Source: Microcoleus sp. FACHB-831 (lineage in GTDB: Bacteria > Cyanobacteriota > Cyanobacteriia > Cyanobacteriales > FACHB-T130). From it: a stretch of 64,000 nucleotides of DNA. The stretch is from NCBI RefSeq assembly GCF_014695585.1, contig NZ_JACJON010000075.1:62001-126000 (forward strand), written 5' to 3'. Under the pieces are notes generated by a model that saw only the letters and a program-made list of their open reading frames with translations, had not been told where the DNA came from and did no database searches. Position numbers and translations under genes: made by a program. Below, one piece after another: positions 1-64,000 of this stretch; the first letter of the stretch is position 1; every line of letters begins with the position of its first letter.

Positions 1-209
1 GGGAAGGAATAGAGTTATTCCTGGAGCCGGGACGGGAGATTTTGGTAGCTGAAAATGGGAAAGAGGTGGGAGAACACCTCCGCCAACTGACGCCTGAAAA
101 AGCCCGTGCTATAGGTGACGCTGCCCTCAAGCGGGTTTTAGCTTCACATACTTACGCCCACCGCGCCGTCCAACTTGAAGCTTTACTCGCTGGAAAATTG
201 AAGTGCTAA
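1..209 (+). CDS. CgeB-like glycosyltransferase, C-terminal fragment (5' end outside window)
   Basis: An open frame enters from the left edge and ends at TAA 207-209, giving about 68 residues. The segment reads EGIELFLEPGREIL, then VAENG and a helix-rich tail ending in RVLASHTYAHRAVQLEALL. This is the pattern of the C-terminal end of CgeB-type (Glyco_trans_1_2) glycosyltransferases, which act on sugar nucleotides in the cytoplasm. The tail matches the tail of the next gene (RVLAxHTxxHRAxQLE), so the two were tandem paralogues. The substrate cannot be told. Only the end of the protein is visible, so the family call rests on the paralogue's N-terminus and this tail. Confidence 0.6.
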   Translation, partial: EGIELFLEPGREILVAENGKEVGEHLRQLTPEKARAIGDAALKRVLASHTYAHRAVQLEALLAGKLKC

Positions 210-364
210 GCTCAATCTCTCATTTGCTCTTCCTACTTGCTCTAAACGGGGCAGTTTAAATTTTTAGGGCAAAGTGGAAGATGGCAAAATCAATTGTAGG
301 CAATCGGTAATTTTGCTTTGTCCGATATGTTAACCACAAAACTAATTGCCAATTACCAATATTG

Positions 365-775
365 ATGAAACTTGTCATCTTGGGATTAGCAATCACTTCC
401 TCTTGGGGAAATGAACGCGCTACCAGCTACAGGGGGTTGGTGCGCGAATTGGTGACTCTTGGGCATGATGTTCTGTTTGTTGAGCGAGATGTGCTTTGGT
501 ACGCGGCAAATCGCGACTTACCCAGTCGTCCTTACGGTCGTACTAAGCTTTATTTAAGTCTTAATCAGCTAAAAGACAGGTTTGCTTCTGATATCGGTGA
601 TGCCGATTTTGTGAGGGGTGGATCTTATGTGCCCAGCGGCGTGGCGTTGGGTGAGTGGGCGATCGCAGCTTTTCCTCGTGCCCGCGTGTTGGCAGAACAT
701 ACAGCTTCCCACCGCGCCGCACAATTGGAAGACTACGTGTTTGAAGTACTAAAGTGGCGATCGCAGCAATCTTAG
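365..775 (+). pseudogene. Internally deleted CgeB-like glycosyltransferase remnant
   Basis: This is a 136-residue reading frame from ATG 365; a TTG lies one codon upstream. Residues 1-97 are a full glycosyltransferase N-terminus (MKLVILGLAITSSWGN, then RATSYRGLVRELV and FVERDVLWYAANRDLP). From about residue 103 it jumps directly to the family's C-terminal tail (RVLAEHTASHRAAQLEDYV), which resembles the tail of the preceding gene. Family members are several hundred residues long, so the central catalytic part is missing although the frame stays open. The junction lies at or next to a HIP1 octamer at 659-666. It is probably non-functional as a transferase, but a stable small protein cannot be excluded. 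Confidence 0.65.
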
Positions 776-1143
776 ATTTTAGAGATTAAATTTTAGTTTT
801 TTCTCAATAAAAAATCCCTCTGTCGTATCATTATTGCTAAATGATAAATCTGGAAAGATCAGTGTTTTTACATAGGTGAAAACATTCATCGATCTATCTT
901 TAGGGCTACTAAAGTAGCTTCATGTTTGTTTAAGGTTGAATAGGCCTAACTAACGCATCTACATTTCAATATTTAGTTGGTCAAATAACCTTGGGGCTTG
1001 GCAAGACTGCCTAATGCCGGATAGCTACAAATAACACGTAAAAATCCTTACGCAATAAGGAGTATCAAATTTGAGACATAATATAGTAATAATACTAGCC
1101 TGATTGTTCGAGCTGTTTAACCTTATCTTCATAATTCAGTTTC
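776..1143. other. Intergenic region upstream of the LOV kinase
   Basis: No gene was found in these 368 bases. An AT-rich stretch at 1076-1098 (ATAATATAGTAATAATACT) could hold a -10 element for the kinase that starts at 1144, but no convincing -35 is visible. There is no clear Shine-Dalgarno before 1144. Confidence 0.3.
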
Positions 1144-3507
1144 ATGGCAAACCAGCAAGCCAATTGTGGTGCGATCCAAAACCTCTCCCCAGAGTGGATG
1201 TATGACGGCGCTCTGGCAGCAACATGCTGCGGAGTTGTCATCGCCGATGCAAGCCAGCGGGGATATCCGATTATCTATTGCAATCCGGCTTTCGAGACGA
1301 TAACTGGCTATTCACAAAATGAGGTTATAGGGCGCAGTTGCCGATTTTTACAGGGCGCAGACACCGATAAAAATGCTTTGGAAAAGCTGCGTCAGGCGCT
1401 GGGTGAAAAGCGAGAATGTCAGGTAGTTATAAAGAATTACCGGAAAAATGGGGCTGTTTTCTGGAATGAGTTAACAATTTCTCCGCTGCGCGACACAACT
1501 GGTACGGTGACGCACTTTATCGGAGTCCAGAAGGATATCACCGAGCAGAAGGAGGCTCAAGAAGCACTGCGAGAAAGCGAGACGCGGCTGAGGCTGGCAC
1601 TAAACGCGGCGAATATGGGCGTTTGGGACTGGGATGTGCAAACTGGCAAGCTAAATTGGTCTGAGGAAGTCGAATCGCTCTTTGGTCTGGCGGCGGGTTC
1701 GTTTGAGGGCACATATGAGGCTTATCTCCAGCGCATTCCTTCTTCAGATTGCTACCGCGTGACTCAGGAAATAGTCTCTGTCATGCAGGCAAAAAACGAT
1801 TATCGTTTAGAACATCCTATTTTGCGTCCCGATGGGACGATTCGGTGGGTGCAAAGCAGGGGTGCGGTTTTGCGAGACGAAACCGGGAAAGCGATCAGGA
1901 TGACCGGGACAGTCATGGACATTACCGATCGCAAAGCGGCTGAGGAGGAGTTGCGACAGCAAGCGGAAAGAGAGCAGTTGACGGGAGCGATCGCCCAACG
2001 CATCCGCCAATCTCTTAACTTGGATGAAGTCCTCAACACTGCTGTGGCAGAAGTACGGGAATTTCTCAAGACTGACCGCGTAGTGCTTTATCGGTTTTAC
2101 CCCGACGGAAACGGGGTTGTGATCGTAGAATCGGCTGGCGATGGTGTGACGCCAATTCTGGGAAGTAATATAAAAGACCCCTGCTTTGGGGAAAAATACG
2201 TGCTTCCGTACCAACAAGGTAGAATTCGAGCGATTGAAGATATCTATAATGCAGGTATCAAGCAGTGCCACATCGATTTACTAGAGCGGTTTGGGGTAAA
2301 AGCAAACTTGGTAGTGCCAGTTCTGCAAGGACAAGACTTGTGGGGACTGTTGATTGCCCATGACTGCTCGAATCCAAGGAAATGGGAGCAATCGGAAGTA
2401 AAATTGCTGCAACAGTTGAGCGTGCAACTGGCGATCGCAATTCAACAATCCAGCCTAGTCGAACAACTTAGAACTGAACTCAAAGAACGCTTAATAGCAG
2501 AAAGGCACTTGCGCGAGTCAGAAAATTGCTTGAGGCAAAAAGCTACTGAACTAGAACAAGCACTATCCGAGCTGCGACAGACCCAAGCACAGCTAATCCA
2601 GATCGAAAAAATGTCCAGCCTGGGGCAGTTGGTTGCTGGTGTTGCCCACGAAATTAATAACCCAGTTTCCTTTATATATGGCAATCTGGAGTATGCCAAT
2701 CAGTATGTCCAAGATCTCCTCCAGCTATTGCAAGTCTATCGTGTCGCCTATCCCCAACCAGCGCCATCTGTTGTAGACGAAGCTGAAAAGATTGATTTAG
2801 ACTTCCTAATTCAAGATTTCCCCAAACTACTGACTTCTATGAAAATGGGAGCAGACCGCATCCGCGATCTAGTGCTGTCGTTGCGTAACTTCTCCCGCCA
2901 CGATCAAGCTGAGAAGAAGCCAGTTGATATTCATCAAGGCATTGATAACACTCTGTTGATTTTGCAACACCGATTGAAGGCAGAAGGAGAAAATCCCGCC
3001 ATTCAAATTGTTAAAGAATACGGTGATTTACCTCCAGTAGAGTGCTACCCTGGCCAACTTAACCAAGTATTTATGAATATCCTCAGCAATGCTATTGATG
3101 CTTTGGATGAGCCAAAAAACCAAGGAGGCGCACAGAAATACGCAATTCACAATCAAAAATCTAAAATCCCAAATCGGCAAATTAGGATTTGCACCGAACT
3201 TCAAGACCAAAATCGAGTGATAATTCGGATTGCAGACAATGGCTCCGGCATTCCGGAAACTGTCAAGGAAAGAATATTTGACCCTTTCTTTACAACTAAA
3301 CCTGTAGGAGAAGGTACGGGGCTGGGCTTGTCTATTAGTTACCAGGTTGTTGTCGATCGTCACGGCGGTCAGCTCAAGTGTTTATCAACACCGGGACAGG
3401 GTACAGAGTTTATTGTGGAAATTCCTCTAAAGCAAACGGCTGCTGTTGCGCCAATAGCCGCTTACTGTCGCCTACCCCTACAAGATAAGGCTCCGTGTGT
3501 GGCCTAG
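1144..3507 (+). CDS. LOV-PAS-GAF (bilin-type) sensor histidine kinase
   Basis: A 787-residue soluble histidine kinase with no receiver domain. Residues 20-142 form a LOV-type PAS domain: GRSCRFLQ carries the flavin-adduct cysteine (Cys66), followed by NYRKNG, FWNELTISP and FIGVQ, all typical flavin-contacting motifs. A PAS_3 domain follows (about 150-262). Residues 280-445 are a GAF domain of cyanobacteriochrome type, with DPCF (Cys347) and QCHIDLL (Cys375), the paired cysteines of the DXCF class, 28 residues apart. A coiled coil leads to the H-box GVAHEINNP (His502) and an ATPase domain with DNGSGIP and GTGLGLSI. The input is therefore probably blue light through flavin plus a bilin. A short insertion in the ATPase domain is encoded by a heptamer-like repeat. 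The partner regulator is unknown. Confidence 0.9.
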   Translation: MANQQANCGAIQNLSPEWMYDGALAATCCGVVIADASQRGYPIIYCNPAFETITGYSQNEVIGRSCRFLQGADTDKNALEKLRQALGEKRECQVVIKNYRKNGAVFWNELTISPLRDTTGTVTHFIGVQKDITEQKEAQEALRESETRLRLALNAANMGVWDWDVQTGKLNWSEEVESLFGLAAGSFEGTYEAYLQRIPSSDCYRVTQEIVSVMQAKNDYRLEHPILRPDGTIRWVQSRGAVLRDETGKAIRMTGTVMDITDRKAAEEELRQQAEREQLTGAIAQRIRQSLNLDEVLNTAVAEVREFLKTDRVVLYRFYPDGNGVVIVESAGDGVTPILGSNIKDPCFGEKYVLPYQQGRIRAIEDIYNAGIKQCHIDLLERFGVKANLVVPVLQGQDLWGLLIAHDCSNPRKWEQSEVKLLQQLSVQLAIAIQQSSLVEQLRTELKERLIAERHLRESENCLRQKATELEQALSELRQTQAQLIQIEKMSSLGQLVAGVAHEINNPVSFIYGNLEYANQYVQDLLQLLQVYRVAYPQPAPSVVDEAEKIDLDFLIQDFPKLLTSMKMGADRIRDLVLSLRNFSRHDQAEKKPVDIHQGIDNTLLILQHRLKAEGENPAIQIVKEYGDLPPVECYPGQLNQVFMNILSNAIDALDEPKNQGGAQKYAIHNQKSKIPNRQIRICTELQDQNRVIIRIADNGSGIPETVKERIFDPFFTTKPVGEGTGLGLSISYQVVVDRHGGQLKCLSTPGQGTEFIVEIPLKQTAAVAPIAAYCRLPLQDKAPCVA

Positions 3508-3534
3508 AAAGTTTACCGATTTTTAGATTTTTAA

Positions 3535-3550
3535 TTGGGAATATTCCCAA
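3535..3550. terminator. 16-bp perfect palindrome after the LOV kinase
   Basis: TTGGGAATATTCCCAA lies 28 bases after the kinase stop and is followed by AAAACA. It is a possible weak terminator or protein-binding site. The rest of 3508-3804 shows no gene, only a short direct repeat of ACAGCTTTTTG. Confidence 0.35.
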
Positions 3551-3804
3551 AAACACAACTCTTGTAGTAAGTCGTTGTAATTAGATGTTTGACATTTAAT
3601 TTGCCTATAGCCAATAGCTATCAGTGCAACAGCTTTTTGTGTTTTGCCTGACAGCTTTTTGATTTACTTATTAGGCGGAAAAATTAAAACCCGCAGAAGT
3701 TTGGAGAGCATGGTTTCAACTTAAACAGGTTGTATGTATGCTCGCGCGGTTAGGCTGCGGGTATATTTATGTTGTAACACAATGCGGCTAAAATAGCCAA
3801 ATTT

Positions 3805-4443
3805 TTACATAGCAAAAGGTTTGACAGCAAAATCGCCCAAAGTTACCGTGAAACTTTGCCGCTGCCCAGCCGCAGCAAAGTTAACGATGACTTCCGAGGC
3901 TACAGCAACACTCAGCATGACTAAATTGCGTGCTAGCGGGTAGTCGCAGACATCATCATTTGCTGGGGAGGGGACGCGATAGATTTCGTTCCAGATGATT
4001 TCGGCATAATCGCCACCTAGTCCAACGTGGAGACACGGGAGATTAGCATTAGCGCAGTAATCTTTAACTGCGCCACGCGCTACGCTGTTGTCGAAGGTAT
4101 CGATTACTAAGGCGCTACCTTCTAACATTTGGGCGGCGTTTGCAGGTGTAAGTTCTTTGGGACGCGCATCGAGGGAGACTCCCAAGGCGCGATAGAGGGT
4201 ATTGGTGAGGATTTTGGCTTTATAAGCGCCAACATCGGAACGATAGTAAGGTTGGGTGGAGAGGTTGCGTTCTTCGATGCGATCGCGGTCGATAACTCTC
4301 AGTTTGCCAAAGCCAGAACGTGCAAGATTTTCAGTAATATTAGCGCCTAAAGCTCCAGCACCGCAGACAGTTACGGGGAAATTTTTTAATTTCTCCATAA
4401 TTGTTGGTGTTCTTTGCAGTTGTTCGTGGAAGAAGATAGACAT
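3805..4443 (-). CDS. ThiF/E1-like adenylyltransferase family protein
   Basis: A 212-residue Rossmann-fold protein of the ThiF/MoeB/E1 superfamily, which adenylates the C-terminus of ubiquitin-like or sulfur-carrier proteins. Visible motifs are the nucleotide loop GAGALG (28-33), the acidic strand end VIDRDRIEERNL (about 50-61, with the ATP-binding D and the R-N pair), a conserved lysine around 75-77, and VIDTFDN (113-119). The zinc-binding CxxC pairs of MoeB/ThiF are absent, and it is shorter than those enzymes, so it is a minimal E1-like domain. It is the last gene of the minus-strand RNA-repair-like cluster, 68 bases after the 315-residue gene. No ubiquitin-like partner is evident nearby. 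No strong Shine-Dalgarno is visible; the ATG at 4443 fits the family N-terminus. Confidence 0.75.
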   Translation of the reverse strand: MSIFFHEQLQRTPTIMEKLKNFPVTVCGAGALGANITENLARSGFGKLRVIDRDRIEERNLSTQPYYRSDVGAYKAKILTNTLYRALGVSLDARPKELTPANAAQMLEGSALVIDTFDNSVARGAVKDYCANANLPCLHVGLGGDYAEIIWNEIYRVPSPANDDVCDYPLARNLVMLSVAVASEVIVNFAAAGQRQSFTVTLGDFAVKPFAM

Positions 4444-4483
4444 TTTAGGAATTGGGAATGCGAATTGGGAATTTTAGATTCAA

Positions 4484-4518
4484 TCCAAAATCCAAAATCT
4501 AAAATCTAAAATCAAAAG
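4484..4518. repeat. Heptamer short tandem repeat (TCYAAAA)n
   Basis: Four tandem heptamers (TCCAAAA twice, TCTAAAA twice) are followed by TCAAAAG. The fifth copy supplies the stop codon (4512-4514) of the minus-strand 315-residue gene. This is a cyanobacterial heptad short tandem repeat, seen again at 16133-16153 and in degenerate form inside two coding regions. Confidence 0.75.
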
Positions 4519-5459
4519 TCCCAGTAGCCTCGCGCTTCGATAACGCCGACGAGAGATTGCAAGTCAAAATCGCGATCGCGTCCGCTTAGACAGATGCCAG
4601 AACTAATGACTGTAAGATGTTTTTTGTCAATAGCAGATGTGTGACGTTCGCCTCTAGTGGTAGTCCATTCAATTTGCCAAAAGTCACCGCGATCGCGGAA
4701 TTCTTCTAGTTCGCCGCCACCCATTTGCAGCGCATTCCGCAAACGTTTTTCATCGCTGTTTTGTATCTTGAGATATTGAGCGCGATCGCGCCGTTCTTTT
4801 TGCTTGAGTTTTTGATTTTCCCGTAACTGTTTTTTGCGTTCTTGCTGCTGTTGCTGGCGTTGTATTCGAGCTTGATATACTGCCGTTTGTTGCAATGCCA
4901 AATCGTAGACTGTACGCATCTCTGGTGTCATTCCAGCAAAGCGCAATGTTTCTAATGGCGTTAGCTGGCGGAGATGTTCTCTGAGTTGTTGAGCTACTAT
5001 TGGATCGGCGCGGCGATCGAGTTCGTCAAACCACCAAGCACGACCATCAAAACGCGCGATCGCAGGCTCAAAAGGATCGCCTTCAGTTACCAAATATACC
5101 GGAAATGGTTTGGCGATACCGATGCGCTGCTGCATATCGGATTCGTTGACAGGGTAAGCGAGCCACGTTTGTCCTTCCAAAACATAGGCGAGCCGCAGGC
5201 GCACAGGCTTTAGCAGGCGCAGGTATTCTGCAACTTGGGGTAAGTTTGCCTCCTCCACGAGTTCTGCTGTTTTGGAGTTTTCCGGCTGGAAAATACCCCA
5301 GCCTTCAAAGTCTTGCGGTTTGGGGGTGAAGGTATAAACCATGCCCGCGACGGATGCCCGTACAGATCCGCCCCGCACGCAAGGAGCAAAAAATTGAGTA
5401 TTGCCTAGCTGGGATTCCTGGGCGGCAATTTGGTTGAGGAGATTGCGGATATCTGCCAC
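4512..5459 (-). CDS. Conserved hypothetical protein of the RNA-repair-like cluster
   Basis: I do not recognise a family for this 315-residue protein. It starts at GTG 5459, only 9 bases after the AAA+ gene, so the two are probably translated together. Residues 1-150 look like a compact mixed fold rich in aromatic and proline residues (GWGIFQP, YPVNESDM, FDGRAWWFDEL). Residues 200-235 form a very charged, glutamine-rich coiled coil (QARIQRQQQQQERKKQ onward), as expected for an extended or RNA-contacting segment. The C-terminus (FWQIEWTTTRGERHTSAI, then SSGICLSGRDRDFDLQSLV) looks like a small beta domain. Its fixed place between an AAA+ ATPase and an E1-like protein suggests an adaptor for one of them; this is inference only. 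Confidence 0.7.
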   Translation of the reverse strand: MADIRNLLNQIAAQESQLGNTQFFAPCVRGGSVRASVAGMVYTFTPKPQDFEGWGIFQPENSKTAELVEEANLPQVAEYLRLLKPVRLRLAYVLEGQTWLAYPVNESDMQQRIGIAKPFPVYLVTEGDPFEPAIARFDGRAWWFDELDRRADPIVAQQLREHLRQLTPLETLRFAGMTPEMRTVYDLALQQTAVYQARIQRQQQQQERKKQLRENQKLKQKERRDRAQYLKIQNSDEKRLRNALQMGGGELEEFRDRGDFWQIEWTTTRGERHTSAIDKKHLTVISSGICLSGRDRDFDLQSLVGVIEARGYWDF

Positions 5460-5468
5460 GATATTGCC

Positions 5469-6716
5469 CTAATTGTTTGATTCTGAGGAGTTGGGCGGTA
5501 ATAAGTCTGTAGTGGTACTGAGCATCTGCGATCGCAGGCTGGCAACTTGTTCAAGCATGAATTTCTCCATCGTACCCGCTTCCATTGCGTTCATCCAGCG
5601 AATTGTAGAGGAGACAAATAGCTCTTTCAGGTAAGCGAAAGAGAAGCCATCGGTTAATTCAGCAATCTGAGTTACAACCTCTCCAGACAAACGCATTGCT
5701 GGCTTTAAGCTATCGTTCCAAAATGTTATATAAGCCAAGCGTTCTGTCAAAGCTGGTAACTCGAAATGATACTTGCGATCGAAGCGGCTAGGTCTGTTAA
5801 GAATCGCCGGATCTAAACGTTCTGGATGGTTAGTTGTAGCCAGAGTTAAGATACCTTCGTTTGCAGCAAAACCATCAAGTTCATTGAGGAAGAAAGAACG
5901 ATTTTCTCCAGTTACCAGAGAATCTATATCTTCCAAAACTAGAATGCATGGCGCGGACTGGCGAGCGCGATCGAATACTTCGCGGATATTTGCGTTATCA
6001 ATAGCAGAGGAAGACTTGACGCTTTTGACATACAAGCAGTTTTGCTGCATTTTATTGATTAGCGCTTTAACCGCGTGGGTTTTGCCATTTCCAGGAGAAC
6101 CGATAAACATAATTCCGCGCTTCCAAGGTACGTCATAAGCTTTATAAGTCTCGCGGGAAGCAAAGAAGTTTGCTACATCATCTTGGATATCTTGTTTGAG
6201 GCGATCGCGCAGAACAAGGTTATCAAAAGTTGCACTTTTGATTGCCTTAGATAGTTCTTCACTTTTCTGCCAGTAACCATTTTCAAATACTAGAATCTCA
6301 TCATCTTCAATCTGACAGTACCACTCGCATACAGCAGCAAAAAATGATTCTGCAATTTCTTTAGTATCTGCGAGTATCCAGTAATATCGAGTAGTAGAGC
6401 AACCTTCTGGCCAAGTCATTAAGATTACCTCAAGCTTATTTCCTTGCCAAGCCACACGGAAATAGGCGTGTTCTGCATTAGCAGTTATTGATTTTTTCCA
6501 CGAGTTCCAGCTAGTTGAAATCTGGTTGTGGATATACGATTGAGGTTCAAGCGTACAAAAATTTTCTGCTGCATAGCCTTGGACATTGAACGACCACTCA
6601 CTACCTTCGATAATGGCTTTATCGGGATAAAGGGCGCTCAATCCTTGGCTGACATTGTAGGAAATAGCAGCCATAGGAAGCGAGAGCGATTTTGAAATTA
6701 ACTTGTTTATCTTCAT
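5469..6716 (-). CDS. AAA+ ATPase (first of two in the cluster)
   Basis: A 415-residue protein. The N-terminal about 160 residues are an unrecognised domain. Residues 165-375 are a classical AAA module: Walker A GSPGNGKT (206-213), Walker B LVLEDID (about 259-265), sensor-1 TTN (around 294-296), and the arginine-finger segment RPSRFDR (308-314). The arrangement resembles proteasomal/BCS1-like AAA proteins, which form ring-shaped unfoldases or remodelers driven by ATP. No membrane segment or protease domain is present. It lies directly upstream of the 315-residue gene (9-base gap) and 193 bases after the Nudix gene. The substrate is unknown; the context suggests remodeling of RNA-protein complexes. 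Confidence 0.85.
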   Translation of the reverse strand: MKINKLISKSLSLPMAAISYNVSQGLSALYPDKAIIEGSEWSFNVQGYAAENFCTLEPQSYIHNQISTSWNSWKKSITANAEHAYFRVAWQGNKLEVILMTWPEGCSTTRYYWILADTKEIAESFFAAVCEWYCQIEDDEILVFENGYWQKSEELSKAIKSATFDNLVLRDRLKQDIQDDVANFFASRETYKAYDVPWKRGIMFIGSPGNGKTHAVKALINKMQQNCLYVKSVKSSSAIDNANIREVFDRARQSAPCILVLEDIDSLVTGENRSFFLNELDGFAANEGILTLATTNHPERLDPAILNRPSRFDRKYHFELPALTERLAYITFWNDSLKPAMRLSGEVVTQIAELTDGFSFAYLKELFVSSTIRWMNAMEAGTMEKFMLEQVASLRSQMLSTTTDLLPPNSSESNN

Positions 6717-6815
6717 TAGATTTGTTCGGCAATTTTTTTACTAAAACTAGGAGCAATTTGCCTCAATTCCCCTTTAATAAATGCGTTTTGTGCAAGTTCA
6801 ATACTTCTCATATAA

Positions 6816-6838
6816 CCCCTCTCCTTGCAGGAGAGGGG
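6816..6838. repeat. Dispersed hairpin element (CCCCTCTCC/GGAGAGGGG)
   Basis: A perfect 9-bp inverted repeat, CCCCTCTCC and GGAGAGGGG around TTGCA, is followed by CAGGGGGTGAGG. This type of element is common in cyanobacterial intergenic DNA. It sits in the 193-base gap between the Nudix and AAA+ genes, so in the cluster transcript it would form a hairpin that could separate or stabilise the two halves. Confidence 0.6.
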
Positions 6839-6909
6839 CAGGGGGTGAGGTTGGTGGGAAGCTTGCGTAAATTTTGTCTACAAAACATTTGGGATAGATT
6901 CCTGATATC

Positions 6910-7350
6910 TCACCTAAAAATTCTGGACTCATCTTCCTTAAAATACTTATCTAACTCTGCAAGCAAAGGATTGATAGTCTTTTTTTGAATCGCATGTGGT
7001 GGCTTCCATTCCATCCATATAAAACTATCGTGTTCGCTGACTTGTATATTTACATCCTCTTTCAACCATCCCAAAAATATCACCACAGTCTTGTTAACTA
7101 TTTGATTCCCAAAGCGCGGGGACTGGGTTTGATAATTAGTAGTAAAACGAAATGTATTATCCAAGTCTAAATTGCTAGCTTGAATACCAGTTTCCTCATA
7201 TAGTTCGCGTAAAGCGCAACTCCACTCATCCTCGCCAAATTCCATGTGACCTTTTGGCAAGTCGTAGCGGTGGGGATGCTGCATCAATAGAAAGCTCAAT
7301 TGCGGCTTATTTCGCATCACTATTACACCGCAAGACTTTTTCTCTAGCAT
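6910..7350 (-). CDS. Nudix hydrolase
   Basis: A 146-residue Nudix-fold pyrophosphatase. The Nudix box GHMEFGEDEWSCALRELYEE continuing into TGI matches GX5EX7REUXEEXGU completely, including the metal-binding glutamates. The upstream YDLPKGHMEFGE context is like Ap4A/dNTP-type Nudix enzymes (PKG next to the box). It lies 14 bases after kptA in the same direction. In an RNA-repair context such an enzyme could remove adenylyl or ADP-ribose by-products: KptA makes ADP-ribose 1'',2''-cyclic phosphate, and the ligase makes adenylylated ends. That link is inference from position. Confidence 0.88.
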   Translation of the reverse strand: MLEKKSCGVIVMRNKPQLSFLLMQHPHRYDLPKGHMEFGEDEWSCALRELYEETGIQASNLDLDNTFRFTTNYQTQSPRFGNQIVNKTVVIFLGWLKEDVNIQVSEHDSFIWMEWKPPHAIQKKTINPLLAELDKYFKEDESRIFR

Positions 7351-7364
7351 AGCTATATATGAAA

Positions 7365-7913
7365 TTAGAGTTGATGTAAATACTCAGGGGGAACGTTATC
7401 CACTAGCCATACACCATTTTCAGAACAGTAAAACGTGTATCCGGCTTTGTGCATTGCAGCGGCATCTACAGCAAAAACAATGGGACGACCGTGCCTAGCG
7501 CCGACAGCTTTTGCTGTTGCTATGTCGGCTGATAGATGGACGTGGTGACGCGACATTTTGCACAAACCCTTGCTAAGAATTGCATCGACTGCTTTATGAC
7601 CCGTACCGTGATAAAGCACATCTAGGGGGACAGCAGGAGCTAATTGTAAATCTACTTCTACGCTGTGTCCTTGATTGGCGCGAATTAGACCTCCTGTTTC
7701 GTCGAATGAAAAGCGTTTTTTGTCGTTATTTGCGACAATTTCATTCAACTCGGCACGGTCGATAGGGAAGCGATCCTTTTTACAGGCGGCTAATAGTTCA
7801 TCTACAGAAATCCAGCCGCCTTCGCCAAGTTCTAGACCAATTTTATCGGGACGATGCCGAAGCACGTAGCTGAGATATTTGCTGATTTTAACTAGCCGAA
7901 ACTCGTTCATCAT
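7365..7913 (-). CDS. kptA: RNA 2'-phosphotransferase, Tpt1/KptA family
   Basis: A 182-residue full-length Tpt1/KptA enzyme. The family removes an internal 2'-phosphate from RNA using NAD+, releasing nicotinamide and ADP-ribose cyclic phosphate. The N-terminal half is a winged helix with the catalytic LRH pair (Arg19-His20), LELGEGGWISVDELL and KKRFSF (Arg67). The C-terminal ADP-ribosyl-transferase-like half shows LYHGTGHKAVDAIL, SRHHVHLSAD and GRPIVF. Its ATG overlaps the stop of the upstream AAA+ gene by four bases (7910-7913), which implies translational coupling. Because 2'-phosphates are made by particular ligases or arise from RNA damage, its place beside an RNA ligase supports a repair role. 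Confidence 0.93.
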   Translation of the reverse strand: MMNEFRLVKISKYLSYVLRHRPDKIGLELGEGGWISVDELLAACKKDRFPIDRAELNEIVANNDKKRFSFDETGGLIRANQGHSVEVDLQLAPAVPLDVLYHGTGHKAVDAILSKGLCKMSRHHVHLSADIATAKAVGARHGRPIVFAVDAAAMHKAGYTFYCSENGVWLVDNVPPEYLHQL

Positions 7914-9079
7914 ACAAATCGGTGAATAAATTCATAGGTAAAATCAACTCTACCCTTGCGTAACATAGCTGGATCTAGTCTTTCAGTAGTGTTGCAAGTC
8001 ATCAATACAACAAGTTTCTGCTCTGCTTGAATACCAGCTTCGTCAATTACGCTTTGATACAGAGTTCCATCTAGCAAACTCAAAATATGCTCAGTTTTGC
8101 TATTATTCTGGGCTGCTTCCGAGGCGCGGTCTTTAGCTAAGTTATCAGCTTCGTTGATAATGATACAAATTTTCTCCAAATAGGTTGGTGGTACAAAGTT
8201 CTCAACTGCATCGTGATCGAGGATAAAAATTACATACCCTAGAGGTGCAAGAATTTCTTTAGCTACTGCTTGCGTCCAGACTGTTTTCCCCGTACCAGGC
8301 TTACCGTATACAAGAACAGCTAATTTATTACTGTTAATAATCTCCTGCTGTACGTTGTCAGTAAAGCTTTGAATGTCTGCGGGAAATGTGCGAATTGGGT
8401 ACTGGCTGTTAACTTTTCCTACGCGGCTTTGATACCCGCTAAGCATCACTGCTAGATTGTAAGTTGCCTTGTTAACAAGTTGCCCTAATTCTTTCGCGGT
8501 GAGCGTATAACGTCGCTGTCTCTTACCACAATTGACGATATGCAGCCAGATGTCATGCTTCGACCAATATGCTAAAACTGTGCCTGCTATTTCGATGCGG
8601 TTCCAGTCAACAAATTTATGTACGGGGTAATAAAAATGACGCTCTTCGTAAGCTTGGGTAATGAGATCGGGACGTCCTAATAATTCAACGACTTTGAGGA
8701 CTGCGATCTCTTGTAGCCGCTTAAGAACGTGTTCGATGGGAATGGTGTCGCGGCTGACTGATTGGTTGAGAGGTGTTTCGGTACTGAGATTCTCGTCATA
8801 GCGATCGTCGGGTGCTGGGGGTGCGGGGGTAATATAGTTCCAATATTCATCAACTCTGTCCCGCGTGTTTTCATAGAAAACATTCAATATATTTGCCCAC
8901 CAAGCATAGTCGTTGCGCCCTAAAGCATCAGCAATATAACTGGCTAAGTCTACAGTTTTGTGAGTTATCTCTAGAGGTTCGTTAGACGCAAGCTGCCACA
9001 GATAGCCCCAATCAACTTCTCGGTATAATGGTTGCCAACCAGCTCCAAGTAATTCTTGCGTTTTGCTTTTTTTGTACAT
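7910..9079 (-). CDS. AAA+ ATPase (second of two in the cluster), coupled to kptA
   Basis: A 389-residue protein. The first about 245 residues are an unrecognised alpha/beta region rich in tryptophan, containing RRYTLTAKELGQLV. Residues 250-389 are a P-loop ATPase: Walker A GKPGTGKT (259-266), Walker B IIINEAD (about 306-312, with glutamate but asparagine in place of the usual aspartate before it), sensor-1 TCNTTERLDPA, and an end at RKGRVDF. It stops soon after the region where an arginine finger and lid would lie, so the lid domain is short or absent. It overlaps kptA by four bases. It is different enough from the AAA+ at 5469-6716 that the two are probably separate components rather than a recent duplication. 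Confidence 0.82.
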   Translation of the reverse strand: MYKKSKTQELLGAGWQPLYREVDWGYLWQLASNEPLEITHKTVDLASYIADALGRNDYAWWANILNVFYENTRDRVDEYWNYITPAPPAPDDRYDENLSTETPLNQSVSRDTIPIEHVLKRLQEIAVLKVVELLGRPDLITQAYEERHFYYPVHKFVDWNRIEIAGTVLAYWSKHDIWLHIVNCGKRQRRYTLTAKELGQLVNKATYNLAVMLSGYQSRVGKVNSQYPIRTFPADIQSFTDNVQQEIINSNKLAVLVYGKPGTGKTVWTQAVAKEILAPLGYVIFILDHDAVENFVPPTYLEKICIIINEADNLAKDRASEAAQNNSKTEHILSLLDGTLYQSVIDEAGIQAEQKLVVLMTCNTTERLDPAMLRKGRVDFTYEFIHRFV

Positions 9080-9224
9080 GGAGTTTGTTCTTAGTTACTA
9101 AAGTATCTATGCGCGATCGCTTCTTATATTCCCAGTAACGGGGACGGACATTATTTAACTACACAACAAGTGCAAAAGATTCCAGATGTCTAAGCGGAAA
9201 ATAGCTGCGATCGCGTTGATACTT

Positions 9225-10217
9225 TTAATGTAACTCAGTTCCGTTTTGGCGGAGCAGGTAGCGATCGCTTATCAATTTCAACACAACTCGTCCTATTTCT
9301 GGATGCGTCTTCTCTACAAGCGGCTGTACAACAACACCCTCCATCATGCAATCTGGACTCAGCACGCTATCAGCATTGTTAAACTGCGATACCGCTTCCC
9401 AGCTATAACCGCCAGCATAGAGTACAGGCACTCTGGGCAAAGAAAACTCTTCGCAAAAGGCCACAAACTCTTCCCAATTCAAGAAGTTAGCGCCCCGCCG
9501 AATGGCAAATATAGCAATGCCAATTTTGCCATTATTCAAACCATACTTAATATCTTGCACCCCATATATTTCCCCAAATACCTGAGTGCCTGTTGGCAAT
9601 TTTTGCAAATATAGATTCTCGTTGTACGCTCGGATATACACGAGATTTTTATTATTCTCGTTGTTCTTCCAAAAGTAGTTATGGCTGCCAATGTGCGTCG
9701 TTCCATTAGCATCTACTAAAACACTAAAATTGGTTCCGTGAATCTTCTCCGTCACCACAACTTCTTCCCCATAATGGAGAATATCTCGATAGCGCTTCAA
9801 ATTCTCTGGGCTGGGGAACTTGTAATGACCAATCGGGGCTTCTGCATCCCCATTCATGCTTTGCGGCAGAGGGTATTCATACTTTGTAACCCCGAAATAT
9901 TCTGTGCAATCATCCCCCACATTCCCCTGGAAATTATCCCCAACAGGGATAAGCAAACCTTCAGAGAAAATCCCGCGCAGTTTAGCTGCCCGCAGTTTCT
10001 TAGAATAGTAAGAACCAATTCCAAATTCATCTACAAACTTGTCGGGAATAATGCTATCGATGGGGAAGTAATACGCCAAATCACCAGACTTAAAATTACC
10101 TTTGGCAGTAATTACCTGATACGCCATTCCTTCAAAGGTCGCAATGTCCAGCCTGTCTGCATTGGGGTGAGAAGCGATACTATTTATTTTTACAACTTCT
10201 ACTTTAAACGTACTCAT
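9225..10217 (-). CDS. RNA ligase, DraRnl (Rnl5-like) family
   Basis: A 330-residue ATP-dependent RNA ligase of the Deinococcus DraRnl clade, which seals 5'-phosphate/3'-OH nicks. Residues 1-110 are the N-terminal OB-like module (KINSIASHPNADRLDIA, then KLRAAKLRGIFSEGLL). The nucleotidyltransferase core begins with motif I, KIHGTN (Lys158, the expected adenylylation site). It continues through GEIYGVQDIKYG (motif III region), EGVVVQP (motif IV) and VVLKLISDRYL (motif V). DraRnl has 342 residues and uses Lys165, so length and position agree. Its start overlaps the 60-residue ORF by 14 bases. With KptA in the same cluster it supplies the sealing half of an RNA-repair pathway. Confidence 0.92.
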   Translation of the reverse strand: MSTFKVEVVKINSIASHPNADRLDIATFEGMAYQVITAKGNFKSGDLAYYFPIDSIIPDKFVDEFGIGSYYSKKLRAAKLRGIFSEGLLIPVGDNFQGNVGDDCTEYFGVTKYEYPLPQSMNGDAEAPIGHYKFPSPENLKRYRDILHYGEEVVVTEKIHGTNFSVLVDANGTTHIGSHNYFWKNNENNKNLVYIRAYNENLYLQKLPTGTQVFGEIYGVQDIKYGLNNGKIGIAIFAIRRGANFLNWEEFVAFCEEFSLPRVPVLYAGGYSWEAVSQFNNADSVLSPDCMMEGVVVQPLVEKTHPEIGRVVLKLISDRYLLRQNGTELH

Positions 10218-10386
10218 CTATTGCCTGTGTGAGTTGAGTAAATTTCACGAATTTGTTGAAAATTTTCACGTTTACCTTAACCCGGCGAATTTGCTGGATT
10301 ACCTCTAAATCATCAGGATGAATTTCGGTAAGTCGTTGCTGGACTGCAAGCGCTACCAGTTTGTAAGCTGTTTTGATATCGCTCAT
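10204..10386 (-). CDS. Small hypothetical protein (60 aa) before the RNA ligase
   Basis: A 60-residue protein, mostly helical and without recognised motifs: MSDIKTAYKLVALAVQQRL, then HPDDLEVIQQIRRVKVNVK and a hydrophobic-basic end. Its 3' end overlaps the RNA-ligase start by 14 bases, a common operon arrangement that supports a real gene. The family is unknown. It could be a ligase cofactor or a helix-bundle adaptor; nothing in the sequence decides. Confidence 0.6.
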   Translation of the reverse strand: MSDIKTAYKLVALAVQQRLTEIHPDDLEVIQQIRRVKVNVKIFNKFVKFTQLTQAIDEYV

Positions 10387-10411
10387 GCGCTTAACTCCAA
10401 TTAGATAAAAC

Positions 10412-10510
10412 AGAGGCAGAGCCTCTTAACCTCGTTCCCAGGCTCAGCCTGGGAACCAGAAACGGGAGGCTGAGCCTGAGAACGAGAATCTGGAGGGAGT
10501 GCCTCCCCAG
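10412..10510. repeat. Cluster of nested hairpins between the vWA gene and the 60-aa gene
   Basis: The core is a near-perfect inverted repeat, GTTCCCAGGCT and AGCCTGGGAAC around one base (10434-10456). It is followed by a second related arm (GGGAGGCTGAGCCTGAGAACGAG) and flanked by GGCAGAGCCTC and GGAGGGAGTGCCTCC hairpins. Elements built on GTTCCCAGGC are dispersed hairpin repeats in filamentous cyanobacteria. In the transcript it would be a strong structure downstream of the vWA gene. Confidence 0.7.
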
Positions 10511-10528
10511 GGTCTCTACCACTCAAAA

Positions 10529-11977
<1,449 letters not shown>

Positions 11978-12115
11978 CTAGACAAATAAAAAAAATCCCT
12001 TTCTAGGATGTCGCACGCTTGCGAGTACAGTTTACCGCGCAAGTCGAGAAAGTAAATTAGTGCTTTTACTTTTTCAGTTGGGACGCGGCGACAACCACTA
12101 TTATTCAAATAAAAT

Positions 12116-12484
12116 TCAATATCCTGGTTTTAGTGAAACTTTCGCTCCAGCTGCTTCTAGCTGTCGCTTAATATCCTCAGCTTTACTCCCATATACTCCT
12201 TTCTCAACCAAATTCGGCGCTGCTTCTACAAACTTTTTTACTTGTGGTAAAGTCCAATCTGTCAGATGGCGTAACACTCTAATAACAGCGATCTTATTAT
12301 CTACGGGTACTTCTTCTAAAACAACCTCATATAAAGGATCGTATTCGCCATCATCCCAAACTTTACAACGTAGATATCTACCTGTAACATCAACACCAAA
12401 ACATTCTTCGATTTGAGAAACCAGATCCGCAGCTTCAAGTAAAGTTATTGATTTTAATTGTTCCAGGATTTCGCTGGTTTTCAT
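12116..12484 (-). CDS. Divergent ribosomal protein bL12 (L7/L12)-like protein
   Basis: A 122-residue relative of L7/L12. Residues 1-30 match the L12 dimerisation domain (ILEQLKSITLLEAADLVSQI, then EECFGVD). Residues 52-118 match the factor-binding C-terminal domain (YEVVLEEVPVDNKIAVIRVLR, then VEAAPNLVEKGV and AEDIKRQLEAAGAKVSLK). The alanine-rich flexible hinge is replaced by a short charged link (RYLRCKVWDDGEYDP). The loop-helix that normally reads GLGLKEAKDLV is DWTLPQVKKFV, so the GTPase-contacting surface is altered. A GTG/ATG frame extends upstream to 12541, but the extra 19 residues are encoded by a heptamer-like repeat, so Met at 12484 is preferred. It leads the RNA-repair-like cluster. 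It is not the ribosomal gene, which lies with rplJ in cyanobacteria. Confidence 0.82.
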   Translation of the reverse strand: MKTSEILEQLKSITLLEAADLVSQIEECFGVDVTGRYLRCKVWDDGEYDPLYEVVLEEVPVDNKIAVIRVLRHLTDWTLPQVKKFVEAAPNLVEKGVYGSKAEDIKRQLEAAGAKVSLKPGY

Positions 12485-12651
12485 TTTTGATTTTGGATTA
12501 AACAAACTAAGGGTATTGTCCATCAAAACACCTGGAACCAAAATTAGATCGGATGGTGGGCAATGCCCTCATACAATTTTGAATTTGGGATTGTAAAAAC
12601 AAAGTCCTCAGTCATGAGTAATTGGGTTAAAAATAGCGATCGCGCAAGTTG

Positions 12652-12692
12652 ATAAAGCTTGTGGTTACTTTAACGAAGTATGTAAGCTTTAT
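12652..12692. ncRNA. Structured stem-loop between the RNA-repair-like cluster and the methyltransferase (candidate small RNA or operator)
   Basis: The outer stem is ATAAAGCTT (12652-12660) with AAGCTTTAT (12684-12692). A small internal loop follows, then the inner stem TACTT (12666-12670) with AAGTA (12676-12680) around the loop TAACG. It lies in the roughly 430-base space (12542-12967) upstream of both the minus-strand cluster and the plus-strand methyltransferase. The strand, if transcribed, is unknown. No gene with a convincing start was found in the rest of this space. Confidence 0.3.
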
Positions 12693-12967
12693 TCGTTAGG
12701 GCGCGAGCGCTCCAAAATTATCAATTTGTGGGCATTATCTAAAGAAAGCTGCTACAAAGCAACGAGCAATGATGTCTTTGCTTCACCAGTCAGCTCGCAG
12801 AGTGGAAAACTTAGCCGTATACTGCTACTTAGTTGTAGGGAACTGTGCTAACTTACACAACGAACTACAACTTATGCACTGCGGACTGCGGACGATTTAT
12901 GTGTCATTTTTATACTACATAAATAATACAAGACTGTCAAGCGACTGGCAAAATATTTTTTAGAGCG

Positions 12968-14272
12968 GTGGATGGAATGCCTGACTTATATCAGCGACCG
13001 ATTGCTGTTGATTTATTTGCTGGTGTCGGTGGATTTTCGCTGGGGATTGAGCAGGCTGGCTTTGACGTGCTGGTAGCTGTTGAACAAGATCCCGTTCACG
13101 CCGCCGTGCATAGTTTTAACTTCCCCCGCACTAAGGTTCTGTGCGCTGATATTACCAAGCTGTCGGGTGAGGAAATTCGGCAAGCGTGCAAGGGAAACCC
13201 AATTGACTTGGTGTTTGGAGGGCCACCCTGTCAAGGTTTCTCAGTCATGGGTAAGCGCTTAATTGATGATGACCGCAACGACTTAGTGTTTGATTTCTAC
13301 CGTTTGGTAGTAGAACTCCGACCCCGCTACTTTGTAATGGAGAACGTACCGGGGATTTGCCAGGGGAAACACGCTGTTTATCTCCACCAACTGTGCGAGA
13401 AGTTTGTCTCAGCAGGATACGAGATTGCAAAGCCGCGAGTTTTGAATGCGGCTGATTTTGGCGTGCCGCAAAATCGTAAAAGGCTGTTTTTGCTGGGTTC
13501 TCGCATTGGGGAACGGCCTTTAGCCTATCCCGAACCAAGTTGTAGTAGCAAAACTACAGTCAGGGACGCGATCGCATCCCTCCCCAACCTGGACGACTTC
13601 CCCGAACTACGCCAAACCGATGAAGTCTGGCTCGACGACACGCACCTGCACCAAATGCAGGTATCAGCCAGCAAATATGCCAAAATGCTGCTAGGCTTGG
13701 AACCCGACGCGGATAATTTTGGTTATCCCCGGCAGTGGTATACCAAAATGCTGACTAGCTCAATGCGAACCCAGCACAGCGATACCTCAATTGAGCGATT
13801 CAATAGCCTAAGCTGTGGGCACTTAGAACCGATTAGCCGACTGCGACGCCTCGACTGGGACGGACTTTCACATACTTTGCGTGCTGGAACGGGTGCGGGG
13901 CGCGGTCGCTACACATCTCCCCGTCCCATCCATCCAGATTATCCCAGAGTTATTTCTGTGCGAGAAGCGGCTAGGTTGCACTCATTTCCCGACTGGTTCC
14001 GCTTCCATGCAACCAAGTGGCACGGGTTTCGGCAGGTTGGCAACGCCGTTCCCCCCATGCAAGCAAGAGCAGTTGGTAGGCAAGTTATTAACGCTCTTGG
14101 TATTAAACCACCTAAGTACGTCGAACCGATGCATCCCTTGCTGCCGCTTGGTTTCGCGCCCTCAAACACGCAGTTGCTCAGGTTTAACCTCAAAGAAGCA
14201 GGACAATATTGGAAACAAGTCAAGCCGTGTCGTTACAGTTTCACTCCATTGTATGAGGACAGGCATCCGTAA
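12968..14272 (+). CDS. DNA (cytosine-5-)-methyltransferase, orphan
   Basis: A 434-residue C5-cytosine methyltransferase. Motif I is DLFAGVGGFSLG (15-26), motif IV is GGPPCQGFS with catalytic Cys88, motif VI is ENVPG (125-129), motif VIII is PQNRKRLF, the target-recognition region is about 190-310, and motif X is QVGNAVPP near 360. It transfers a methyl group from S-adenosylmethionine to cytosine in a short DNA site. No restriction endonuclease or specificity gene lies beside it, so it is solitary. Many cyanobacteria carry a solitary enzyme of this type that methylates CGATCG, the core of HIP1. The start could be GTG 12968 or ATG 12977. It is divergent from the RNA-repair-like cluster. Confidence 0.92.
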   Translation: MDGMPDLYQRPIAVDLFAGVGGFSLGIEQAGFDVLVAVEQDPVHAAVHSFNFPRTKVLCADITKLSGEEIRQACKGNPIDLVFGGPPCQGFSVMGKRLIDDDRNDLVFDFYRLVVELRPRYFVMENVPGICQGKHAVYLHQLCEKFVSAGYEIAKPRVLNAADFGVPQNRKRLFLLGSRIGERPLAYPEPSCSSKTTVRDAIASLPNLDDFPELRQTDEVWLDDTHLHQMQVSASKYAKMLLGLEPDADNFGYPRQWYTKMLTSSMRTQHSDTSIERFNSLSCGHLEPISRLRRLDWDGLSHTLRAGTGAGRGRYTSPRPIHPDYPRVISVREAARLHSFPDWFRFHATKWHGFRQVGNAVPPMQARAVGRQVINALGIKPPKYVEPMHPLLPLGFAPSNTQLLRFNLKEAGQYWKQVKPCRYSFTPLYEDRHP

Positions 14273-14339
14273 AGTAAGCCATGCTAGTTGTAGTAGATAG
14301 ATATAGACAAGACCCTAGCTGTGTTGGAGGGAAATCAAG

Positions 14340-14786
14340 ATGAAACTGAAGATTTTTGCTACTTTAGCTTTACTAACGACTCTATCGGTAGCAAATCCGG
14401 TTAAAGCTGACAACCCCGAACACGTCAAGCAGTTACTGGAAACCAGTGCATGTGCCAAGTGTGACTTGACAGGAGCAGATTTGACAGGCGCTCACCTTAT
14501 TGGTGCTGATTTGAGAGATGCCAATTTACAGGGAGCAATCCTAGTCAATGCCAATTTAGAGGGCGCTGACTTAACTGGTGCTAATTTAAGCGGAGCAAAT
14601 TTGAAGGGCGCTTTTGTTAGCGGTACTAGCTTAAATTTGGCTAACCTGACCAATGTTAATTTTAGTCAGGCTATGTTGCATAATGCTGACGTAACTGGTG
14701 CTACTTTGGTTGATATCACCTTAACCGACGCTGATGTATTTAACACAGGGATAAGTATTGGTGGAGAATATCCCAGCGATAATTAG
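14340..14786 (+). CDS. Secreted pentapeptide-repeat protein
   Basis: A 148-residue protein with a signal peptide (MKLKIFATLALLTTLSVANPVKA, cleavage likely after Ala23). A CxxC-like pair follows (SACAKC). About fourteen pentapeptide repeats of the A(D/N)LxG type then run from residue 42 to 135 (CDLTGADLTGA, ANLQGAILVNANLEGADL). The repeats fold into a right-handed quadrilateral beta-helix. Its place is the periplasm or thylakoid lumen, as for many cyanobacterial paralogues; the molecular function is unknown. GGAGG at 14327-14331 precedes the ATG by eight bases. It is downstream of the methyltransferase with a 67-base gap, probably independent. Confidence 0.88.
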   Translation: MKLKIFATLALLTTLSVANPVKADNPEHVKQLLETSACAKCDLTGADLTGAHLIGADLRDANLQGAILVNANLEGADLTGANLSGANLKGAFVSGTSLNLANLTNVNFSQAMLHNADVTGATLVDITLTDADVFNTGISIGGEYPSDN

Positions 14787-14893
14787 GTAATATTATTGGT
14801 GTTGCACTGATTAGTTTACAGGTCGGGCGGCAATTGAAAATATATTGTTTATTTTGCCTTAGTCGCTGACTTAACAAGATGAGGTAAGTTTCT

Positions 14894-14989
14894 ATGAACT
14901 GGCATGAACTATTAACCTTAGTGCTGATGCTCACTCCCGGTCTTTTGCTATCTATCTTGATAATGGGAGCGTTCGCAGCAGGCGGCTGA
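14894..14989 (+). CDS. Small single-pass membrane protein (31 aa)
   Basis: A short frame from ATG 14894 to TGA 14989 encodes 31 residues: MNWHELLTLVLMLTPGLLLS, then ILIMGAFAAGG. It is one continuous hydrophobic helix with a short polar N-terminus, the shape of the tiny photosynthetic and NDH membrane subunits, although it matches none I know (PetL, PetM, PetN, PetG, PsbX, Psb30 differ). GAGG at 14881-14884 sits ahead of the start at a rather long spacing. A hairpin with a T-rich tail follows at 15088. It lies in a 400-base space otherwise without genes. Recognised only from these properties. Confidence 0.45.
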   Translation: MNWHELLTLVLMLTPGLLLSILIMGAFAAGG

Positions 14990-15087
14990 TTTTATCTATA
15001 GAAGGTAAGAGTAGTGAAGTAAATTAGCACTTCTTATCCTGCTTGGAATAATAAGAACCAAGCTATTAGCTTAAGGAAAAACGGTGT

Positions 15088-15142
15088 ACGGCGTCAGGCG
15101 CGTTTAGCAGCCACTAGAAGACGCCGTTTTACCTTGTTTTTG
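15088..15142 (+). terminator. Probable terminator hairpin
   Basis: ACGGCGTC (15088-15095) pairs with GACGCCGT (15120-15127) and is followed by TTTACCTTGTTTTT. It would end transcription from the small membrane-protein gene on the plus strand, ahead of the convergent DUF760 gene. Confidence 0.5.
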
Positions 15143-15188
15143 GCGGCTCATTTCCATGGCTGACTTGAGTAGAGTCAGTTTATGGCAG

Positions 15189-15548
15189 TCAATCACTTGA
15201 TTTGTCGCCGCTACCTGGTTTACGAGGCAAAGAACCAGTGCCTGCGATCGCATCATCTAGTTCCATGCGTTGTTCCATCTGACGCAAGAAATATCCCGTC
15301 ATCATTGCTGAGGCAAGCAGACCAGCTAAGTTTTCTCGGTCTGTGGTAATTTGAACGTTGAAATGGTCAGACGGTAGCATACCTACCAATCCTTGAACGT
15401 TTTGCGAGATGATTTGTTTGATGTCAGGAGTTGCTGACTTGGCTACTCGCGCTAAAACTTCGGGAGATTGGTGTTGCAGATATTTCAAAAGCTGATTGAC
15501 TTGGGTATCTTCAGCATCGCAATTGAAAAAGTCAGAGTTAAATGCCAT
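15189..15548 (-). CDS. DUF760 family protein
   Basis: A 119-residue cyanobacterial/plastid DUF760 protein. The core is NQLLKYLQHQSPEVLARVAK, followed by LPSDHFNVQITTDRENLAGLL and ASAMMTGYFLRQMEQRMELDD, which is the family signature. The C-terminus is a short disordered tail (PRKPGSGDKSSD). It is soluble with no signal peptide, and the function is not established. It is convergent with the small membrane gene and 81 bases after scpB, which it may follow in one transcript. Confidence 0.88.
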   Translation of the reverse strand: MAFNSDFFNCDAEDTQVNQLLKYLQHQSPEVLARVAKSATPDIKQIISQNVQGLVGMLPSDHFNVQITTDRENLAGLLASAMMTGYFLRQMEQRMELDDAIAGTGSLPRKPGSGDKSSD

Positions 15549-15629
15549 TTCGACTGTTAGGTATTTGACTTGTTATTTCTACTCTAAACGATCGTGTTAG
15601 CCGCTCACTTCGTACTTAAAGACTAGGTT

Positions 15630-16121
15630 TTAAGACTCAGAAGCCTGGTTGAGTTGCTGGGGTAGTTGATTCAATTCAAAATATTGAGGGAATTTGTCTG
15701 TAACCTGCAACCAGTAAGAGCGACTATCGGCTTGGCGGCGTTTGCGGATAAAACCTAGTTCTACGAGTTCTTGGACGTGCTGATAAGCTCCAGAACCGCG
15801 CATATTAACAAGGTCAGATTGAGTGAGGGGGCCTTTAAGCGCGATCGCGGCTAGGGTTCTTAATGCTCCCACTCCTAAGTTTAGGGGTACTAAAGTTTCT
15901 ACCAGATTTTGAAAGGGCGATCGCAGTTGTAAGCTGTAGCCATCTGAACTTTCAACTACTTCCAAGGCACTATCTCTATGGGCGTAGTCGGACATTAATT
16001 CAATTATCGCGTCTTTAGCGTCATCGCGATCGCATCCGGCATATTCCGCGATCGCCCCAATTGACAGCGGCTGTCCTTTCAAGTATAGAATCGCTTCTAT
16101 TTTTGTAGCTAGGTTAGGCAT
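15630..16121 (-). CDS. scpB: Segregation and condensation protein B
   Basis: A 163-residue ScpB with the usual two winged-helix domains: KIEAILYLKGQPLSIGAIAE opens the first; TLAAIALKGPLTQSDLVNMR then GSGAYQHVQELVELGFI form the second. ScpB dimers bind ScpA and the SMC ATPase in the condensin complex that organises the chromosome. Length is typical for the cyanobacterial form. scpA and smc are not in this window. Its 5' side carries an (ATTTTAG)3 heptamer repeat (16133-16153), and no obvious promoter is visible there. Confidence 0.93.
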   Translation of the reverse strand: MPNLATKIEAILYLKGQPLSIGAIAEYAGCDRDDAKDAIIELMSDYAHRDSALEVVESSDGYSLQLRSPFQNLVETLVPLNLGVGALRTLAAIALKGPLTQSDLVNMRGSGAYQHVQELVELGFIRKRRQADSRSYWLQVTDKFPQYFELNQLPQQLNQASES

Positions 16122-16132
16122 GGAGATTTTGC

Positions 16133-16153
16133 ATTTTAGATTTTAGATTTTAG
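16133..16153. repeat. Heptamer short tandem repeat (ATTTTAG)3
   Basis: Three perfect ATTTTAG units directly upstream of scpB. This is the reverse-complement family of the TCTAAAA repeat at 4484-4518. Confidence 0.8.
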
Positions 16154-16257
16154 ATTGAGTCTTCGTAGGAGTCCAGAGGGGAAACCTCTACAATCTGCAA
16201 ATCCTAAATCATCCCTGCCCCAACCTCCCTAGTGCGAAATCCAAAAATCACCCATCT

Positions 16258-16572
16258 TCAAAATAATGCTTCCTCATCAAGCATTGAGCTTAAAGTATTG
16301 CCACCAACATCAAAGGCTACTAAAATTTCACTTTCTTGGTCTTCTCTCTCTTGTAAAGATTGCCAGCCAGCTTGCCATTGAGAGCGGTCTTTTAGCAGTT
16401 TGGCATTAGTCCAAAAACGGACGTTGGGATCGCACGCGGAGACCATTTCGGCAAAGACAAAACTACCTTGGTTTTTACGATTGACGACTTGAAAATGTCG
16501 CCATCCCCACATTTTTTGCTGAGCCGTCCATTTGGAACCGACCAGGTAGGGAAATTTCTGCTTCTTCTGCAT
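16258..16572 (-). CDS. TIGR02450-type tryptophan-rich protein
   Basis: A 104-residue small protein with the TIGR02450 signature: FPYLVGSKWTAQQKMWGWRH, then FQVVNRKNQGSFVFAEMVSA and FWTNAKLLKDRSQWQAGW. Tryptophans are spaced through a compact beta-rich fold. The family is frequent in cyanobacteria and other bacteria and has no known biochemical function. It lies three bases after the 114-residue gene, so the two are probably one operon. Confidence 0.8.
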   Translation of the reverse strand: MQKKQKFPYLVGSKWTAQQKMWGWRHFQVVNRKNQGSFVFAEMVSACDPNVRFWTNAKLLKDRSQWQAGWQSLQEREDQESEILVAFDVGGNTLSSMLDEEALF

Positions 16573-16575
16573 TTC

Positions 16576-16920
16576 CTAATCAATCAGATATTTCTTGAGG
16601 GAATACGCTCGGCATTCCAACCCATTTTTTTCTATACATATTACTAGCCGATCTACTTTTGGTTCCCAAATCCACCTGACCCGGTTGGCAATTTTTTGTC
16701 GCTTCTGGATCAGGCGTTTTAGTATGACTTCGTTGGGGCAAAGTATCTGGAAAGTAATTTGTCCGTCTTCTTCTATCTCGCGAAACAGGCAATCGCGAAG
16801 TATTGCACGGATGCTGCTGTCGAATTGACTGTGAAACTCCTTTAGCTGCTCAATCCAAGTTGTTTCCCTACAGTAAGGTGGTAGATTTTCTTCGTCGTCG
16901 TTAGGGTAGATGGGAAACAT
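16576..16920 (-). CDS. Conserved hypothetical protein (114 aa)
   Basis: No recognised family. An acidic N-terminus (YPNDDEENLPPYCRETTWIE) is followed by a helical region and a basic segment (VILKRLIQKRQKIANRVRW) ending in a short beta element (VDRLVICIEKNGLECR). It ends three bases before the TIGR02450 gene and is probably co-transcribed with it. Charge pattern and length suggest a soluble protein that may contact nucleic acid; this is inference. Confidence 0.65.
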   Translation of the reverse strand: MFPIYPNDDEENLPPYCRETTWIEQLKEFHSQFDSSIRAILRDCLFREIEEDGQITFQILCPNEVILKRLIQKRQKIANRVRWIWEPKVDRLVICIEKNGLECRAYSLKKYLID

Positions 16921-16975
16921 AGTTTTTAGAGGCTAAGGTTTTGTCCATCTTAGTGATATTTTGGGGTTTAAAAAT

Positions 16976-17569
16976 CTAACCGGGCGATCGCTGCTTTGAT
17001 TTAGCCAAGATTCGTGCGGCTATTACTCCGCCGATTAATCCAAACAAGTGCCCCTCCCAAGATATGCCAACTCGTGAAGGCAAAACTCCCCAGAGAACGC
17101 CGCCGTAGAAGAAACAAACTATTAAGGATAAGATAACGGCGATCGCGCTGCGTTCAAAAAAGCCGCGTAGCAACAAAAATCCTAGATAGCCAAATATAAC
17201 CCCACTCGCGCCAATGTGGATGCTATTGGGTGCGCCAAACAGCCACACGCCAAGTCCGCCGACCAACATGGATGCGGCGGTTACGATGAAAAAGTCGCTA
17301 ATCTCTCTGAGCATAATCAGCCAGCCAAGCACCAAGAATGGTACGGTGTTAGCGACTACGTGAGGCAAATTTGCGTGTAGAAAAGGTGCGAACAGAATGC
17401 CCCGCAGCCCGATAGTGGTGCGCGGTGCTATACCGTACAAGTTAAGCCTGCCTCTAAAAAACGCTAAATCAGCGATTTCCAGTATCCAAAAGATAGCGAC
17501 GAATCCACCTAAGATAATGGCTTGGGTTTTAAGTTCGCGAGCGATCGCTGCTTTGTCTTCCCTGCTCAT
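16976..17569 (-). CDS. Rhomboid family intramembrane serine protease
   Basis: A 197-residue membrane protein with six hydrophobic segments. The rhomboid catalytic dyad is present: Ser122 in HIGASGVIFG and His174 in SWEGHLFGLIGG; the oxyanion-related HxxxxxxxxN is HANLPHVVANT (His65, Asn74). Rhomboids cut transmembrane helices of other membrane proteins inside the lipid bilayer. It has no extra soluble domain beyond a short N-terminal tail. The start at ATG 17569 follows a GAGG-containing stretch. It stands alone; substrates are unknown. Confidence 0.92.
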   Translation of the reverse strand: MSREDKAAIARELKTQAIILGGFVAIFWILEIADLAFFRGRLNLYGIAPRTTIGLRGILFAPFLHANLPHVVANTVPFLVLGWLIMLREISDFFIVTAASMLVGGLGVWLFGAPNSIHIGASGVIFGYLGFLLLRGFFERSAIAVILSLIVCFFYGGVLWGVLPSRVGISWEGHLFGLIGGVIAARILAKSKQRSPG

Positions 17570-17840
17570 GCCTTTGCCTCTGGGCTAGCCCATTTTGGAG
17601 TGATATTTCCAAGGTAGCAATTTGCTCCCGGATGGTCAAAGCGCGATCGCTCCTTTTGGCTAATCTAATCTAATTCCAAATTCAGCGCTTCTAGAATTTT
17701 GTCGATATACCAAGCGCGATCCTGGCTTGCACTGATGCAACATATTACGCAGGCTGCATTATTAGCGCCCTGCACCGTCATTTTTAACTGATTTTAGGTT
17801 TATTTTGCCTTAAACTCAAACGCGGGATGCTAGTAAATAG

Positions 17841-18014
17841 TCAATCTTGGCCTAGCCTTTCCGTTTTTATCTCTGGGGCTTTTTTAGGTAAATCTTCAGT
17901 ATTTTCTATCCCAGCAGCTTCTTTTGCATTTTGTTCATCAACTTGCTCCTGGAACTCCGTCAGCGTCTTAAACATCTCTGGGCTAATCTGGAATACTGGC
18001 TTTTCTTCTGACAT
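17841..18014 (-). CDS. Small acidic protein (57 aa)
   Basis: A 57-residue frame from ATG 18014 to TGA 17841: MSEEKPVFQISPEMFKTLTE, then FQEQVDEQNAKEAAG and a charged tail ending in RLGQD. The Shine-Dalgarno GAGG seven bases ahead (GAGGTAAATATATG) is strong, which supports translation. The sequence is helical and hydrophilic with no membrane segment and no family known to me. A 71-codon frame on the opposite strand covers the same DNA but lacks such a ribosome site. Confidence 0.6.
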   Translation of the reverse strand: MSEEKPVFQISPEMFKTLTEFQEQVDEQNAKEAAGIENTEDLPKKAPEIKTERLGQD

Positions 18015-18217
18015 ATATTTACCTCGATTTTTCTATTTATAGCCCAAGACAGTAATGTAATCGGTTTAAGTTCCGCATTCGCTTCCCCTAGCTCACCTTA
18101 AAAAAGGTGAACCATGAGCATTTGCGATCGCCGCCTCGTTTTTGAAAGTAAACTATCTTTTATAGCCACCCTTCAAAAGAGGCATTGAGTGGCTCTATTC
18201 GCTATTATCACACTTCT

Positions 18218-19120
18218 CTATGATATCGATTCAAACACCATCTGCGGAACTAGCAGATGTTCATCGCCTGAATTAACTAACTGAGCGATACCTAAAAAAA
18301 CGCCATCTTCGCGATAAACCTGCAACAGTTCAGGTAGCGATCGCTCTGCGATATCCTCCCATAAAATCCGCTGTCCCTGACGCCATTTGTGTGCTTGTGT
18401 TGATGCTAAACTTACAGATGCTAAATGCTCTAAAGCTGCTGCTGGTGTAATTGGGTTAAATGTTCCTTCCTGTAGCTTAGTTTCTAATTCTTCTAAGGTT
18501 AAACTATCTGCAAGTTGCAACCCGCAACTTTCCGTACGGATTAATTTAGCAAGAGTTCCACCAGTTTGAAGTGCTGCACCTAAATCGCGAGCGATCGCTC
18601 TAATATAAGTACCAGGACCACACGCGATCGCTACTTCCAATTCTGGAAATTCACCATCCCGCCAATCCAAAATTTCTATTTTATTGACTTCAACAGTCCG
18701 CGCCTCAACTTCTATAGTTTCCCCAGCCCGTGCTAACTCATAAAGACGCTTACCCTGTCGCTGAATAGCACTATAATTAGGTGGCACTTGTTGAATCTTT
18801 CCCTCAAATTGCCCTAGTGCTTGTTTGACCTCTTCCAAACTTAACCCCGTTACGGGGTTAGAAGTTATAATTTCTCCTTGTAAATCGTCAGTTGTTGTGG
18901 CGACTCCCAGGCGAATTGTGGCGCGGTAAGCTTTATCCCCACGCAGATATTGTAAGAGGCGAGTAGCCTTCCCCAGAGCAATAGGTAAAACGCCAGTAGC
19001 AGCGGGGTCTAAAGTCCCCCCATGTCCCACACGTTTGAGGCGCAAAAGTCGGCGCGATCGCGCTACACAATCGTGGGAAGTAATTCCAAATGGTTTGTTT
19101 AAATTAAGAAAACCTTCCAC
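18218..19120 (-). CDS. truB: tRNA pseudouridine(55) synthase
   Basis: A 300-residue TruB. It converts U55 in the T loop of tRNAs to pseudouridine. The N-terminus GFLNLNKPFGITSHDCV and motif II with catalytic Asp38 (GHGGTLDPAATGVL) are clear, as are the later motifs KAYRATIRLG-like (DKAYRATIRLG) and GTYIRAIARDLG. The C-terminal about 60 residues are a PUA-like extension of the cyanobacterial type. No neighbour shares its function here, and rbfA or rpsO are not adjacent. Confidence 0.95.
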   Translation of the reverse strand: MEGFLNLNKPFGITSHDCVARSRRLLRLKRVGHGGTLDPAATGVLPIALGKATRLLQYLRGDKAYRATIRLGVATTTDDLQGEIITSNPVTGLSLEEVKQALGQFEGKIQQVPPNYSAIQRQGKRLYELARAGETIEVEARTVEVNKIEILDWRDGEFPELEVAIACGPGTYIRAIARDLGAALQTGGTLAKLIRTESCGLQLADSLTLEELETKLQEGTFNPITPAAALEHLASVSLASTQAHKWRQGQRILWEDIAERSLPELLQVYREDGVFLGIAQLVNSGDEHLLVPQMVFESIS

Positions 19121-19300
19121 TACAAAATCCTATAATTTTCTACTTATTTGAGCATAGCCTTGAACGAAACGCATCGTCTTAACTTTAGCTGACGCTTAAT
19201 TTCAAAACTATGCTTATGCTTAAAGACAGCTTTTGACGCTCGTTAACTAACTGAACATAATACAATAAGAGGCTTGTAAAATATCCAAATTTAATTATTT

Positions 19301-19378
19301 GTAGGATGGGTAGAGTGCCAGCGAAACCCATTAAATTATTTAAAGCTTTGGGTTTCGTACCTCAATCCCACCTACAAA
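19301..19378. repeat. Dispersed imperfect inverted repeat
   Basis: The left arm (GTAGGATGGGTAGAGTGCCA plus GCGAAACCCA) and right arm (TGGGTTTCGTACC then TCCCACCTACAAA) form a long imperfect hairpin. The core of the left arm (19308-19331) is repeated in reverse complement at 60050-60073. It is a mobile or palindromic element of a kind scattered in cyanobacterial genomes. It lies in the gap between truB and the DUF1400 hydrolase. Confidence 0.65.
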
Positions 19379-19406
19379 ATGACATAAATTAATTCAATTC
19401 TCCTAC

Positions 19407-21191
19407 TTATCGTGGTGGTATTGGTGGTGGAGTGGAATTAGCGCGTTCTTGCTTCTTTTTGATATCAGTGAGTGACTGAATGAGGTTCAAAGGCATTGCA
19501 TATTGACTAATACTATTGGCATAAGAAGCGCTAAGGTAGGGCTGATATTCTGGATTACCTGCGATGTATGTTTGAAAAAAAGCTAGGCTCAAAGCTTTTA
19601 CATAATCAAAAGCTATCCTTTGATCTGGCCCAAGCGCTCCTTCGGGAAGCGGTATATCCTTCGGCGATCGCGCTAACGTAGAAAAATGCGTTCCCTCTTT
19701 GAACAGAGCAAGATATTTATTTTGCTCCGTCACCCACGTAAATGGTTGAATCTGTTCTGGTAAAGCAGGTGTTACCGTATCCGCACTGCTAGCAACAAGC
19801 ATCAGCGGTACTTGGATGTCACTCATGCCAGGTTGGCCAAAAACAGTGCTAGAAATTGGATTAATAGCGATCGCTGCCTTAATTCTTTCATCCTGCAAAT
19901 TATAATCAGTAGGCGGCACTAAAAGCGCACGGCACTGAAGCAACAGGGACACATTTAAAGAATCATTCGATAGCTGGCAATCTTTCTGGATTTGCTCAAA
20001 ATTAAGCTTTGCACCAGCAACAGCCAAAGCTGTATAGCCTCCAAAAGACTGACCAATTGCACCAACTTTTTGCAAATTCAGCCGACCTCTATATATTCGC
20101 TGCAATTCATTAAGCAGATCCTTCACATCTAAAGGTCGGTCAATAAATTCTCGCGGAGGAGCAGGTTCCCGCGCAAATCCGTTGATAACCTCCTGCAATC
20201 TATCGGCATTGCTGCCAGGATGTTCCGGTACGGCAACAGCAAATCCATAAGATGCTAAATGTTTAGCTAAATAAACAAAAGTTTCGCGGTTATTTCCCAG
20301 TCCGTGAGAAATTACTATTACTTGTGCATCACGTCCGCTCAACTGGGGAAGATAAATATCAACAGAAAAAGAACGGTTGCGGGCAATATTATTAACAGTA
20401 AATGTTTCTTTATCCCAGCTTAAGGGGCCTGGTTTTCGCAAATCTCGCATCAAGCGATCGCCTACCACTACTTGGTCAGCGCCAGCAGTTGGTCGAAACA
20501 AAGGCATCAGACGAACGCTATCGCTAGGAGTTTCGGCTGCTAGTTCAGCAAGCGCCTGCTGTTCAACAGCGCCGATTGCTTGCCCCGATTGACGGATAGT
20601 GTTTGATAGCTCGTCAATAATATCAAAGCCGCGCTGTGAGTTGATGCGAATGCCGTAAGTGGGAAACTTTCGTAAGACGTTCAGCGGTGTCAAGCCTTCA
20701 TTTTTATCAGCAGCTGCTTGAATTAAAGCCGCGCGAATCGCATAAAAACCCGATTGGCCCGATTTCGTTTGAATTACCTCGCCCACCCGTCGCAAGATAG
20801 TTTCGCCCTGCGGCGAGTAGAGAAACTGGGCGATCGCTACAGGACCAACATCAGCCTTCGTTTGCAGAACCTGTCGCAACTGCGCTAACTGATCCGGCTT
20901 AAGATATCCAGCATAATTTGCTAAGTCGCCGCCAATTTTCCCTTCCTTCGCATAAAATTCCAGATCTTCTATAGGGAGAGTAAATTGCAATGGGCCGTAG
21001 TTAATATAAATTCGCTCCGCGCTCAAGGCTTTTTGCGTCATTGCAGTCCCGCTGCACAGCAAAAATCCCAGGTTTAACAGTGCGATTCCCAACTTAGCCT
21101 GTGAGGGCAGCCTATACCTTGCTCTCGCAGAAATCTGTTGGGGAGAAAGTTTGCTCGTTACATTGAGCGCATCAGGAGAAAGCCAGTTCAT
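19407..21191 (-). CDS. Secreted alpha/beta hydrolase with DUF1400 domain
   Basis: A 594-residue protein. An N-terminal signal anchor (LGIALLNLGFLLCSGTAM) is followed by a DUF1400 domain (ERIYINYGPLQFTLPIEDLE). The C-terminal half is an alpha/beta hydrolase: HGLGNNRETF (oxyanion region), nucleophile in GQSFGGYTAL, an acid near VASSADTVTPA, and histidine in EGTHFSTL. It resembles platelet-activating-factor acetylhydrolase/dienelactone-hydrolase-like esterases. The frame extends to 21302, but ATG 21191 has GGAG seven bases ahead, so that start is preferred. It acts in the periplasm; the substrate is unknown. It is divergent from argF. Confidence 0.85.
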   Translation of the reverse strand: MNWLSPDALNVTSKLSPQQISARARYRLPSQAKLGIALLNLGFLLCSGTAMTQKALSAERIYINYGPLQFTLPIEDLEFYAKEGKIGGDLANYAGYLKPDQLAQLRQVLQTKADVGPVAIAQFLYSPQGETILRRVGEVIQTKSGQSGFYAIRAALIQAAADKNEGLTPLNVLRKFPTYGIRINSQRGFDIIDELSNTIRQSGQAIGAVEQQALAELAAETPSDSVRLMPLFRPTAGADQVVVGDRLMRDLRKPGPLSWDKETFTVNNIARNRSFSVDIYLPQLSGRDAQVIVISHGLGNNRETFVYLAKHLASYGFAVAVPEHPGSNADRLQEVINGFAREPAPPREFIDRPLDVKDLLNELQRIYRGRLNLQKVGAIGQSFGGYTALAVAGAKLNFEQIQKDCQLSNDSLNVSLLLQCRALLVPPTDYNLQDERIKAAIAINPISSTVFGQPGMSDIQVPLMLVASSADTVTPALPEQIQPFTWVTEQNKYLALFKEGTHFSTLARSPKDIPLPEGALGPDQRIAFDYVKALSLAFFQTYIAGNPEYQPYLSASYANSISQYAMPLNLIQSLTDIKKKQERANSTPPPIPPR

Positions 21192-21381
21192 GTTAAGCTC
21201 CATGCGTTTAAAGCGCACAACTAAAGATGAAAATGTCCTTGTCGCTTCCGACTCCCGCACTTTCTTAGTGAAAAAGGGCAGGAGGAGCGCAACTTTTTCC
21301 AAATAGCGGCTATTGCCGTATGGACTGAAGATGCACTAGAGTTTAAGGTTTAAAGTTTGTAGACTCATCGGGGACAAGAGT

Positions 21382-22302
21382 TTGGAAGCACTGAAAGGAA
21401 GAGATTTACTGAGTTTGGCAGACCTGAATGCTGAGGAAATTCAGGGACTTTTGCACCTAGCCACACAGCTAAAAAGCGGTGAGGTAAAGTTGCGCTGTAA
21501 CAAAGTTTTGGGACTGTTGTTTTACAAAGCTTCTACCCGCACCAGGGTTAGCTTTTCTGTTGCGATGTACCAACTAGGAGGACAGGTTATCGATCTCAAC
21601 CCTAATGTAACTCAAGTCAGCCGAGGAGAACCGCTGGCAGATACAGCACGGGTATTAGACAGGTACCTGGACATTATGGCGATTCGGACGTTCGATCAGC
21701 GGGATTTGGAAGCGTTTGCCAGCTATGCCAAAATCCCGGTTATTAATGCTTTGAGCGACTTGGAGCATCCCTGTCAGGTTTTGGCGGATTTATTAACCGT
21801 TCAAGAGTGCTTTGGTTCTTTGGCGGGGCTGACTTTGACTTATTTGGGAGATGGCAATAATATGGCTAATTCTCTCATGCTGGGTTGCGCTCTGATGGGT
21901 ATGAATGTCAGAATTGCCACGCCCCCAGAATACGAGCCGGACATCAGCATTCTAGAGCAGGCGCGGGCGATCGCTGCTGGACGTAGTGAAGTGATGGTGA
22001 CAAATGATGCTAAAGCTGCGGTTTCCGGAGCGCAGGTACTATATACCGATGTCTGGGCGAGTATGGGGCAAGAAGATTCCGCTGATGCCAGGATTCCGAT
22101 TTTTCAACCTTATCAGGTGAACGATCAACTGTTGAAGGGTGCGGCAAAAAACGCTATTGTCCTGCACTGTTTGCCCGCCCACCGCGACGAAGAAATTACT
22201 GATGCTGTCATAGAAGGTTCTCAGTCGCGAGTTTGGGATCAGGCGGAAAACAGAATGCACGCTCAAAAAGCTTTGCTGGTGAGTTTACTGGGAGCCGATT
22301 AA
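21382..22302 (+). CDS. argF: Ornithine carbamoyltransferase
   Basis: A 306-residue anabolic ornithine carbamoyltransferase, making citrulline from ornithine and carbamoyl phosphate in arginine synthesis. The carbamoyl-phosphate motif STRTR (51-55), the HPCQ-type motif EHPCQVLADL, and the ornithine-side motif HCLPAHR near the C-terminus are intact. The enzyme is cytoplasmic and trimeric. The best start is TTG 21382, since homologues begin with about this N-terminus and no nearby ATG is in frame. No arginine-repressor site is visible. Confidence 0.95.
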   Translation: MEALKGRDLLSLADLNAEEIQGLLHLATQLKSGEVKLRCNKVLGLLFYKASTRTRVSFSVAMYQLGGQVIDLNPNVTQVSRGEPLADTARVLDRYLDIMAIRTFDQRDLEAFASYAKIPVINALSDLEHPCQVLADLLTVQECFGSLAGLTLTYLGDGNNMANSLMLGCALMGMNVRIATPPEYEPDISILEQARAIAAGRSEVMVTNDAKAAVSGAQVLYTDVWASMGQEDSADARIPIFQPYQVNDQLLKGAAKNAIVLHCLPAHRDEEITDAVIEGSQSRVWDQAENRMHAQKALLVSLLGAD

Positions 22303-22610
22303 AGTTTGGGACGCACCACAAAACCCCGAATACTTTCTTGTGCGGCAGGCATCCCTCTTAGATAAGTGGAGGTAAGGGGGATTATCTGCCATTCCAGGCA
22401 AATTTATATTTTAAGTTTATTTTTTCTAAGCTATTTTATGGCTAATTAGCTAATCGCTACTAGACAGATTAGGGTATTTAGTAGTACGAATGTTCTATGA
22501 GGCAACTGTAAAAAAAAGATGAAGGCTAAAATTTCATACTTCAAAGTTAATACTTTGTACTTCAAACTTTTGCCTCTACACCAAAGCCTGTAGCTATATT
22601 GCCTTTAATT
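22303..22610. other. Intergenic argF-lexA region
   Basis: No gene is visible. It contains an SOS box (22483-22496), listed separately, and short direct repeats of ACTTCAAA/ACTTTG near 22538-22570. Confidence 0.35.
22483..22496. promoter_or_regulatory. SOS (LexA) box upstream of lexA
   Basis: AGTACGAATGTTCT fits the cyanobacterial LexA-box consensus RGTACNNNDGTWCB at every defined position. It lies 115 bases before the lexA ATG (22611), so LexA probably represses its own gene. Confidence 0.7.
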
Positions 22611-23279
22611 ATGCAACTTCTAACTGACGCACAACAACAACTCTATGACTGGCTGGCAGATTACATTCGCCAGCATCAACACTCTCCTTCTATTAGACAG
22701 ATGATGGAAGCGATGAACTTAAAGTCGCCAGCCCCGGTACAAAGCCGCTTGGAACACTTGCGCGATAAAGGATATATTGACTGGGCGGAAGGCAAAGCCC
22801 GCACAATTAGGATTTTGCGACAAACTGCTCAGGGATTGCCAGTTTTGGGAACGATAGTAGCTGGTGCTTGTGTTGAACCGTTCACTGATGCTGTAGAACA
22901 ACTGGATTTGTCTCACTTATTCCAGCAGCCAGATTACTTTGCTCTGCGGGTGACTGGAGACAGCATGATTGACGATTTGATTGCCGAAGGTGATGTGGCA
23001 ATAATGCGATCGCTGCCAGAATCAGACAAGGTAAAAAATGGCACGATTGTGGCAGCAAGAGTGGAAGGACAGGGCACAACATTGAAGCGCTTCTATCGTC
23101 GGGGCGATCGCGTTACCCTCAAACCAGCTAACTCTAAATACGAGCCAATTGAAGCCAAGGCGGCTGATGTCCAAGTGCAAGGTGTCCTCGTCGGCGTCTG
23201 GCGCGGATATGACCCCGTTCCCGTCAGGGTAGGAACAAAGAGGCGATTTTCCAAAACAGATGGGAAGCTTCCGCATTAG
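22611..23279 (+). CDS. lexA: LexA repressor, autocleavage-competent
   Basis: A 222-residue LexA. Residues 5-65 form the winged helix (SIRQMMEAMNLKSPAPVQSR, then LEHLRDKGYI). Residues 75-205 form the S24-type latent protease: cleavage pair Ala84-Gly85 in IVAGACVEP, Ser118 in GDSMID, Lys159 in TTLKRF. These positions are almost those of E. coli LexA (84-85, 119, 156), so RecA-stimulated self-cleavage should work, unlike some cyanobacterial LexA proteins that have lost it. The ATG at 22611 is preferred over TTG 22599. A matching SOS box precedes the gene. The tail (RVGTKRRFSKTDGKLPH) is a short basic extension. Confidence 0.93.
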   Translation: MQLLTDAQQQLYDWLADYIRQHQHSPSIRQMMEAMNLKSPAPVQSRLEHLRDKGYIDWAEGKARTIRILRQTAQGLPVLGTIVAGACVEPFTDAVEQLDLSHLFQQPDYFALRVTGDSMIDDLIAEGDVAIMRSLPESDKVKNGTIVAARVEGQGTTLKRFYRRGDRVTLKPANSKYEPIEAKAADVQVQGVLVGVWRGYDPVPVRVGTKRRFSKTDGKLPH

Positions 23280-23483
23280 CTTATGGCACAACTCTTCTAA
23301 GCTCTAAAAAGCCAAGCATTTCAGGCTATCTTCCGCCCCTATGGGGAACAAGATCTGCATTTAGTTAAAAGCCAACAGGGTGCATAGATAAGCTATTTGC
23401 AACCAGTCTTTATTTACCTTCTCCGGAAATAAGCTCTCTCCTATGGCAAGATATCTCAAGTCATAGGAGTTATCGCATTTGCC

Positions 23484-24779
23484 GTGAAACCAACTCAATC
23501 GTTGCTGCAAGTTTTTCAAAGCCGTAAGATGGCGGCGCTTTTGTTCATCGGCTTTTCGTCAGGTTTACCCCTGTTCTTGACGAGTAAAACGCTGCAAGCC
23601 TGGATGACTTTAGAAAAAGTGGATCTGGGTGCGATTGGGTTGTTCAGCTTAGTGGGGTTGCCTTACTCGCTCAAGTTTATTTGGTCGCCTTTCCTGGATA
23701 GGTTTGTGCCACCATTTTTGGGGCGTCGTCGCGGCTGGCTGGTTGTGACGCAGGTGGCGTTGCTGCTAGCGATCGCCGCCATGTCTATCCAAAATCCCGC
23801 TCAATCGCTGCAACTTTTAGCAGTAAATGCCTTACTGATTGCTTTCTTGAGCGCTAGTCAAGACATCGCCGCTGACGCCTATCGCACGGATGTACTCGAA
23901 CCCCTAGAAATGGGTGCGGGTGCAGCAGTTTTCGTCTTAGGTTATCGTATTGCCCTGCTCGTTACTGCTTGGCTAGCATTCAGATTAGCCGATCAAATGC
24001 CTTGGCCAGTTGTCTATTTGTTGATGTCGGCTTTGATGATAGTGGGCATCGTAAGTGCGATTTTTGCTCCAGAACCAGAGACACGCGATCGCCCCCCGGA
24101 ATCTTTAGCAGATGCTGTCATCAAGCCGTTCATTGAATTTTTCCAACGTCACGGTCAGATACGTGCATTTTTCATGCTGCTGTTCATCGTCCTCTACAAA
24201 TTTGGCGATGCTCTAGTTAACAATATGTCTACGCCCTTTTTGATCCAAACTGGCTTCACCCAAAGCGAACTTGGGGATATTCAGGGCGGCATGGGGCTAA
24301 TAGCTACTATTGTTGGAACCTTATGCGGCGGGTCGCTTCTGAGCAAAATCGGCATTAATCGCTCGCTTTGGGTGTTTGGCGCACTGCAAGCCGTAAGTAA
24401 CTTAGCCTACTTGGTTCTAGCGCAGGCTGGTAAAAGTTATCAGGTTTTGGTAATTACCATCAACATTGAAAACTTTTGTGCTGGATTGGGTACAACCGCC
24501 TTTATTGCCTTTTTGATGAGTCTGTGCAACCAGCGCTTCTCGGCTACTCAGTATGCCTTACTCTCTAGCTTGATGGCTGTAAGTCGGGATATCCTAGTTG
24601 CCCCAGCAGGGGCGATCGCGCAAGGAACTGGCTGGCCAATGTTTTTCCTGATTAGCGTCCTCGCTGCTTTACCCGGATTACTCCTGCTACCTGTCTTTGC
24701 CCCCTGGAACTCTCGCCCAGTAACAGATATGCCCAGATCGGGACTCGATGACGACGACGATGGCTCCGGTCGGTTGTAG
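23484..24779 (+). CDS. MFS transporter, AmpG-like
   Basis: A 431-residue integral membrane protein with twelve predicted transmembrane segments and an acidic C-terminal tail (DDDDDG). It resembles the AmpG family of muropeptide permeases (LFIGFSSGLPLFLTSKTLQA, FIWSPFLDRFVPPFLGRRRG, SASQDIAADAYRTD). AmpG imports cell-wall fragments for recycling; cyanobacterial members are annotated from homology only. The start is GTG 23484 with GGAG upstream (TAGGAGTT). It is followed by a small membrane protein and a GNAT gene on the same strand. Confidence 0.82.
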   Translation: MKPTQSLLQVFQSRKMAALLFIGFSSGLPLFLTSKTLQAWMTLEKVDLGAIGLFSLVGLPYSLKFIWSPFLDRFVPPFLGRRRGWLVVTQVALLLAIAAMSIQNPAQSLQLLAVNALLIAFLSASQDIAADAYRTDVLEPLEMGAGAAVFVLGYRIALLVTAWLAFRLADQMPWPVVYLLMSALMIVGIVSAIFAPEPETRDRPPESLADAVIKPFIEFFQRHGQIRAFFMLLFIVLYKFGDALVNNMSTPFLIQTGFTQSELGDIQGGMGLIATIVGTLCGGSLLSKIGINRSLWVFGALQAVSNLAYLVLAQAGKSYQVLVITINIENFCAGLGTTAFIAFLMSLCNQRFSATQYALLSSLMAVSRDILVAPAGAIAQGTGWPMFFLISVLAALPGLLLLPVFAPWNSRPVTDMPRSGLDDDDDGSGRL

Positions 24780-24874
24780 GATAGAAATAGCAAGCTTTAC
24801 AAAACTTAAGCTTAGTTTTCAGAAAACTCCCCCGCTGTCATCGCAGGCGAGATGCCTGCACCACAAAAATAAAT

Positions 24875-25054
24875 ATGGTTATCATTCGTCAGTACATCGC
24901 CCCTTTAATCGCAGTGCTAGTATTTTTCGTGGCGCTAGTAGCAGTAAGCGCTCGTATCTTTTTGCCCGCCGATATGGCTTCCCCCGCACCAATTGAAGAA
25001 GTCAGTCCCCAGCCTGAAAACGTCCAGACACCGACGCGCAGCCCAATTATGTAG
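24875..25054 (+). CDS. Small single-pass membrane protein (59 aa)
   Basis: A frame from ATG 24875 to TAG 25054 encodes 59 residues. A short basic start (MVIIRQYIAP) leads into a transmembrane helix (LIAVLVFFVALVAVSARIF), and a proline-rich acidic tail follows (LPADMASPAPIEEVSPQPE). The N-in helix and polar tail suggest an inner-membrane or thylakoid protein. It fills the 311-base gap between the AmpG-like and GNAT genes and runs in the same direction. No function can be read from the sequence. Confidence 0.6.
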   Translation: MVIIRQYIAPLIAVLVFFVALVAVSARIFLPADMASPAPIEEVSPQPENVQTPTRSPIM

Positions 25055-25090
25055 CCCGGCAGTTAACCCCCCTTACAACTAAATTCACCC

Positions 25091-25573
25091 ATGTCTGATG
25101 TGCTGCTACCGGGCTACCAGCTTCGCAATGGCTCTGGGATAGATCGAGCGTTGCTGGTAAAGTTTATGCGGCTAACTTACCAGGAGCTTTTTCCAAACCA
25201 GAATTTTTCCCATCTGGCTGAAACTGTTGAGCAATATTTTTCTAGAGATACACCTTTGTGGTGGGTGGAGCGATCGCTAGACACAAACCAGCTCGTTGCT
25301 TGTCTGTGGTTGGGGAATGCAATAGATCAAGTAACGGGCGATCGCCACGCTCACATTTTTTTACTCTACGTCTTGCCAGAACACCGCCGTTGTGGTCTAG
25401 CAAAAGCATTGATGAATCATGCCGAAGACTGGGCCAGAGCAAGGGGCGATCGCCAAATGGGTCTGCAAGTCTTCCAAATCAACCAACCTGCTTTGAATCT
25501 TTACCAGCAGCTAGGCTATCAAAATCAGTCCATTTGGATGCTAAAACCCCTGTCCCAAAGGCAACCTGAATGA
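25091..25573 (+). CDS. GNAT family N-acetyltransferase
   Basis: A 160-residue acyl-CoA acetyltransferase. The GNAT fold is marked by motif A, LYVLPEHRRCGLAKALM, with the acetyl-CoA loop R-x-x-G-x-A, and by the late strand QVFQINQPALNLYQQLGY. The acceptor, such as a protein N-terminus or small amine, is not predictable. It starts at ATG 25091, 36 bases after the small membrane gene, and may share its transcript. Confidence 0.88.
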   Translation: MSDVLLPGYQLRNGSGIDRALLVKFMRLTYQELFPNQNFSHLAETVEQYFSRDTPLWWVERSLDTNQLVACLWLGNAIDQVTGDRHAHIFLLYVLPEHRRCGLAKALMNHAEDWARARGDRQMGLQVFQINQPALNLYQQLGYQNQSIWMLKPLSQRQPE

Positions 25574-25675
25574 GTCGAACAGGGGAATGGGGAAAGTTTT
25601 GAGTTTTGATTTTTGAATTAATAACTCAGACCTCATAACTCCTAACTCTATTCCCCATATCCAACTCAATACCTA

Positions 25676-27223
25676 TCACTTTTTAGAACTGCCAAAGCCT
25701 TTAGCTTGTTTCTTAGCCTTACCTCGACTATGGGCGGGCTTAGCTGGCATACTTTTGCTAGACTGAGCCTCTAAGGCAGGATCGGCGATCGCAAACTGTC
25801 TGCCGCAGTCTTTACAAACGTACCTTTGCTTTTCGTTACGATGCCCATTTTTTCTGAGTTCGGTAGAATCGCATTTGGGACATTTAATCTCGATTTTCTC
25901 TTCTTTAGCCGCTGCTTCTACCGCAGGTGCTGGGGTATTTTTCTCGGTCGCATCAGCTATCGCTGACTGCCGATCCTCTGCGGCTGCATTATCCAGAGGC
26001 GCTGGTGTTGACTCAACAAGAGGCGAAACTTTCTCTAAGCGTACTGTCGAATCCTTCGTCGCCCACTGTGGGGATAGAACCCCAGGTAGAAAAGCGGTTA
26101 AGCGCCTATCTGCTTGAGACTCCTTCGCGCTTTCTTGAGCATTTTCTGTTTCTGTCCCGTTCGCCTCGGTTGGTGTCTGTTCAACTAGAGCAACAGTAGG
26201 CATGGTGGCTGCAACATTATCCTCAGATTGATCTTGATCTAACGATGGTGCTGCCTCTAGCGGTGTTTTTTCTATCTCAACTGTTGCCAACTTTGCATCA
26301 GTATCTGGGGCAGCATTGGTTGGTTCTTCTACTACTGCTTCATCAGCAACTAAATCTTGGTCAGTAGTTTCGGCAAGATTTATAGTTGGTTCTTCTACTA
26401 CTGCTTCATCAGCAACTAAATCTTGGTCAGTAGTTTCGGCAAGATTTGTAGTTGGTTCTTCTACTGCTTCATCAGCAACTAAATCTTGGTCAGTAGTTTC
26501 GGCAAGATTTGTAGTTGGTTCTTCTACTGCTTCATCAGCAACTAAAGCTTGGTCAGTAGTTTTGGCAAGATTTGTATTTGCTTCTTCTACTTTTTCTAGG
26601 GCAACTAAATCTTGTAGAGGAGTTTCTGCAACTTCTGTTGCTGGTTCTTCTACTACTGTTTCCTCACCAACTAAATCTTGTAGAGGAGTTTCTGCAACTT
26701 CTGTTGCTGGTTCTTCTACTACTGTTTCCTCAGTAACTAAATCTTCTTCAGTAGCATCATCCTCAATATCGGTAGCTGGAGCTTTTACTTGAACAGTTTC
26801 AGCCGCGATCGCAGTTGGTGCAGAGGTTTCCCAGCCAGTCACCCTATGCTCTTGTACAACAGTAGGAGCAGGCTTCCAGTTGGGGTCTGGTTGGGGAATT
26901 TTGGGCTGAATAATAACGTGATTTACTACCTTGGGGGGAGCCAATCGACTGATGCGATCGCCTATATTTTCTGCGATCGCATACGTTACGGGAACAACCG
27001 TTGGCTTCGAGACAGCATCCCGAACCAAAGCAGCGATGTGTTCAGAATGATTGGGGGTTGGCCCATGTACATATTCAGGGGCAGTAGATACCCACGAATT
27101 TTGATTTGAGTTAATCGGTGGCGGTGGTAGTACTGGCTGCTGGTTAGACTCTTTAAGCGCGAGTGGCGGCATAAATCGCAGCGATCGCACCATCCGTCGA
27201 TAAGGCTCTAAGTGATCTGTCAT
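25676..27223 (-). CDS. Acidic tandem-repeat protein with C-terminal transposase-type zinc ribbon
   Basis: A 515-residue, mostly disordered protein. The first 140 residues are proline-rich. Residues about 160-310 consist of 20-22-residue tandem repeats of the type EEPTTNLAETTDQDLVADEA, strongly acidic. Near the C-terminus is a four-cysteine zinc ribbon, KCPKCDSTELRKNGHRNEKQ then RYVCKDCGRQF, which is the N-terminal DNA-binding ribbon of IS1/InsA-type transposases. The end is a lysine-rich tail (RGKAKKQAKGFGSSKK). No transposase catalytic domain or terminal repeats are present, so this is a domesticated ribbon on a host protein. A role in DNA binding is plausible. Confidence 0.8.
   Translation of the reverse strand: MTDHLEPYRRMVRSLRFMPPLALKESNQQPVLPPPPINSNQNSWVSTAPEYVHGPTPNHSEHIAALVRDAVSKPTVVPVTYAIAENIGDRISRLAPPKVVNHVIIQPKIPQPDPNWKPAPTVVQEHRVTGWETSAPTAIAAETVQVKAPATDIEDDATEEDLVTEETVVEEPATEVAETPLQDLVGEETVVEEPATEVAETPLQDLVALEKVEEANTNLAKTTDQALVADEAVEEPTTNLAETTDQDLVADEAVEEPTTNLAETTDQDLVADEAVVEEPTINLAETTDQDLVADEAVVEEPTNAAPDTDAKLATVEIEKTPLEAAPSLDQDQSEDNVAATMPTVALVEQTPTEANGTETENAQESAKESQADRRLTAFLPGVLSPQWATKDSTVRLEKVSPLVESTPAPLDNAAAEDRQSAIADATEKNTPAPAVEAAAKEEKIEIKCPKCDSTELRKNGHRNEKQRYVCKDCGRQFAIADPALEAQSSKSMPAKPAHSRGKAKKQAKGFGSSKK
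26319..26576. repeat. In-frame coding tandem repeat (66/63-bp units)
   Basis: Four units start at 26319, 26385, 26451 and 26514, of 66, 66, 63 and 63 bases and nearly identical. More degenerate units continue to about 26730, including a further duplicated 66-base pair. The units keep the reading frame of the acidic protein on the minus strand, so copy number can vary without breaking the gene. Confidence 0.85.
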
Positions 27224-27519
27224 ATCAAATCCGTCTGAATACTCATTGTTAATCTTTCTACCGTGCCTCTGTGTCCCTTAGCCCCTAATACCCGTGCTAC
27301 CCTGACTCATCGGCTCTTAAAAAGCTCTTAATGTGGTGTAATATACCAAATTCACCTTCTTTGAAAGGCTAACCAGCGTCGGAATGTTAGTTTTCTTAAC
27401 TTTTATTGAACCCCATATTGCCGATAGAGCCTCTTGGAATCAGGTAGGATAGGTTACAAAACGCCTGCCAAAGACAATGCCCATACCATGCGCGGGGAGT
27501 GGGAGTCAATTTAACAGCT

Positions 27520-28278
27520 ATGTATGACGAAGACGACCTAACGGTACTCGATGATATCGATGCCGAGCTAGAAAGCCCCCTGGATACCATAGAACCGCTC
27601 GATGCCGAGTCAGTTGCACCAGCGCCAGATCCAGAAGCTATGCTGGCACTGCTGGAAGCACCAGAGACACAGCAACGCATGCTGGCAACGCGAGCCTTTT
27701 GCGAACTTCAGGATGAACGAGCAATCCCCCATCTAATTCGCTTGCTAGCAGATGGATGCCCGTTAGTGCGCGTGAGTGCTGCCTATGCGTTGGGGCGCAA
27801 TCCCAGTCCAACCGCAGTAGAGCCATTAATAGTACAGCTAAACCGAGATTGGAATGGCTATGTCCGCAAGGGAGTAGTTTGGGCATTGGGAAACTGCCGC
27901 GATCGCCGATCTCTTGTACCGCTTACCGATGCCTTAAAAACTGATATTTCTGCCGTGCGTCTTTGGGCTGCAAGTGGATTGGCTCAAATGGCCTCAGTCG
28001 GCTACGAAGCAGTCGTAGCATCAATTCCACCATTAATTGAAGCATTAATGCAAGACCCCGTAGCCGCAGTCCGCAGTAACTGTGCCTGGTCATTAGGGCA
28101 ACTCTGTCGCGAACTACCCTCTAACGTCGTCTACGCTGGTGCTATTGATGGATTGATAGAAGCATTAGCGGAAGACGAAGATCTAAGCGTCCGCGAAGAT
28201 GCCAAATCAGCTTTGTTAAGAGTCGGAGATCCGCGCGGACTACAAATAATTGAAACGTTAGAAATGGAAGGAATATAG
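27520..28278 (+). CDS. HEAT-repeat protein (PBS lyase-like repeats)
   Basis: A 252-residue helical-repeat protein. After an acidic leader (MYDEDDLTVLDDIDAELESP) come about five HEAT/PBS-lyase-like repeats of the form RAIPHLIRLLADGCPLVRVS then AAYALGRN. Such repeats occur in bilin lyases (CpcE/PecE), NblB and other scaffolds. No bilin-lyase partner gene is adjacent, so a lyase role should not be assumed. ATG 27520 fits the family start; a GTG in frame lies at 27499. A hairpin terminator follows at 28286-28317. Confidence 0.83.
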   Translation: MYDEDDLTVLDDIDAELESPLDTIEPLDAESVAPAPDPEAMLALLEAPETQQRMLATRAFCELQDERAIPHLIRLLADGCPLVRVSAAYALGRNPSPTAVEPLIVQLNRDWNGYVRKGVVWALGNCRDRRSLVPLTDALKTDISAVRLWAASGLAQMASVGYEAVVASIPPLIEALMQDPVAAVRSNCAWSLGQLCRELPSNVVYAGAIDGLIEALAEDEDLSVREDAKSALLRVGDPRGLQIIETLEMEGI

Positions 28279-28285
28279 CAAAAAG

Positions 28286-28317
28286 AAACAGGGCATAATT
28301 CTATGTCTGCCCTGTTT
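28286..28317 (+). terminator. Hairpin terminator of the HEAT-repeat gene
   Basis: AAACAGGGCA (28286-28295) and TGCCCTGTTT (28308-28317) form a perfect ten-base stem just eight bases past the stop, before the convergent small secreted gene. Confidence 0.6.
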
Positions 28318-28442
28318 AATATCTAGGTATCAATTGACCGCCCAGCACATAGCTAATAGTGGGGATGAGCAACAGCTTTCTGCTTCCCCACACTTGTAAC
28401 AAAAAAGGCTATTTTCCTAACTGCTTAATCGGAGCTAGCGTA

Positions 28443-28802
28443 TTAGTCGTTTTCCCCTGTAACTTTTTCCAGAGCCTTCTGGACTTTTTGTTCGATTGAC
28501 AAGGTACCTTGGGAATTTTCGGGCCGTTTCATTTTATCTATATCAGCGGCTCCTTGGATTTCATTGAGACCTTCATTCGCTTTCTTCTGTGTCTTGTCCA
28601 GCGAGTAGGGGTCGTCTAAAACCGCCTCTTGTGCCTCTTTTTCAATCTTCAGCAGATTAGCCTCTCCGCTTGTAGGGCTAGATTTGGGGCTGCTGTAAGC
28701 AGGCATAGCCTGAGAGAACAACACCAAGGCGCAAACAAACGCAGCTAGAAGCACGCGCACCGGACGCACCCAAGCAGACAGGTTGAAGCGGAGCGATTTC
28801 AT
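28443..28802 (-). CDS. Small secreted protein, cyanobacterial
   Basis: A 119-residue protein exported by a signal peptide (MKSLRFNLSAWVRPVRVLLA, then AFVCALVLFSQAMPAYS). The mature part is charged and helical (EANLLKIEKEAQEAVLDDPY, then AADIDKMKRPENSQGTLSIE). It resembles a cyanobacterial family sometimes labelled low-temperature-induced secreted protein; I am not sure of that name. ATG 28802 is preferred because AGGAG lies ahead of it, although the frame stays open to 28871. Location is periplasm or lumen. Confidence 0.7.
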   Translation of the reverse strand: MKSLRFNLSAWVRPVRVLLAAFVCALVLFSQAMPAYSSPKSSPTSGEANLLKIEKEAQEAVLDDPYSLDKTQKKANEGLNEIQGAADIDKMKRPENSQGTLSIEQKVQKALEKVTGEND

Positions 28803-28970
28803 AAAGTAAGTTCTCCTAATTTTTTGAAGTTGGCACAATTTACGTCGTTGACCACTCCAAACATAGGTCACGACATTATTTTATTTCATCAAAATTTTGA
28901 GCCAGTGACATCTATAGCAGGGTAGATCTCCTATAATGCTTTAATGAGCAATTATTTGCCAAATATCGCC

Positions 28971-29264
28971 TCAACTGGGGGATAAAAACTCAATTCTGGG
29001 TATTAAAGGGTCTTGAACGAGTCCGAACCCGGTAAACCCCCACCTTTGAACCAAATTTTTTAACTGGCTTGCAGAAACCGACTCGACAGCAAAACGCGAA
29101 GCAACATCTGAGCCGTGAGTGTTGAGATAGCTAAGGGCATCAAAGTTTTCGCGAAACATCAACACATACCCGGCTCCAGTTTGCTCTGTATCTGGGTTGG
29201 GATGGGCAACGACATAGCGCCCATCGGCTGTTGAACGCAGCAAATAGTATACAGATGAAAGCAT
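28971..29264 (-). CDS. Conserved hypothetical cyanobacterial protein (97 aa)
   Basis: No named domain. The sequence (MLSSVYYLLRSTADGRYVVA, then GAGYVLMFRENFDALSYLN and QRWGFTGFGLVQDPLIPRI) reads like a small alpha/beta soluble protein with a conserved RWGFTGFGLVQDP end. It lies upstream of the small secreted gene, in the same direction, with a 168-base gap. Confidence 0.65.
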   Translation of the reverse strand: MLSSVYYLLRSTADGRYVVAHPNPDTEQTGAGYVLMFRENFDALSYLNTHGSDVASRFAVESVSASQLKNLVQRWGFTGFGLVQDPLIPRIEFLSPS

Positions 29265-29392
29265 GGCAACTACAAAGTTAAGTGAGAAAAAGGGATTAGG
29301 GATTGAGGATTAGGGGTTGGGAAGAGGAAGGAGCCATCAATATTTTTCCCATTCCCCATTTCTTATTACCCATTCCCCCATTCACTATTCGC

Positions 29393-30454
29393 TTATTTAA
29401 GATTTTCTAGCTTGATTCGAGGATCAACAGCCTTTAGCAGCAAGTCTGCCAATAAGTTACCCAAAATTAGCATAAAGCCGCCCATCATCAAGCTTGCCAA
29501 GACCAGGTAGAGGTCTTGAATCAGCAACCCCTGTAAAATTAGTCGCCCTAAACCAGGCCAGTTAAAGAAAAATTCCGCAATAAATGCACCACTTAATAAG
29601 CTGGCGAATTCAAAACCTAGTAGCGTCACTAGGGGATTGATAGCATTGCGGAGGGCGTGAATGTAGATGACGCGGTTTTCTGGAAGCCCCTTAGCGCGAG
29701 CAGTCTGGATGTAGTCTTGGCGCAGAACGTCTAGCAATTCCCCTCTGGTAATCCGCTGCAAACCAGCAAAGCTGGTGATCGATAGAGCAATGGTAGGCAA
29801 AATCATGTGCCAGCCGATGTCTAAAATTTGACCCAATGGGGTTAAATCTATGTGATTGATGCTGGTTCTGCCTCCGACGGGGAAAAGCGGGGAGGTCAAC
29901 TGGGCAAAGATCAGCAGTATCAGGGCGGTGATGAAGCTAGGAAACCCTTGACCCATGTAGCTCAAGACTTGCAGTATGCGATCTGCCCAACGGTTTTGGT
30001 TAACAGCGCCGACAATGCCAAGGGGAAGAGCGATCGCCCAAGTGACAATTAACGACGCGATCGCTAGTTCCAACGTCGCCCGTACCCGGTCCCACAACAG
30101 CGATGACACTGGTTGTAAATACACAAAACTCGTCCCAAAGTCCCCCTTGGTTATTACCCTCGAAAGCCACAAAAAATACTGCACCGTTGCTGATTTATCC
30201 AGCCCAAATTGTTGCTTGTATTCCTCAATTCGTTCCGGCGTAATCTTAGGATTCTGTCGCAGCGTATCCAGATAATTCCCCGGAGCAAGCTGAATAATTG
30301 CAAAACTCAGAACCGACGCTATAAGCAGGGTTAAAAGCGCCTGCCCCAGACGCTTTACTAAATAGAGAAAGGTTTCACTTGATATCAGTCTTTTGAACCA
30401 ATTCCAACCAGAATCCGAACCCTTCTCAATCGAAGAATCATTACTAGAAGTCAT
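29393..30454 (-). CDS. ABC transporter permease, peptide/nickel (DppB) type
   Basis: A 353-residue inner-membrane permease with about six transmembrane segments. The DppB-family N-terminus (FLYLVKRLGQALLTLLIASVL) and the binding-protein-dependent permease signature (EFASLLSGAFIAEFFFNWPG, LGRLILQGLL) are present, with the EAA-type cytoplasmic loop YIQTARAKGLPENRVIYIHALRN in pieces. It should pair with a DppC-like permease, ATPases and a binding protein, none of which lies in this window, so the partners are dispersed. The substrate could be peptides, nickel or another small molecule. Confidence 0.88.
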   Translation of the reverse strand: MTSSNDSSIEKGSDSGWNWFKRLISSETFLYLVKRLGQALLTLLIASVLSFAIIQLAPGNYLDTLRQNPKITPERIEEYKQQFGLDKSATVQYFLWLSRVITKGDFGTSFVYLQPVSSLLWDRVRATLELAIASLIVTWAIALPLGIVGAVNQNRWADRILQVLSYMGQGFPSFITALILLIFAQLTSPLFPVGGRTSINHIDLTPLGQILDIGWHMILPTIALSITSFAGLQRITRGELLDVLRQDYIQTARAKGLPENRVIYIHALRNAINPLVTLLGFEFASLLSGAFIAEFFFNWPGLGRLILQGLLIQDLYLVLASLMMGGFMLILGNLLADLLLKAVDPRIKLENLK

Positions 30455-30518
30455 AACAAGTGTATGAAGTATGAAGCCCTAGTTTTAGCGGCGCAACACA
30501 CGTAATAATAGCTAATAG

Positions 30519-31031
30519 CTAATATTCAACCAGCGTTACAATTGGGACATCAGGCAGCCGTTGCCGCCCACCCAAATCCTTTAACTCAATAATGAAACCA
30601 AATCCTACCAACTGACAGCCAATTTGCTGGAGTAGCTCAGCCGTAGCACTCGCCGTCCCCCCAGTCGCAATCAGATCGTCCACAATGAGAACGCGACTTC
30701 CCGGATGCAGAGCATCCTGGTGTACTTCCAGGCTATCCGTACCATACTCCAGTTCATACTCTACCCTGTGAACAAGTGCAGGTAGCTTCCCAGGCTTCCG
30801 AACCGGGATAAAGCCAATTCCCAGCTTGTAGGCTAGGGCTGCCCCAAAGATAAAGCCACGCGACTCCATCCCAACTATATATTCTGGGGATAAGCTAGCG
30901 CACTTTTCGGCTAATGTGTCAATCGTGTAGCGCAGTCCCTCTGGCTCTCGCAGGAGGGTAGTTATATCCCGAAATAGAATTCCTGGCTTGGGAAAATCTG
31001 GAATGTCGCGAATCAGAGACTTTAGATCCAT
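30519..31031 (-). CDS. apt: Adenine phosphoribosyltransferase
   Basis: A 170-residue Apt: adenine plus PRPP gives AMP, a salvage step. The PRPP-binding motif [13 protein letters not shown] and the base-side [15 protein letters not shown] are intact, and [17 protein letters not shown] is the usual N-terminus. The frame extends to 31097, but Met at 31031 begins at the normal family start. It is cytoplasmic and dimeric. No operon partner is evident. Confidence 0.94.
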
Positions 31032-31097
31032 AACGCTCGTTATATGTGGGTTGCAAGTAAAATCAACCTCTATTGCCTGGGAGAAAAGTCTACCCAA

Positions 31098-31594
31098 TAA
31101 AGTGCAAAGAGATACCTGAAAAATCGTACACTAGAAGGTTGCACACTTTTTGGCTCTTTGGTTATCGCTCGACCGCCCACATCTCCGGTTCCACCCACAC
31201 CGCCATCAAATTGCCCAACATTTGGGTTAAGACATTGGCTAATGTGGCTTTCTGGCTGGAGGGAAAAATAGACACAAGCTTAACCGCGCTTGTAGCTAAC
31301 GGGCACAAAGACGCGCTCCACAAGTCAATTATCCTGATGCAAAATATGTTTGAGTGAAAACTATAAACTATGGACTATAAACTATGGACTAAGAACGCGG
31401 GTCATTAGTAATTTCTCCGCGATATGTAGGATTCTAAAGGCTGCATACTTAGCTCGTTGGTGAAAAGCTTTAAAGTTTGAACCAAAAACAAGGGCGGCGT
31501 CTAAAGTTTAGAATCTCAGTCTAAAGCGTAAAGTCTAAAGTTAGTTTTACTCAGTCTAGTTCACCTGAAAACAGCTTTTCCAAGGAATCGTTCT
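31098..31594. other. Intergenic region between apt and DUF3038
   Basis: A 95-codon plus-strand frame (31073-31357) overlaps the apt 5' region; its last 50 codons read protein-like (LPNIWVKTLANVAFWLEG), but there is no ribosome site, so I treat it as a possible remnant only. 31356-31388 holds a 14-base direct repeat (ACTATAAACTATGG) twice in tandem. TCTAAAG-type short repeats fill 31495-31545. Confidence 0.35.
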
Positions 31595-32209
31595 GTGAGC
31601 GTAATGCCATTAAACAGTTCGCCTGCCCAGTCAACGCCTTTGATTTTGGACAGTCTGCCAGATCCACCCATTTCTCAGAGTGGGTGTCCGCGTAGAACTC
31701 GGATGCAAATTGACCTGATTTTACTGGCAATAGAAGCCCTGGAATTGGGAGGTTCGGAAGCAATGTTGGCTGTAACCTACGAGCTGGAACTTCAGGGTAT
31801 TATCAAAAATCGAGTTATGCTGTGGCGGCTACGCAGTACCAACCCTCTGCGCCGTTCTCATACGCGGCGACAACTTAGCTTGGTAGAGGCGAAAGCGTTA
31901 GTAGCGATCGCCAGCTCTTTGGCACGACGCTTAAATGGTAATATCCGCCAACTGCTACTCTACAATCAACAACTCAGCCAAAAGGATCTACCCCTCGATA
32001 CTAACTATCGCTTGTCTGAATATCTAGAACGTTTCCGCGCTCACTTCCGCAGCCGGATGAATCGACGACGAGCGATTATTGCTGCCTACAGTTCCGATGA
32101 TAAGTTGAACGAGCTAGCAATTGAGCTATTGGGTAAACTCCTATTCTGTACGGGAATGTCAGGAATGCAGCGGTTTTGGAGCAGTCTGTTTGATGGAGAG
32201 GTAATATGA
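31595..32209 (+). CDS. DUF3038 family protein
   Basis: A 204-residue cyanobacterial DUF3038 protein. The mid-region MQIDLILLAIEALELGGSEAM, AMLAVTYELELQGIIKNRVM and the C-terminal helices are the family pattern. It has no signal peptide or membrane segment. The start is GTG 31595 with AAGGA ahead, or ATG 31604. The stop overlaps the next start (ATGA at 32206-32209), so it is translationally coupled to the DUF4335 gene, its usual neighbour in cyanobacteria. The function of the pair is unknown. Confidence 0.82.
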   Translation: MSVMPLNSSPAQSTPLILDSLPDPPISQSGCPRRTRMQIDLILLAIEALELGGSEAMLAVTYELELQGIIKNRVMLWRLRSTNPLRRSHTRRQLSLVEAKALVAIASSLARRLNGNIRQLLLYNQQLSQKDLPLDTNYRLSEYLERFRAHFRSRMNRRRAIIAAYSSDDKLNELAIELLGKLLFCTGMSGMQRFWSSLFDGEVI

Positions 32210-33651
32210 CGATTCGGCGGCAGTATAGTTTGCCCAATTGCACGCTGATCTTGGAAGGGTATCCTGACGCAAGCACTACTGGTCAGCTAGACCCACGCCC
32301 CTTGATGTCTATTCTGATCAATGCAGAGTGCCATTTTGTGGGTAATAAATCGTCCCTGAGTGGCGGACGAGAATTTTTTGAAAGTTTAGTGACATCCGTC
32401 AGCAGCTATGCTCAGGGATTCTTGAGTGGAGTGCCTCACCCGCATATCCAAGGGGATAAGCCAGTTGGGGTACAGTTACACAAGGTCAGCGACCAGTTGC
32501 ACAGGTTGACAGTTCAACCAACCACAGAAAATACCCAACCAGCCCAGATTGATTTGACGACTTTGCAGCTGTTTGATTTGGTGGATGCCATAGATCAATT
32601 TCTGGCTGATAGTCGCACGCTGCCCGACTTACGTCTGGCAATACATCCAATTTCCAAGCGCTATGTTGTGGCGAACGAACCGCTGGCAAAGCGCGCTGCT
32701 CCAGCGGCGGTGGGGGTATCGACTTTGGCCGCAGCAGCACTTCTCTTTGGCTTGGTTCCGATTCCCAAAGTTGAAAAACAAAACGATCCCTTACCACAGC
32801 CCCAAGCTAGCGCAACGCCAACGAGCAGCCCCACAGCCACACTAACGCCAACACCCGCACCCACTGATAGCCCTACACCAACAGCCACACTAACGCCAAC
32901 ACCAACAGCCACACCAACAGCCACACTAACGCCAACACCCACTGATAGCCCTACACCCACACCAACAGCATCAGACTTACAGGCTCTTTTGACCTCCGGG
33001 CAAGAAATAACCGATCCGACCATACTGCGCTTTTTGGAACGGAAACTTCAAAGGAAGATAAACGAAGTCTGGCAAACCAGACAGCGGTTTGGCGAACCAT
33101 TAGCCTATAAAGTGGGCGTGGGCAAAGATGGAGCAATTGTAGGTTACGAAGGCGTCAATCAAGCTGCCAGAAATCGCGTGCAGGAAACGCCGCTACCCAA
33201 ATTGGGCTATATCCCAGCTAACAGCAGCGTCCCCAACAACGAGCCTATTGCTCAATACAAAGTAGTGTTTACAGCACGGGGCGTTCCCCAAGTTAGTCCC
33301 TGGAACGGCTACAAAGGTAAACCTGGATTAGGGCCAGAAATTACCGATCCTACACAGTTGCAGGCTTTGCAAGGGCAGCTACAAAATCAGCTCGGCCAAA
33401 ACTTGCCAACAACCCCCGCTTACTCGCGGAATTTGGTCTACCGCGTCGCTGTAACCAAAGATGGTGCTATTGCTGACTACGAGCCAAAAAATCAATCTGC
33501 TTTCGACTATGAAAAAGAAACTCCCCTGCCTAACTTAATCAAGTCCAGCGATGCAACGCCTGCTATTCCCCAAGAACCTATGGCTCAATTCCAAGTAGTG
33601 TTCAAACCCCAGCAGGGTGTAGAAGTCGCGCCGTTACCTGACAGACGCTAA
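32206..33651 (+). CDS. DUF4335 family protein with proline/threonine linker
   Basis: A 481-residue protein. The N-terminal domain (RQYSLPNCTLILEGYPDAST, then LMSILINAECHFVG) is DUF4335. A transmembrane helix (AAVGVSTLAAAALLFGLVPI) at about 167-186 is followed by a long PT-rich linker (PTPTATLTPTPAPT). The C-terminal half has two copies of a module beginning (E/G)ITDPTxLxxLxxxL and ending PxAQFKVVF, so it is duplicated internally. Topology suggests a cytoplasmic N-domain and an external or lumenal C-domain. It is coupled to the DUF3038 gene by a four-base overlap. Confidence 0.82.
   Translation: MTIRRQYSLPNCTLILEGYPDASTTGQLDPRPLMSILINAECHFVGNKSSLSGGREFFESLVTSVSSYAQGFLSGVPHPHIQGDKPVGVQLHKVSDQLHRLTVQPTTENTQPAQIDLTTLQLFDLVDAIDQFLADSRTLPDLRLAIHPISKRYVVANEPLAKRAAPAAVGVSTLAAAALLFGLVPIPKVEKQNDPLPQPQASATPTSSPTATLTPTPAPTDSPTPTATLTPTPTATPTATLTPTPTDSPTPTPTASDLQALLTSGQEITDPTILRFLERKLQRKINEVWQTRQRFGEPLAYKVGVGKDGAIVGYEGVNQAARNRVQETPLPKLGYIPANSSVPNNEPIAQYKVVFTARGVPQVSPWNGYKGKPGLGPEITDPTQLQALQGQLQNQLGQNLPTTPAYSRNLVYRVAVTKDGAIADYEPKNQSAFDYEKETPLPNLIKSSDATPAIPQEPMAQFQVVFKPQQGVEVAPLPDRR
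32812..32970. repeat. Low-complexity proline/threonine coding repeat
   Basis: Units such as ACACTAACGCCAACACCC recur about eight times with short variations, encoding PTATLTPTP-type segments of the linker in the DUF4335 protein. Confidence 0.8.
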
Positions 33652-33684
33652 TCCGTTTTAAGTTGTAGAGGCGGTTGTTTGTTA

Positions 33685-33722
33685 TGCACCAAATATTTCT
33701 GAAATCCGAAATATTTGGTGCA
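33685..33722. terminator. Bidirectional hairpin between convergent genes
   Basis: TGCACCAAATATTTC (33685-33699) pairs perfectly with GAAATATTTGGTGCA (33708-33722), a 15-base stem with an eight-base loop. It lies between the stop of the DUF4335 gene and the stop of the penicillin-binding protein gene. Confidence 0.65.
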
Positions 33723-33754
33723 GATGGAATTAAAAATTGAGTTCGGCAGTTTAC

Positions 33755-36025
33755 TTATCGGACAACCCGACGCATATAGTTTCCCCAAAGTTGGGCGGCT
33801 TGGGCACTGCTACCATTGGTCGGGTTGTTGTTGTCGTTTCCCAACCAGATACCTGTTACTAAGTCGCGACTGGGAATATAGCCAACAAACCAGAGGTCAA
33901 CGCCGCTGTTGGTGGTGCCAGTTTTACCTGCTTCTTCTCCCAGTCCAATATTTGCGGCTTTACCCGTACCGCGTTGAACGACACCTTGAAATAAGTTGGT
34001 CATGGTGTCTGCAACGCCACGTTCTAGCACTTTCTTAGACTCAGATTCATCTTGGTTGAACTTGTAAATTACCCGGCAGGTTTGCCAGTCTTTGTAATCC
34101 TTACAATCCGAGCTGTCGCGTACTTGTTTGATGGCGTGCGGGCGGTTCCAGACGCCGTGATTGGCTACAGTACCGAAAGCACCTGTCATTTCCAAGACTG
34201 TGGTTTCGCTTTCACCGAGTACTAAGCCGGGGGTAGATCTAAGTTCAGAGTTGACACCCAGCCGTTTAGCCATTTCGATTACTCTATCTAGACCGACATC
34301 CTGGGCAACGCGCAGAGCGATCGCATTCTCCGACTGAGCAAGCCCAGTGGTAATATCTGTACCTGCGCCGCCAACCCTTTCGCAGCCTTTATAACGCTGG
34401 CCCTGCCAGAATACTGGAGCGCAAGAATAAAACTTTCCTGGCGAGATACCTTGTTCGATGGCGCTAGTGTATGCAAACAGCTTGAACGTCGATCCCGGCT
34501 GTCGCTTGGCTTGAAAGGCGCGATTAAATTGGCTTTGTTGGTAGTCTCGACCGCCAACTAATGCTTTGATTTCCCCAGTGCTGGAGTCGAGAGTTACAAG
34601 AGCAGCTTGAGAAAATCTCGCGCTTGCTCCATTGGTGGTTATGGCGTTCCGTACAGCGGTTTCTGCCTTCTCTTGTGCTGAGAGATCCAGGCCAGTTTCA
34701 ATAATAAAGTTGCCCTCTTTGGCTAGATCTGCGCCTACTACGTTTGGCAGTTCGTTGAACACGTAGCTGTAAAAGTATGGGGCAGTAGTGCCGCTGAGGG
34801 TGAATGCTTCTCTGGCTTTAGGGCTGACATCTATGCGCGATCGCCTTGCTCTATCTGCTTCTTCTTGCGTAATAAACCGCAGCGACGCCATACGATCTAT
34901 CACCCGATTTCGCAGCCCGAATGAAGTTTTATAATCTTTGATTGGATTAAAAGCATTAGGCGCAGGCAAAATTGCCACCAAAGTCGCCGCCTCTGAAAGA
35001 TCCAAATTTGCAGCCGACTTGTCAAAGTAAAACCGCGCCGCATCTTCAAACCCCGTCGTACCTTGCCCTAAATAGATGCGGTTTAGATAATTCCGCAATA
35101 ACTCGTCCTTACTGTAAAACGTCTCCAACTTCAGGGCAATTACCGCCTCGCGGATTTTCCGACCAGCATTATCTTCCCTTCCCACATATGCGCTAAACAT
35201 AGTACGAGCTAGCTGCTGCGTGACCGTACTACCTCCTTGCTTAGTTCCACCCGCCCGCACATTAGTCACTACGGCTCGCAAAGTGCCATAAGGATCTACG
35301 CCCGGATGCCAATAAAAACGGCTGTCTTCCGAAGCAATAACAGCCTTGGGCAGGTAAGGGGAAAAATCTTTAAGCCTGCGAAATTCTCTATGAGCCTCTA
35401 TCCGGCGACGCTGCAAGGTGGTTTTTTTGTCACCTGCATAGACTAGCACTGGCTGCTGAAGATTGACGGGCAATCTTGTAACTGATGGCGAGTTTAGCAA
35501 CGCCCCGCCCAGCCATAACGCTGCCAAGCCGACCAGTCCGCCCGCACCGTAAAGGCTGTAACGAATTGCCAGCACGTACCAGGGCGGCGGATCGTAAAAT
35601 TGTACGCGGACAGCATCTGCCAGTTCCGGTGGGCCAAGGGTTAGCACATCGCCGTGTCGCAGGGGGATGCTGTTTAAGCGTTTTCTGCCTCGGTAAACTC
35701 CATTGGTGGAGTTTTCATCTTTGAGGACAAAGTGGTTCTGCCGTCGCCCAGCCCGCGATAGGGAGAGATGAACCTGGCTGACAACTGGGTTTTTTACCAC
35801 AATGTCGCAGGATTTAGAACTGCGTCCCAAGACGTATCTTTCTCCCAATAGCGGATAGACATCTGCTTTGGGGGCACCTGCTTGCTGCACCCAGAGTTGA
35901 GGCACTCTGGCATTGGGTTTCAAGGATACCTGAGAAAAATTAACCTTGGCTTGAATTGTCTGTATGGCCTGGGTTACTTGACCCAGAATGGTTTGAGGCT
36001 GGCGAGGGGGCTGGGGAGGAGTCAT
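33755..36025 (-). CDS. Class A penicillin-binding protein with N-terminal FHA domain
   Basis: A 756-residue peptidoglycan synthase. Before the membrane helix lies a cytoplasmic FHA domain (LGRSSKSCDIVVKNPVVSQV, HLSLSRAG, then NSTNGVYRG), which binds phosphothreonine. One transmembrane helix follows (GLAALWLGGALL). The glycosyltransferase-51 domain shows the catalytic-glutamate motif IASEDSRFYWHPGVDP and KQGGSTVTQQLARTM. The transpeptidase domain has SxxK in GSTFKLF, SEN and KTGTTNSG. The FHA domain implies control by a Ser/Thr kinase. ATG 36025 is preferred; a TTG 14 codons upstream keeps the frame open. It is the only wall polymerase here. Confidence 0.92.
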   Translation of the reverse strand: MTPPQPPRQPQTILGQVTQAIQTIQAKVNFSQVSLKPNARVPQLWVQQAGAPKADVYPLLGERYVLGRSSKSCDIVVKNPVVSQVHLSLSRAGRRQNHFVLKDENSTNGVYRGRKRLNSIPLRHGDVLTLGPPELADAVRVQFYDPPPWYVLAIRYSLYGAGGLVGLAALWLGGALLNSPSVTRLPVNLQQPVLVYAGDKKTTLQRRRIEAHREFRRLKDFSPYLPKAVIASEDSRFYWHPGVDPYGTLRAVVTNVRAGGTKQGGSTVTQQLARTMFSAYVGREDNAGRKIREAVIALKLETFYSKDELLRNYLNRIYLGQGTTGFEDAARFYFDKSAANLDLSEAATLVAILPAPNAFNPIKDYKTSFGLRNRVIDRMASLRFITQEEADRARRSRIDVSPKAREAFTLSGTTAPYFYSYVFNELPNVVGADLAKEGNFIIETGLDLSAQEKAETAVRNAITTNGASARFSQAALVTLDSSTGEIKALVGGRDYQQSQFNRAFQAKRQPGSTFKLFAYTSAIEQGISPGKFYSCAPVFWQGQRYKGCERVGGAGTDITTGLAQSENAIALRVAQDVGLDRVIEMAKRLGVNSELRSTPGLVLGESETTVLEMTGAFGTVANHGVWNRPHAIKQVRDSSDCKDYKDWQTCRVIYKFNQDESESKKVLERGVADTMTNLFQGVVQRGTGKAANIGLGEEAGKTGTTNSGVDLWFVGYIPSRDLVTGIWLGNDNNNPTNGSSAQAAQLWGNYMRRVVR

Positions 36026-36436
36026 TCTTGCGACAATTCCGCGATTGGCTTCGTCAGCAGTCAGCAAAGATTCAATTACTCTGACTTGCTTTGCTTGCTG
36101 GATATTGACTATTCTACTCGCAAGGTTAGGAAGGCGTTGTCTCTCCCTTTGCCTATCTGCGATCTTTGATGGGCGATCGCATCCTTATTTCAACCGCATC
36201 ACCCAGCTAAAACCAGCTTTTTACCAAGTTAAGGCAACTTAAATTAAATATGGCCACGCATACAGAATTTTGGTTTCTATTTGCAATTTATAATTAATAT
36301 CGAAAATATCAGCGCCCAAGCTGCCTGCTCGGAGAAATATGTGTGAGGACAAACCAAGCAGGAAAATACAGGCTAGTGAAGCGTCTGCGTGCTTAAGCAA
36401 TTTAAAATCAACTCAAATTGCGCTTAAGCGCTCGCC

Positions 36437-36913
36437 TTAGTCGATGCGATCGCCATCCTTTTTTTCGTTGCCGAAGTGGGCAATCAGCCAGCAGGCAATT
36501 CCCACATTAATAAACACATCTGCGAAATTAAACACGGGAAATTGAATCAAGCGAAAGTCCAAAAAATCGACAACTCGACCGTCTATAAACCGATCGATCC
36601 CATTGCCCAGCGCTCCTCCTAAAATGAAGCCATAGCCCAGTTGTTCCCAGCGGTTAAAAGCGGGGCCAAATAAAGCAAATGCTATCAAAGCAAGACTCAC
36701 CAACAAAGACAGCCAGCGCAACCAGCCAACCCCATCTTTAAAAAAACTAAACGCTGCGCCTGTATTCGTAACATACGTGAAGTGGAATACACCGGGCAAT
36801 AGAGGCAAAGTTTGGCCCAGGACAAAATTTTGCACTAGCCAATATTTGGTCAGTCGGTCTATAAGCAGACTGACCAAAGCGGCAATCCAAAAAAGGTGAT
36901 TTTTGAAATTCAT
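36437..36913 (-). CDS. lspA: Lipoprotein signal peptidase (signal peptidase II)
   Basis: A 158-residue aspartic protease of the inner membrane with four transmembrane segments. The motif NTGAAFSFF and the catalytic aspartates (VVDFLDF, Asp116; NFADVFIN, Asp132) are intact. It cuts prolipoprotein signal peptides before the lipidated cysteine, as needed for Psb27 encoded nearby. It is the third gene of a minus-strand row bioB-bioY-lspA; the gap to bioY is 66 bases, so co-transcription is likely. Confidence 0.94.
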   Translation of the reverse strand: MNFKNHLFWIAALVSLLIDRLTKYWLVQNFVLGQTLPLLPGVFHFTYVTNTGAAFSFFKDGVGWLRWLSLLVSLALIAFALFGPAFNRWEQLGYGFILGGALGNGIDRFIDGRVVDFLDFRLIQFPVFNFADVFINVGIACWLIAHFGNEKKDGDRID

Positions 36914-36979
36914 TGCGATCGCTTAAAGCTAATAGCTAATACTCTATAGATGCCATTAATAGCATCTCCACTAGCTTCT

Positions 36980-37636
36980 TTAATAAAACATTAGCTGCCG
37001 CAGAGCCAATGCCAATACCGTAACCGCACAAACAACCACCAATTGTCCGGGCAATGGATAGAAGGAGTACGTCTCAACCGCCTGCAAAAGTGACAGCGAC
37101 TTGGTAGCGGACGGAGTAAAAAACTGAGTGGCAATCAAATACGTTAGTCCGCACATATGGACGATCAACAAGCCAGAGATACAGCTGACAGCCAAAGACT
37201 CCAAGCGGGGAGGTACTTTAAAAGCCAGAAAACCGCACAACCAAGCACCGGGAACAAAGCCCAGCAAGTAGCCAAAGCTGGGTTCTTTGAGATAAGCCAG
37301 CCCTCCTCCTTGGTAAAAAACTGGAAACCAAGGAGTTAAGCCCAACACTAAGTAAGCTATTTGCGATAGTGCCCCCGCATTCTTTCCTCCCATACAGCCG
37401 ACTAGGAGGACGGCACCAATCTGATAACTGACGCCAAGCGATTGAGTCTGAATGCCTTGCTGACTCCAATTCCAGGGAAGGTTGGTGACGTGCGCTTCTA
37501 GAAACGTGCCACCAATGGTGAGCAGCAAGCCAATCAAAGCCCACAGTAGTTCATGGGGAGCAGACACTATGCGGTGTTTTGGTTTTCGCGTCTTGGATCT
37601 TTGGTTTCGGGTCTTATATCTTGGGGATTGGGTCAA
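36980..37636 (-). CDS. bioY: Biotin transporter BioY
   Basis: A 218-residue membrane protein with six segments of the ECF-transporter S-component type. The family motif around GLTPWFPVFYQGGGLAYLKE and the PSFGYLLGFVPGAW segment identify BioY, which binds biotin. In many cyanobacteria BioY works without dedicated EcfAT genes, which are also absent here. The basic N-terminus (RYKTRNQRSKTRKPKHR) is long and probably cytoplasmic. The gene follows bioB by 31 bases, linking uptake with synthesis. Confidence 0.92.
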   Translation of the reverse strand: MTQSPRYKTRNQRSKTRKPKHRIVSAPHELLWALIGLLLTIGGTFLEAHVTNLPWNWSQQGIQTQSLGVSYQIGAVLLVGCMGGKNAGALSQIAYLVLGLTPWFPVFYQGGGLAYLKEPSFGYLLGFVPGAWLCGFLAFKVPPRLESLAVSCISGLLIVHMCGLTYLIATQFFTPSATKSLSLLQAVETYSFYPLPGQLVVVCAVTVLALALRQLMFY

Positions 37637-37667
37637 CAGTCCTACCTAACACCTAAAAGTAACACTC

Positions 37668-38804
37668 CTAACCGGGGTGATATTCACCAGGGATCGGTGC
37701 TTCACCGCCAATGAGTCCAAGGGATTCGAGCATGGATTGGTCTTGATCTGGGGCTTGTCCGAGGGTAGTTAGGTAGTGTCCAATTAGCATGGCGTTAATC
37801 CCGGCTTTTAGACCCAAGCTTTGCAGTTCGCCCATTACGGCTTCTCGCCCTCCAGCATAGCGCAGGATTTGGGAGGGGAGGATGAGTCGAAAAATAGCGA
37901 TCGCTTTTAGTGCTTCATACGGATCTAGTTTGGGGCGATCGCCTAGTGGTGTGCCTGCCCTTGGATTTAATAAATTCAACGGCACGGATTCTACTTCCAA
38001 CTCTCGCAATGCTAGGGCTAAGTCTACGCGATCTTCCCAGCTTTCCCCCAGTCCAAGTATTCCCCCGGTGCAGGCTTGAATCCCCGCAGCTTTGAGATTT
38101 TTGATAGTCTCGACGCGATCGCGCCATTTATGACTTGTTACTATCTGCGGGAAAAAATTCTCCGACGCTTCCAAATTATGGTTGTAGCGCGTTACTCCAG
38201 CTTCTTTAAGTGCCTGGGCTTGTTCTAGGGTAACTTCTCCCAATGCACAACAAGGCTTAATGCCAGTTTCACCAACAATTTGACGTACTGTTTCCAGAAC
38301 TTGTTCAAATTCTGTAGATTTGGGGCTGCTGTACTTTGGCCCGCGTCCTTGAGAAACTAAGCAAAACCGTTTTGCGCCTGCGGCTTCGGCTGAAGCGGCT
38401 TGAGAGAGAATTTCCGCACTAGATTTTAGCCCGTATATCGGCGAATCTTCCCCAGGATGGTGGGCAGATTGAGAGCAAAAACCGCAGTTTTCAGAACAGT
38501 TGCCAGATTTGACGTTGACAATGCTGCACAAGTCTACAGTGTTGCCGCAGCAAGCTTCACGTACTTTGTCCGCCGCTTCGCATAGCAGCAAAATATTTTC
38601 TTCACCTTCTATCTGGGCGATCGCGATCGCTTCCTCTCTTCCAATGCGATCGCCACCAATTATTCGGTTTGTAAGGTTATTTAGCCACTCGCGCAATGAA
38701 GATGGCGACTCGCAAATGTCTGCGACGTCTGGCTGCTCGATAGATGTTGACAGCGGTGCTTGAACCACGTTCGGCCCTTTAATTACATCTTGAACCGTAG
38801 GCAT
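37668..38804 (-). CDS. bioB: Biotin synthase
   Basis: A 378-residue radical-SAM enzyme that inserts sulfur into dethiobiotin. The iron-sulfur motif C-x3-C-x2-C is in SGNCSENCGFCSQSAHH. Further motifs are RYNHNLEASENFFPQIV, then GGILGLGESWEDRV, and NLLNPRAGTPLGD in the (TIM) barrel. An N-terminal extension of about 35 residues (MPTVQDVIKGPNVVQAPLST) precedes the catalytic domain. It heads bioB-bioY-lspA and is divergent from pstC, sharing a 231-base intergenic region with the Pho box. Confidence 0.95.
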   Translation of the reverse strand: MPTVQDVIKGPNVVQAPLSTSIEQPDVADICESPSSLREWLNNLTNRIIGGDRIGREEAIAIAQIEGEENILLLCEAADKVREACCGNTVDLCSIVNVKSGNCSENCGFCSQSAHHPGEDSPIYGLKSSAEILSQAASAEAAGAKRFCLVSQGRGPKYSSPKSTEFEQVLETVRQIVGETGIKPCCALGEVTLEQAQALKEAGVTRYNHNLEASENFFPQIVTSHKWRDRVETIKNLKAAGIQACTGGILGLGESWEDRVDLALALRELEVESVPLNLLNPRAGTPLGDRPKLDPYEALKAIAIFRLILPSQILRYAGGREAVMGELQSLGLKAGINAMLIGHYLTTLGQAPDQDQSMLESLGLIGGEAPIPGEYHPG

Positions 38805-38849
38805 TGTATCAAACTCCGCGACAGCAGTATAAGGTAGTGCTGTCTTTTG

Positions 38850-38868
38850 CTTAACCTTATCTTTACAT
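38850..38868. promoter_or_regulatory. Pho-box-like repeat upstream of pstC
   Basis: CTTAACCT (38850-38857), three bases, then CTTTACAT (38861-38868), and a weaker third copy around 38872. This is the spacing of the cyanobacterial Pho box (8-bp units, 3-bp gaps) bound by the SphR/PhoB-type regulator. It lies about 170 bases ahead of pstC, so phosphate limitation probably induces pstCAB. Confidence 0.6.
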
Positions 38869-39035
38869 TTGAGCGTTAAACTTTAAGAAAAATGCAGCGG
38901 TAAACACTTAAGTAATTTCCCTAATTGACAAACTCACTTCTCAGGTTGAGACTGCTCTATCAGGCAGCTATGCCCACTTTATGATAAAGGCGTTATATAG
39001 TTTTTTACCCCACCAGTGCTAGAGGAAAAAATATC

Positions 39036-39986
39036 GTGAGTTCGCTAACCAGCAATACCCAGACAATAATTAAGCCTCGCTCGGAGTTAGATCGAAACCT
39101 GGATCGAGGGTTTATTTTGCTCACAATGCTATTTGCCCTAGCGGTTGCTGGCATATTGATCTGGATAACCATTTTGGTGGCAAATATAGCTCTCCCTGCA
39201 ATTCAACAATTTGGTCTGGGGTTCATCATTTCCAGCACATGGGACCCTAACCGCAATCTGTACGGAGCGCTTCCCCAAATTTACGGAACTGTAGTCAGCT
39301 CAATCATCGCTCTAGTAATCGCTATTCCCATTGGCCTTGGTGTGGCTCTGTTCCTGAGCGAAGATTATTTGCCGCCAAAAATCCAGCTAGTATTAGTTTT
39401 TCTAGTAGAACTTCTGGCAGCTATCCCCAGCGTGGTATATGGCCTTTGGGGAATTTTTGTGCTGATTCCTTTCTTAAAGGGGCCAGCAGCGTTACTTAAC
39501 GCTTATTTAGGTTGGGTACCAATTTTTAGCACTCCACTGAGGGGGCCAGGAATGTTCCCAGCAGCCGTTGTCCTGGGAATTATGGTTTTACCAACTATCG
39601 CTGCTCTTTCTCGCGATGCTCTTATATCTCTACCACCAGACTTGCGACAGGCAGCGGTGGGACTGGGAGCAACGCGCTGGGAGGCAATTATCAATGTGAT
39701 GCTACCAGCGGCTTTCTCCGGAATTGTTGGTGCTGTCATGCTGGCACTGGGTAGAGCCTTGGGGGAAACGATGGCTGTAACGATGTTGATTGGGAATTCA
39801 AATAATATCAACCCGTCGATTTTGGCTCCCTCAAACACGATCGCTTCTCTGCTTGCCAGTCAATTTGCCGAAGCTAGCGCTCTGCAACGCTCTTCACTGC
39901 TATATGCGGCGTTAATTTTATTTGGCCTGACATTGGTCGTCAATATGCTCGCTCAGTTACTGGTTCGGCGAGTACAGCGAATTTAA
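39036..39986 (+). CDS. pstC: Phosphate ABC transporter permease PstC
   Basis: A 316-residue membrane permease of the phosphate importer. Six transmembrane segments; the PstC family pattern includes LPQIYGTVVSSIIALVIAIP and the inner-loop LPPDLRQAAVGLGATRWEAI. Start is GTG 39036 with AGGA ahead of it. It pairs with PstA in the membrane, is driven by PstB, and is fed by the periplasmic PstS, which is not in the window. It is first in pstC-pstA-pstB, behind a Pho-box-like site. Confidence 0.95.
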   Translation: MSSLTSNTQTIIKPRSELDRNLDRGFILLTMLFALAVAGILIWITILVANIALPAIQQFGLGFIISSTWDPNRNLYGALPQIYGTVVSSIIALVIAIPIGLGVALFLSEDYLPPKIQLVLVFLVELLAAIPSVVYGLWGIFVLIPFLKGPAALLNAYLGWVPIFSTPLRGPGMFPAAVVLGIMVLPTIAALSRDALISLPPDLRQAAVGLGATRWEAIINVMLPAAFSGIVGAVMLALGRALGETMAVTMLIGNSNNINPSILAPSNTIASLLASQFAEASALQRSSLLYAALILFGLTLVVNMLAQLLVRRVQRI

Positions 39987-40046
39987 ATACTTTGGCGATC
40001 GCGAAATGCTTAAGACCTAATAAACAAACAACAAACAACATCTACA

Positions 40047-40991
40047 ATGTCTGAAATTCAGGATCGTAGTCCTTCGGGATTTCCTAGCGGTACTCTGAGG
40101 CGATCGCCCTCTTCTCCCCGAACGCTATTTGGGCTGGTGATGACGGGATTGACTTTTCTGTGCGCTGCCCTTGCTATCTTGCCTCTACTAGCAGTGCTTT
40201 TCTACGTTGTCGTCCAAGGTGCCAGCCGCCTCAATTTGACCGTACTAACCAGTTTGCCACCGCCTCCATGTTCGGGTACTGGCTGCGTCGGCCTTCCCCA
40301 AGGCGGTTTTGGCAATGCCATTATGGGCACCTTAGCTATGGTGGGCATTGGCGCTCTCATTAGCATTCCCTTTGGTGTCTTGGCAGCAGTTTATTTGTCT
40401 GAGTTTAGTGCTAATAGTAAGCTGGCCTACTGGATTCGCTTTGCCACCAATGTCCTGGCTGGCGTTCCTTCGATCATTGTTGGCGTTTTCGCCTATGGAG
40501 TTGCAGTTCTTGGAATGCAAAAATTTCTAAACCTTTCTGTTCCTTTCACTGCATGGGCTGGAGGGTTTGCTTTATCGATATTGATGTTGCCGATTGTGGT
40601 TCGCGCCACTGAGGAAGCGTTGAGGTTAGTCCCCCAAGAAGTAAGACAAGCAGCGGTAGGGTTGGGAGCTAGTAACTTTCAAACTGTGTCGCGGGTGGTG
40701 TTACCTGCTGCGCTCCCGGCAATTGTAACTGGCACAACTCTAGCAGTTGCAAGGGCGGCTGGTGAAACCGCACCCCTGCTATTTACCGCATCATTTACCC
40801 AGTTTTGGCCTAACTGGAATAATGGCATGCTGGAGCCAACTGCTTCTTTAGCGGTTTTGGTTTACAACTTCGCTACGGGATCGTTTCAAAATCAGCAGGA
40901 ACTCGCTTGGGCAGCTTCTTTTATCTTGGTTTTACTGGTTCTCTTTACCAGTATTGTTTCGCGTCTGGCAACGGCGCGGAGAGTTTATTAA
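40047..40991 (+). CDS. pstA: Phosphate ABC transporter permease PstA
   Basis: A 314-residue second permease of the phosphate importer, with six transmembrane segments and the PstA signatures GTLAMVGIGALISIPFGVLA, ATEEALRLVPQEVRQAAVGL. It lies 60 bases after pstC. A cysteine pair (PPPCSGTGCVGLP) in the first external loop is unusual and could form a disulfide in the periplasm. Confidence 0.95.
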   Translation: MSEIQDRSPSGFPSGTLRRSPSSPRTLFGLVMTGLTFLCAALAILPLLAVLFYVVVQGASRLNLTVLTSLPPPPCSGTGCVGLPQGGFGNAIMGTLAMVGIGALISIPFGVLAAVYLSEFSANSKLAYWIRFATNVLAGVPSIIVGVFAYGVAVLGMQKFLNLSVPFTAWAGGFALSILMLPIVVRATEEALRLVPQEVRQAAVGLGASNFQTVSRVVLPAALPAIVTGTTLAVARAAGETAPLLFTASFTQFWPNWNNGMLEPTASLAVLVYNFATGSFQNQQELAWAASFILVLLVLFTSIVSRLATARRVY

Positions 40992-41330
40992 GCAAACTTC
41001 AAGCAAATATTGTAGGGGTAGGGCGGCGATAAGCGGGGAAAATAATTTACTGCAAAATTGGATACATTTCAACTTTCAACAGTATGATAATTGGAGGCAA
41101 TATTAAAAATTAGGGTTAAAACCTAGTAAATGTGTGGTAAAGAGAAAGCCTAATCTAAAAATTGGCTGTTGAAGTGAATGTTAAATATGCATCAGTGGGT
41201 GAGTTACTAGGGCGATCGCTTTCTCGCTCTTGGTGGAGCAAATAGTGGGTTGAGTTTTACAGAACCCTGTAAGTTTCACCTTTGCAGTCTTAGCGGAAAT
41301 GTCAACTTAAAAGAGATACTTGGACTCTTT
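40992..41330. other. Long pstA-pstB gap
   Basis: This 339-base gap within the pst row holds no clear gene. The frame of pstB stays open back to 41250, but homology starts at 41331. No strong hairpin was seen; it may contain a second promoter for pstB. Confidence 0.3.
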
Positions 41331-42137
41331 ATGTCTTCTAATAATCAGACAGTTAATCGCACGGAAACCGTTTTAAGGGCACAGAATGTTAATGTCTACT
41401 ACGGGAATTTTCTAGCGCTTCGGGATATTAATTTAGATATTCCAAAGAACAGCGTGACGGCCTTTATTGGCCCTTCAGGGTGTGGCAAAAGTACGTTGCT
41501 GCGATGCTATAACCGCCTCAATGACTTAATTAAGAGTTTTCGTGCAGAGGGCAGCATAACTTATCACGGTCAAAACCTCTATGCGCCTGAGATTGACCCA
41601 GTAGAGGTACGGCGTCGGATTGGGATGGTGTTTCAAAGACCGAACCCTTTTCCGAAGTCTATTTATGAGAATATTGCTTTTGGTGCGCGGATTAATGGTT
41701 ATCGCGGCGATATGGATGAGCTTGTGGAGCGATCGCTTCGTCAAGCTGCTTTGTGGGATGAAGTGAAAGATAAACTTAAGACCAGCGGACTGGCGCTATC
41801 GGGTGGTCAACAACAACGTTTGTGTATTGCTAGAGCGATCGCGGTTCAGCCAGATGTTGTCTTGATGGATGAACCATGTTCTGCGCTTGACCCCATTTCG
41901 ACGCTGCGAGTGGAAGAACTGATCCACGAACTCAAGGAGCAGTACACTATTGTTATTGTCACCCACAATATGCAGCAAGCCTCCCGGCTGGCGGATTTGA
42001 CGGCATTTTTTAATGTTGAGCCGACTGAAAAAGGCGGAAGAATGGGTTATTTGGTAGAGTGCGATCGCACCGAGGTCATTTTTCAAAGTCCCAAACAGAA
42101 AGCTACGCAGGAATACGTTAGCGGTCGCTTCGGCTAA
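41331..42137 (+). CDS. pstB: Phosphate ABC transporter ATP-binding protein PstB
   Basis: A 268-residue ATPase of the phosphate importer: Walker [10 protein letters not shown], the Q-loop at [11 protein letters not shown], the signature LSGGQQQRL, Walker B DVVLMDEP, and the H-loop IVTHNM. PstB dimers energise the PstC/PstA pore. ATG 41331 matches the usual N-terminus ([19 protein letters not shown]). The operon ends here; a strong hairpin follows at 42167-42218. Confidence 0.96.
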
Positions 42138-42166
42138 ACTATTCCAATCGCTCAGTCACAAATTAA

Positions 42167-42218
42167 GCGTTCCCCAATAAAATCAGTTTGCCCATCCAAA
42201 CCTGGTATTGGGGAACGC
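42167..42218 (+). terminator. 13-bp perfect inverted repeat after pstB
   Basis: GCGTTCCCCAATA (42167-42179) and TATTGGGGAACGC (42206-42218), with a partly paired interior (CAGTTTG/CAAACCTG). It begins 30 bases after the pstB stop. There is no T-run, so it may stabilise the mRNA 3' end rather than terminate. Confidence 0.6.
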
Positions 42219-42303
42219 ATGAGCATCAAATTAGTAAAGTTACCATAAGCTAGCGGCACCCACAGACGCAATTAAAGCAGATGAAACCGCTTCATTAACA
42301 GGA

Positions 42304-42528
42304 GTGGGTTCTGAGACCAAAGAGTTTACTCCTCTGACTATGCAGGGTAATCCCCTCAAGACAGAGACAGAAGTTATTCTTTCTAACCCACTTTTAAAGA
42401 AAACCATAAACCAATTAAATCTCAAAGATAAAACAGGAAAGATCAACAATGAGTTAACCCTAAAACGTCAGATAAAAGTAAAAAATATTAGTGGCACAGA
42501 TTCACAGCCTAAGTATGCGGCTCCTTAA
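42304..42528 (+). CDS. Possible small lysine/asparagine-rich protein (74 aa)
   Basis: A weak candidate. The frame is open from 42238 and reads as one hydrophilic segment (KLAAPTDAIKADETASLTG, then ILSNPLLKKTINQLNLKDKT and RQIKVKNISGTDSQPKYAAP). The only starts are GTG 42304 or an internal ATG 42340. A perfect ATG at 42219, right after the hairpin, reads MSIKLVKLP in a different frame and then stops, as if a frameshift had split the gene. It could be a pseudogene or a short real protein; the rest of 42138-42688 shows nothing else. Confidence 0.25.
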   Translation: MGSETKEFTPLTMQGNPLKTETEVILSNPLLKKTINQLNLKDKTGKINNELTLKRQIKVKNISGTDSQPKYAAP

Positions 42529-42688
42529 GGTGGGGCTAAAATTGTCTTATTTGTTACAACTTATGTTGCGAGTAAAGGCGTAAAGCCATGTATGCTATGG
42601 AAGTCTTGCGCTCGGCTGCTCCAATCCAGGATAGGATTAAATATAATTTGCAAAGTTTTGTATAGTGTCGGAATTGGGAATAATGCTT

Positions 42689-43090
42689 ATGAAGCGCTAC
42701 TTGTCACGTCTGCTTGCCTTGGCTATGGTTGTGACCATTGGGTTGATGGGCTGTTCTTCAACCAGCGCCAGCGGTCTAACAGGTGATTATCGCCAGGATA
42801 CGCTGAGCGTAGTGAATAGCTTGAGAACGGCCATCCAATTACCAGAAGATGCACCGGAAAAAGCACCTGCCCAAGCAGACGCGAAGCAGAAAATTAATGA
42901 TTTTGCATCTCGCTACCAGCGAGATACTTCAGTAGCCAAGCTTAATTCCTTCACTACAATGAGAACAGCTTTGAACTCTCTAGCTGGTCATTACAGCTCT
43001 TATCCCAATCGTCCCGTGCCACAAAAGCTGAAGGATCGTCTAGAGCAGGAGTTCAAGCAAGTCGAGACTGCTTTGAATAGAGGGTATTAG
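42689..43090 (+). CDS. psb27: Photosystem II repair lipoprotein Psb27
   Basis: A 133-residue lipoprotein. The signal peptide (MKRYLSRLLALAMVVTIGLM) ends in the lipobox LMGC, so Cys22 is lipidated on the lumen side of the thylakoid. The mature four-helix bundle has the Psb27 pattern (LTGDYRQDTLSVVNSLRTAI, FTTMRTALNSLAGHYSSYPN, RPVPQKLKDRLEQEF). Psb27 binds CP43 in unfinished photosystem II and keeps the manganese cluster from assembling until the lumenal caps arrive. Two in-frame starts lie slightly upstream (42665 GTG, 42683 ATG); 42689 gives the usual length. Confidence 0.93.
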   Translation: MKRYLSRLLALAMVVTIGLMGCSSTSASGLTGDYRQDTLSVVNSLRTAIQLPEDAPEKAPAQADAKQKINDFASRYQRDTSVAKLNSFTTMRTALNSLAGHYSSYPNRPVPQKLKDRLEQEFKQVETALNRGY

Positions 43091-43096
43091 AAGAAT

Positions 43097-43124
43097 ATGA
43101 AATATGAATTAATTCATATTTCAT
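43097..43124. terminator. 28-bp perfect palindrome after psb27
   Basis: ATGAAATATGAATT with its exact reverse complement directly joined, six bases past the psb27 stop. It would form a loopless AT-rich hairpin. A second, GC-rich hairpin (GCCCC/GGGGC, 43245-43258) lies further on; the region 43125-43389 holds no gene. Confidence 0.5.
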
Positions 43125-43389
43125 GCCTGAAAAGTGAGAACTTCTACCCAGCTAATTGTTCAGTTTTTACCCTTGAGCGTAAGGCATAAAAATGGTGCTA
43201 GCCTTCGCCAAGGGTAAGGCACGGAAGTGAGAAATTGCCAAATAGCCCCGTTAGGGGCGTAGGCTTAATACCAGAACCAGGGTGCATAGTTGCAGATACT
43301 TGAGCTTATAATTGACCGGAAACGCTGTTCATGAGCGTAATTAAGTCAACATTAAGTTCAAAGGAACGGTAGTTGCTTCCATCAGTCTA

Positions 43390-44943
43390 ATGAGATTGAT
43401 AATGCCTGGTTTTGGTTTATTTGTGGTGGTTGCAGGAATGTCCAACGGTTCGATGAAAAGGACGCAATACAGGCGTAGTATATATCGCGGCATAGTTGCA
43501 GCGCTAGTGACCACTGGTAGTTCGCTTGGTCAGTGCTGGTTTAGCCAACCCGCGACTGCACAGACGAAGGCATATTGCCAGTTTCCACAAGACGCGATCG
43601 CTCAAAAAGATAGCCTTCGCCTGACGGCATTGAAAGGAAATTCAGATGCCCAGAATAACTACAGAGCCGTTATAAAACAACACTCAGAACGCTTGCGGCA
43701 GTGCCGCAGCCAGACTTGGCCCCGCATTCAGGCAATATGGCTGCGCCTGCACCCCTGCGATGCACGTCCGGGAGCGCTGGATGAAATTTTCGATCGCCTC
43801 GTAAACCTGGGTTACAACCAGGTTTACTTGGAAGTCTTTTATGATGGCCAGGTGCTGCTACCTGCTTCTGAGAACTCGACACCTTGGCCGTCAGTGCTGA
43901 GGACGCCTGGAAGTGAGAAAGTAGACTTGTTCGCGCAAGCCCTGCAAAAAGGACGCGATCGCGGTATGCGCGTTTATGCTTGGATGTTTGCCATGAATTT
44001 TGGCTACTCCTACGCCCAGCGTTCTGACAGACAAAGCGCCCTAGCCCGCGACGGTAAGGGAAATATCAGTTTGGATGTTGTTGATGATGGCTCTCAAGTC
44101 TTCATCGATCCCTATAATCGGCAAGCCAAAGCAGATTACTACCAGATGGTTCAGGCGCTCGTTAGACGCCGCCCTGATGGTGTGCTGTTTGACTATATTC
44201 GGTATCCGAGGCAGGGGGGAGCAGATTCGATAGCCAACGATGTCAAAGATTTATGGATTTACGGTGAGGGTGCCCAGCAAGCTTTGTTTGAACGCGCCCA
44301 GAACAGTAAAGGGCTAGAGCTGATCCGGCGATTCGTGAGTCAGGGATACATTAATACCGGCGATATTCAAGCGGTAGATAAGTTATATCCTCAAGAGGGT
44401 TCGCCCCTTTGGCAGGGACGCAATCCCCCTACGGACGAAGTAAAAATAAGCGCTGCAAAGCGTCGCCCAACCTTGCAGTGGGAACTCTGGCAGTTGACTG
44501 TTGCTCACGCCGCGCAAGGCGTCGTTGATTTTCTGGCATTAGCCAGCACGCCAGCGCGTCAGGTCGGCATCCCAACCGGGTCAGTATTTTTCCCCGAGGG
44601 GAACCAAGCCATCGGTCAAGGATATGATTCGCGAGTGCAACCTTGGAACAGGTTTAGCAGTACCCCTGAGTGGCATCCGATGTCTTATGCTCTTTGTGGA
44701 AATTCTAGCAGCTGTATTGCGGCGCAAGTTAAAAGGGTGCTGACTGACGCACAACCTGGAACTCTAGTAATTCCGGCACTTGCGGGGGTTTGGGGCAAGT
44801 CCTATAAAGAGCGCCCGCCTCTGGAAGCGCAGATGCAAGCCGTGCGCGAAATAGCACCACAACTCAATGGGGTGAGCCATTTTGCATATTCTTGGCAAGA
44901 ACCAGAATATGACCGCGATCGCAAGTCTTGTAGTGCGCGATAA
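43390..44943 (+). CDS. Secreted glycosidase-like protein (GHL10/DUF187 type)
   Basis: A 517-residue exported protein. After a leader with a signal peptide (IYRGIVAALVTTGSSLGQCW) comes a TIM-barrel of the glycoside-hydrolase-like 10 family: AIWLRLHPCDARPGALDEIF, VYLEVFYDGQVLLPAS, GMRVYAWMFAMNFG, DGVLFDYIRYPRQG, and SHFAYSW near the end. The family includes peptidoglycan- or polysaccharide-associated lipoproteins, but activity is rarely shown. Internal ATGs at 43438 and 43453 are possible starts; the last places the basic N-region next to the hydrophobic core. A terminator with a HIP1 core follows. Confidence 0.83.
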   Translation: MRLIMPGFGLFVVVAGMSNGSMKRTQYRRSIYRGIVAALVTTGSSLGQCWFSQPATAQTKAYCQFPQDAIAQKDSLRLTALKGNSDAQNNYRAVIKQHSERLRQCRSQTWPRIQAIWLRLHPCDARPGALDEIFDRLVNLGYNQVYLEVFYDGQVLLPASENSTPWPSVLRTPGSEKVDLFAQALQKGRDRGMRVYAWMFAMNFGYSYAQRSDRQSALARDGKGNISLDVVDDGSQVFIDPYNRQAKADYYQMVQALVRRRPDGVLFDYIRYPRQGGADSIANDVKDLWIYGEGAQQALFERAQNSKGLELIRRFVSQGYINTGDIQAVDKLYPQEGSPLWQGRNPPTDEVKISAAKRRPTLQWELWQLTVAHAAQGVVDFLALASTPARQVGIPTGSVFFPEGNQAIGQGYDSRVQPWNRFSSTPEWHPMSYALCGNSSSCIAAQVKRVLTDAQPGTLVIPALAGVWGKSYKERPPLEAQMQAVREIAPQLNGVSHFAYSWQEPEYDRDRKSCSAR

Positions 44944-45030
44944 GCGAGCGAGTTGGGGCTTTTTTGTCTCCAACTCACGTTAATTAAATGGTAAGAAAGA
45001 TCGCTCTTTTTCTCTAAACTGAGTGTTTGA

Positions 45031-45058
45031 AAGGAGTGCGATCGCACTCCTTTTTTTT
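45031..45058 (+). terminator. Rho-independent terminator with a HIP1 core
   Basis: AAGGAGTGCGA and TCGCACTCCTT form a perfect 22-base palindrome (45031-45052), followed by a run of Ts. The centre is the HIP1 octamer. It closes the GHL10 gene and abuts the 3' end of leuS on the other strand. Confidence 0.85.
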
Positions 45059-47633
45059 AACCCACTACAAAATTCACCAACTTCCCAGGCACGACAATAA
45101 CCTTCTTTATCTCCTTACCCTCAATAAACCGCTGCACAACTTCTGATTCGCGGGCGTATTTTTCCAACGCTTCCTTGTCAGCTTGCGACGGAACCTGAAT
45201 AGTCCCCCTTACTTTGCCCATGACTTGAATCACTAAGGTAATTTCATCGACAACTAGGGCAGTTGGATCGGCTTTAGGCCAACTTTGGGTGTGTACCGAC
45301 TCCTTGTGACCGATAGCGTACCAAAGTTCATCCGCGACGTGAGGCGCAAAGGGTGCCATCAATAGAATTAGGGTTTCAATTGCTTCCGTATAAACTGGGG
45401 AGTTTTTGCTAGTAGAGTCAGCGATCGCATTACTCAACTTCATCAACTCCGACACAGCCGTATTAAATTGATATTCCCCTTCCAAATCCTCAGTAACTGA
45501 CTTAATCGCCAAGTGAATTGCTCTTCGCAAATCCTTGTCAATTTTAGATTTGGGATTTTGAGTTTTTGCTTTTTCTGTTCCCTGTGTTAGTTGCTGAGTG
45601 TTAAAATCTGCAACCAAACGCCAGACACGATTTAAAAAGCGGAATTGTCCCTCAACATCCGCATCATCCCATTCCAAATCTTTCTCTGGCGGTGCTTTAA
45701 AAAGCACAAACATCCGCGCCGTATCAGCGCCATACTTACCTAAAACTTCCAGCGGATCGATGCCGTTGTACTTAGACTTAGACATTTTTTCATAAAAGAC
45801 TTTCAACGGTTTACCCGTCTCTGGATCTTTTGGATCTTCTGGATTTACTTGTGCTGCTGGGATGTATTTTCCCGTGTCAGGGTTTTTGTAAGTTACCCCC
45901 TGAACCATACCTTGAGTTAGCAGGCGTTGGAAAGGTTCGTCGAAATTTAACAGGGAGCGATCGCGCAAAACTTTAGTAAAAAACCGCGAATACAATAAGT
46001 GTAAAATCGCGTGTTCAATTCCACCCACATACTGATCTACAGGCATCCAGTCATTAGTTTTCGCGGGGTCGAAAACTTGCTCTTCGTTCCTAGCATCTGG
46101 ATAGCGCAAGAAATACCACGACGAATCAATAAAAGTATCCATCGTGTCAGTTTCGCGCTTCGCCGACGAACCGCAAGTCGGACAAGAAACATTCACCCAA
46201 TTCGATATCTGAGCTAAGGGAGAAGCACCGCGACCAGTGAATTCTACATCTTCTGGCAACTTAACGGGCAACTGGTCGTCAGGAACCGGAACCATCCCAC
46301 AACTAGGACAGTGAACTACAGGAATCGGCGCACCCCAATAGCGTTGCCGAGATATTAACCAATCTCTCAAGCGATATTGTACCCGTGCCTTACCGATACC
46401 TTCTTTCTCGGCATATTCGATAATTGCCTGTTTCCCTTTAACCGAATCCACCCCATCGAAGGAACCGGAATTAATCATAACTCCCGGTTCTGTATAAGCT
46501 GCTTGCAGTACAGGTGTCTCGCCTGCATTATCTCCTGCGGGGACAATTACAACCTTAATAGGGAGTTGATTTCCCTTAGCAAATTGGAAATCCCGCGTAT
46601 CGTGAGCAGGTACGCCCATTACCGCACCCGTGCCATACTCGTAAAGCACGTAATCGGCAATCCAGATAGGAATTTCTTCCCCAGTGAACGGGTTAACTGC
46701 CTTCCCGCCAGTGGGAATCCCCCGCTTGGGCTTATCTTCAGCGGTGCGTTCCAACTCGCTTTGGCTAGAAACTTCTTTGACAAATGCTTCTACCTCAGCT
46801 TGTCTTTCTGGCGTAGTAACGCGCTTGGTCAAAGGATGTTCTGGCGCTAATACAACGTAGGTGACGCCATAAACCGTATCGGGACGAGTGGTATAAACAC
46901 CAATCTTTTCATCCATCCCGACGATGGGAAATTCTAAGTAAGCGCCAACAGATTTACCAATCCAGTTGGCCTGCATCAACTTAACCCGTTCTGGCCATCC
47001 CGTCAATTTGTCTAAGTCGTTGAGCAATTGCTCGGCGTAGTCGGTAATCTTGAGGAACCACTGGCGCAACATTTTGCGCTCGACTTTTGCACCGGAACGC
47101 CAGGATTTACCCTCGTTATCGACTTGTTCGTTAGCTAGAACGGTTTGGTCGATGGGGTCCCAGTTTACGGCAGATTCTTTCTGATAAGCTAGTCCTGCTT
47201 TAAAGAACTGCAAGAATATCCACTGAGTCCACTTGTAATAATCTGGCGAACAGGTGGTGACTTCTCGGTTCCAATCGATGGAAAGACCCAGTTGCTGCAA
47301 TTGTTGCCGCATTTGGGCAATATTTTGCTCTGTCCATTTTCCTGGGGGAACGCCTCTATCGATGGCGGCGTTTTCTGCTGGCAAACCAAAGGCATCCCAA
47401 CCCATGGGGTGAAGTACGCGATACCCTTGCATCCGCTTGAGTCGGGCAATTACATCCGTAATGGTGTAGTTGCGGACGTGCCCCATGTGCAAACTACCCG
47501 ATGGATAGGGGAACATGGACAGGGCGTAAAATTTCGGCTTATTACTATCTGTAGGGGTCTGGTCTAAGCCAAGTTCTGCCCAATTTTTTTGCCACTTTTC
47601 CTCGATTGATGCTGGGTTGTAACGGGACTCCAC
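45057..47633 (-). CDS. leuS: Leucyl-tRNA synthetase
   Basis: An 858-residue class I synthetase that charges tRNA-Leu. The HMGH-type motif ([19 protein letters not shown]), zinc-like insertion CPSCGMVP with CPTCGSSA, editing-domain [15 protein letters not shown], and KMSKS ([13 protein letters not shown]) are present. GTG 47633 is chosen: AGGAG lies seven bases ahead and homologues start with (M/V)ESRYNP; the open frame runs 25 codons further to 47708. Residues just before the anticodon-binding part contain an extra KTQNPKSKI segment encoded by heptamer-like repeat DNA. Confidence 0.96.
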
Positions 47634-47710
47634 ACTAATGCTCCTACTGGACTTGGCGATCGCGTCTGTCCCCATATTTTGACACATCCAATTATCCATA
47701 ATCGGCAAAA

Positions 47711-47742
47711 CCGCTGTGTATTACAATTGTAATACACAGCGG
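47711..47742. promoter_or_regulatory. 32-bp perfect palindrome between leuS and the GGCT-like gene
   Basis: CCGCTGTGTATTACAA followed at once by its exact reverse complement. It lies 14 bases ahead of the TTG start of the plus-strand gene and 77 bases ahead of the leuS GTG. It could be a divergent operator or a strong leader hairpin. Its length and symmetry are unusual for chance. Confidence 0.6.
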
Positions 47743-47756
47743 TTAGCGAAGATATT

Positions 47757-48176
47757 TTGAATAAACTAAAAGTTTTTGTCTACGGTACTCTCAAACCAGG
47801 AGAGCGCAATTATCAAAAATACTGTGCGGGTAAAGTAGTCGAGGCGAAAAGAGCGATCGCATTCGGTCAACTTTTTGCCTTGCCTATGGGATATCCAGCC
47901 ATGACCCCCGGCGATACCCCAGTTAGCGGCTTTTTGCTTTCGTTTGCCAATCCAGATATTTTACACATCCTGGATGAACTAGAAGATTATGACCCTAATA
48001 GAGCGCAGGCACAAAATGGTTACAACCGCGTGCAAATCGACACTTATAAACCAGGCGGCGAACCTCTAGCAACAGCATGGGTATATTTGATGACGCCGGA
48101 GCGGGTTAGCCTTCATAGAGGGGTGCTGCTGCCCTTGGGTTGGTGGAGCAGTAGCGGGCGATCGCCAAGCGCATAA
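47757..48176 (+). CDS. Gamma-glutamylcyclotransferase-fold (AIG2-like) protein
   Basis: A 139-residue protein of the GGCT/AIG2 fold. The nucleotide- or peptide-binding N-terminus KVFVYGTLKPGERNY and the glutamate in LDELEDYDP (the proton acceptor in GGCT enzymes) are present. Family members release 5-oxoproline from gamma-glutamyl amines, but bacterial substrates are mostly unknown. TTG 47757 is the only start near the conserved N-terminus. The long palindrome directly upstream may control it. Confidence 0.82.
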   Translation: MNKLKVFVYGTLKPGERNYQKYCAGKVVEAKRAIAFGQLFALPMGYPAMTPGDTPVSGFLLSFANPDILHILDELEDYDPNRAQAQNGYNRVQIDTYKPGGEPLATAWVYLMTPERVSLHRGVLLPLGWWSSSGRSPSA

Positions 48177-48251
48177 CTAAAGCTACTTGCCAGCCTACCA
48201 TTAAGGTGTTTCCTGGGTTATACCAGTTCTGTTTAAGATTGTGGCGTTAAA

Positions 48252-48275
48252 CTCCCCAAACTACCTACTGGGGAG
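48252..48275. terminator. Hairpin between convergent genes
   Basis: CTCCCCA and TGGGGAG with a ten-base loop, between the GGCT-like gene and the convergent anti-sigma gene. Confidence 0.45.
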
Positions 48276-48315
48276 GCTCGCCAAATCCCAACTCCAAAAT
48301 GGTATTACGCCCAAC

Positions 48316-48855
48316 CTACTGCTTTTCTAGCGTGCTATTGACAGCTTCTGGTGGAGCTGCTATTGCGGCTTTGGGAATCTCGATAACTGGGCGATTCAAG
48401 GCAACCATTAAAGGTGCGGGAGCTGGTGCTGGAGCTTCTACCACCAGCAGTGGCTGGCGACTTCCAGGGGCAATGCTTGAGATAGCGCCAACAAAGAGGG
48501 CGGCGATCGCTGCTCCTCCCCACACAACACGTCGCTTGTTCTGACGACGGTCGATTTCTGCAAATACTCTCTGTGTCGTCTGTTGTACCGATCGCTGCGA
48601 TTGAGGTACTGTCAGCGTCTGCATACCTCCGCGTATCATTACCAGACGGCTATACATACCTTTCACCTCTGGATCGTTTGCCAGCCATTCCTGCACTTGC
48701 TGGCGTTCCGAGGCTGTCACCTCACCATCGAGATAGGCACTTACCAATTCAAAGCGATCGCGTTGTAAAATATCCATTTTTTTGGAGGTTTGGGTTTCGG
48801 CAGGTATCCGTTGCCCAGAATACTTGCGCTCTTCAAATTCAGGGTTCATTTTCAC
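48316..48855 (-). CDS. Probable anti-sigma factor of the adjacent ECF sigma factor
   Basis: A 179-residue protein. The N-terminal part (DRFELVSAYLDGEVTASERQ, then QVQEWLANDPEVKGMYSRL) is an anti-sigma helical domain that lacks the usual zinc-binding HxxxCxxC. One transmembrane helix follows (GGAAIAALFVGAISS), then a proline-alanine-rich external tail (PAPAPAPLMVALNRP). Such proteins hold an ECF sigma at the membrane until a signal releases it. It lies 139 bases after the sigma gene, in the same direction. Start at 48855 or the internal Met at 48777. Confidence 0.75.
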   Translation of the reverse strand: MKMNPEFEERKYSGQRIPAETQTSKKMDILQRDRFELVSAYLDGEVTASERQQVQEWLANDPEVKGMYSRLVMIRGGMQTLTVPQSQRSVQQTTQRVFAEIDRRQNKRRVVWGGAAIAALFVGAISSIAPGSRQPLLVVEAPAPAPAPLMVALNRPVIEIPKAAIAAPPEAVNSTLEKQ

Positions 48856-48994
48856 GTCACCACCACGTCAAAGAAGGGGGTCATAATACTAGGTAACGCT
48901 AAAGGCTAGTCTACTAGGCTGCTGGTTAGGATCGCAATATCTAAAATGCAGATTTAGCAGCCATCGCAAGCGATGCACAACCATGACTGCTAGA

Positions 48995-49654
48995 CTAGCC
49001 ACCGTTCAAATAGTTTTGCAGTTGAGATTGCAGACGTTGACGCGCTCTAGCAATTCTAGATTTTACGGTTCCTAGCGATACGCCTGTGATTTCGGCAATT
49101 TCCTCATAAGCCATGCCTTCGATTTCTCTAAGGACAATGGTTGTACGAAATACCTCTGGCAGATCGGCGATCGCTTCGCGCAGTTGTTCGTAGAACTCCC
49201 GCGTTGTCATATCTTCGTCTGGACTGGGATTATCTGATGCAATTTCCCAATCCATCTCCCCGTCGTCCATCATGCGGGGAGCATCAAGAGAGAGCGGATT
49301 AGATACCCGCTTGCGTTTTCTCAGTTCGTCGTAAAACAGGTTTGTGGCAATACGGCTCAACCACCCCCGGAACTTTTCTGGTTCTTGCAGGCGTTTGATA
49401 TTGCGGTAAACCCGAATCCAGACTTCTTGAGCTAGGTCTGCCCGATCCTGCCAGTCAGGAGCTAGGTGGTACAAAATTTTATCGACGTGAGACTGATAGC
49501 GACGCATAAGTTCCGCAAAGGCGGAACGTTCCGGGCGCGCATCGGCCTGACACCGTAAAATCAAGTCATAGTTCGGAAGTTTTTCTACTTGTTGCACCGG
49601 CGTTGGAGGAACCGTTGCGTCAACCGTTGACCAGGATACAGTCGATTGGCTCAT
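48995..49654 (-). CDS. sigG: ECF-type sigma factor, SigG-like (group 3)
   Basis: A 219-residue extracytoplasmic-function sigma factor. Region 2 is FAELMRRYQSHVDKILYHLA with the -10 contact DLAQEVWIRVYRNI and FRGWLSRIATNLFYDELRKR. Region 4 is LPEVFRTTIVLREIEGMAYE then EIAEITGVSLGTVKSRIARAR. There is no region 1 or 3. The N-terminal 45 residues are an extra tail. It directs RNA polymerase to envelope-stress genes in related cyanobacteria. It is followed by its probable anti-sigma factor. A 68-bp tandem duplication lies in the upstream region. Confidence 0.88.
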   Translation of the reverse strand: MSQSTVSWSTVDATVPPTPVQQVEKLPNYDLILRCQADARPERSAFAELMRRYQSHVDKILYHLAPDWQDRADLAQEVWIRVYRNIKRLQEPEKFRGWLSRIATNLFYDELRKRKRVSNPLSLDAPRMMDDGEMDWEIASDNPSPDEDMTTREFYEQLREAIADLPEVFRTTIVLREIEGMAYEEIAEITGVSLGTVKSRIARARQRLQSQLQNYLNGG

Positions 49655-50105
49655 GGATGGAATGGGATACTACAACATCCTTCCCTCAATGACGCGGTAC
49701 TTTAATTAAGGTTCCCGCCTTTATTTGGGGGTTGGACAAGTTGTTTACTCATCCCAGCTAATTAGATCCAATTCATTAACTGTAAGTGTCTCATTTTTAA
49801 AGTTTAAGGTCATCCCCCACAAGGATAATTTAAGACTCTGGCCGTTTGGTTACCGCAACTGTCTATAGTATTGTGAGAAATCAAACACAAGGATAATTTA
49901 AGCCTCTAGCGGTTTGTTTGCCGCAACTGGCTGTAGTATTGTGAGAAATCAAAGCTTGTGGATAGCCACTGTTGAGGCTGCATAACTACACCCACTAATA
50001 CGCAGCAAATCCATCCTTCTTCCGGATAGCGTTTGGGGGAAAATGATTTGGGATTTTGAAGTTAAGACGAGCGCTAAAATCTCAAATTATAAATAGACTA
50101 ACTTT
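49655..50105. other. Intergenic region between sigG and the L,D-transpeptidase gene
   Basis: Divergent spacer of 451 bases without a gene. Its main content is the 68-bp tandem duplication at 49818-49953. The promoters of both genes should lie here. Confidence 0.4.
49818..49953. repeat. 68-bp tandem duplication
   Basis: Copy one is 49818-49885, copy two 49886-49953, about 87% alike by eye. Both hold CACAAGGATAATTTAAG at the start and TAGTATTGTGAGAAATCAAA at the end. The last part contains a TAGTAT that could serve as a -10 element in each copy, so it may be a doubled promoter or operator. Confidence 0.8.
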
Positions 50106-50726
50106 ATGAGAAGAGATGAAACCCTTTCTCGCAGCTTAATGCTCCTCTGTTTTGGGACAGCGATCGCCTTGTTCTTTGCTTTACCGCAGACAAATTCGAC
50201 AATAAAGCAAGCAGGCAATCGCGACAGTCAAGATGGTGTTAGCAGCGCTCGTTTTGCGCCCCGCGAACCAAACAATAAACCTGTGCCGCAGTCGGTTTCG
50301 CGATCGCGCCTCGCGAAACCGACTGCGGCAAATATTGATAACGCTGAGTTAGTGGTGGATTTAAGCGATCGCCGCGTATACGTTTACCGCACTGGCAAGC
50401 TAAAAGCCAAATACCCCATAGCTGTTGGGCAGAAAGGTTGGCAAACTCCAACGGGCACGTTCCCAGTTCTAGCAAAGTACCGCAACCCATCATGGCTTCA
50501 CCCAATCACCGGGGAGGTGGTGAAAACTGGCCCTAAAAATCCTTTAGGAGATAGATGGATTGGCTTTTGGTCTGACGGACGCCATCAAATCGGCTTTCAC
50601 GGCACTAATCAAGAGAAGATGGTGGGACAAGCCGTTTCTCACGGCTGCTTGCGAATGCGAAATCAGGATATTCGGGCGCTATACGAGCAAGTGGGCAAAG
50701 GGACGCCAGTTGTTGTCCGCAACTAG
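50106..50726 (+). CDS. L,D-transpeptidase (YkuD fold)
   Basis: A 206-residue exported enzyme. A signal anchor (SLMLLCFGTAIALFFALPQ) precedes a linker and the YkuD domain (AELVVDLSDRRVYVYRTGKL), with the catalytic H-x-GCLR motif SHGCLRM and the upstream histidine of GFHGTNQ. It forms 3-3 cross-links in peptidoglycan or attaches proteins to it. The linker (residues about 60-75, VPQSVSRSRLAKPTAAN) is encoded by an 18-bp inverted repeat inserted in frame, so that part is not conserved protein. Confidence 0.9.
   Translation: MRRDETLSRSLMLLCFGTAIALFFALPQTNSTIKQAGNRDSQDGVSSARFAPREPNNKPVPQSVSRSRLAKPTAANIDNAELVVDLSDRRVYVYRTGKLKAKYPIAVGQKGWQTPTGTFPVLAKYRNPSWLHPITGEVVKTGPKNPLGDRWIGFWSDGRHQIGFHGTNQEKMVGQAVSHGCLRMRNQDIRALYEQVGKGTPVVVRN
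50285..50329. repeat. 18-bp perfect inverted repeat inside the L,D-transpeptidase gene
   Basis: GCCGCAGTCGGTTTCGCG (50285-50302) and CGCGAAACCGACTGCGGC (50312-50329) around ATCGCGCCT. The 45-base element keeps the reading frame. It looks like an inserted palindromic mobile repeat (REP-like) rather than evolved protein sequence. Confidence 0.85.
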
Positions 50727-50772
50727 GCGTTACGGGAGCGATGCACTATGGCTACATAGCTCCCGTAGCTAA

Positions 50773-51330
50773 CTACTCGCTAATATTGTGACTCGGTTTT
50801 GGTTCGTAGTCGGGAGCGTAGATTTGCAGCCAGTTATTGATCTGATTGAGGACTTCGTTACCGGAACTTTTGCCAATGGGTTCCCGTTCGGGGAAGAATT
50901 CAGGTCGATCCAGGTTGCGGGCGATCGCTTCGCTCACTTGCTGAGTAATCAACTCCTGTAGTTCCTCCTTTGCCCGTTGCCGTTGGTAGCGTGCGCCTTC
51001 TTCGGTCGTGGCATAGAGTGGGGGCAGTCGATTTAGGGCGTAGGCGGCAATATCTCCTACATCAAGGACTTGATCGCTGGTGGCTTCAATTTCTGCCGAT
51101 CGCGCGATCGCTTCCGTCAGCACCAACTCTTCCATGACATTGATGAACTGTTTCCTGGGCACCGCAACAACTTCCCCGGTCAGCAGCGCTCCCATCAGCC
51201 GATCCAGAGCCATGTATTCTTCAATGGACAGCTCCGATGCCGTGTCACAGATCCGTCCCACCTCTGCTTCCATTGCTGGTGTCAGATAACCATCTTGCAG
51301 GGCTTGTTCAACAATCTTTTCAATACTCAT
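50773..51330 (-). CDS. ComFB family protein
   Basis: A 185-residue cyanobacterial ComFB. The core is KQFINVMEELVLTEAIARSA, then DVGDIAAYALNRLPPLYATT and EEGARYQRQRAKEELQELI. ComFB homologues in cyanobacteria have been reported to bind cyclic dinucleotides and to affect competence and cell-surface traits. The N-terminal about 60 residues are an extra helical segment. The frame stays open to 51393, but Met 51330 is preferred. It is convergent with the L,D-transpeptidase gene. Confidence 0.82.
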   Translation of the reverse strand: MSIEKIVEQALQDGYLTPAMEAEVGRICDTASELSIEEYMALDRLMGALLTGEVVAVPRKQFINVMEELVLTEAIARSAEIEATSDQVLDVGDIAAYALNRLPPLYATTEEGARYQRQRAKEELQELITQQVSEAIARNLDRPEFFPEREPIGKSSGNEVLNQINNWLQIYAPDYEPKPSHNISE

Positions 51331-51542
51331 GACTTCTGCTGTAGTTCGCGGTACCATCTCCAATCCAGCCACCCTGCTACAATCTTTCTTCAAGTGAACA
51401 CAAAATTTATCAACCTCTCCTAAAATTTCATTAAAACTTTAAAAAGAGGTCATTATTATTATTCCTTAGCCCTTAGTCATTCGGGGAACTTTGCACGTAG
51501 GACAAAGTATGAATGACTAAGATAAGCTGTCCAGAGTCAGCT

Positions 51543-52595
51543 TTATTCAACTCCCGATCCGCGCCAAGGTGCTGGATCGATAGACTTTCCATTAACATAC
51601 AATCCCCAGTGTAGATGTGGCCCCGTTGAAGCACCTGTTGAGCCAATGGCACCAATCCTTTGCCCTGGTTGCACGATATCTCCTTCCTGCACGTCAATGC
51701 GGCTCAGGTGCATAAATATACTGGTGACGCCTTGACCGTGATCGATTCCAACGGCGTTGCCGTGAACTCGGAAACCCTGAGACACCCGACCCACCATAGC
51801 AACCCGGCCTGCGGCTGGTGCTGTAACTGCTGAACCATACCCACCAGCATAGTCTACCCCCCGATGGTAATAGTCGTTAGCAAATTTACCATTGTAGTAG
51901 CGGCGAACTCCATACACAGATGAAATTCGTCCTTTGTTGGGCTGGCGGAAAGCACCATTCCAGAATTTTTCTGGTGTCGCTAGCCTTTTCAAAGCTGCTA
52001 CGCGGTTGAGTTCAAACTCTGTCGCACTTTGTCCGGCTTTTCCGGGGGGTAGAGTAATGCGCTGTACGGGAAATTTGCGATCGCGCAGTGACACAGCCAA
52101 TGTCTTCACCTCACCATCACCAGCCACCTGAATAGCCAATTTTCCAGGCTTATCTAAAGGTGTTGTTGGTACAAAAGCCCGATAACGATTTCCTCCCATA
52201 GGAAACGCTGGGTAAGTCTCACCTTTCATTGAAACCCTTGGATTCTCCGAGCTTTGTGAATCCACCTGAAAGATAACTGATAGCGTATCCCCTAGCTGAG
52301 GATTGCTAGGAGTCACTTGCACCTGAACGGCAGAGAGGGGTAAAGAAAAAGCAAGCGGTAACAAGCAAGAGACAACAGCCAACAGGGACAACAAAAATTT
52401 GCTTTGGCTTTTTACCTTACGTCTTACCCATCCCAACAAGGTATTAGGCTTGGTCGAGTCAGATTGTGGCAGATTAAGTTTAAATTTTACCAGAGAGAAA
52501 AGCGAAGACACAGATAGTACTGCCCCGATCGGGGTTTTAACAACGGCGTAGGGATAGACTATCATTCTGCCGCTGCTGTTTCCAAGCGAGTGCAA
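51543..52595 (-). CDS. M23 (LytM) family peptidase, secreted
   Basis: A 350-residue exported protein. A transmembrane segment (FLLSLLAVVSCLLPLAFSLP) at about 68-87 is followed by an Ig-like region (VQVTPSNPQLGDTLSVIFQV) and a LytM peptidase domain with the zinc ligands HRGVDYA and HLHWGLY. LytM enzymes cut glycine or stem-peptide bonds of peptidoglycan. The long N-terminal region (residues 1-60) before the membrane segment has no known domain. An alternative start at Met 52565 is possible. Confidence 0.88.
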   Translation of the reverse strand: MHSLGNSSGRMIVYPYAVVKTPIGAVLSVSSLFSLVKFKLNLPQSDSTKPNTLLGWVRRKVKSQSKFLLSLLAVVSCLLPLAFSLPLSAVQVQVTPSNPQLGDTLSVIFQVDSQSSENPRVSMKGETYPAFPMGGNRYRAFVPTTPLDKPGKLAIQVAGDGEVKTLAVSLRDRKFPVQRITLPPGKAGQSATEFELNRVAALKRLATPEKFWNGAFRQPNKGRISSVYGVRRYYNGKFANDYYHRGVDYAGGYGSAVTAPAAGRVAMVGRVSQGFRVHGNAVGIDHGQGVTSIFMHLSRIDVQEGDIVQPGQRIGAIGSTGASTGPHLHWGLYVNGKSIDPAPWRGSGVE

Positions 52596-52708
52596 ATTTT
52601 ATATTTGCGCTTATAATTTTAAGTTCTTTAATTCGCACTATCCCCATTTATCGAAAACTCGTATCCTAAAGTTAATACAGCTTAATACTTTGCTCATAAA
52701 AGAAACTT

Positions 52709-55045
52709 GTGCAAGAAGACTTCAGACTAATCGTAGATTTAGTAACCGTTCTAGCTGCTGCTGCCACAGGTGGAGTATTGGCAGCGCTATGCCGTCAACC
52801 AGCCTTACTTGGCTATATTGTGGGAGGAATGATTGTTGGGCCAGCAGGGTTAGGGCTAATAAAAGAATTGGTTCAGATAGAAACCCTGGCTCAGTTTGGC
52901 GTAGCCTTTTTGTTGTTCGCTTTAGGGGTTGAGTTCTCGTTTACGGAACTTAAGAAAGTCAAGGCGATCGCTCTGGGAGGAGGCGCACTGCAAATTACCC
53001 TAACCATTGCGTTCACCGTTTTTGTATGTTGGGCAACTGGAGCCTGGGCCACCTTACCAGCCAAAGGAATATTTCTGGGGGCGATACTCTCCCTCTCTTC
53101 AACCGCCGTCGTTCTCAAGTGCCTGATGGAACGGAACGAAATGGCAACCCCTCACGGACAGGTAATGCTCGGCATTTTAGTAGTACAAGACCTGGCGCTG
53201 GGCTTGATGCTAGCAGTGTTACCAGCCCTCGATCAACCACCAGAAGCCATCGGCCAAGCTGTCGCTTTAGCAGTATTAAGAATAGCGTTATTTGCTGGTG
53301 GTGCTGTGGCGGCAGGCATCTGGCTAATTCCACCCTTGCTGCAACTGCTAGCTAAAACAGAAAGCAAAGAACTATTTTTACTTGGCGTAGTTACGCTGTG
53401 CTTAGGCATTGCCCTGCTTACAGAACAACTAGGGCTTTCCATCGAAATGGGAGCTTTTGTCGCTGGTTTAACAATCTCAGAAGTCGAGTACGCCGACCAA
53501 ACCCTAACCTATGTAGAGCCGTTGCGAGATGTGTTTGCGGCGCTATTTTTTGCTGCAATAGGGATGCTAATAGACCCAGTTTTCCTGTGGAACAATCTGG
53601 AATTAATTCTGGGATTGGTACTTCTGGTATTTGTCGGCAAGTTTTTGATTGTGACGCCAATAGTCAGGGCGTTTCGGTATCCCTGGAAAACCGCATTAAT
53701 TGCAGGGTTGGGTTTATCTCAGATTGGGGAATTCTCCTTTGTGCTGGCAAGTTCCGGACAAGCGCTGGGATTGGTTTCTCGCCAGATTTATTTATTAATT
53801 TTGGGGACAACAGCAGTCACGCTGGTGTTAACGCCGTTTGTACTGCGCCTAGTGTCGCAATTATTCGAGATGCCAGGGATACAGCAGTATTTCGATCCGA
53901 TCGACGCTCCTCTGGAAGTTTCATGCGATTTGCCCATGCAAAACCATGTCGTGGTGTGCGGCTATGGAGGAGTGGGGCGCAATTTAGTACGACTCTTACA
54001 GGAGCATAACTGCCCCGTGTTGGCGATCGACCAGTCGGAAAGAACTATTCAAAAATTGCGAGATCAGGGCATACCGTATGTTTATGGGAATGCTGCTAGC
54101 TTGCACGTATTGGAAAAAGCGGGAGTGGGGAAGGCGCAGTCGATGGCGATCGCTCTCCCAGACTCTATGAGTACCCGACTCGCTATCAAACGCGCCCTAG
54201 AAATAGACCCAAGCTTGGATATTGTAGTTCGCGCTAACCACGATCGCGATATCGAACTGCTGTACCAGTTGGGAGCGCGTGAGGTTGTGCAGCCAGAATT
54301 TGAGGCAAGTTTGGAAATAACTACCCACGTACTCACGCGGCGGGGAATGCCTCTGTGGGGCGTTCAACGGGAAATGCAGCAAATTCGCAACTCTCACTAT
54401 CTAGATTTGCGACCGCAAACGCCTGCTGAAATTTCGAGAGATATGCAGGCGGCGCTCAACGGAACGGGGATGAATAGCAAGTGGTATCCCCTACCAGATA
54501 ATTCGCCTCTAGTTGGCATGACGCTAGAAGAAACTAACTTGCGCTGGTTGACTGGCGCCAGCGTGGTGGCGATTCGCAGAGCGTCGGGAGGCGAGATAGA
54601 CTATCCCTCGGAGCGCACAATTATGGAAGTGGGCGATCGCCTGCTGCTGGTGGGAGACCGGGAAGAACTTGCCGCCTTTAACGAACTGGCTAAGGGAGAG
54701 CTAACGATTCCGGGAGCAAGTACCCCTTGTCAGTGGTTGGTGGTGTCAGATGATAGCCCAGCTATAGGCAAAACATTGTCAGAGCTACATTTCCGGCGTC
54801 AGTACGGCATCCAGGTGCAATCAATTCGCCGAGAAGGAAAATTTATCCGCTTCCCAGATGGACGCGAGCATGTGCGCTCAGGCGATCGCTTGCTCTTGTG
54901 CGGCGGCAGTTATCCCCTAAATCAGTTGCGACAATGGATTGCGCCCTCATCAGCGACGCCGAGTGTTTCTGTTCCTGTAATTAAGGCTCCCGTAAGCGAA
55001 GCTATGCAAGAGTACCTGCCACTAGATACTCAGCGAGAAGTTTAA
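52709..55045 (+). CDS. Kef-type cation/proton antiporter with RCK domains
   Basis: A 778-residue membrane protein. The first about 385 residues are a CPA2 (Kef/GerN) antiporter with roughly twelve segments (LGYIVGGMIVGPAGLGLI, GLGLSQIGEFSFVLASSG). Residues 410-530 are a TrkA-N domain with the nucleotide loop CGYGGVGRNLVRLL. Two TrkA-C domains follow (LVGMTLEETNLRWLTGASVV, and AIGKTLSELHFRRQYGIQVQ). This is a regulated potassium/proton antiporter. Start is GTG 52709. Confidence 0.92.
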   Translation: MQEDFRLIVDLVTVLAAAATGGVLAALCRQPALLGYIVGGMIVGPAGLGLIKELVQIETLAQFGVAFLLFALGVEFSFTELKKVKAIALGGGALQITLTIAFTVFVCWATGAWATLPAKGIFLGAILSLSSTAVVLKCLMERNEMATPHGQVMLGILVVQDLALGLMLAVLPALDQPPEAIGQAVALAVLRIALFAGGAVAAGIWLIPPLLQLLAKTESKELFLLGVVTLCLGIALLTEQLGLSIEMGAFVAGLTISEVEYADQTLTYVEPLRDVFAALFFAAIGMLIDPVFLWNNLELILGLVLLVFVGKFLIVTPIVRAFRYPWKTALIAGLGLSQIGEFSFVLASSGQALGLVSRQIYLLILGTTAVTLVLTPFVLRLVSQLFEMPGIQQYFDPIDAPLEVSCDLPMQNHVVVCGYGGVGRNLVRLLQEHNCPVLAIDQSERTIQKLRDQGIPYVYGNAASLHVLEKAGVGKAQSMAIALPDSMSTRLAIKRALEIDPSLDIVVRANHDRDIELLYQLGAREVVQPEFEASLEITTHVLTRRGMPLWGVQREMQQIRNSHYLDLRPQTPAEISRDMQAALNGTGMNSKWYPLPDNSPLVGMTLEETNLRWLTGASVVAIRRASGGEIDYPSERTIMEVGDRLLLVGDREELAAFNELAKGELTIPGASTPCQWLVVSDDSPAIGKTLSELHFRRQYGIQVQSIRREGKFIRFPDGREHVRSGDRLLLCGGSYPLNQLRQWIAPSSATPSVSVPVIKAPVSEAMQEYLPLDTQREV

Positions 55046-55103
55046 ATTGGGCATGGGGTATTGGAAATCGGTAATTGCTCTTCCCAATTCCCCATTAACC
55101 AAC

Positions 55104-55316
55104 TCAGCCTTTGGCCTTGAGATAGGCGATCGCCCCACGCCAAACTATTGTCTGCTGCTCGTTCTCGTCCATGAGACACACGCATTGTGTATCCTGCCAG
55201 TGGATATTACCAACCAGCGATTCCTGGGTAATGAGTTTCAGCTCGACTTGCTTTTTGTCTCTTATCAAACTTTGAATTTGGCGAAAGCTAGGCAATCCTG
55301 TTTCTAATTCAGCCAT
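55104..55316 (-). CDS. hfq: Hfq, cyanobacterial type
   Basis: A 70-residue Sm-fold protein matching the cyanobacterial Hfq (SLVGNIHWQDTQCVCLMDEN, then QQTIVWRGAIAYLKAK). It lacks the basic proximal-face residues that let E. coli Hfq bind sRNAs tightly, in line with its known role in type IV pilus function in cyanobacteria. AAGGA lies five bases before ATG 55316. It is divergent from dapF with 195 bases between them; this neighbourhood is shared with other cyanobacteria. Confidence 0.9.
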   Translation of the reverse strand: MAELETGLPSFRQIQSLIRDKKQVELKLITQESLVGNIHWQDTQCVCLMDENEQQTIVWRGAIAYLKAKG

Positions 55317-55511
55317 ATCAGTCCTTAATCAAATGTTTTTAATCTGTTGTCTGTTGGAGGTGCGGGGGTTATATTTCCCAGCACATATGTCCCTTGTCCT
55401 TACTACCGAGAGGTGTCACCGCTGATAGTTGACGGGGGCTAATAACCCGTTAACAATGCCAGGGGCACAAATCTGATAGCTTGTATTTGATAGCGCTTTG
55501 CGGAGAAGTGA

Positions 55512-56354
55512 ATGGCCATCGAATTTACAAAGTATCACGGACTGGGAAATGATTTTATTTTGATTGATAACCGCTCGTCTGAAGAACCGTTTCTGACTCA
55601 GGAACAGGCTGTTAAGGTGTGCGATCGCCATTTTGGGATTGGCGCTGATGGCGTCATCTTTGCTCTACCCGGACAATCGGGCACTGACTACACGATGCGG
55701 ATTTTCAACTCTGATGGCTCTGAGCCAGAAATGTGCGGCAATGGCATCCGCTGTTTAGCTAAGTTTCTATCTGACTTAGAGGCTGGCTCAAACCAGAGTA
55801 GAAATGAATATCGCATTCATACCCTTGCTGGTGTTATGGCACCCCAAGTGCGGCCTGACGGTCAAGTCACTGTCGATATGGGTTTGCCGCGATTGCTAGC
55901 AGGTGAAATTCCGACAACGCTTTGCTCGCCTGACGAGAAAGTTATCCAGCGATCGCTCGAAGTTGCTGGTACTACATGGTCTGTCACCTGCGTCAGCATG
56001 GGTAATCCCCACTGCATTACTTTTGTCGAAGATGTGGCGGCTGTTCCCCTAGAAAGTATTGGCCCTCTGTTTGAGCATCACCCCGTTTTCCCCCAGCGCA
56101 CCAATACAGAATTTATTCAAATGATACGACGCGACTATCTAAAAATGCGCGTTTGGGAACGGGGGGCTGGTGTCACCTTAGCCTGCGGTACGGGGGCTTG
56201 TGCGTCTCTAGTTGCTGCTGTTTTAACCGGAAGGAGCGATCGCGTAGCCACAGTGGAACTCCCTGGTGGCTGTCTGCAAATTGAATGGTCGCAATTAGAC
56301 CAACGGCTTTTTATGACTGGGCCAGCCGAGTTAGTTTTTACAGGTCGGCTGTAA
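55512..56354 (+). CDS. dapF: Diaminopimelate epimerase
   Basis: A 280-residue DapF, converting LL- to meso-diaminopimelate for lysine and peptidoglycan. The two catalytic cysteines lie in EMCGNGIRC and LACGTGACA; the start [11 protein letters not shown] and the intermediate TMRIFNSDG are typical. Length is normal. It is divergent from hfq. A bidirectional terminator follows directly. Confidence 0.96.
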
Positions 56355-56359
56355 GTTAG

Positions 56360-56390
56360 CGGCTAATAAAATTTTAAATTTTATTAGCCG
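56360..56390. terminator. Bidirectional terminator between dapF and the response regulator
   Basis: CGGCTAATAAAAT (56360-56372) pairs perfectly with ATTTTATTAGCCG (56378-56390). The right arm includes the stop codon of the minus-strand response-regulator gene at 56384. Confidence 0.8.
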
Positions 56391-56770
56391 TTTCTAGAGG
56401 CGATTAACTGTTTAGTTTGCTGCAAAATTTCTTCTAACCCAGCATCTTTAGAAAAAAAGTCATCAGCTTGAGGACAAATCTGTTTCCCTGCTTCTAAATT
56501 GTTTTTGCTGACAAATCCTGTCGCTAAAACTAGCAAAGGAGGATTTTGTAAAGTTGCTTTTAAATGGCAAATTAGTTGGCAACCATCCATGTCCTTTTCA
56601 TAAGAAGCTGGTGGTATAGAAAAATCAACTATCACTAGATCGTAGTTACTTGGTTCGTGTAAAAAAATAGAGATTCTTTTAAAAGTTGATACTTCAAAAT
56701 CATTTCTAAAAAATCGCTTAATTACCAAACACCAGTTTTCATCGTCATCTACTACTGCTATTTTGTGCAT
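56384..56770 (-). CDS. Single-domain response regulator
   Basis: A 128-residue receiver domain with the DDD acidic pocket (VVDDDENW), the phospho-acceptor Asp in LVIVDFSIPP, the switch residue in LATGF and the lysine in FFSKDAG. No output domain. Probably phosphorylated by one of the kinases of this cluster. It has an insertion after the phospho-Asp (PPASYEKDMDG). Confidence 0.85.
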   Translation of the reverse strand: MHKIAVVDDDENWCLVIKRFFRNDFEVSTFKRISIFLHEPSNYDLVIVDFSIPPASYEKDMDGCQLICHLKATLQNPPLLVLATGFVSKNNLEAGKQICPQADDFFSKDAGLEEILQQTKQLIASRNG

Positions 56771-56829
56771 ACCTGGTCTTTCCTACATCGAAAAAGGGAG
56801 TTTATTTTATTAAACATACTTTTTTATTA

Positions 56830-56851
56830 TTTTAAATAAATTTATTTAAAA
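56830..56851. repeat. 22-bp AT-only perfect palindrome
   Basis: TTTTAAATAAA with its reverse complement, between the two response-regulator genes in a very AT-rich gap. It could be a terminator or a binding site. Confidence 0.45.
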
Positions 56852-56996
56852 TCAGCGTTTTTAAACTTTGATATTTTATAAAATATACTTTTAATACTGC
56901 TAAATTTAATCTACCTAAATGGATATTTGCTAAAATGCTCTTGGATGAAAGCTCATGGTTATTGCTTCATCAGAATCTGTTAAGTCAGTACAGTTG

Positions 56997-57380
56997 TCAA
57001 AGTTGAGCAATCAATTCTAAAAATTCTTCATAATTGGTGATAGGTTTGGCGCAAAACTTATCTGCACGAGAGGTTTCTAACAGAGTTTTCTGTTCAAACA
57101 ACATAGCATAAGCTGTAACTAAAATGATGGGAATATGAGCAGTTTGATGTTGAGTTTTGAGGATGTAAGACACATCTGCTCCGCTAACTGGCTTACCCTG
57201 CCACAGCGCTCCCCCCAGGTTAACATCCATCATCACCAAATCCACCACTCCCGACTCACATCGCTGAAAAATTTCTGCTGGTTCGCCCGTAATATGGACT
57301 TGATGCCCTCCAAGGCGCTCAAGAAGTTTAGCAGTACTCTTGGCTAAGATGTAATCGTCATCAACAAGTAATATGTTCAT
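56997..57380 (-). CDS. Single-domain response regulator
   Basis: A 127-residue receiver domain. DDD (LLVDDDYI), phospho-Asp in VMMDVNLGG, Thr in VTAYA and Lys in CAKPIT are intact. There is no output domain. It follows the phytochrome-GAF kinase by about 210 bases and could be its direct partner. Confidence 0.88.
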   Translation of the reverse strand: MNILLVDDDYILAKSTAKLLERLGGHQVHITGEPAEIFQRCESGVVDLVMMDVNLGGALWQGKPVSGADVSYILKTQHQTAHIPIILVTAYAMLFEQKTLLETSRADKFCAKPITNYEEFLELIAQL

Positions 57381-57416
57381 TTTCTGGCAAATTAGTAATT
57401 AGTAAAAAGAAGGAGC

Positions 57417-57570
57417 GAGGAGGCACGTAATTTACAAATTGCTAGTTGGCTACGCTAACAAAACTGGATGTAGAACGCCTCCGGCTCCGCGCCAAACTTT
57501 GCCATTACTCAAAACTTACAAGTGAGGAGGGACGTAATTTAAAACGTGCTGCTTGGCTACGTTAACAAAG
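57417..57570. repeat. Imperfect direct repeat between kinase and response regulator
   Basis: A GAGGAGG(C/G)ACGTAATTTA unit with a following TTGGCTACG(C/T)TAACAAA occurs at 57417-57474 and again at 57522-57570. Confidence 0.5.
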
Positions 57571-57589
57571 TTCAAAAATTCCCTAGCTA

Positions 57590-59668
57590 TTACCAATTTG
57601 CGTTAACTTCTTTGGCAGGGAGAGTAAAAGTTACAGTTGTACCCCGATCGATGCCCGGACTTTCCAACCAGATTTGACCGCCCATAAGTTCTACCAGACG
57701 TTTGCAAATGGTCAAACCAAGCCCAGTCCCACCATAGCGACGTTTAATGGAACCATCTGCTTGAACAAAAGGCTCAAACAATGGATCTTCTTTACTAAGC
57801 TCGATACCTATTCCGGTGTCAGCGATGGAAAATTCGATTACAGGTTCTACGACTCGTTGGATTACTCTGAGCTTAACCTTACCTTGTTCGGTAAATTTAA
57901 AGGCATTAGAAAGTAGGTTTGCCAGAATTTGTCTGAGCTTTATTTTATCAGCCCAGACGCTATCAACTTCGCATTCCATTATCAGGTCGATATGTTTGCG
58001 ATCGCTCTCCAAACGGAATAAACATCGTTGCTCTTCCAGCAGCCGATCTAGATTAATTAATTCCCAATTCACACTCATCCGCCCTGCTTCGATTTTGGCA
58101 ATGTCTAAAACATCGTTAATAATAGCAACTAGATTTTCAGCAGATTGATAGGCAACACTAATAAATTCTTTTAACTCTTCTTCATTGTCGTATAAACCTT
58201 CTTTGAGCAGTTTTAAGTAGTTGAGTGTAGAGGCTAGAGGCGTCCGCAGTTCGTGGCTGGTAGTTGAGAGAAAATCTGATTTCAAACGCGAAGCTTCCTC
58301 GGCTGTATTACGGGCATTATTAAGTTCTTTGTTCCGCATTTCTACGAGAACGCGCTGCTGGCGTTCGCACGCTGTTAGGCGATACTGCATTACTGCCATA
58401 GTTACGTGTGTTGCTATAGATCTAACGAGTTCTATTTCTCCACCAATCCATTTTCTTGTCTGGCCGTGTTTCAGTTCTCGCCAAGCCTCAAAGGAAGTTC
58501 TTACCCTTGAATTGCGCTCGTCTGGATCTAATCTTCCTGCCCAGAGTATGTCGGTATCAATTTCGTCTCGAAATAGAGTTAAGCAACCTAGTGATTTGCC
58601 ACTATACTGAAGCGGTACGATCAGTATGCTGCGAATGCTAGTAGAGCGGAAGAAAGGGGCAATTTCTATTAGTTGCGGTTCTTGGTAAAGATCGGCGATC
58701 GCGCCTAAGTAAGAAACTGATTTATTATCAATATCACTTCTTAAATATGCAAAATTAACCATTTCGACAAATGGGTTTTCTGGGTTTAGCAGTTGTTGCC
58801 AAAACGGGTAATTTTCCAGCCTTGCTTCAGGCGTACCTACTGACAAGCTGGGCTGATTTCCATCGATGTAGAGTTCATCTTCCCAGTCGCAAGTTGAGGT
58901 GAGATAAAGCCTCCCACCGCTAGCATCAACGGCTTCAACAATTTGCTCTATAACGATTTGGAGAATTTTTTGGATTGCTAGGGGTGAGTGTAGGAAGGTA
59001 GAAATTTGATTGATCAGTGCTTCGCGATCCGCTTTTTCGCGGGCTTGGGCGAGGAGATGGGATTGAGCGATCGCTATCGAAACCTGATCCGCTACAGTCT
59101 GAACTATTTCTAAGTCTTCCTGGCTGAAAATTTTTGCTTGCGAATGATGCGAAGCCAGCAAACCCCACAAATTCTGGTTGTACAGAATAGGAACGACAAG
59201 CGATGACTGCACGCCCATTGCAGTGAGGTATTCAACATGGCAGGGGTCTACAGGGCGCTGTATTATATTTGCGTCCGCAGCCTGCTGGCGATCGCTGCTT
59301 GTGTCTGCACAATCGAGGTGATTCAGGGTAGTTAGTTGAGCCGCAACATCTACAATTACCCGCGTTCTAGCATGAATAAACATCTCGCGGGCATGGGGGG
59401 GAACGTCTCCGGCGGGAAAGTGCAACCCCAGCAGCGATGGTAGGCGATTTTGAGCGATGGATTCGGCAATCACTTGCCCCGTACCATCAGCAGCAAATCG
59501 GTATATTTTTACACGGTCTGTATCCAGAAACGAGCGCATTTCTTGCACGGCGCATGACAGAATTTCCTGTAACTCTAAAGATTGTCGGATGCGGTTTGTC
59601 ATCCGATTCAATAAATTGCCCTGAGTTACCGCGTGTTCTGTACTGGTGCTTGTGGGTCTGCGCTCCAT
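57590..59668 (-). CDS. Phytochrome-type GAF histidine kinase without PAS/PHY domains
   Basis: A 692-residue kinase. Residues 20-205 form a phytochrome-like GAF domain: HFPAGDVPPHAREMF (the PxSDIP-like motif, 84-97) and DPCHVEYLTAMGVQSSLVVP with Cys143-His144, the site where bilins attach. Residues about 215-405 are a second, ordinary GAF. The H-box TTSHELRTPLAS and the ATPase motifs (DTGIGI, GGTGLGL) complete a classical kinase with no receiver. The N-terminal PAS and C-terminal PHY domains of standard phytochromes are absent. It is the head of the response-regulator pair. AT-rich DNA lies ahead, with no clear promoter. Confidence 0.88.
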   Translation of the reverse strand: MERRPTSTSTEHAVTQGNLLNRMTNRIRQSLELQEILSCAVQEMRSFLDTDRVKIYRFAADGTGQVIAESIAQNRLPSLLGLHFPAGDVPPHAREMFIHARTRVIVDVAAQLTTLNHLDCADTSSDRQQAADANIIQRPVDPCHVEYLTAMGVQSSLVVPILYNQNLWGLLASHHSQAKIFSQEDLEIVQTVADQVSIAIAQSHLLAQAREKADREALINQISTFLHSPLAIQKILQIVIEQIVEAVDASGGRLYLTSTCDWEDELYIDGNQPSLSVGTPEARLENYPFWQQLLNPENPFVEMVNFAYLRSDIDNKSVSYLGAIADLYQEPQLIEIAPFFRSTSIRSILIVPLQYSGKSLGCLTLFRDEIDTDILWAGRLDPDERNSRVRTSFEAWRELKHGQTRKWIGGEIELVRSIATHVTMAVMQYRLTACERQQRVLVEMRNKELNNARNTAEEASRLKSDFLSTTSHELRTPLASTLNYLKLLKEGLYDNEEELKEFISVAYQSAENLVAIINDVLDIAKIEAGRMSVNWELINLDRLLEEQRCLFRLESDRKHIDLIMECEVDSVWADKIKLRQILANLLSNAFKFTEQGKVKLRVIQRVVEPVIEFSIADTGIGIELSKEDPLFEPFVQADGSIKRRYGGTGLGLTICKRLVELMGGQIWLESPGIDRGTTVTFTLPAKEVNANW

Positions 59669-60208
59669 TTACCCTCCTTTGTTATCTATCTTTATGCATA
59701 AATTTTAACTTATTTATAGTTTTTTTAGAATTAATAAATCCCGCTACTAGCAGTATATTTAAAATAAAAAAGTATCGTTAGTTACATTTACTTAAATTAG
59801 AGTAAGCCAGATTTGACATTGGTGGCTAAAAGCTAAATCCAGTTAAAAAATACTATAAATATGCAATATAAATAGGTTAAAACGGCATTTACCCGCGATC
59901 GCAGGTATCAAAAAATTTACATTTTCACTAAATCTATTGAGCTGTAATATGCATTTACGCCCGCTCAAATAAGTAGAAAAATAGAATTAAAAAATATCAT
60001 TTTCTAGCGCGGTGTTTAAAGTACAAAACCCAACGTTTAGTAGGATTTGATGGGTTTCGCTGTCGCTCTACCCCTAGTTTGGCGAATTAATTTATGAAGA
60101 CACGTTATGGTGTTAGGTTAGGGAGGATTTAAACAAGCGATCGCTCCAGAACCGTTTTAATAAATCTATCAAGTTTTATTTAGCTAGCACATTTACAAAA
60201 AAACTGTC
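59669..60208. other. Intergenic region between the two kinases
   Basis: 540 bases without a gene. A dispersed repeat, related to that at 19301-19378, occupies 60026-60078 (AAACCCAACG followed by GATGGGTTTCGCTGTCGCTC). The rest is AT-rich. Confidence 0.4.
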
Positions 60209-63016
60209 TCACTTGCAGACAAAACTAGCGATGGTTGTTAGCAAAATACCTGGATCGACGGGCTTAGACAGGTGAATTTGGAAACCTGCGGCGATCGCTC
60301 TGTCTTGTTCCTCAAGTCGAGTGTAAGCTGTCAGCGCGATCGCCTGAATCTGAGAATTTTTATTTTGTTTTGCCTCCATTGCTCTCAGCTTGCGAATCAG
60401 GCTGTAGCCATTTTCTCCAGGCATCCCAATATCGCTCACCAAGACATCAAAATTATCTTGTGTCAAAGCTTGTAGCGCCTCTTGCGCGGAGGAAGCGACA
60501 ACTGCGATCGCGCCGCACTGTTTGAGAGCAATTCTAATAAACTCCCTCACGTCAGCTTCGTCATCTACCACAAGTACCCGCAAGCTATCTAAATAGGAAT
60601 TGGGCAATAAACAAGCAGTTGGTGAAAGTTGAGCGCTCGTTTCTAACTCAAAACTTGTATCTGTATCATTTTCATCTCCCCTTGCCCATTGATTGGTAGC
60701 AACCGACAAAGGTAAAAGGGGCATTTGGACGGTAAATGTCGCCCCTTGATTTTCCCCGGGACTTTCCACACCAACAGTCCCGCCGTGCAGTTCGACTAAA
60801 TTCCGCACAATCGCTAATCCCAAGCCGAGTTTACCTTGCAGCTTGGTCATGCTGCTGTCAGCTTGACGAAAACGTTCAAAGATCGATGGCAACATCTCAG
60901 GATTTATTCCTATTCCCGTGTCGCTTACCCGCAGAGTCGCATGGTGATCGCTTTGTTCCAATCTGACTTCAACACGTCCCCCGCTTGGGGTAAATTTGAT
61001 GGCGTTGTCTATCAGATTCCAGACAATTTGTTGCAAGCGTACCGCATCCCCCAATACCCATAGCGGTGGAGAAGATGATTGAGAATTGAATTGTGCCCTA
61101 GCTTCTGTGTATTTCTGCTCCTCAATTTGGGGAAATACCACATCAAGTGCGATCGCTTTATACGAAGCCTGCTCCGCCACAATTTTTAGTGCTGCCTCAA
61201 CAACAGATATCAGATTGACTTGATTTACATTAAGCCGAAGCGTGCCCCTGATCGTGCGCGAGATATCCGCAAGATCGTCAAGGCGTTGAGCCTGCACGCG
61301 GGCGTTGCGCTCGATTATTTCCAGGGCGCGAACAGTGATGCCTTCGTCAAAATTGCGAGTAGAAAGCAGCCTAGACCACCCCAGAATAGAGCTGAGGGGC
61401 GATCGCAGTTCGTGGGAAACTATGGCTAAAAACTCGTCTTTGGCGCGGCTAGCCTCTTCTGCCGCCCTCCTTGCTGCTTGCTCGTCAGCCAATAACCGCT
61501 GATATTCTTCCTCCGTCCACTTGCGCTCATCTATCTCGCGCTGAATGGATATCCAGTGAGTGTACCAGCCTTTTTCATTGGCGACGGGCGTAATGCTCAG
61601 TTCCACCCAAAATTGCGTGCCATTTTTGCGGTAGTTCATCAGATCGACTTCTACTGGTTCCCAGCGTTCTAGCGCCGTGCGAAGTTTATCTAGTTTGGCG
61701 CGGTCTGTTTTTGGCCCTTGCAGCAAGCGCGGGCTTTTCCCAAGTACCTCCTCAGCGCTGTAGCCTGTCATCCGGGAGAACGCTTCGTTGACGTACAATA
61801 TTCTCGGCCCAGGATAGTTAATCGGCTCTGCTTCGGTGATTAGTATGGCGTCGTTGGCGTTGACGACCACTGACTCAAGCAGCCGCAACCGTTCTTCACT
61901 TTGTTTGTGGTCTGTGATGTCGGCGATTAACGCCATAATGCCGCAGATATTGCCTTCGCTGTCATGTACTGGCGCTGTCCACAACCGGATCTCATAGGTA
62001 TCTGGGCTGGGGGAAACCTCAGATTGAGTATTTTTATTAGGAATTGAAGTTAAATCGGCACTTGCCACAATTCCGCCTTGCAGCGTAGTTGCGAACATTG
62101 TCCAGAATTCTTGCTGTTGATTTTCGGGAACGATTGCCAGAGGGCGATCTAGCACCTCTTGCGGACTCCAACCGAACATTCGTTCCGCTGCCTGACTCCA
62201 CGCCTTGACATTTCCGTTATTATCTAGGCTGATAGTAGCCATCGATCGGGCTTCAATTAGCGTCTCCAGCGCCTGATTTTTTTGTTGCAATTCCTCCAAG
62301 GCTTGCAAGTTTTGGGTGAATTCAGCCAGCAGTTGTTCCTCGCGGCTATAACTTTCCTCCCTCACGCGATCGCTATAGTTGCGGAAGAAGTCAGCTAAAC
62401 GCGGTTCTTCTACAAACAACATACCAATGCGATCGTAAGCTGGCTTGTCAAGTTGATAGGCAAGTTGTGGGTGTGCTTCTACCCAAAGATGACAGGTTTT
62501 TATATAACCCAAGAACGCCATCAAGTTGTTGTAATTCTCAGATCCCAGCATCCGTTTTAGCTGTGAGCCAACAGTAGCAGCGATCGCGCCTCCACCAACA
62601 ATGTTGGGGTGCAAAAACATGAAAATAGCACATGAAAATATAGCTTTTTCCCCTTCCCAATCTGCTTCTAGCCAGATTTCCTCTGAAAGCGACGGCACAG
62701 CATTCAATTCTTCTTCAATGTTCTTTGCTGTTGGCGTCGGCGTTTCCAGAAGTTCCAATATTGCTTTTGATTGCATCCCCAAGCTGCGAGCTTCACAACT
62801 GTGGCAAATGATGCAGTATGCGACGCTACAATAACGTGAAAGGTACGCAAAAAGCTTTTCTTTGAACAATACTGGAAGCGGATTGTTGACATAGCAGATC
62901 TGCATCTGCTGCCACAGGTTTTCCAGCACTAAAGGCGTATCACTTGCAGCAATCAAAAAGGCTGGTATAAAGCCCAACTCGGACTCGATTTCTAAACTTT
63001 TTTGTCTACTAATCAC
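60209..63016 (-). CDS. Hybrid histidine kinase: AhpD-like domain, two PAS domains, kinase, receiver
   Basis: A 935-residue protein. Residues 10-210 resemble the AhpD/carboxymuconolactone fold with the redox motif Y-C-I-I-C-H-S-C (Cys68, Cys71, Cys74; FKEKLFAYLSRYCSVAYCIIC then HSCEARSLG). A PAS domain at about 255-370 and a second at 380-500 follow; the second is LOV-like, but its cysteine position is proline (GKSPRLLQG), so no flavin adduct can form. The kinase has SHELRSPLSS and DTGIGI. A receiver ends the protein with VVDDE, DIGMP and SKPVD. The N-terminal domain suggests sensing of peroxide or thiol state. Confidence 0.85.
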   Translation of the reverse strand: MISRQKSLEIESELGFIPAFLIAASDTPLVLENLWQQMQICYVNNPLPVLFKEKLFAYLSRYCSVAYCIICHSCEARSLGMQSKAILELLETPTPTAKNIEEELNAVPSLSEEIWLEADWEGEKAIFSCAIFMFLHPNIVGGGAIAATVGSQLKRMLGSENYNNLMAFLGYIKTCHLWVEAHPQLAYQLDKPAYDRIGMLFVEEPRLADFFRNYSDRVREESYSREEQLLAEFTQNLQALEELQQKNQALETLIEARSMATISLDNNGNVKAWSQAAERMFGWSPQEVLDRPLAIVPENQQQEFWTMFATTLQGGIVASADLTSIPNKNTQSEVSPSPDTYEIRLWTAPVHDSEGNICGIMALIADITDHKQSEERLRLLESVVVNANDAILITEAEPINYPGPRILYVNEAFSRMTGYSAEEVLGKSPRLLQGPKTDRAKLDKLRTALERWEPVEVDLMNYRKNGTQFWVELSITPVANEKGWYTHWISIQREIDERKWTEEEYQRLLADEQAARRAAEEASRAKDEFLAIVSHELRSPLSSILGWSRLLSTRNFDEGITVRALEIIERNARVQAQRLDDLADISRTIRGTLRLNVNQVNLISVVEAALKIVAEQASYKAIALDVVFPQIEEQKYTEARAQFNSQSSSPPLWVLGDAVRLQQIVWNLIDNAIKFTPSGGRVEVRLEQSDHHATLRVSDTGIGINPEMLPSIFERFRQADSSMTKLQGKLGLGLAIVRNLVELHGGTVGVESPGENQGATFTVQMPLLPLSVATNQWARGDENDTDTSFELETSAQLSPTACLLPNSYLDSLRVLVVDDEADVREFIRIALKQCGAIAVVASSAQEALQALTQDNFDVLVSDIGMPGENGYSLIRKLRAMEAKQNKNSQIQAIALTAYTRLEEQDRAIAAGFQIHLSKPVDPGILLTTIASFVCK

Positions 63017-63745
63017 GGATTACACTCCGCAGGTCAAATGCCCGTGCGATTCTTTATTCAGAAAATATTTCATATCAAATTCGGCATTTTTCCCACATTT
63101 TATGTAACCTTGGGAAATTTGGGAAATAGTAGTTGTACCCTTTTACCCTGAAAAGCAACTGTAAAAAGCAAAAGAAATTATATTTTTTCTTTTGCTTTTT
63201 ATTTGTGAGTTGTTAGCTGCAACTATCTACTTTATAAATTTTAACATTATATCGGCTAACTCCTGTTAATTTACTGTAAAAGCTGTGGATTATTGTTGAT
63301 ATTACCAATAAGTATTCCTTACCCTAGCGGCTTTTGAGAACCACCTGCAATTATTTTTGTGTTTCTTCTACCGAAAGAGATAGGTTATTTTTAAATAAAT
63401 TTGTATCTTTGTATACAATAAACGCCTCTTGTGGGGTCAACTCTAACTAAAACGAAATTTTGATTAATAGTTAGCCATAACAAATCCCCAGCCGCGATCG
63501 CCAGCTACTCAGATTAATCCATGTGTGCGATCGCTACTACATTCTAATCTCATACCTAGCTCTTATAAACATAGGTTTGGTTTACCATAGTAAAACCAAA
63601 CCTACAATCACAAGACTTATCCGCCATACTAGACATACAGGAGGAATGCATAGCTATGCGTCCCTACAAATGGCTGCTAAGTTGTCAGTTTTTGTAAAAC
63701 CTAGATTATCCTTAAGCGAATTGATATTTTAATAGATACCTATTC
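63017..63745. other. Intergenic region before the Thg1-like gene
   Basis: 729 bases without a convincing gene. A bidirectional hairpin lies at 63162-63201. The 69-codon frame at 63523-63732 lacks a ribosome site and reads as unstructured hydrophobic sequence. Confidence 0.4.
63162..63201. terminator. Strong AT-rich bidirectional hairpin
   Basis: TAAAAAGCAAAAGAAA (63162-63177) and TTTCTTTTGCTTTTTA (63186-63201) pair over sixteen bases, with T- and A-runs outside. It can terminate in either direction. Confidence 0.65.
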
Positions 63746-64000
63746 TCAATCTGCCGCTTTTTCAGCATCAAGAAAGCAGCGAATAAAATCCCCATAAGCG
63801 TCTTTCATCGGCAGTTCCTCATCCACTTTCAACCGCCGCCGCTTAGTCACAACTGCTTTATTTTCAATTGGGTTAAAACCTTCTTTCTCGTATTCTTCCC
63901 AATACAAACCTACCCCCCGACGCTGCCAAGTAGGTAACTCATTAAAATTGATTCCGTGTTGAAACAGCAATTCATTCTTAAAAGCAGTAGACTGACCCTC
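63746..64000 (-). CDS. Thg1-like tRNA guanylyltransferase, C-terminal part (runs off the right edge)
   Basis: The frame continues to the window end; about 84 residues are visible. The sequence KNELLFQHGINFNELPTWQRRG, given here in part as LLFQHGINFNELPTWQRRG, then VGLYWEEYEKEGFNP, RRRLKVDEELPMKD and the acidic end match the C-terminal segment of bacterial Thg1-like proteins. These enzymes add nucleotides in the 3'-to-5' direction, repairing the 5' ends of tRNAs. The catalytic palm domain lies outside this window. It is an RNA-repair gene about 51 kb from the ligase/KptA cluster. Confidence 0.65.
   Translation of the reverse strand, partial: EGQSTAFKNELLFQHGINFNELPTWQRRGVGLYWEEYEKEGFNPIENKAVVTKRRRLKVDEELPMKDAYGDFIRCFLDAEKAAD

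Follow-up and report, generated by a model that had tools for sequence, protein, structure and literature searches.

A cyanobacterial LOV-PAS-GAF histidine kinase with predicted flavin and bilin chromophore sites in one chain

Domain architecture and gene context

We analysed a window of 64,000 nucleotides from Microcoleus sp. FACHB-831 (contig NZ_JACJON010000075.1, forward-strand positions 62,001 to 126,000), within which a single open reading frame encodes a predicted multidomain sensor kinase. Its features, in window coordinates, are as follows.

1144..3507, + strand: sensor histidine kinase, LOV-PAS-GAF-HisKA-HATPase, 787 aa (open reading frame with ATG start; same architecture in 7 orthologues)
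1210..1548, + strand: LOV domain, aa 23-135, predicted flavin-binding blue-light sensor (PAS_9, 1.5e-31; LOV structures, to 6.6e-36)
1339..1341, + strand: Cys66, predicted flavin-adduct cysteine in GRSCRFLQ (aligned with the Cys of GRNCRFLQ in LOV structures)
1567..1938, + strand: second PAS domain, aa 142-265 (PAS_3 in two stretches, the best at 170-257)
1957..2469, + strand: predicted DXCF-type cyanobacteriochrome GAF domain, aa 272-442 (phmmer, GAF tree, model on 4glq)
2182..2184, + strand: Cys347, predicted second (C10-linking) cysteine of D-P-C-F, equivalent to TePixJ Cys494 (alignment, orthologues, model)
2266..2268, + strand: Cys375, predicted canonical bilin-attachment cysteine (Cys-His), equivalent to TePixJ Cys522 (alignment, orthologues, model)
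2620..3432, + strand: histidine kinase core, HisKA with H502 and HATPase_c at aa 638-763 (Pfam)

Pfam matches within the 787-aa kinase comprise PAS_9 (30-134), PAS_3 (170-257), GAF (292-433) and HATPase_c (638-763; 9.6e-25), and HisKA at 493-518 scores 21.8 bits, under its cut-off of 26.9. By sequence and model, the kinase core carries an H-box, an N-box and G-boxes, with the phospho-acceptor H502 (codon 2647-2649) lying in the H-box HEINNP. The PAS domain between LOV and GAF had been absent from the first-pass annotation. No chromophore motif was seen in it (aa 142-265), and we interpret it as spacing the two sensors apart or relaying signals between them.

Seven full-length orthologues (loci L037-L043; families f1, f21 and f26) share 62-64% identity with the kinase. 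A contig search with its sensor part gave no orthologue, the matches being mostly LOV/PAS proteins unrelated to it, and a plasmid search returned nothing beyond matches below 60% identity.

An adjacent cognate response regulator is common for two-component kinases, although not required. Within the window, no response regulator adjoins the kinase gene. Among the orthologous loci, an OmpR-type regulator sits next to the kinase gene, in convergent orientation, only in L037 and L038; its best NCBIfam match is RpaB, below that family's cut-off. We rejected this regulator as a general partner. Six loci, the window's among them, have purC and a bamA-like gene near the kinase (some 6-9 kb upstream in the window's case). 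A different set of six, without the window's, has lpxC-fabZ-lpxA-lpxB nearby; all of these names were given from the sequence by eye, with no family search. The orthologous neighbourhoods have no signalling-related gene in common, and they suggest no pathway. Convergent to the kinase, on the minus strand at 3808-9079 of the window, lie genes for a ThiF/E1-like protein, a 315-aa protein of unknown type, an AAA protein, a NUDIX protein, a Tpt1/KptA RNA 2'-phosphotransferase and a further AAA protein. L039 and L040 also have Tpt1 close to their orthologous kinases, together with a 402-aa protein and an open reading frame that looks NADAR-like by eye.

The two predicted chromophore sites

Using phmmer, we matched the kinase GAF domain to the cyanobacteriochromes PPHK (6oap; 2.2e-53) and TePixJ (3vv4; 2.5e-33). 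Over its central 73 residues the alignment with TePixJ is ungapped and sets 'IKDPCF...KQCH' on 'IEDPCF...TECH'. We then compared structures using an AlphaFold2 model of aa 15-445 built from 21 aligned relatives (model residue = window residue - 14). The model has a mean pLDDT of 83.8 and a pTM of 0.45, so that individual domains are confident while their relative placing is not predicted. VIA-align superposed it on TePixJ (4glq), pairing 275-423 with 436-584 across 149/149 residues ungapped (Z 24.0, rmsd 2.1). The structural equivalences are C347 with 494, C375 with 522, D345 with 492 and H376 with 523. Thus, the second-cysteine motif D345-P-C347-F348 falls at the TePixJ 494 position and the canonical C375-H376 at 522/523. 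Cys347 and Cys375 had been singled out as 28 residues apart, like TePixJ 494 and 522, and the ungapped sequence and structural alignments agree on this point. Aligning the GAF domain with cyanobacteriochromes, a check proposed by the first-pass annotation, placed Cys347 inside the DXCF loop. We ruled out a chance origin of the spacing because of the homology to TePixJ, borne out by structural equivalence, and the conservation of both cysteines in relatives.

That conservation extends across the predicted chromophore and catalytic sites. C66, N98, N108, Q129, D345, C347, F348, C375, H376 and H502 are invariant in all seven orthologues. Six f14 LOV-PAS-GAF-HK proteins of about 790 aa (L110-L115) likewise keep all three cysteines, with N108 or Q129 replaced in two of them. 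The window's genome encodes one haem oxygenase and one ferredoxin-dependent bilin reductase scoring as PcyA (373.5 bits; cut-off 206), so phycocyanobilin should be available and its supply is plausible.

Certain other relatives appear to have lost one site or the other, indicating that the fold alone is no guarantee of use. The second GAF cysteine is missing in L093 (EPVF) and L116 (DNFF), and L120, a 770-aa LOV-PAS-GAF-HK protein, has neither GAF cysteine and an intact LOV domain (GKSCRFLQ). Conversely, L032 pairs an intact DXCF GAF domain with a LOV-like motif, GRNS, in which Ser replaces the adduct cysteine. We infer that all four represent chromophore-site losses. L120, L093 and L116 lend some weight to a reading in which LOV would be the sole working photosensor and the GAF domain would keep its fold and cysteines as a structural relay, or bind something else. 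However, every direct orthologue retains the GAF cysteine pair together with the Asp, Phe and His, and the genes for phycocyanobilin synthesis are present, and we consider this reading improbable.

A second question is which cyanobacteriochrome line the GAF domain belongs to. DXCF domains are defined by the second cysteine and XRG domains by the Trp of WXDXXL (PMC11284453). The residue at the XRG Trp position, two before the Asp, is Ile343, as in TePixJ. In a GAF tree of 67 rows, the kinase GAF falls in a starred set of 19 (97/91); every member has a cysteine at the DXCF position, and 16 share their chain with a LOV domain. A separate group (89/89, unstarred) holds PPHK, NpR3784 (miRFP670nano) and the red/green (XRG) references. 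TePixJ sits on a long, unsure branch, and the tree therefore reads as 'DXCF-like, not XRG/NpR3784' rather than as 'sister of TePixJ'. With PPHK as the best PDB match, we weighed XRG and NpR3784 assignments and rejected them on the presence of Cys347, on Ile343 in place of the XRG Trp and on a tree position apart from these references. It could still be argued that this is a red/green-line domain of the NpR3784/PPHK kind with a fortuitous cysteine, given that PPHK has DQYF and no second Cys and that XRG-line domains that regained the DXCF cysteine are known (PMC11284453). The placement in the starred DXCF clade, away from PPHK, NpR3784 and XRG, and the fixation of the cysteine in orthologues argue against it, leaving it slightly less credible than the LOV-only reading and a DXCF assignment preferred, with blue/green colours expected from the family.

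The LOV domain finds its best PDB match in the Meiothermus ruber LOV domain (6.6e-36), and the residues predicted to contact FMN (N98, N108 and Q129) are unchanged. Cys66 of GRSCRFLQ, previously named as the flavin-adduct residue, aligns with the Cys of GRNCRFLQ at the adduct position and is kept in orthologues. The residue before it is S65 in place of the usual Asn (GRSC); each of the seven orthologues retains the Asn (GRNC). GKSC (L120) and GRDC (f55-family proteins) are found in other LOV domains that keep the cysteine, which suggests that this position tolerates change. The least probable alternative, that the GAF domain is the sole light sensor and LOV a flavin redox or constitutive domain with a photocycle impaired by S65, draws on the unusual serine and on L032, but is countered by the retention of C66, N98, N108 and Q129 and by the recurrence of GKSC and GRDC in LOV domains with the cysteine.

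Taken together, these comparisons of sequences and models make it very probable that the gene encodes a soluble cyanobacterial sensor histidine kinase that reads light via two chromophores, a flavin and a bilin, in one chain.

Distribution of LOV domains paired with DXCF GAF domains

We surveyed about 714 genomes, drawn from three overlapping samples, for single chains combining the two sensors, counting only those with a Cys-containing LOV motif and a GAF domain with both cysteines and the DXCF Asp. At least 27 genomes, spanning 7 family codes, encode such a chain; this is a lower bound and not a frequency, because the thresholds were not uniform and inspection was confined to the best loci. 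The genomes counted are those of the orthologue group (G000, G001, G003, G004, G005, G025, G030 and G051); G036, G008 and G018, via L021, L030 and L031; G573, G533, G514, G577, G559 and G550, via L110-L115; and ten f55 genomes, via L083, L085-L088, L090, L091 and L095-L097. A second example occurs in the genome from which the window comes: a 2021-aa protein (L046:987-7049, minus strand) that has HisKA, HATPase and a pair of receiver domains in addition to numerous PAS domains and two GAF stretches. The first-pass annotation had proposed a dual flavin and bilin sensor of a rare kind. The LOV and DXCF GAF assignments passed every sequence and model test run, which favours dual sensing, but 'rare' is only partly right: the architecture is a minority one, yet it recurs across these families and occurs twice in this genome.

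The chains differ in the number of PAS domains and in output, and range in overall length from about 790 to 2021 aa. By comparison, the LOV-PAS-GAF stretch is near-constant in length in 21 proteins (440 alignment columns), and the LOV-GAF distance is longer in L021, L030 and L031. The GAF tree requires 5 changes of the LOV label, at least 3 of them forced by starred branches, making repeated pairing or loss, in either direction, likely. The LOV tree is compatible with a single origin.

Two further observations concern these genomes. Genome G000 encodes a very large number of PAS/GAF proteins and related kinases, with 166 matches to the kinase at E <= 1e-10. A protein of the window's genome, L053, has two LOV-like PAS domains, one with GKTPRILQ (Pro) and one with a degenerate GQSCWYER.

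Proposed mechanism and comparison with known systems

Extrapolating from the two families, we propose the following sequence of events. Under blue light, LOV would form a flavin-C4a-Cys66 adduct, which would decay thermally once darkness returns. The GAF domain in its dark state would hold a bilin (phycocyanobilin, perhaps isomerised to phycoviolobilin) through Cys375 and, by a reversible bond at C10, through Cys347, so that the bilin would absorb violet/blue light; blue light would convert this bilin to a form absorbing green, teal or orange, and a longer wavelength would reverse the change. Both changes may pass along a helical linker running from LOV Jalpha through PAS and GAF to the DHp, setting H502 autophosphorylation and phosphotransfer to a response regulator encoded elsewhere. 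Blue would drive both sensors, yet a longer wavelength would reset only the bilin sensor; the kinase would thereby act as a reporter of blue gated by blue:green history. The output could be of either sign, and the logic could be OR, AND or gating. Kinases with LOV or cyanobacteriochrome sensors have been proposed to signal along a helical spine. The engineered LOV/heme kinase YHF, in which coiled-coil linkers can integrate two signals (PMC6798134), sets a precedent for the principle.

More tentatively, the kinase may represent a conserved flavin-plus-bilin family in which a LOV-PAS-DXCF-GAF cassette of near-fixed length is passed between outputs, losing one chromophore site at a time, and in which a blue signal is gated by colour history; this possibility, which we hold with less than even confidence, would amount to a two-chromophore logic device not yet described. 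If both sensors work, such proteins offer compact natural models for how a kinase integrates two photoreceptors on one helical spine, with L032, L093, L116 and L120 as ready-made single-loss controls, and parts for blue/green-gated optogenetic kinases.

LOV sensors and cyanobacteriochromes are each well known, as are multi-sensor photoreceptors. Our survey shows their pairing to be recurrent, and it is predictable from its parts. We found no characterised LOV plus cyanobacteriochrome receptor in the open literature, which is weak negative evidence as most subscription papers lie outside its scope. The relevant passage of one review groups neochromes, Ppr and tandem cyanobacteriochrome arrays together as single-chain multi-photosensors, and no LOV plus cyanobacteriochrome combination is named there (PMC9614035). 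Neochrome, a phytochrome-phototropin chimera of plants and algae (PMC4525182), and the dualchrome of a green alga (PMC11879098) similarly combine two chromophore systems, one of them a bilin, in a single chain. They differ from the kinase in being eukaryotic, in using a phytochrome module rather than a lone cyanobacteriochrome GAF, and in having a phototropin or cryptochrome partner rather than a LOV-histidine kinase. SL2 of Synechococcus elongatus (LOV-GGDEF-EAL) is also a cyanobacterial LOV photoreceptor, but it is a c-di-GMP enzyme and lacks a cyanobacteriochrome domain (PMC8846402).

Parallels also exist for each half of the protein. Structures of the Brucella abortus LOV-HK (6ph4, 6pps; LOV-PAS-HK) were the top Foldseek matches of our model, and that protein likewise runs from LOV through PAS to a histidine kinase, but without a bilin-binding GAF domain. 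For the GAF domain, TePixJ (3vv4/4glq/4fof) shares the ungapped DPCF and Cys-His, the Ile two before the Asp and the same fold. It differs in being a chemotaxis-type protein, to our knowledge with no LOV domain, and at 38% identity the kinase GAF sits in another DXCF branch. The closest solved GAF domain, at 44-48% identity, is that of PPHK from Leptolyngbya sp. JSC-1 (6oap), whose solved state is green-absorbing at 562 nm (PMC11480761). Like the kinase described here, PPHK is a multidomain sensory histidine kinase from a cyanobacterium and includes a cyanobacteriochrome GAF; it is described as dual-sensor. Its GAF domain, in contrast, has DQYF and no second cysteine, and the solved construct contains no flavin LOV sensor.
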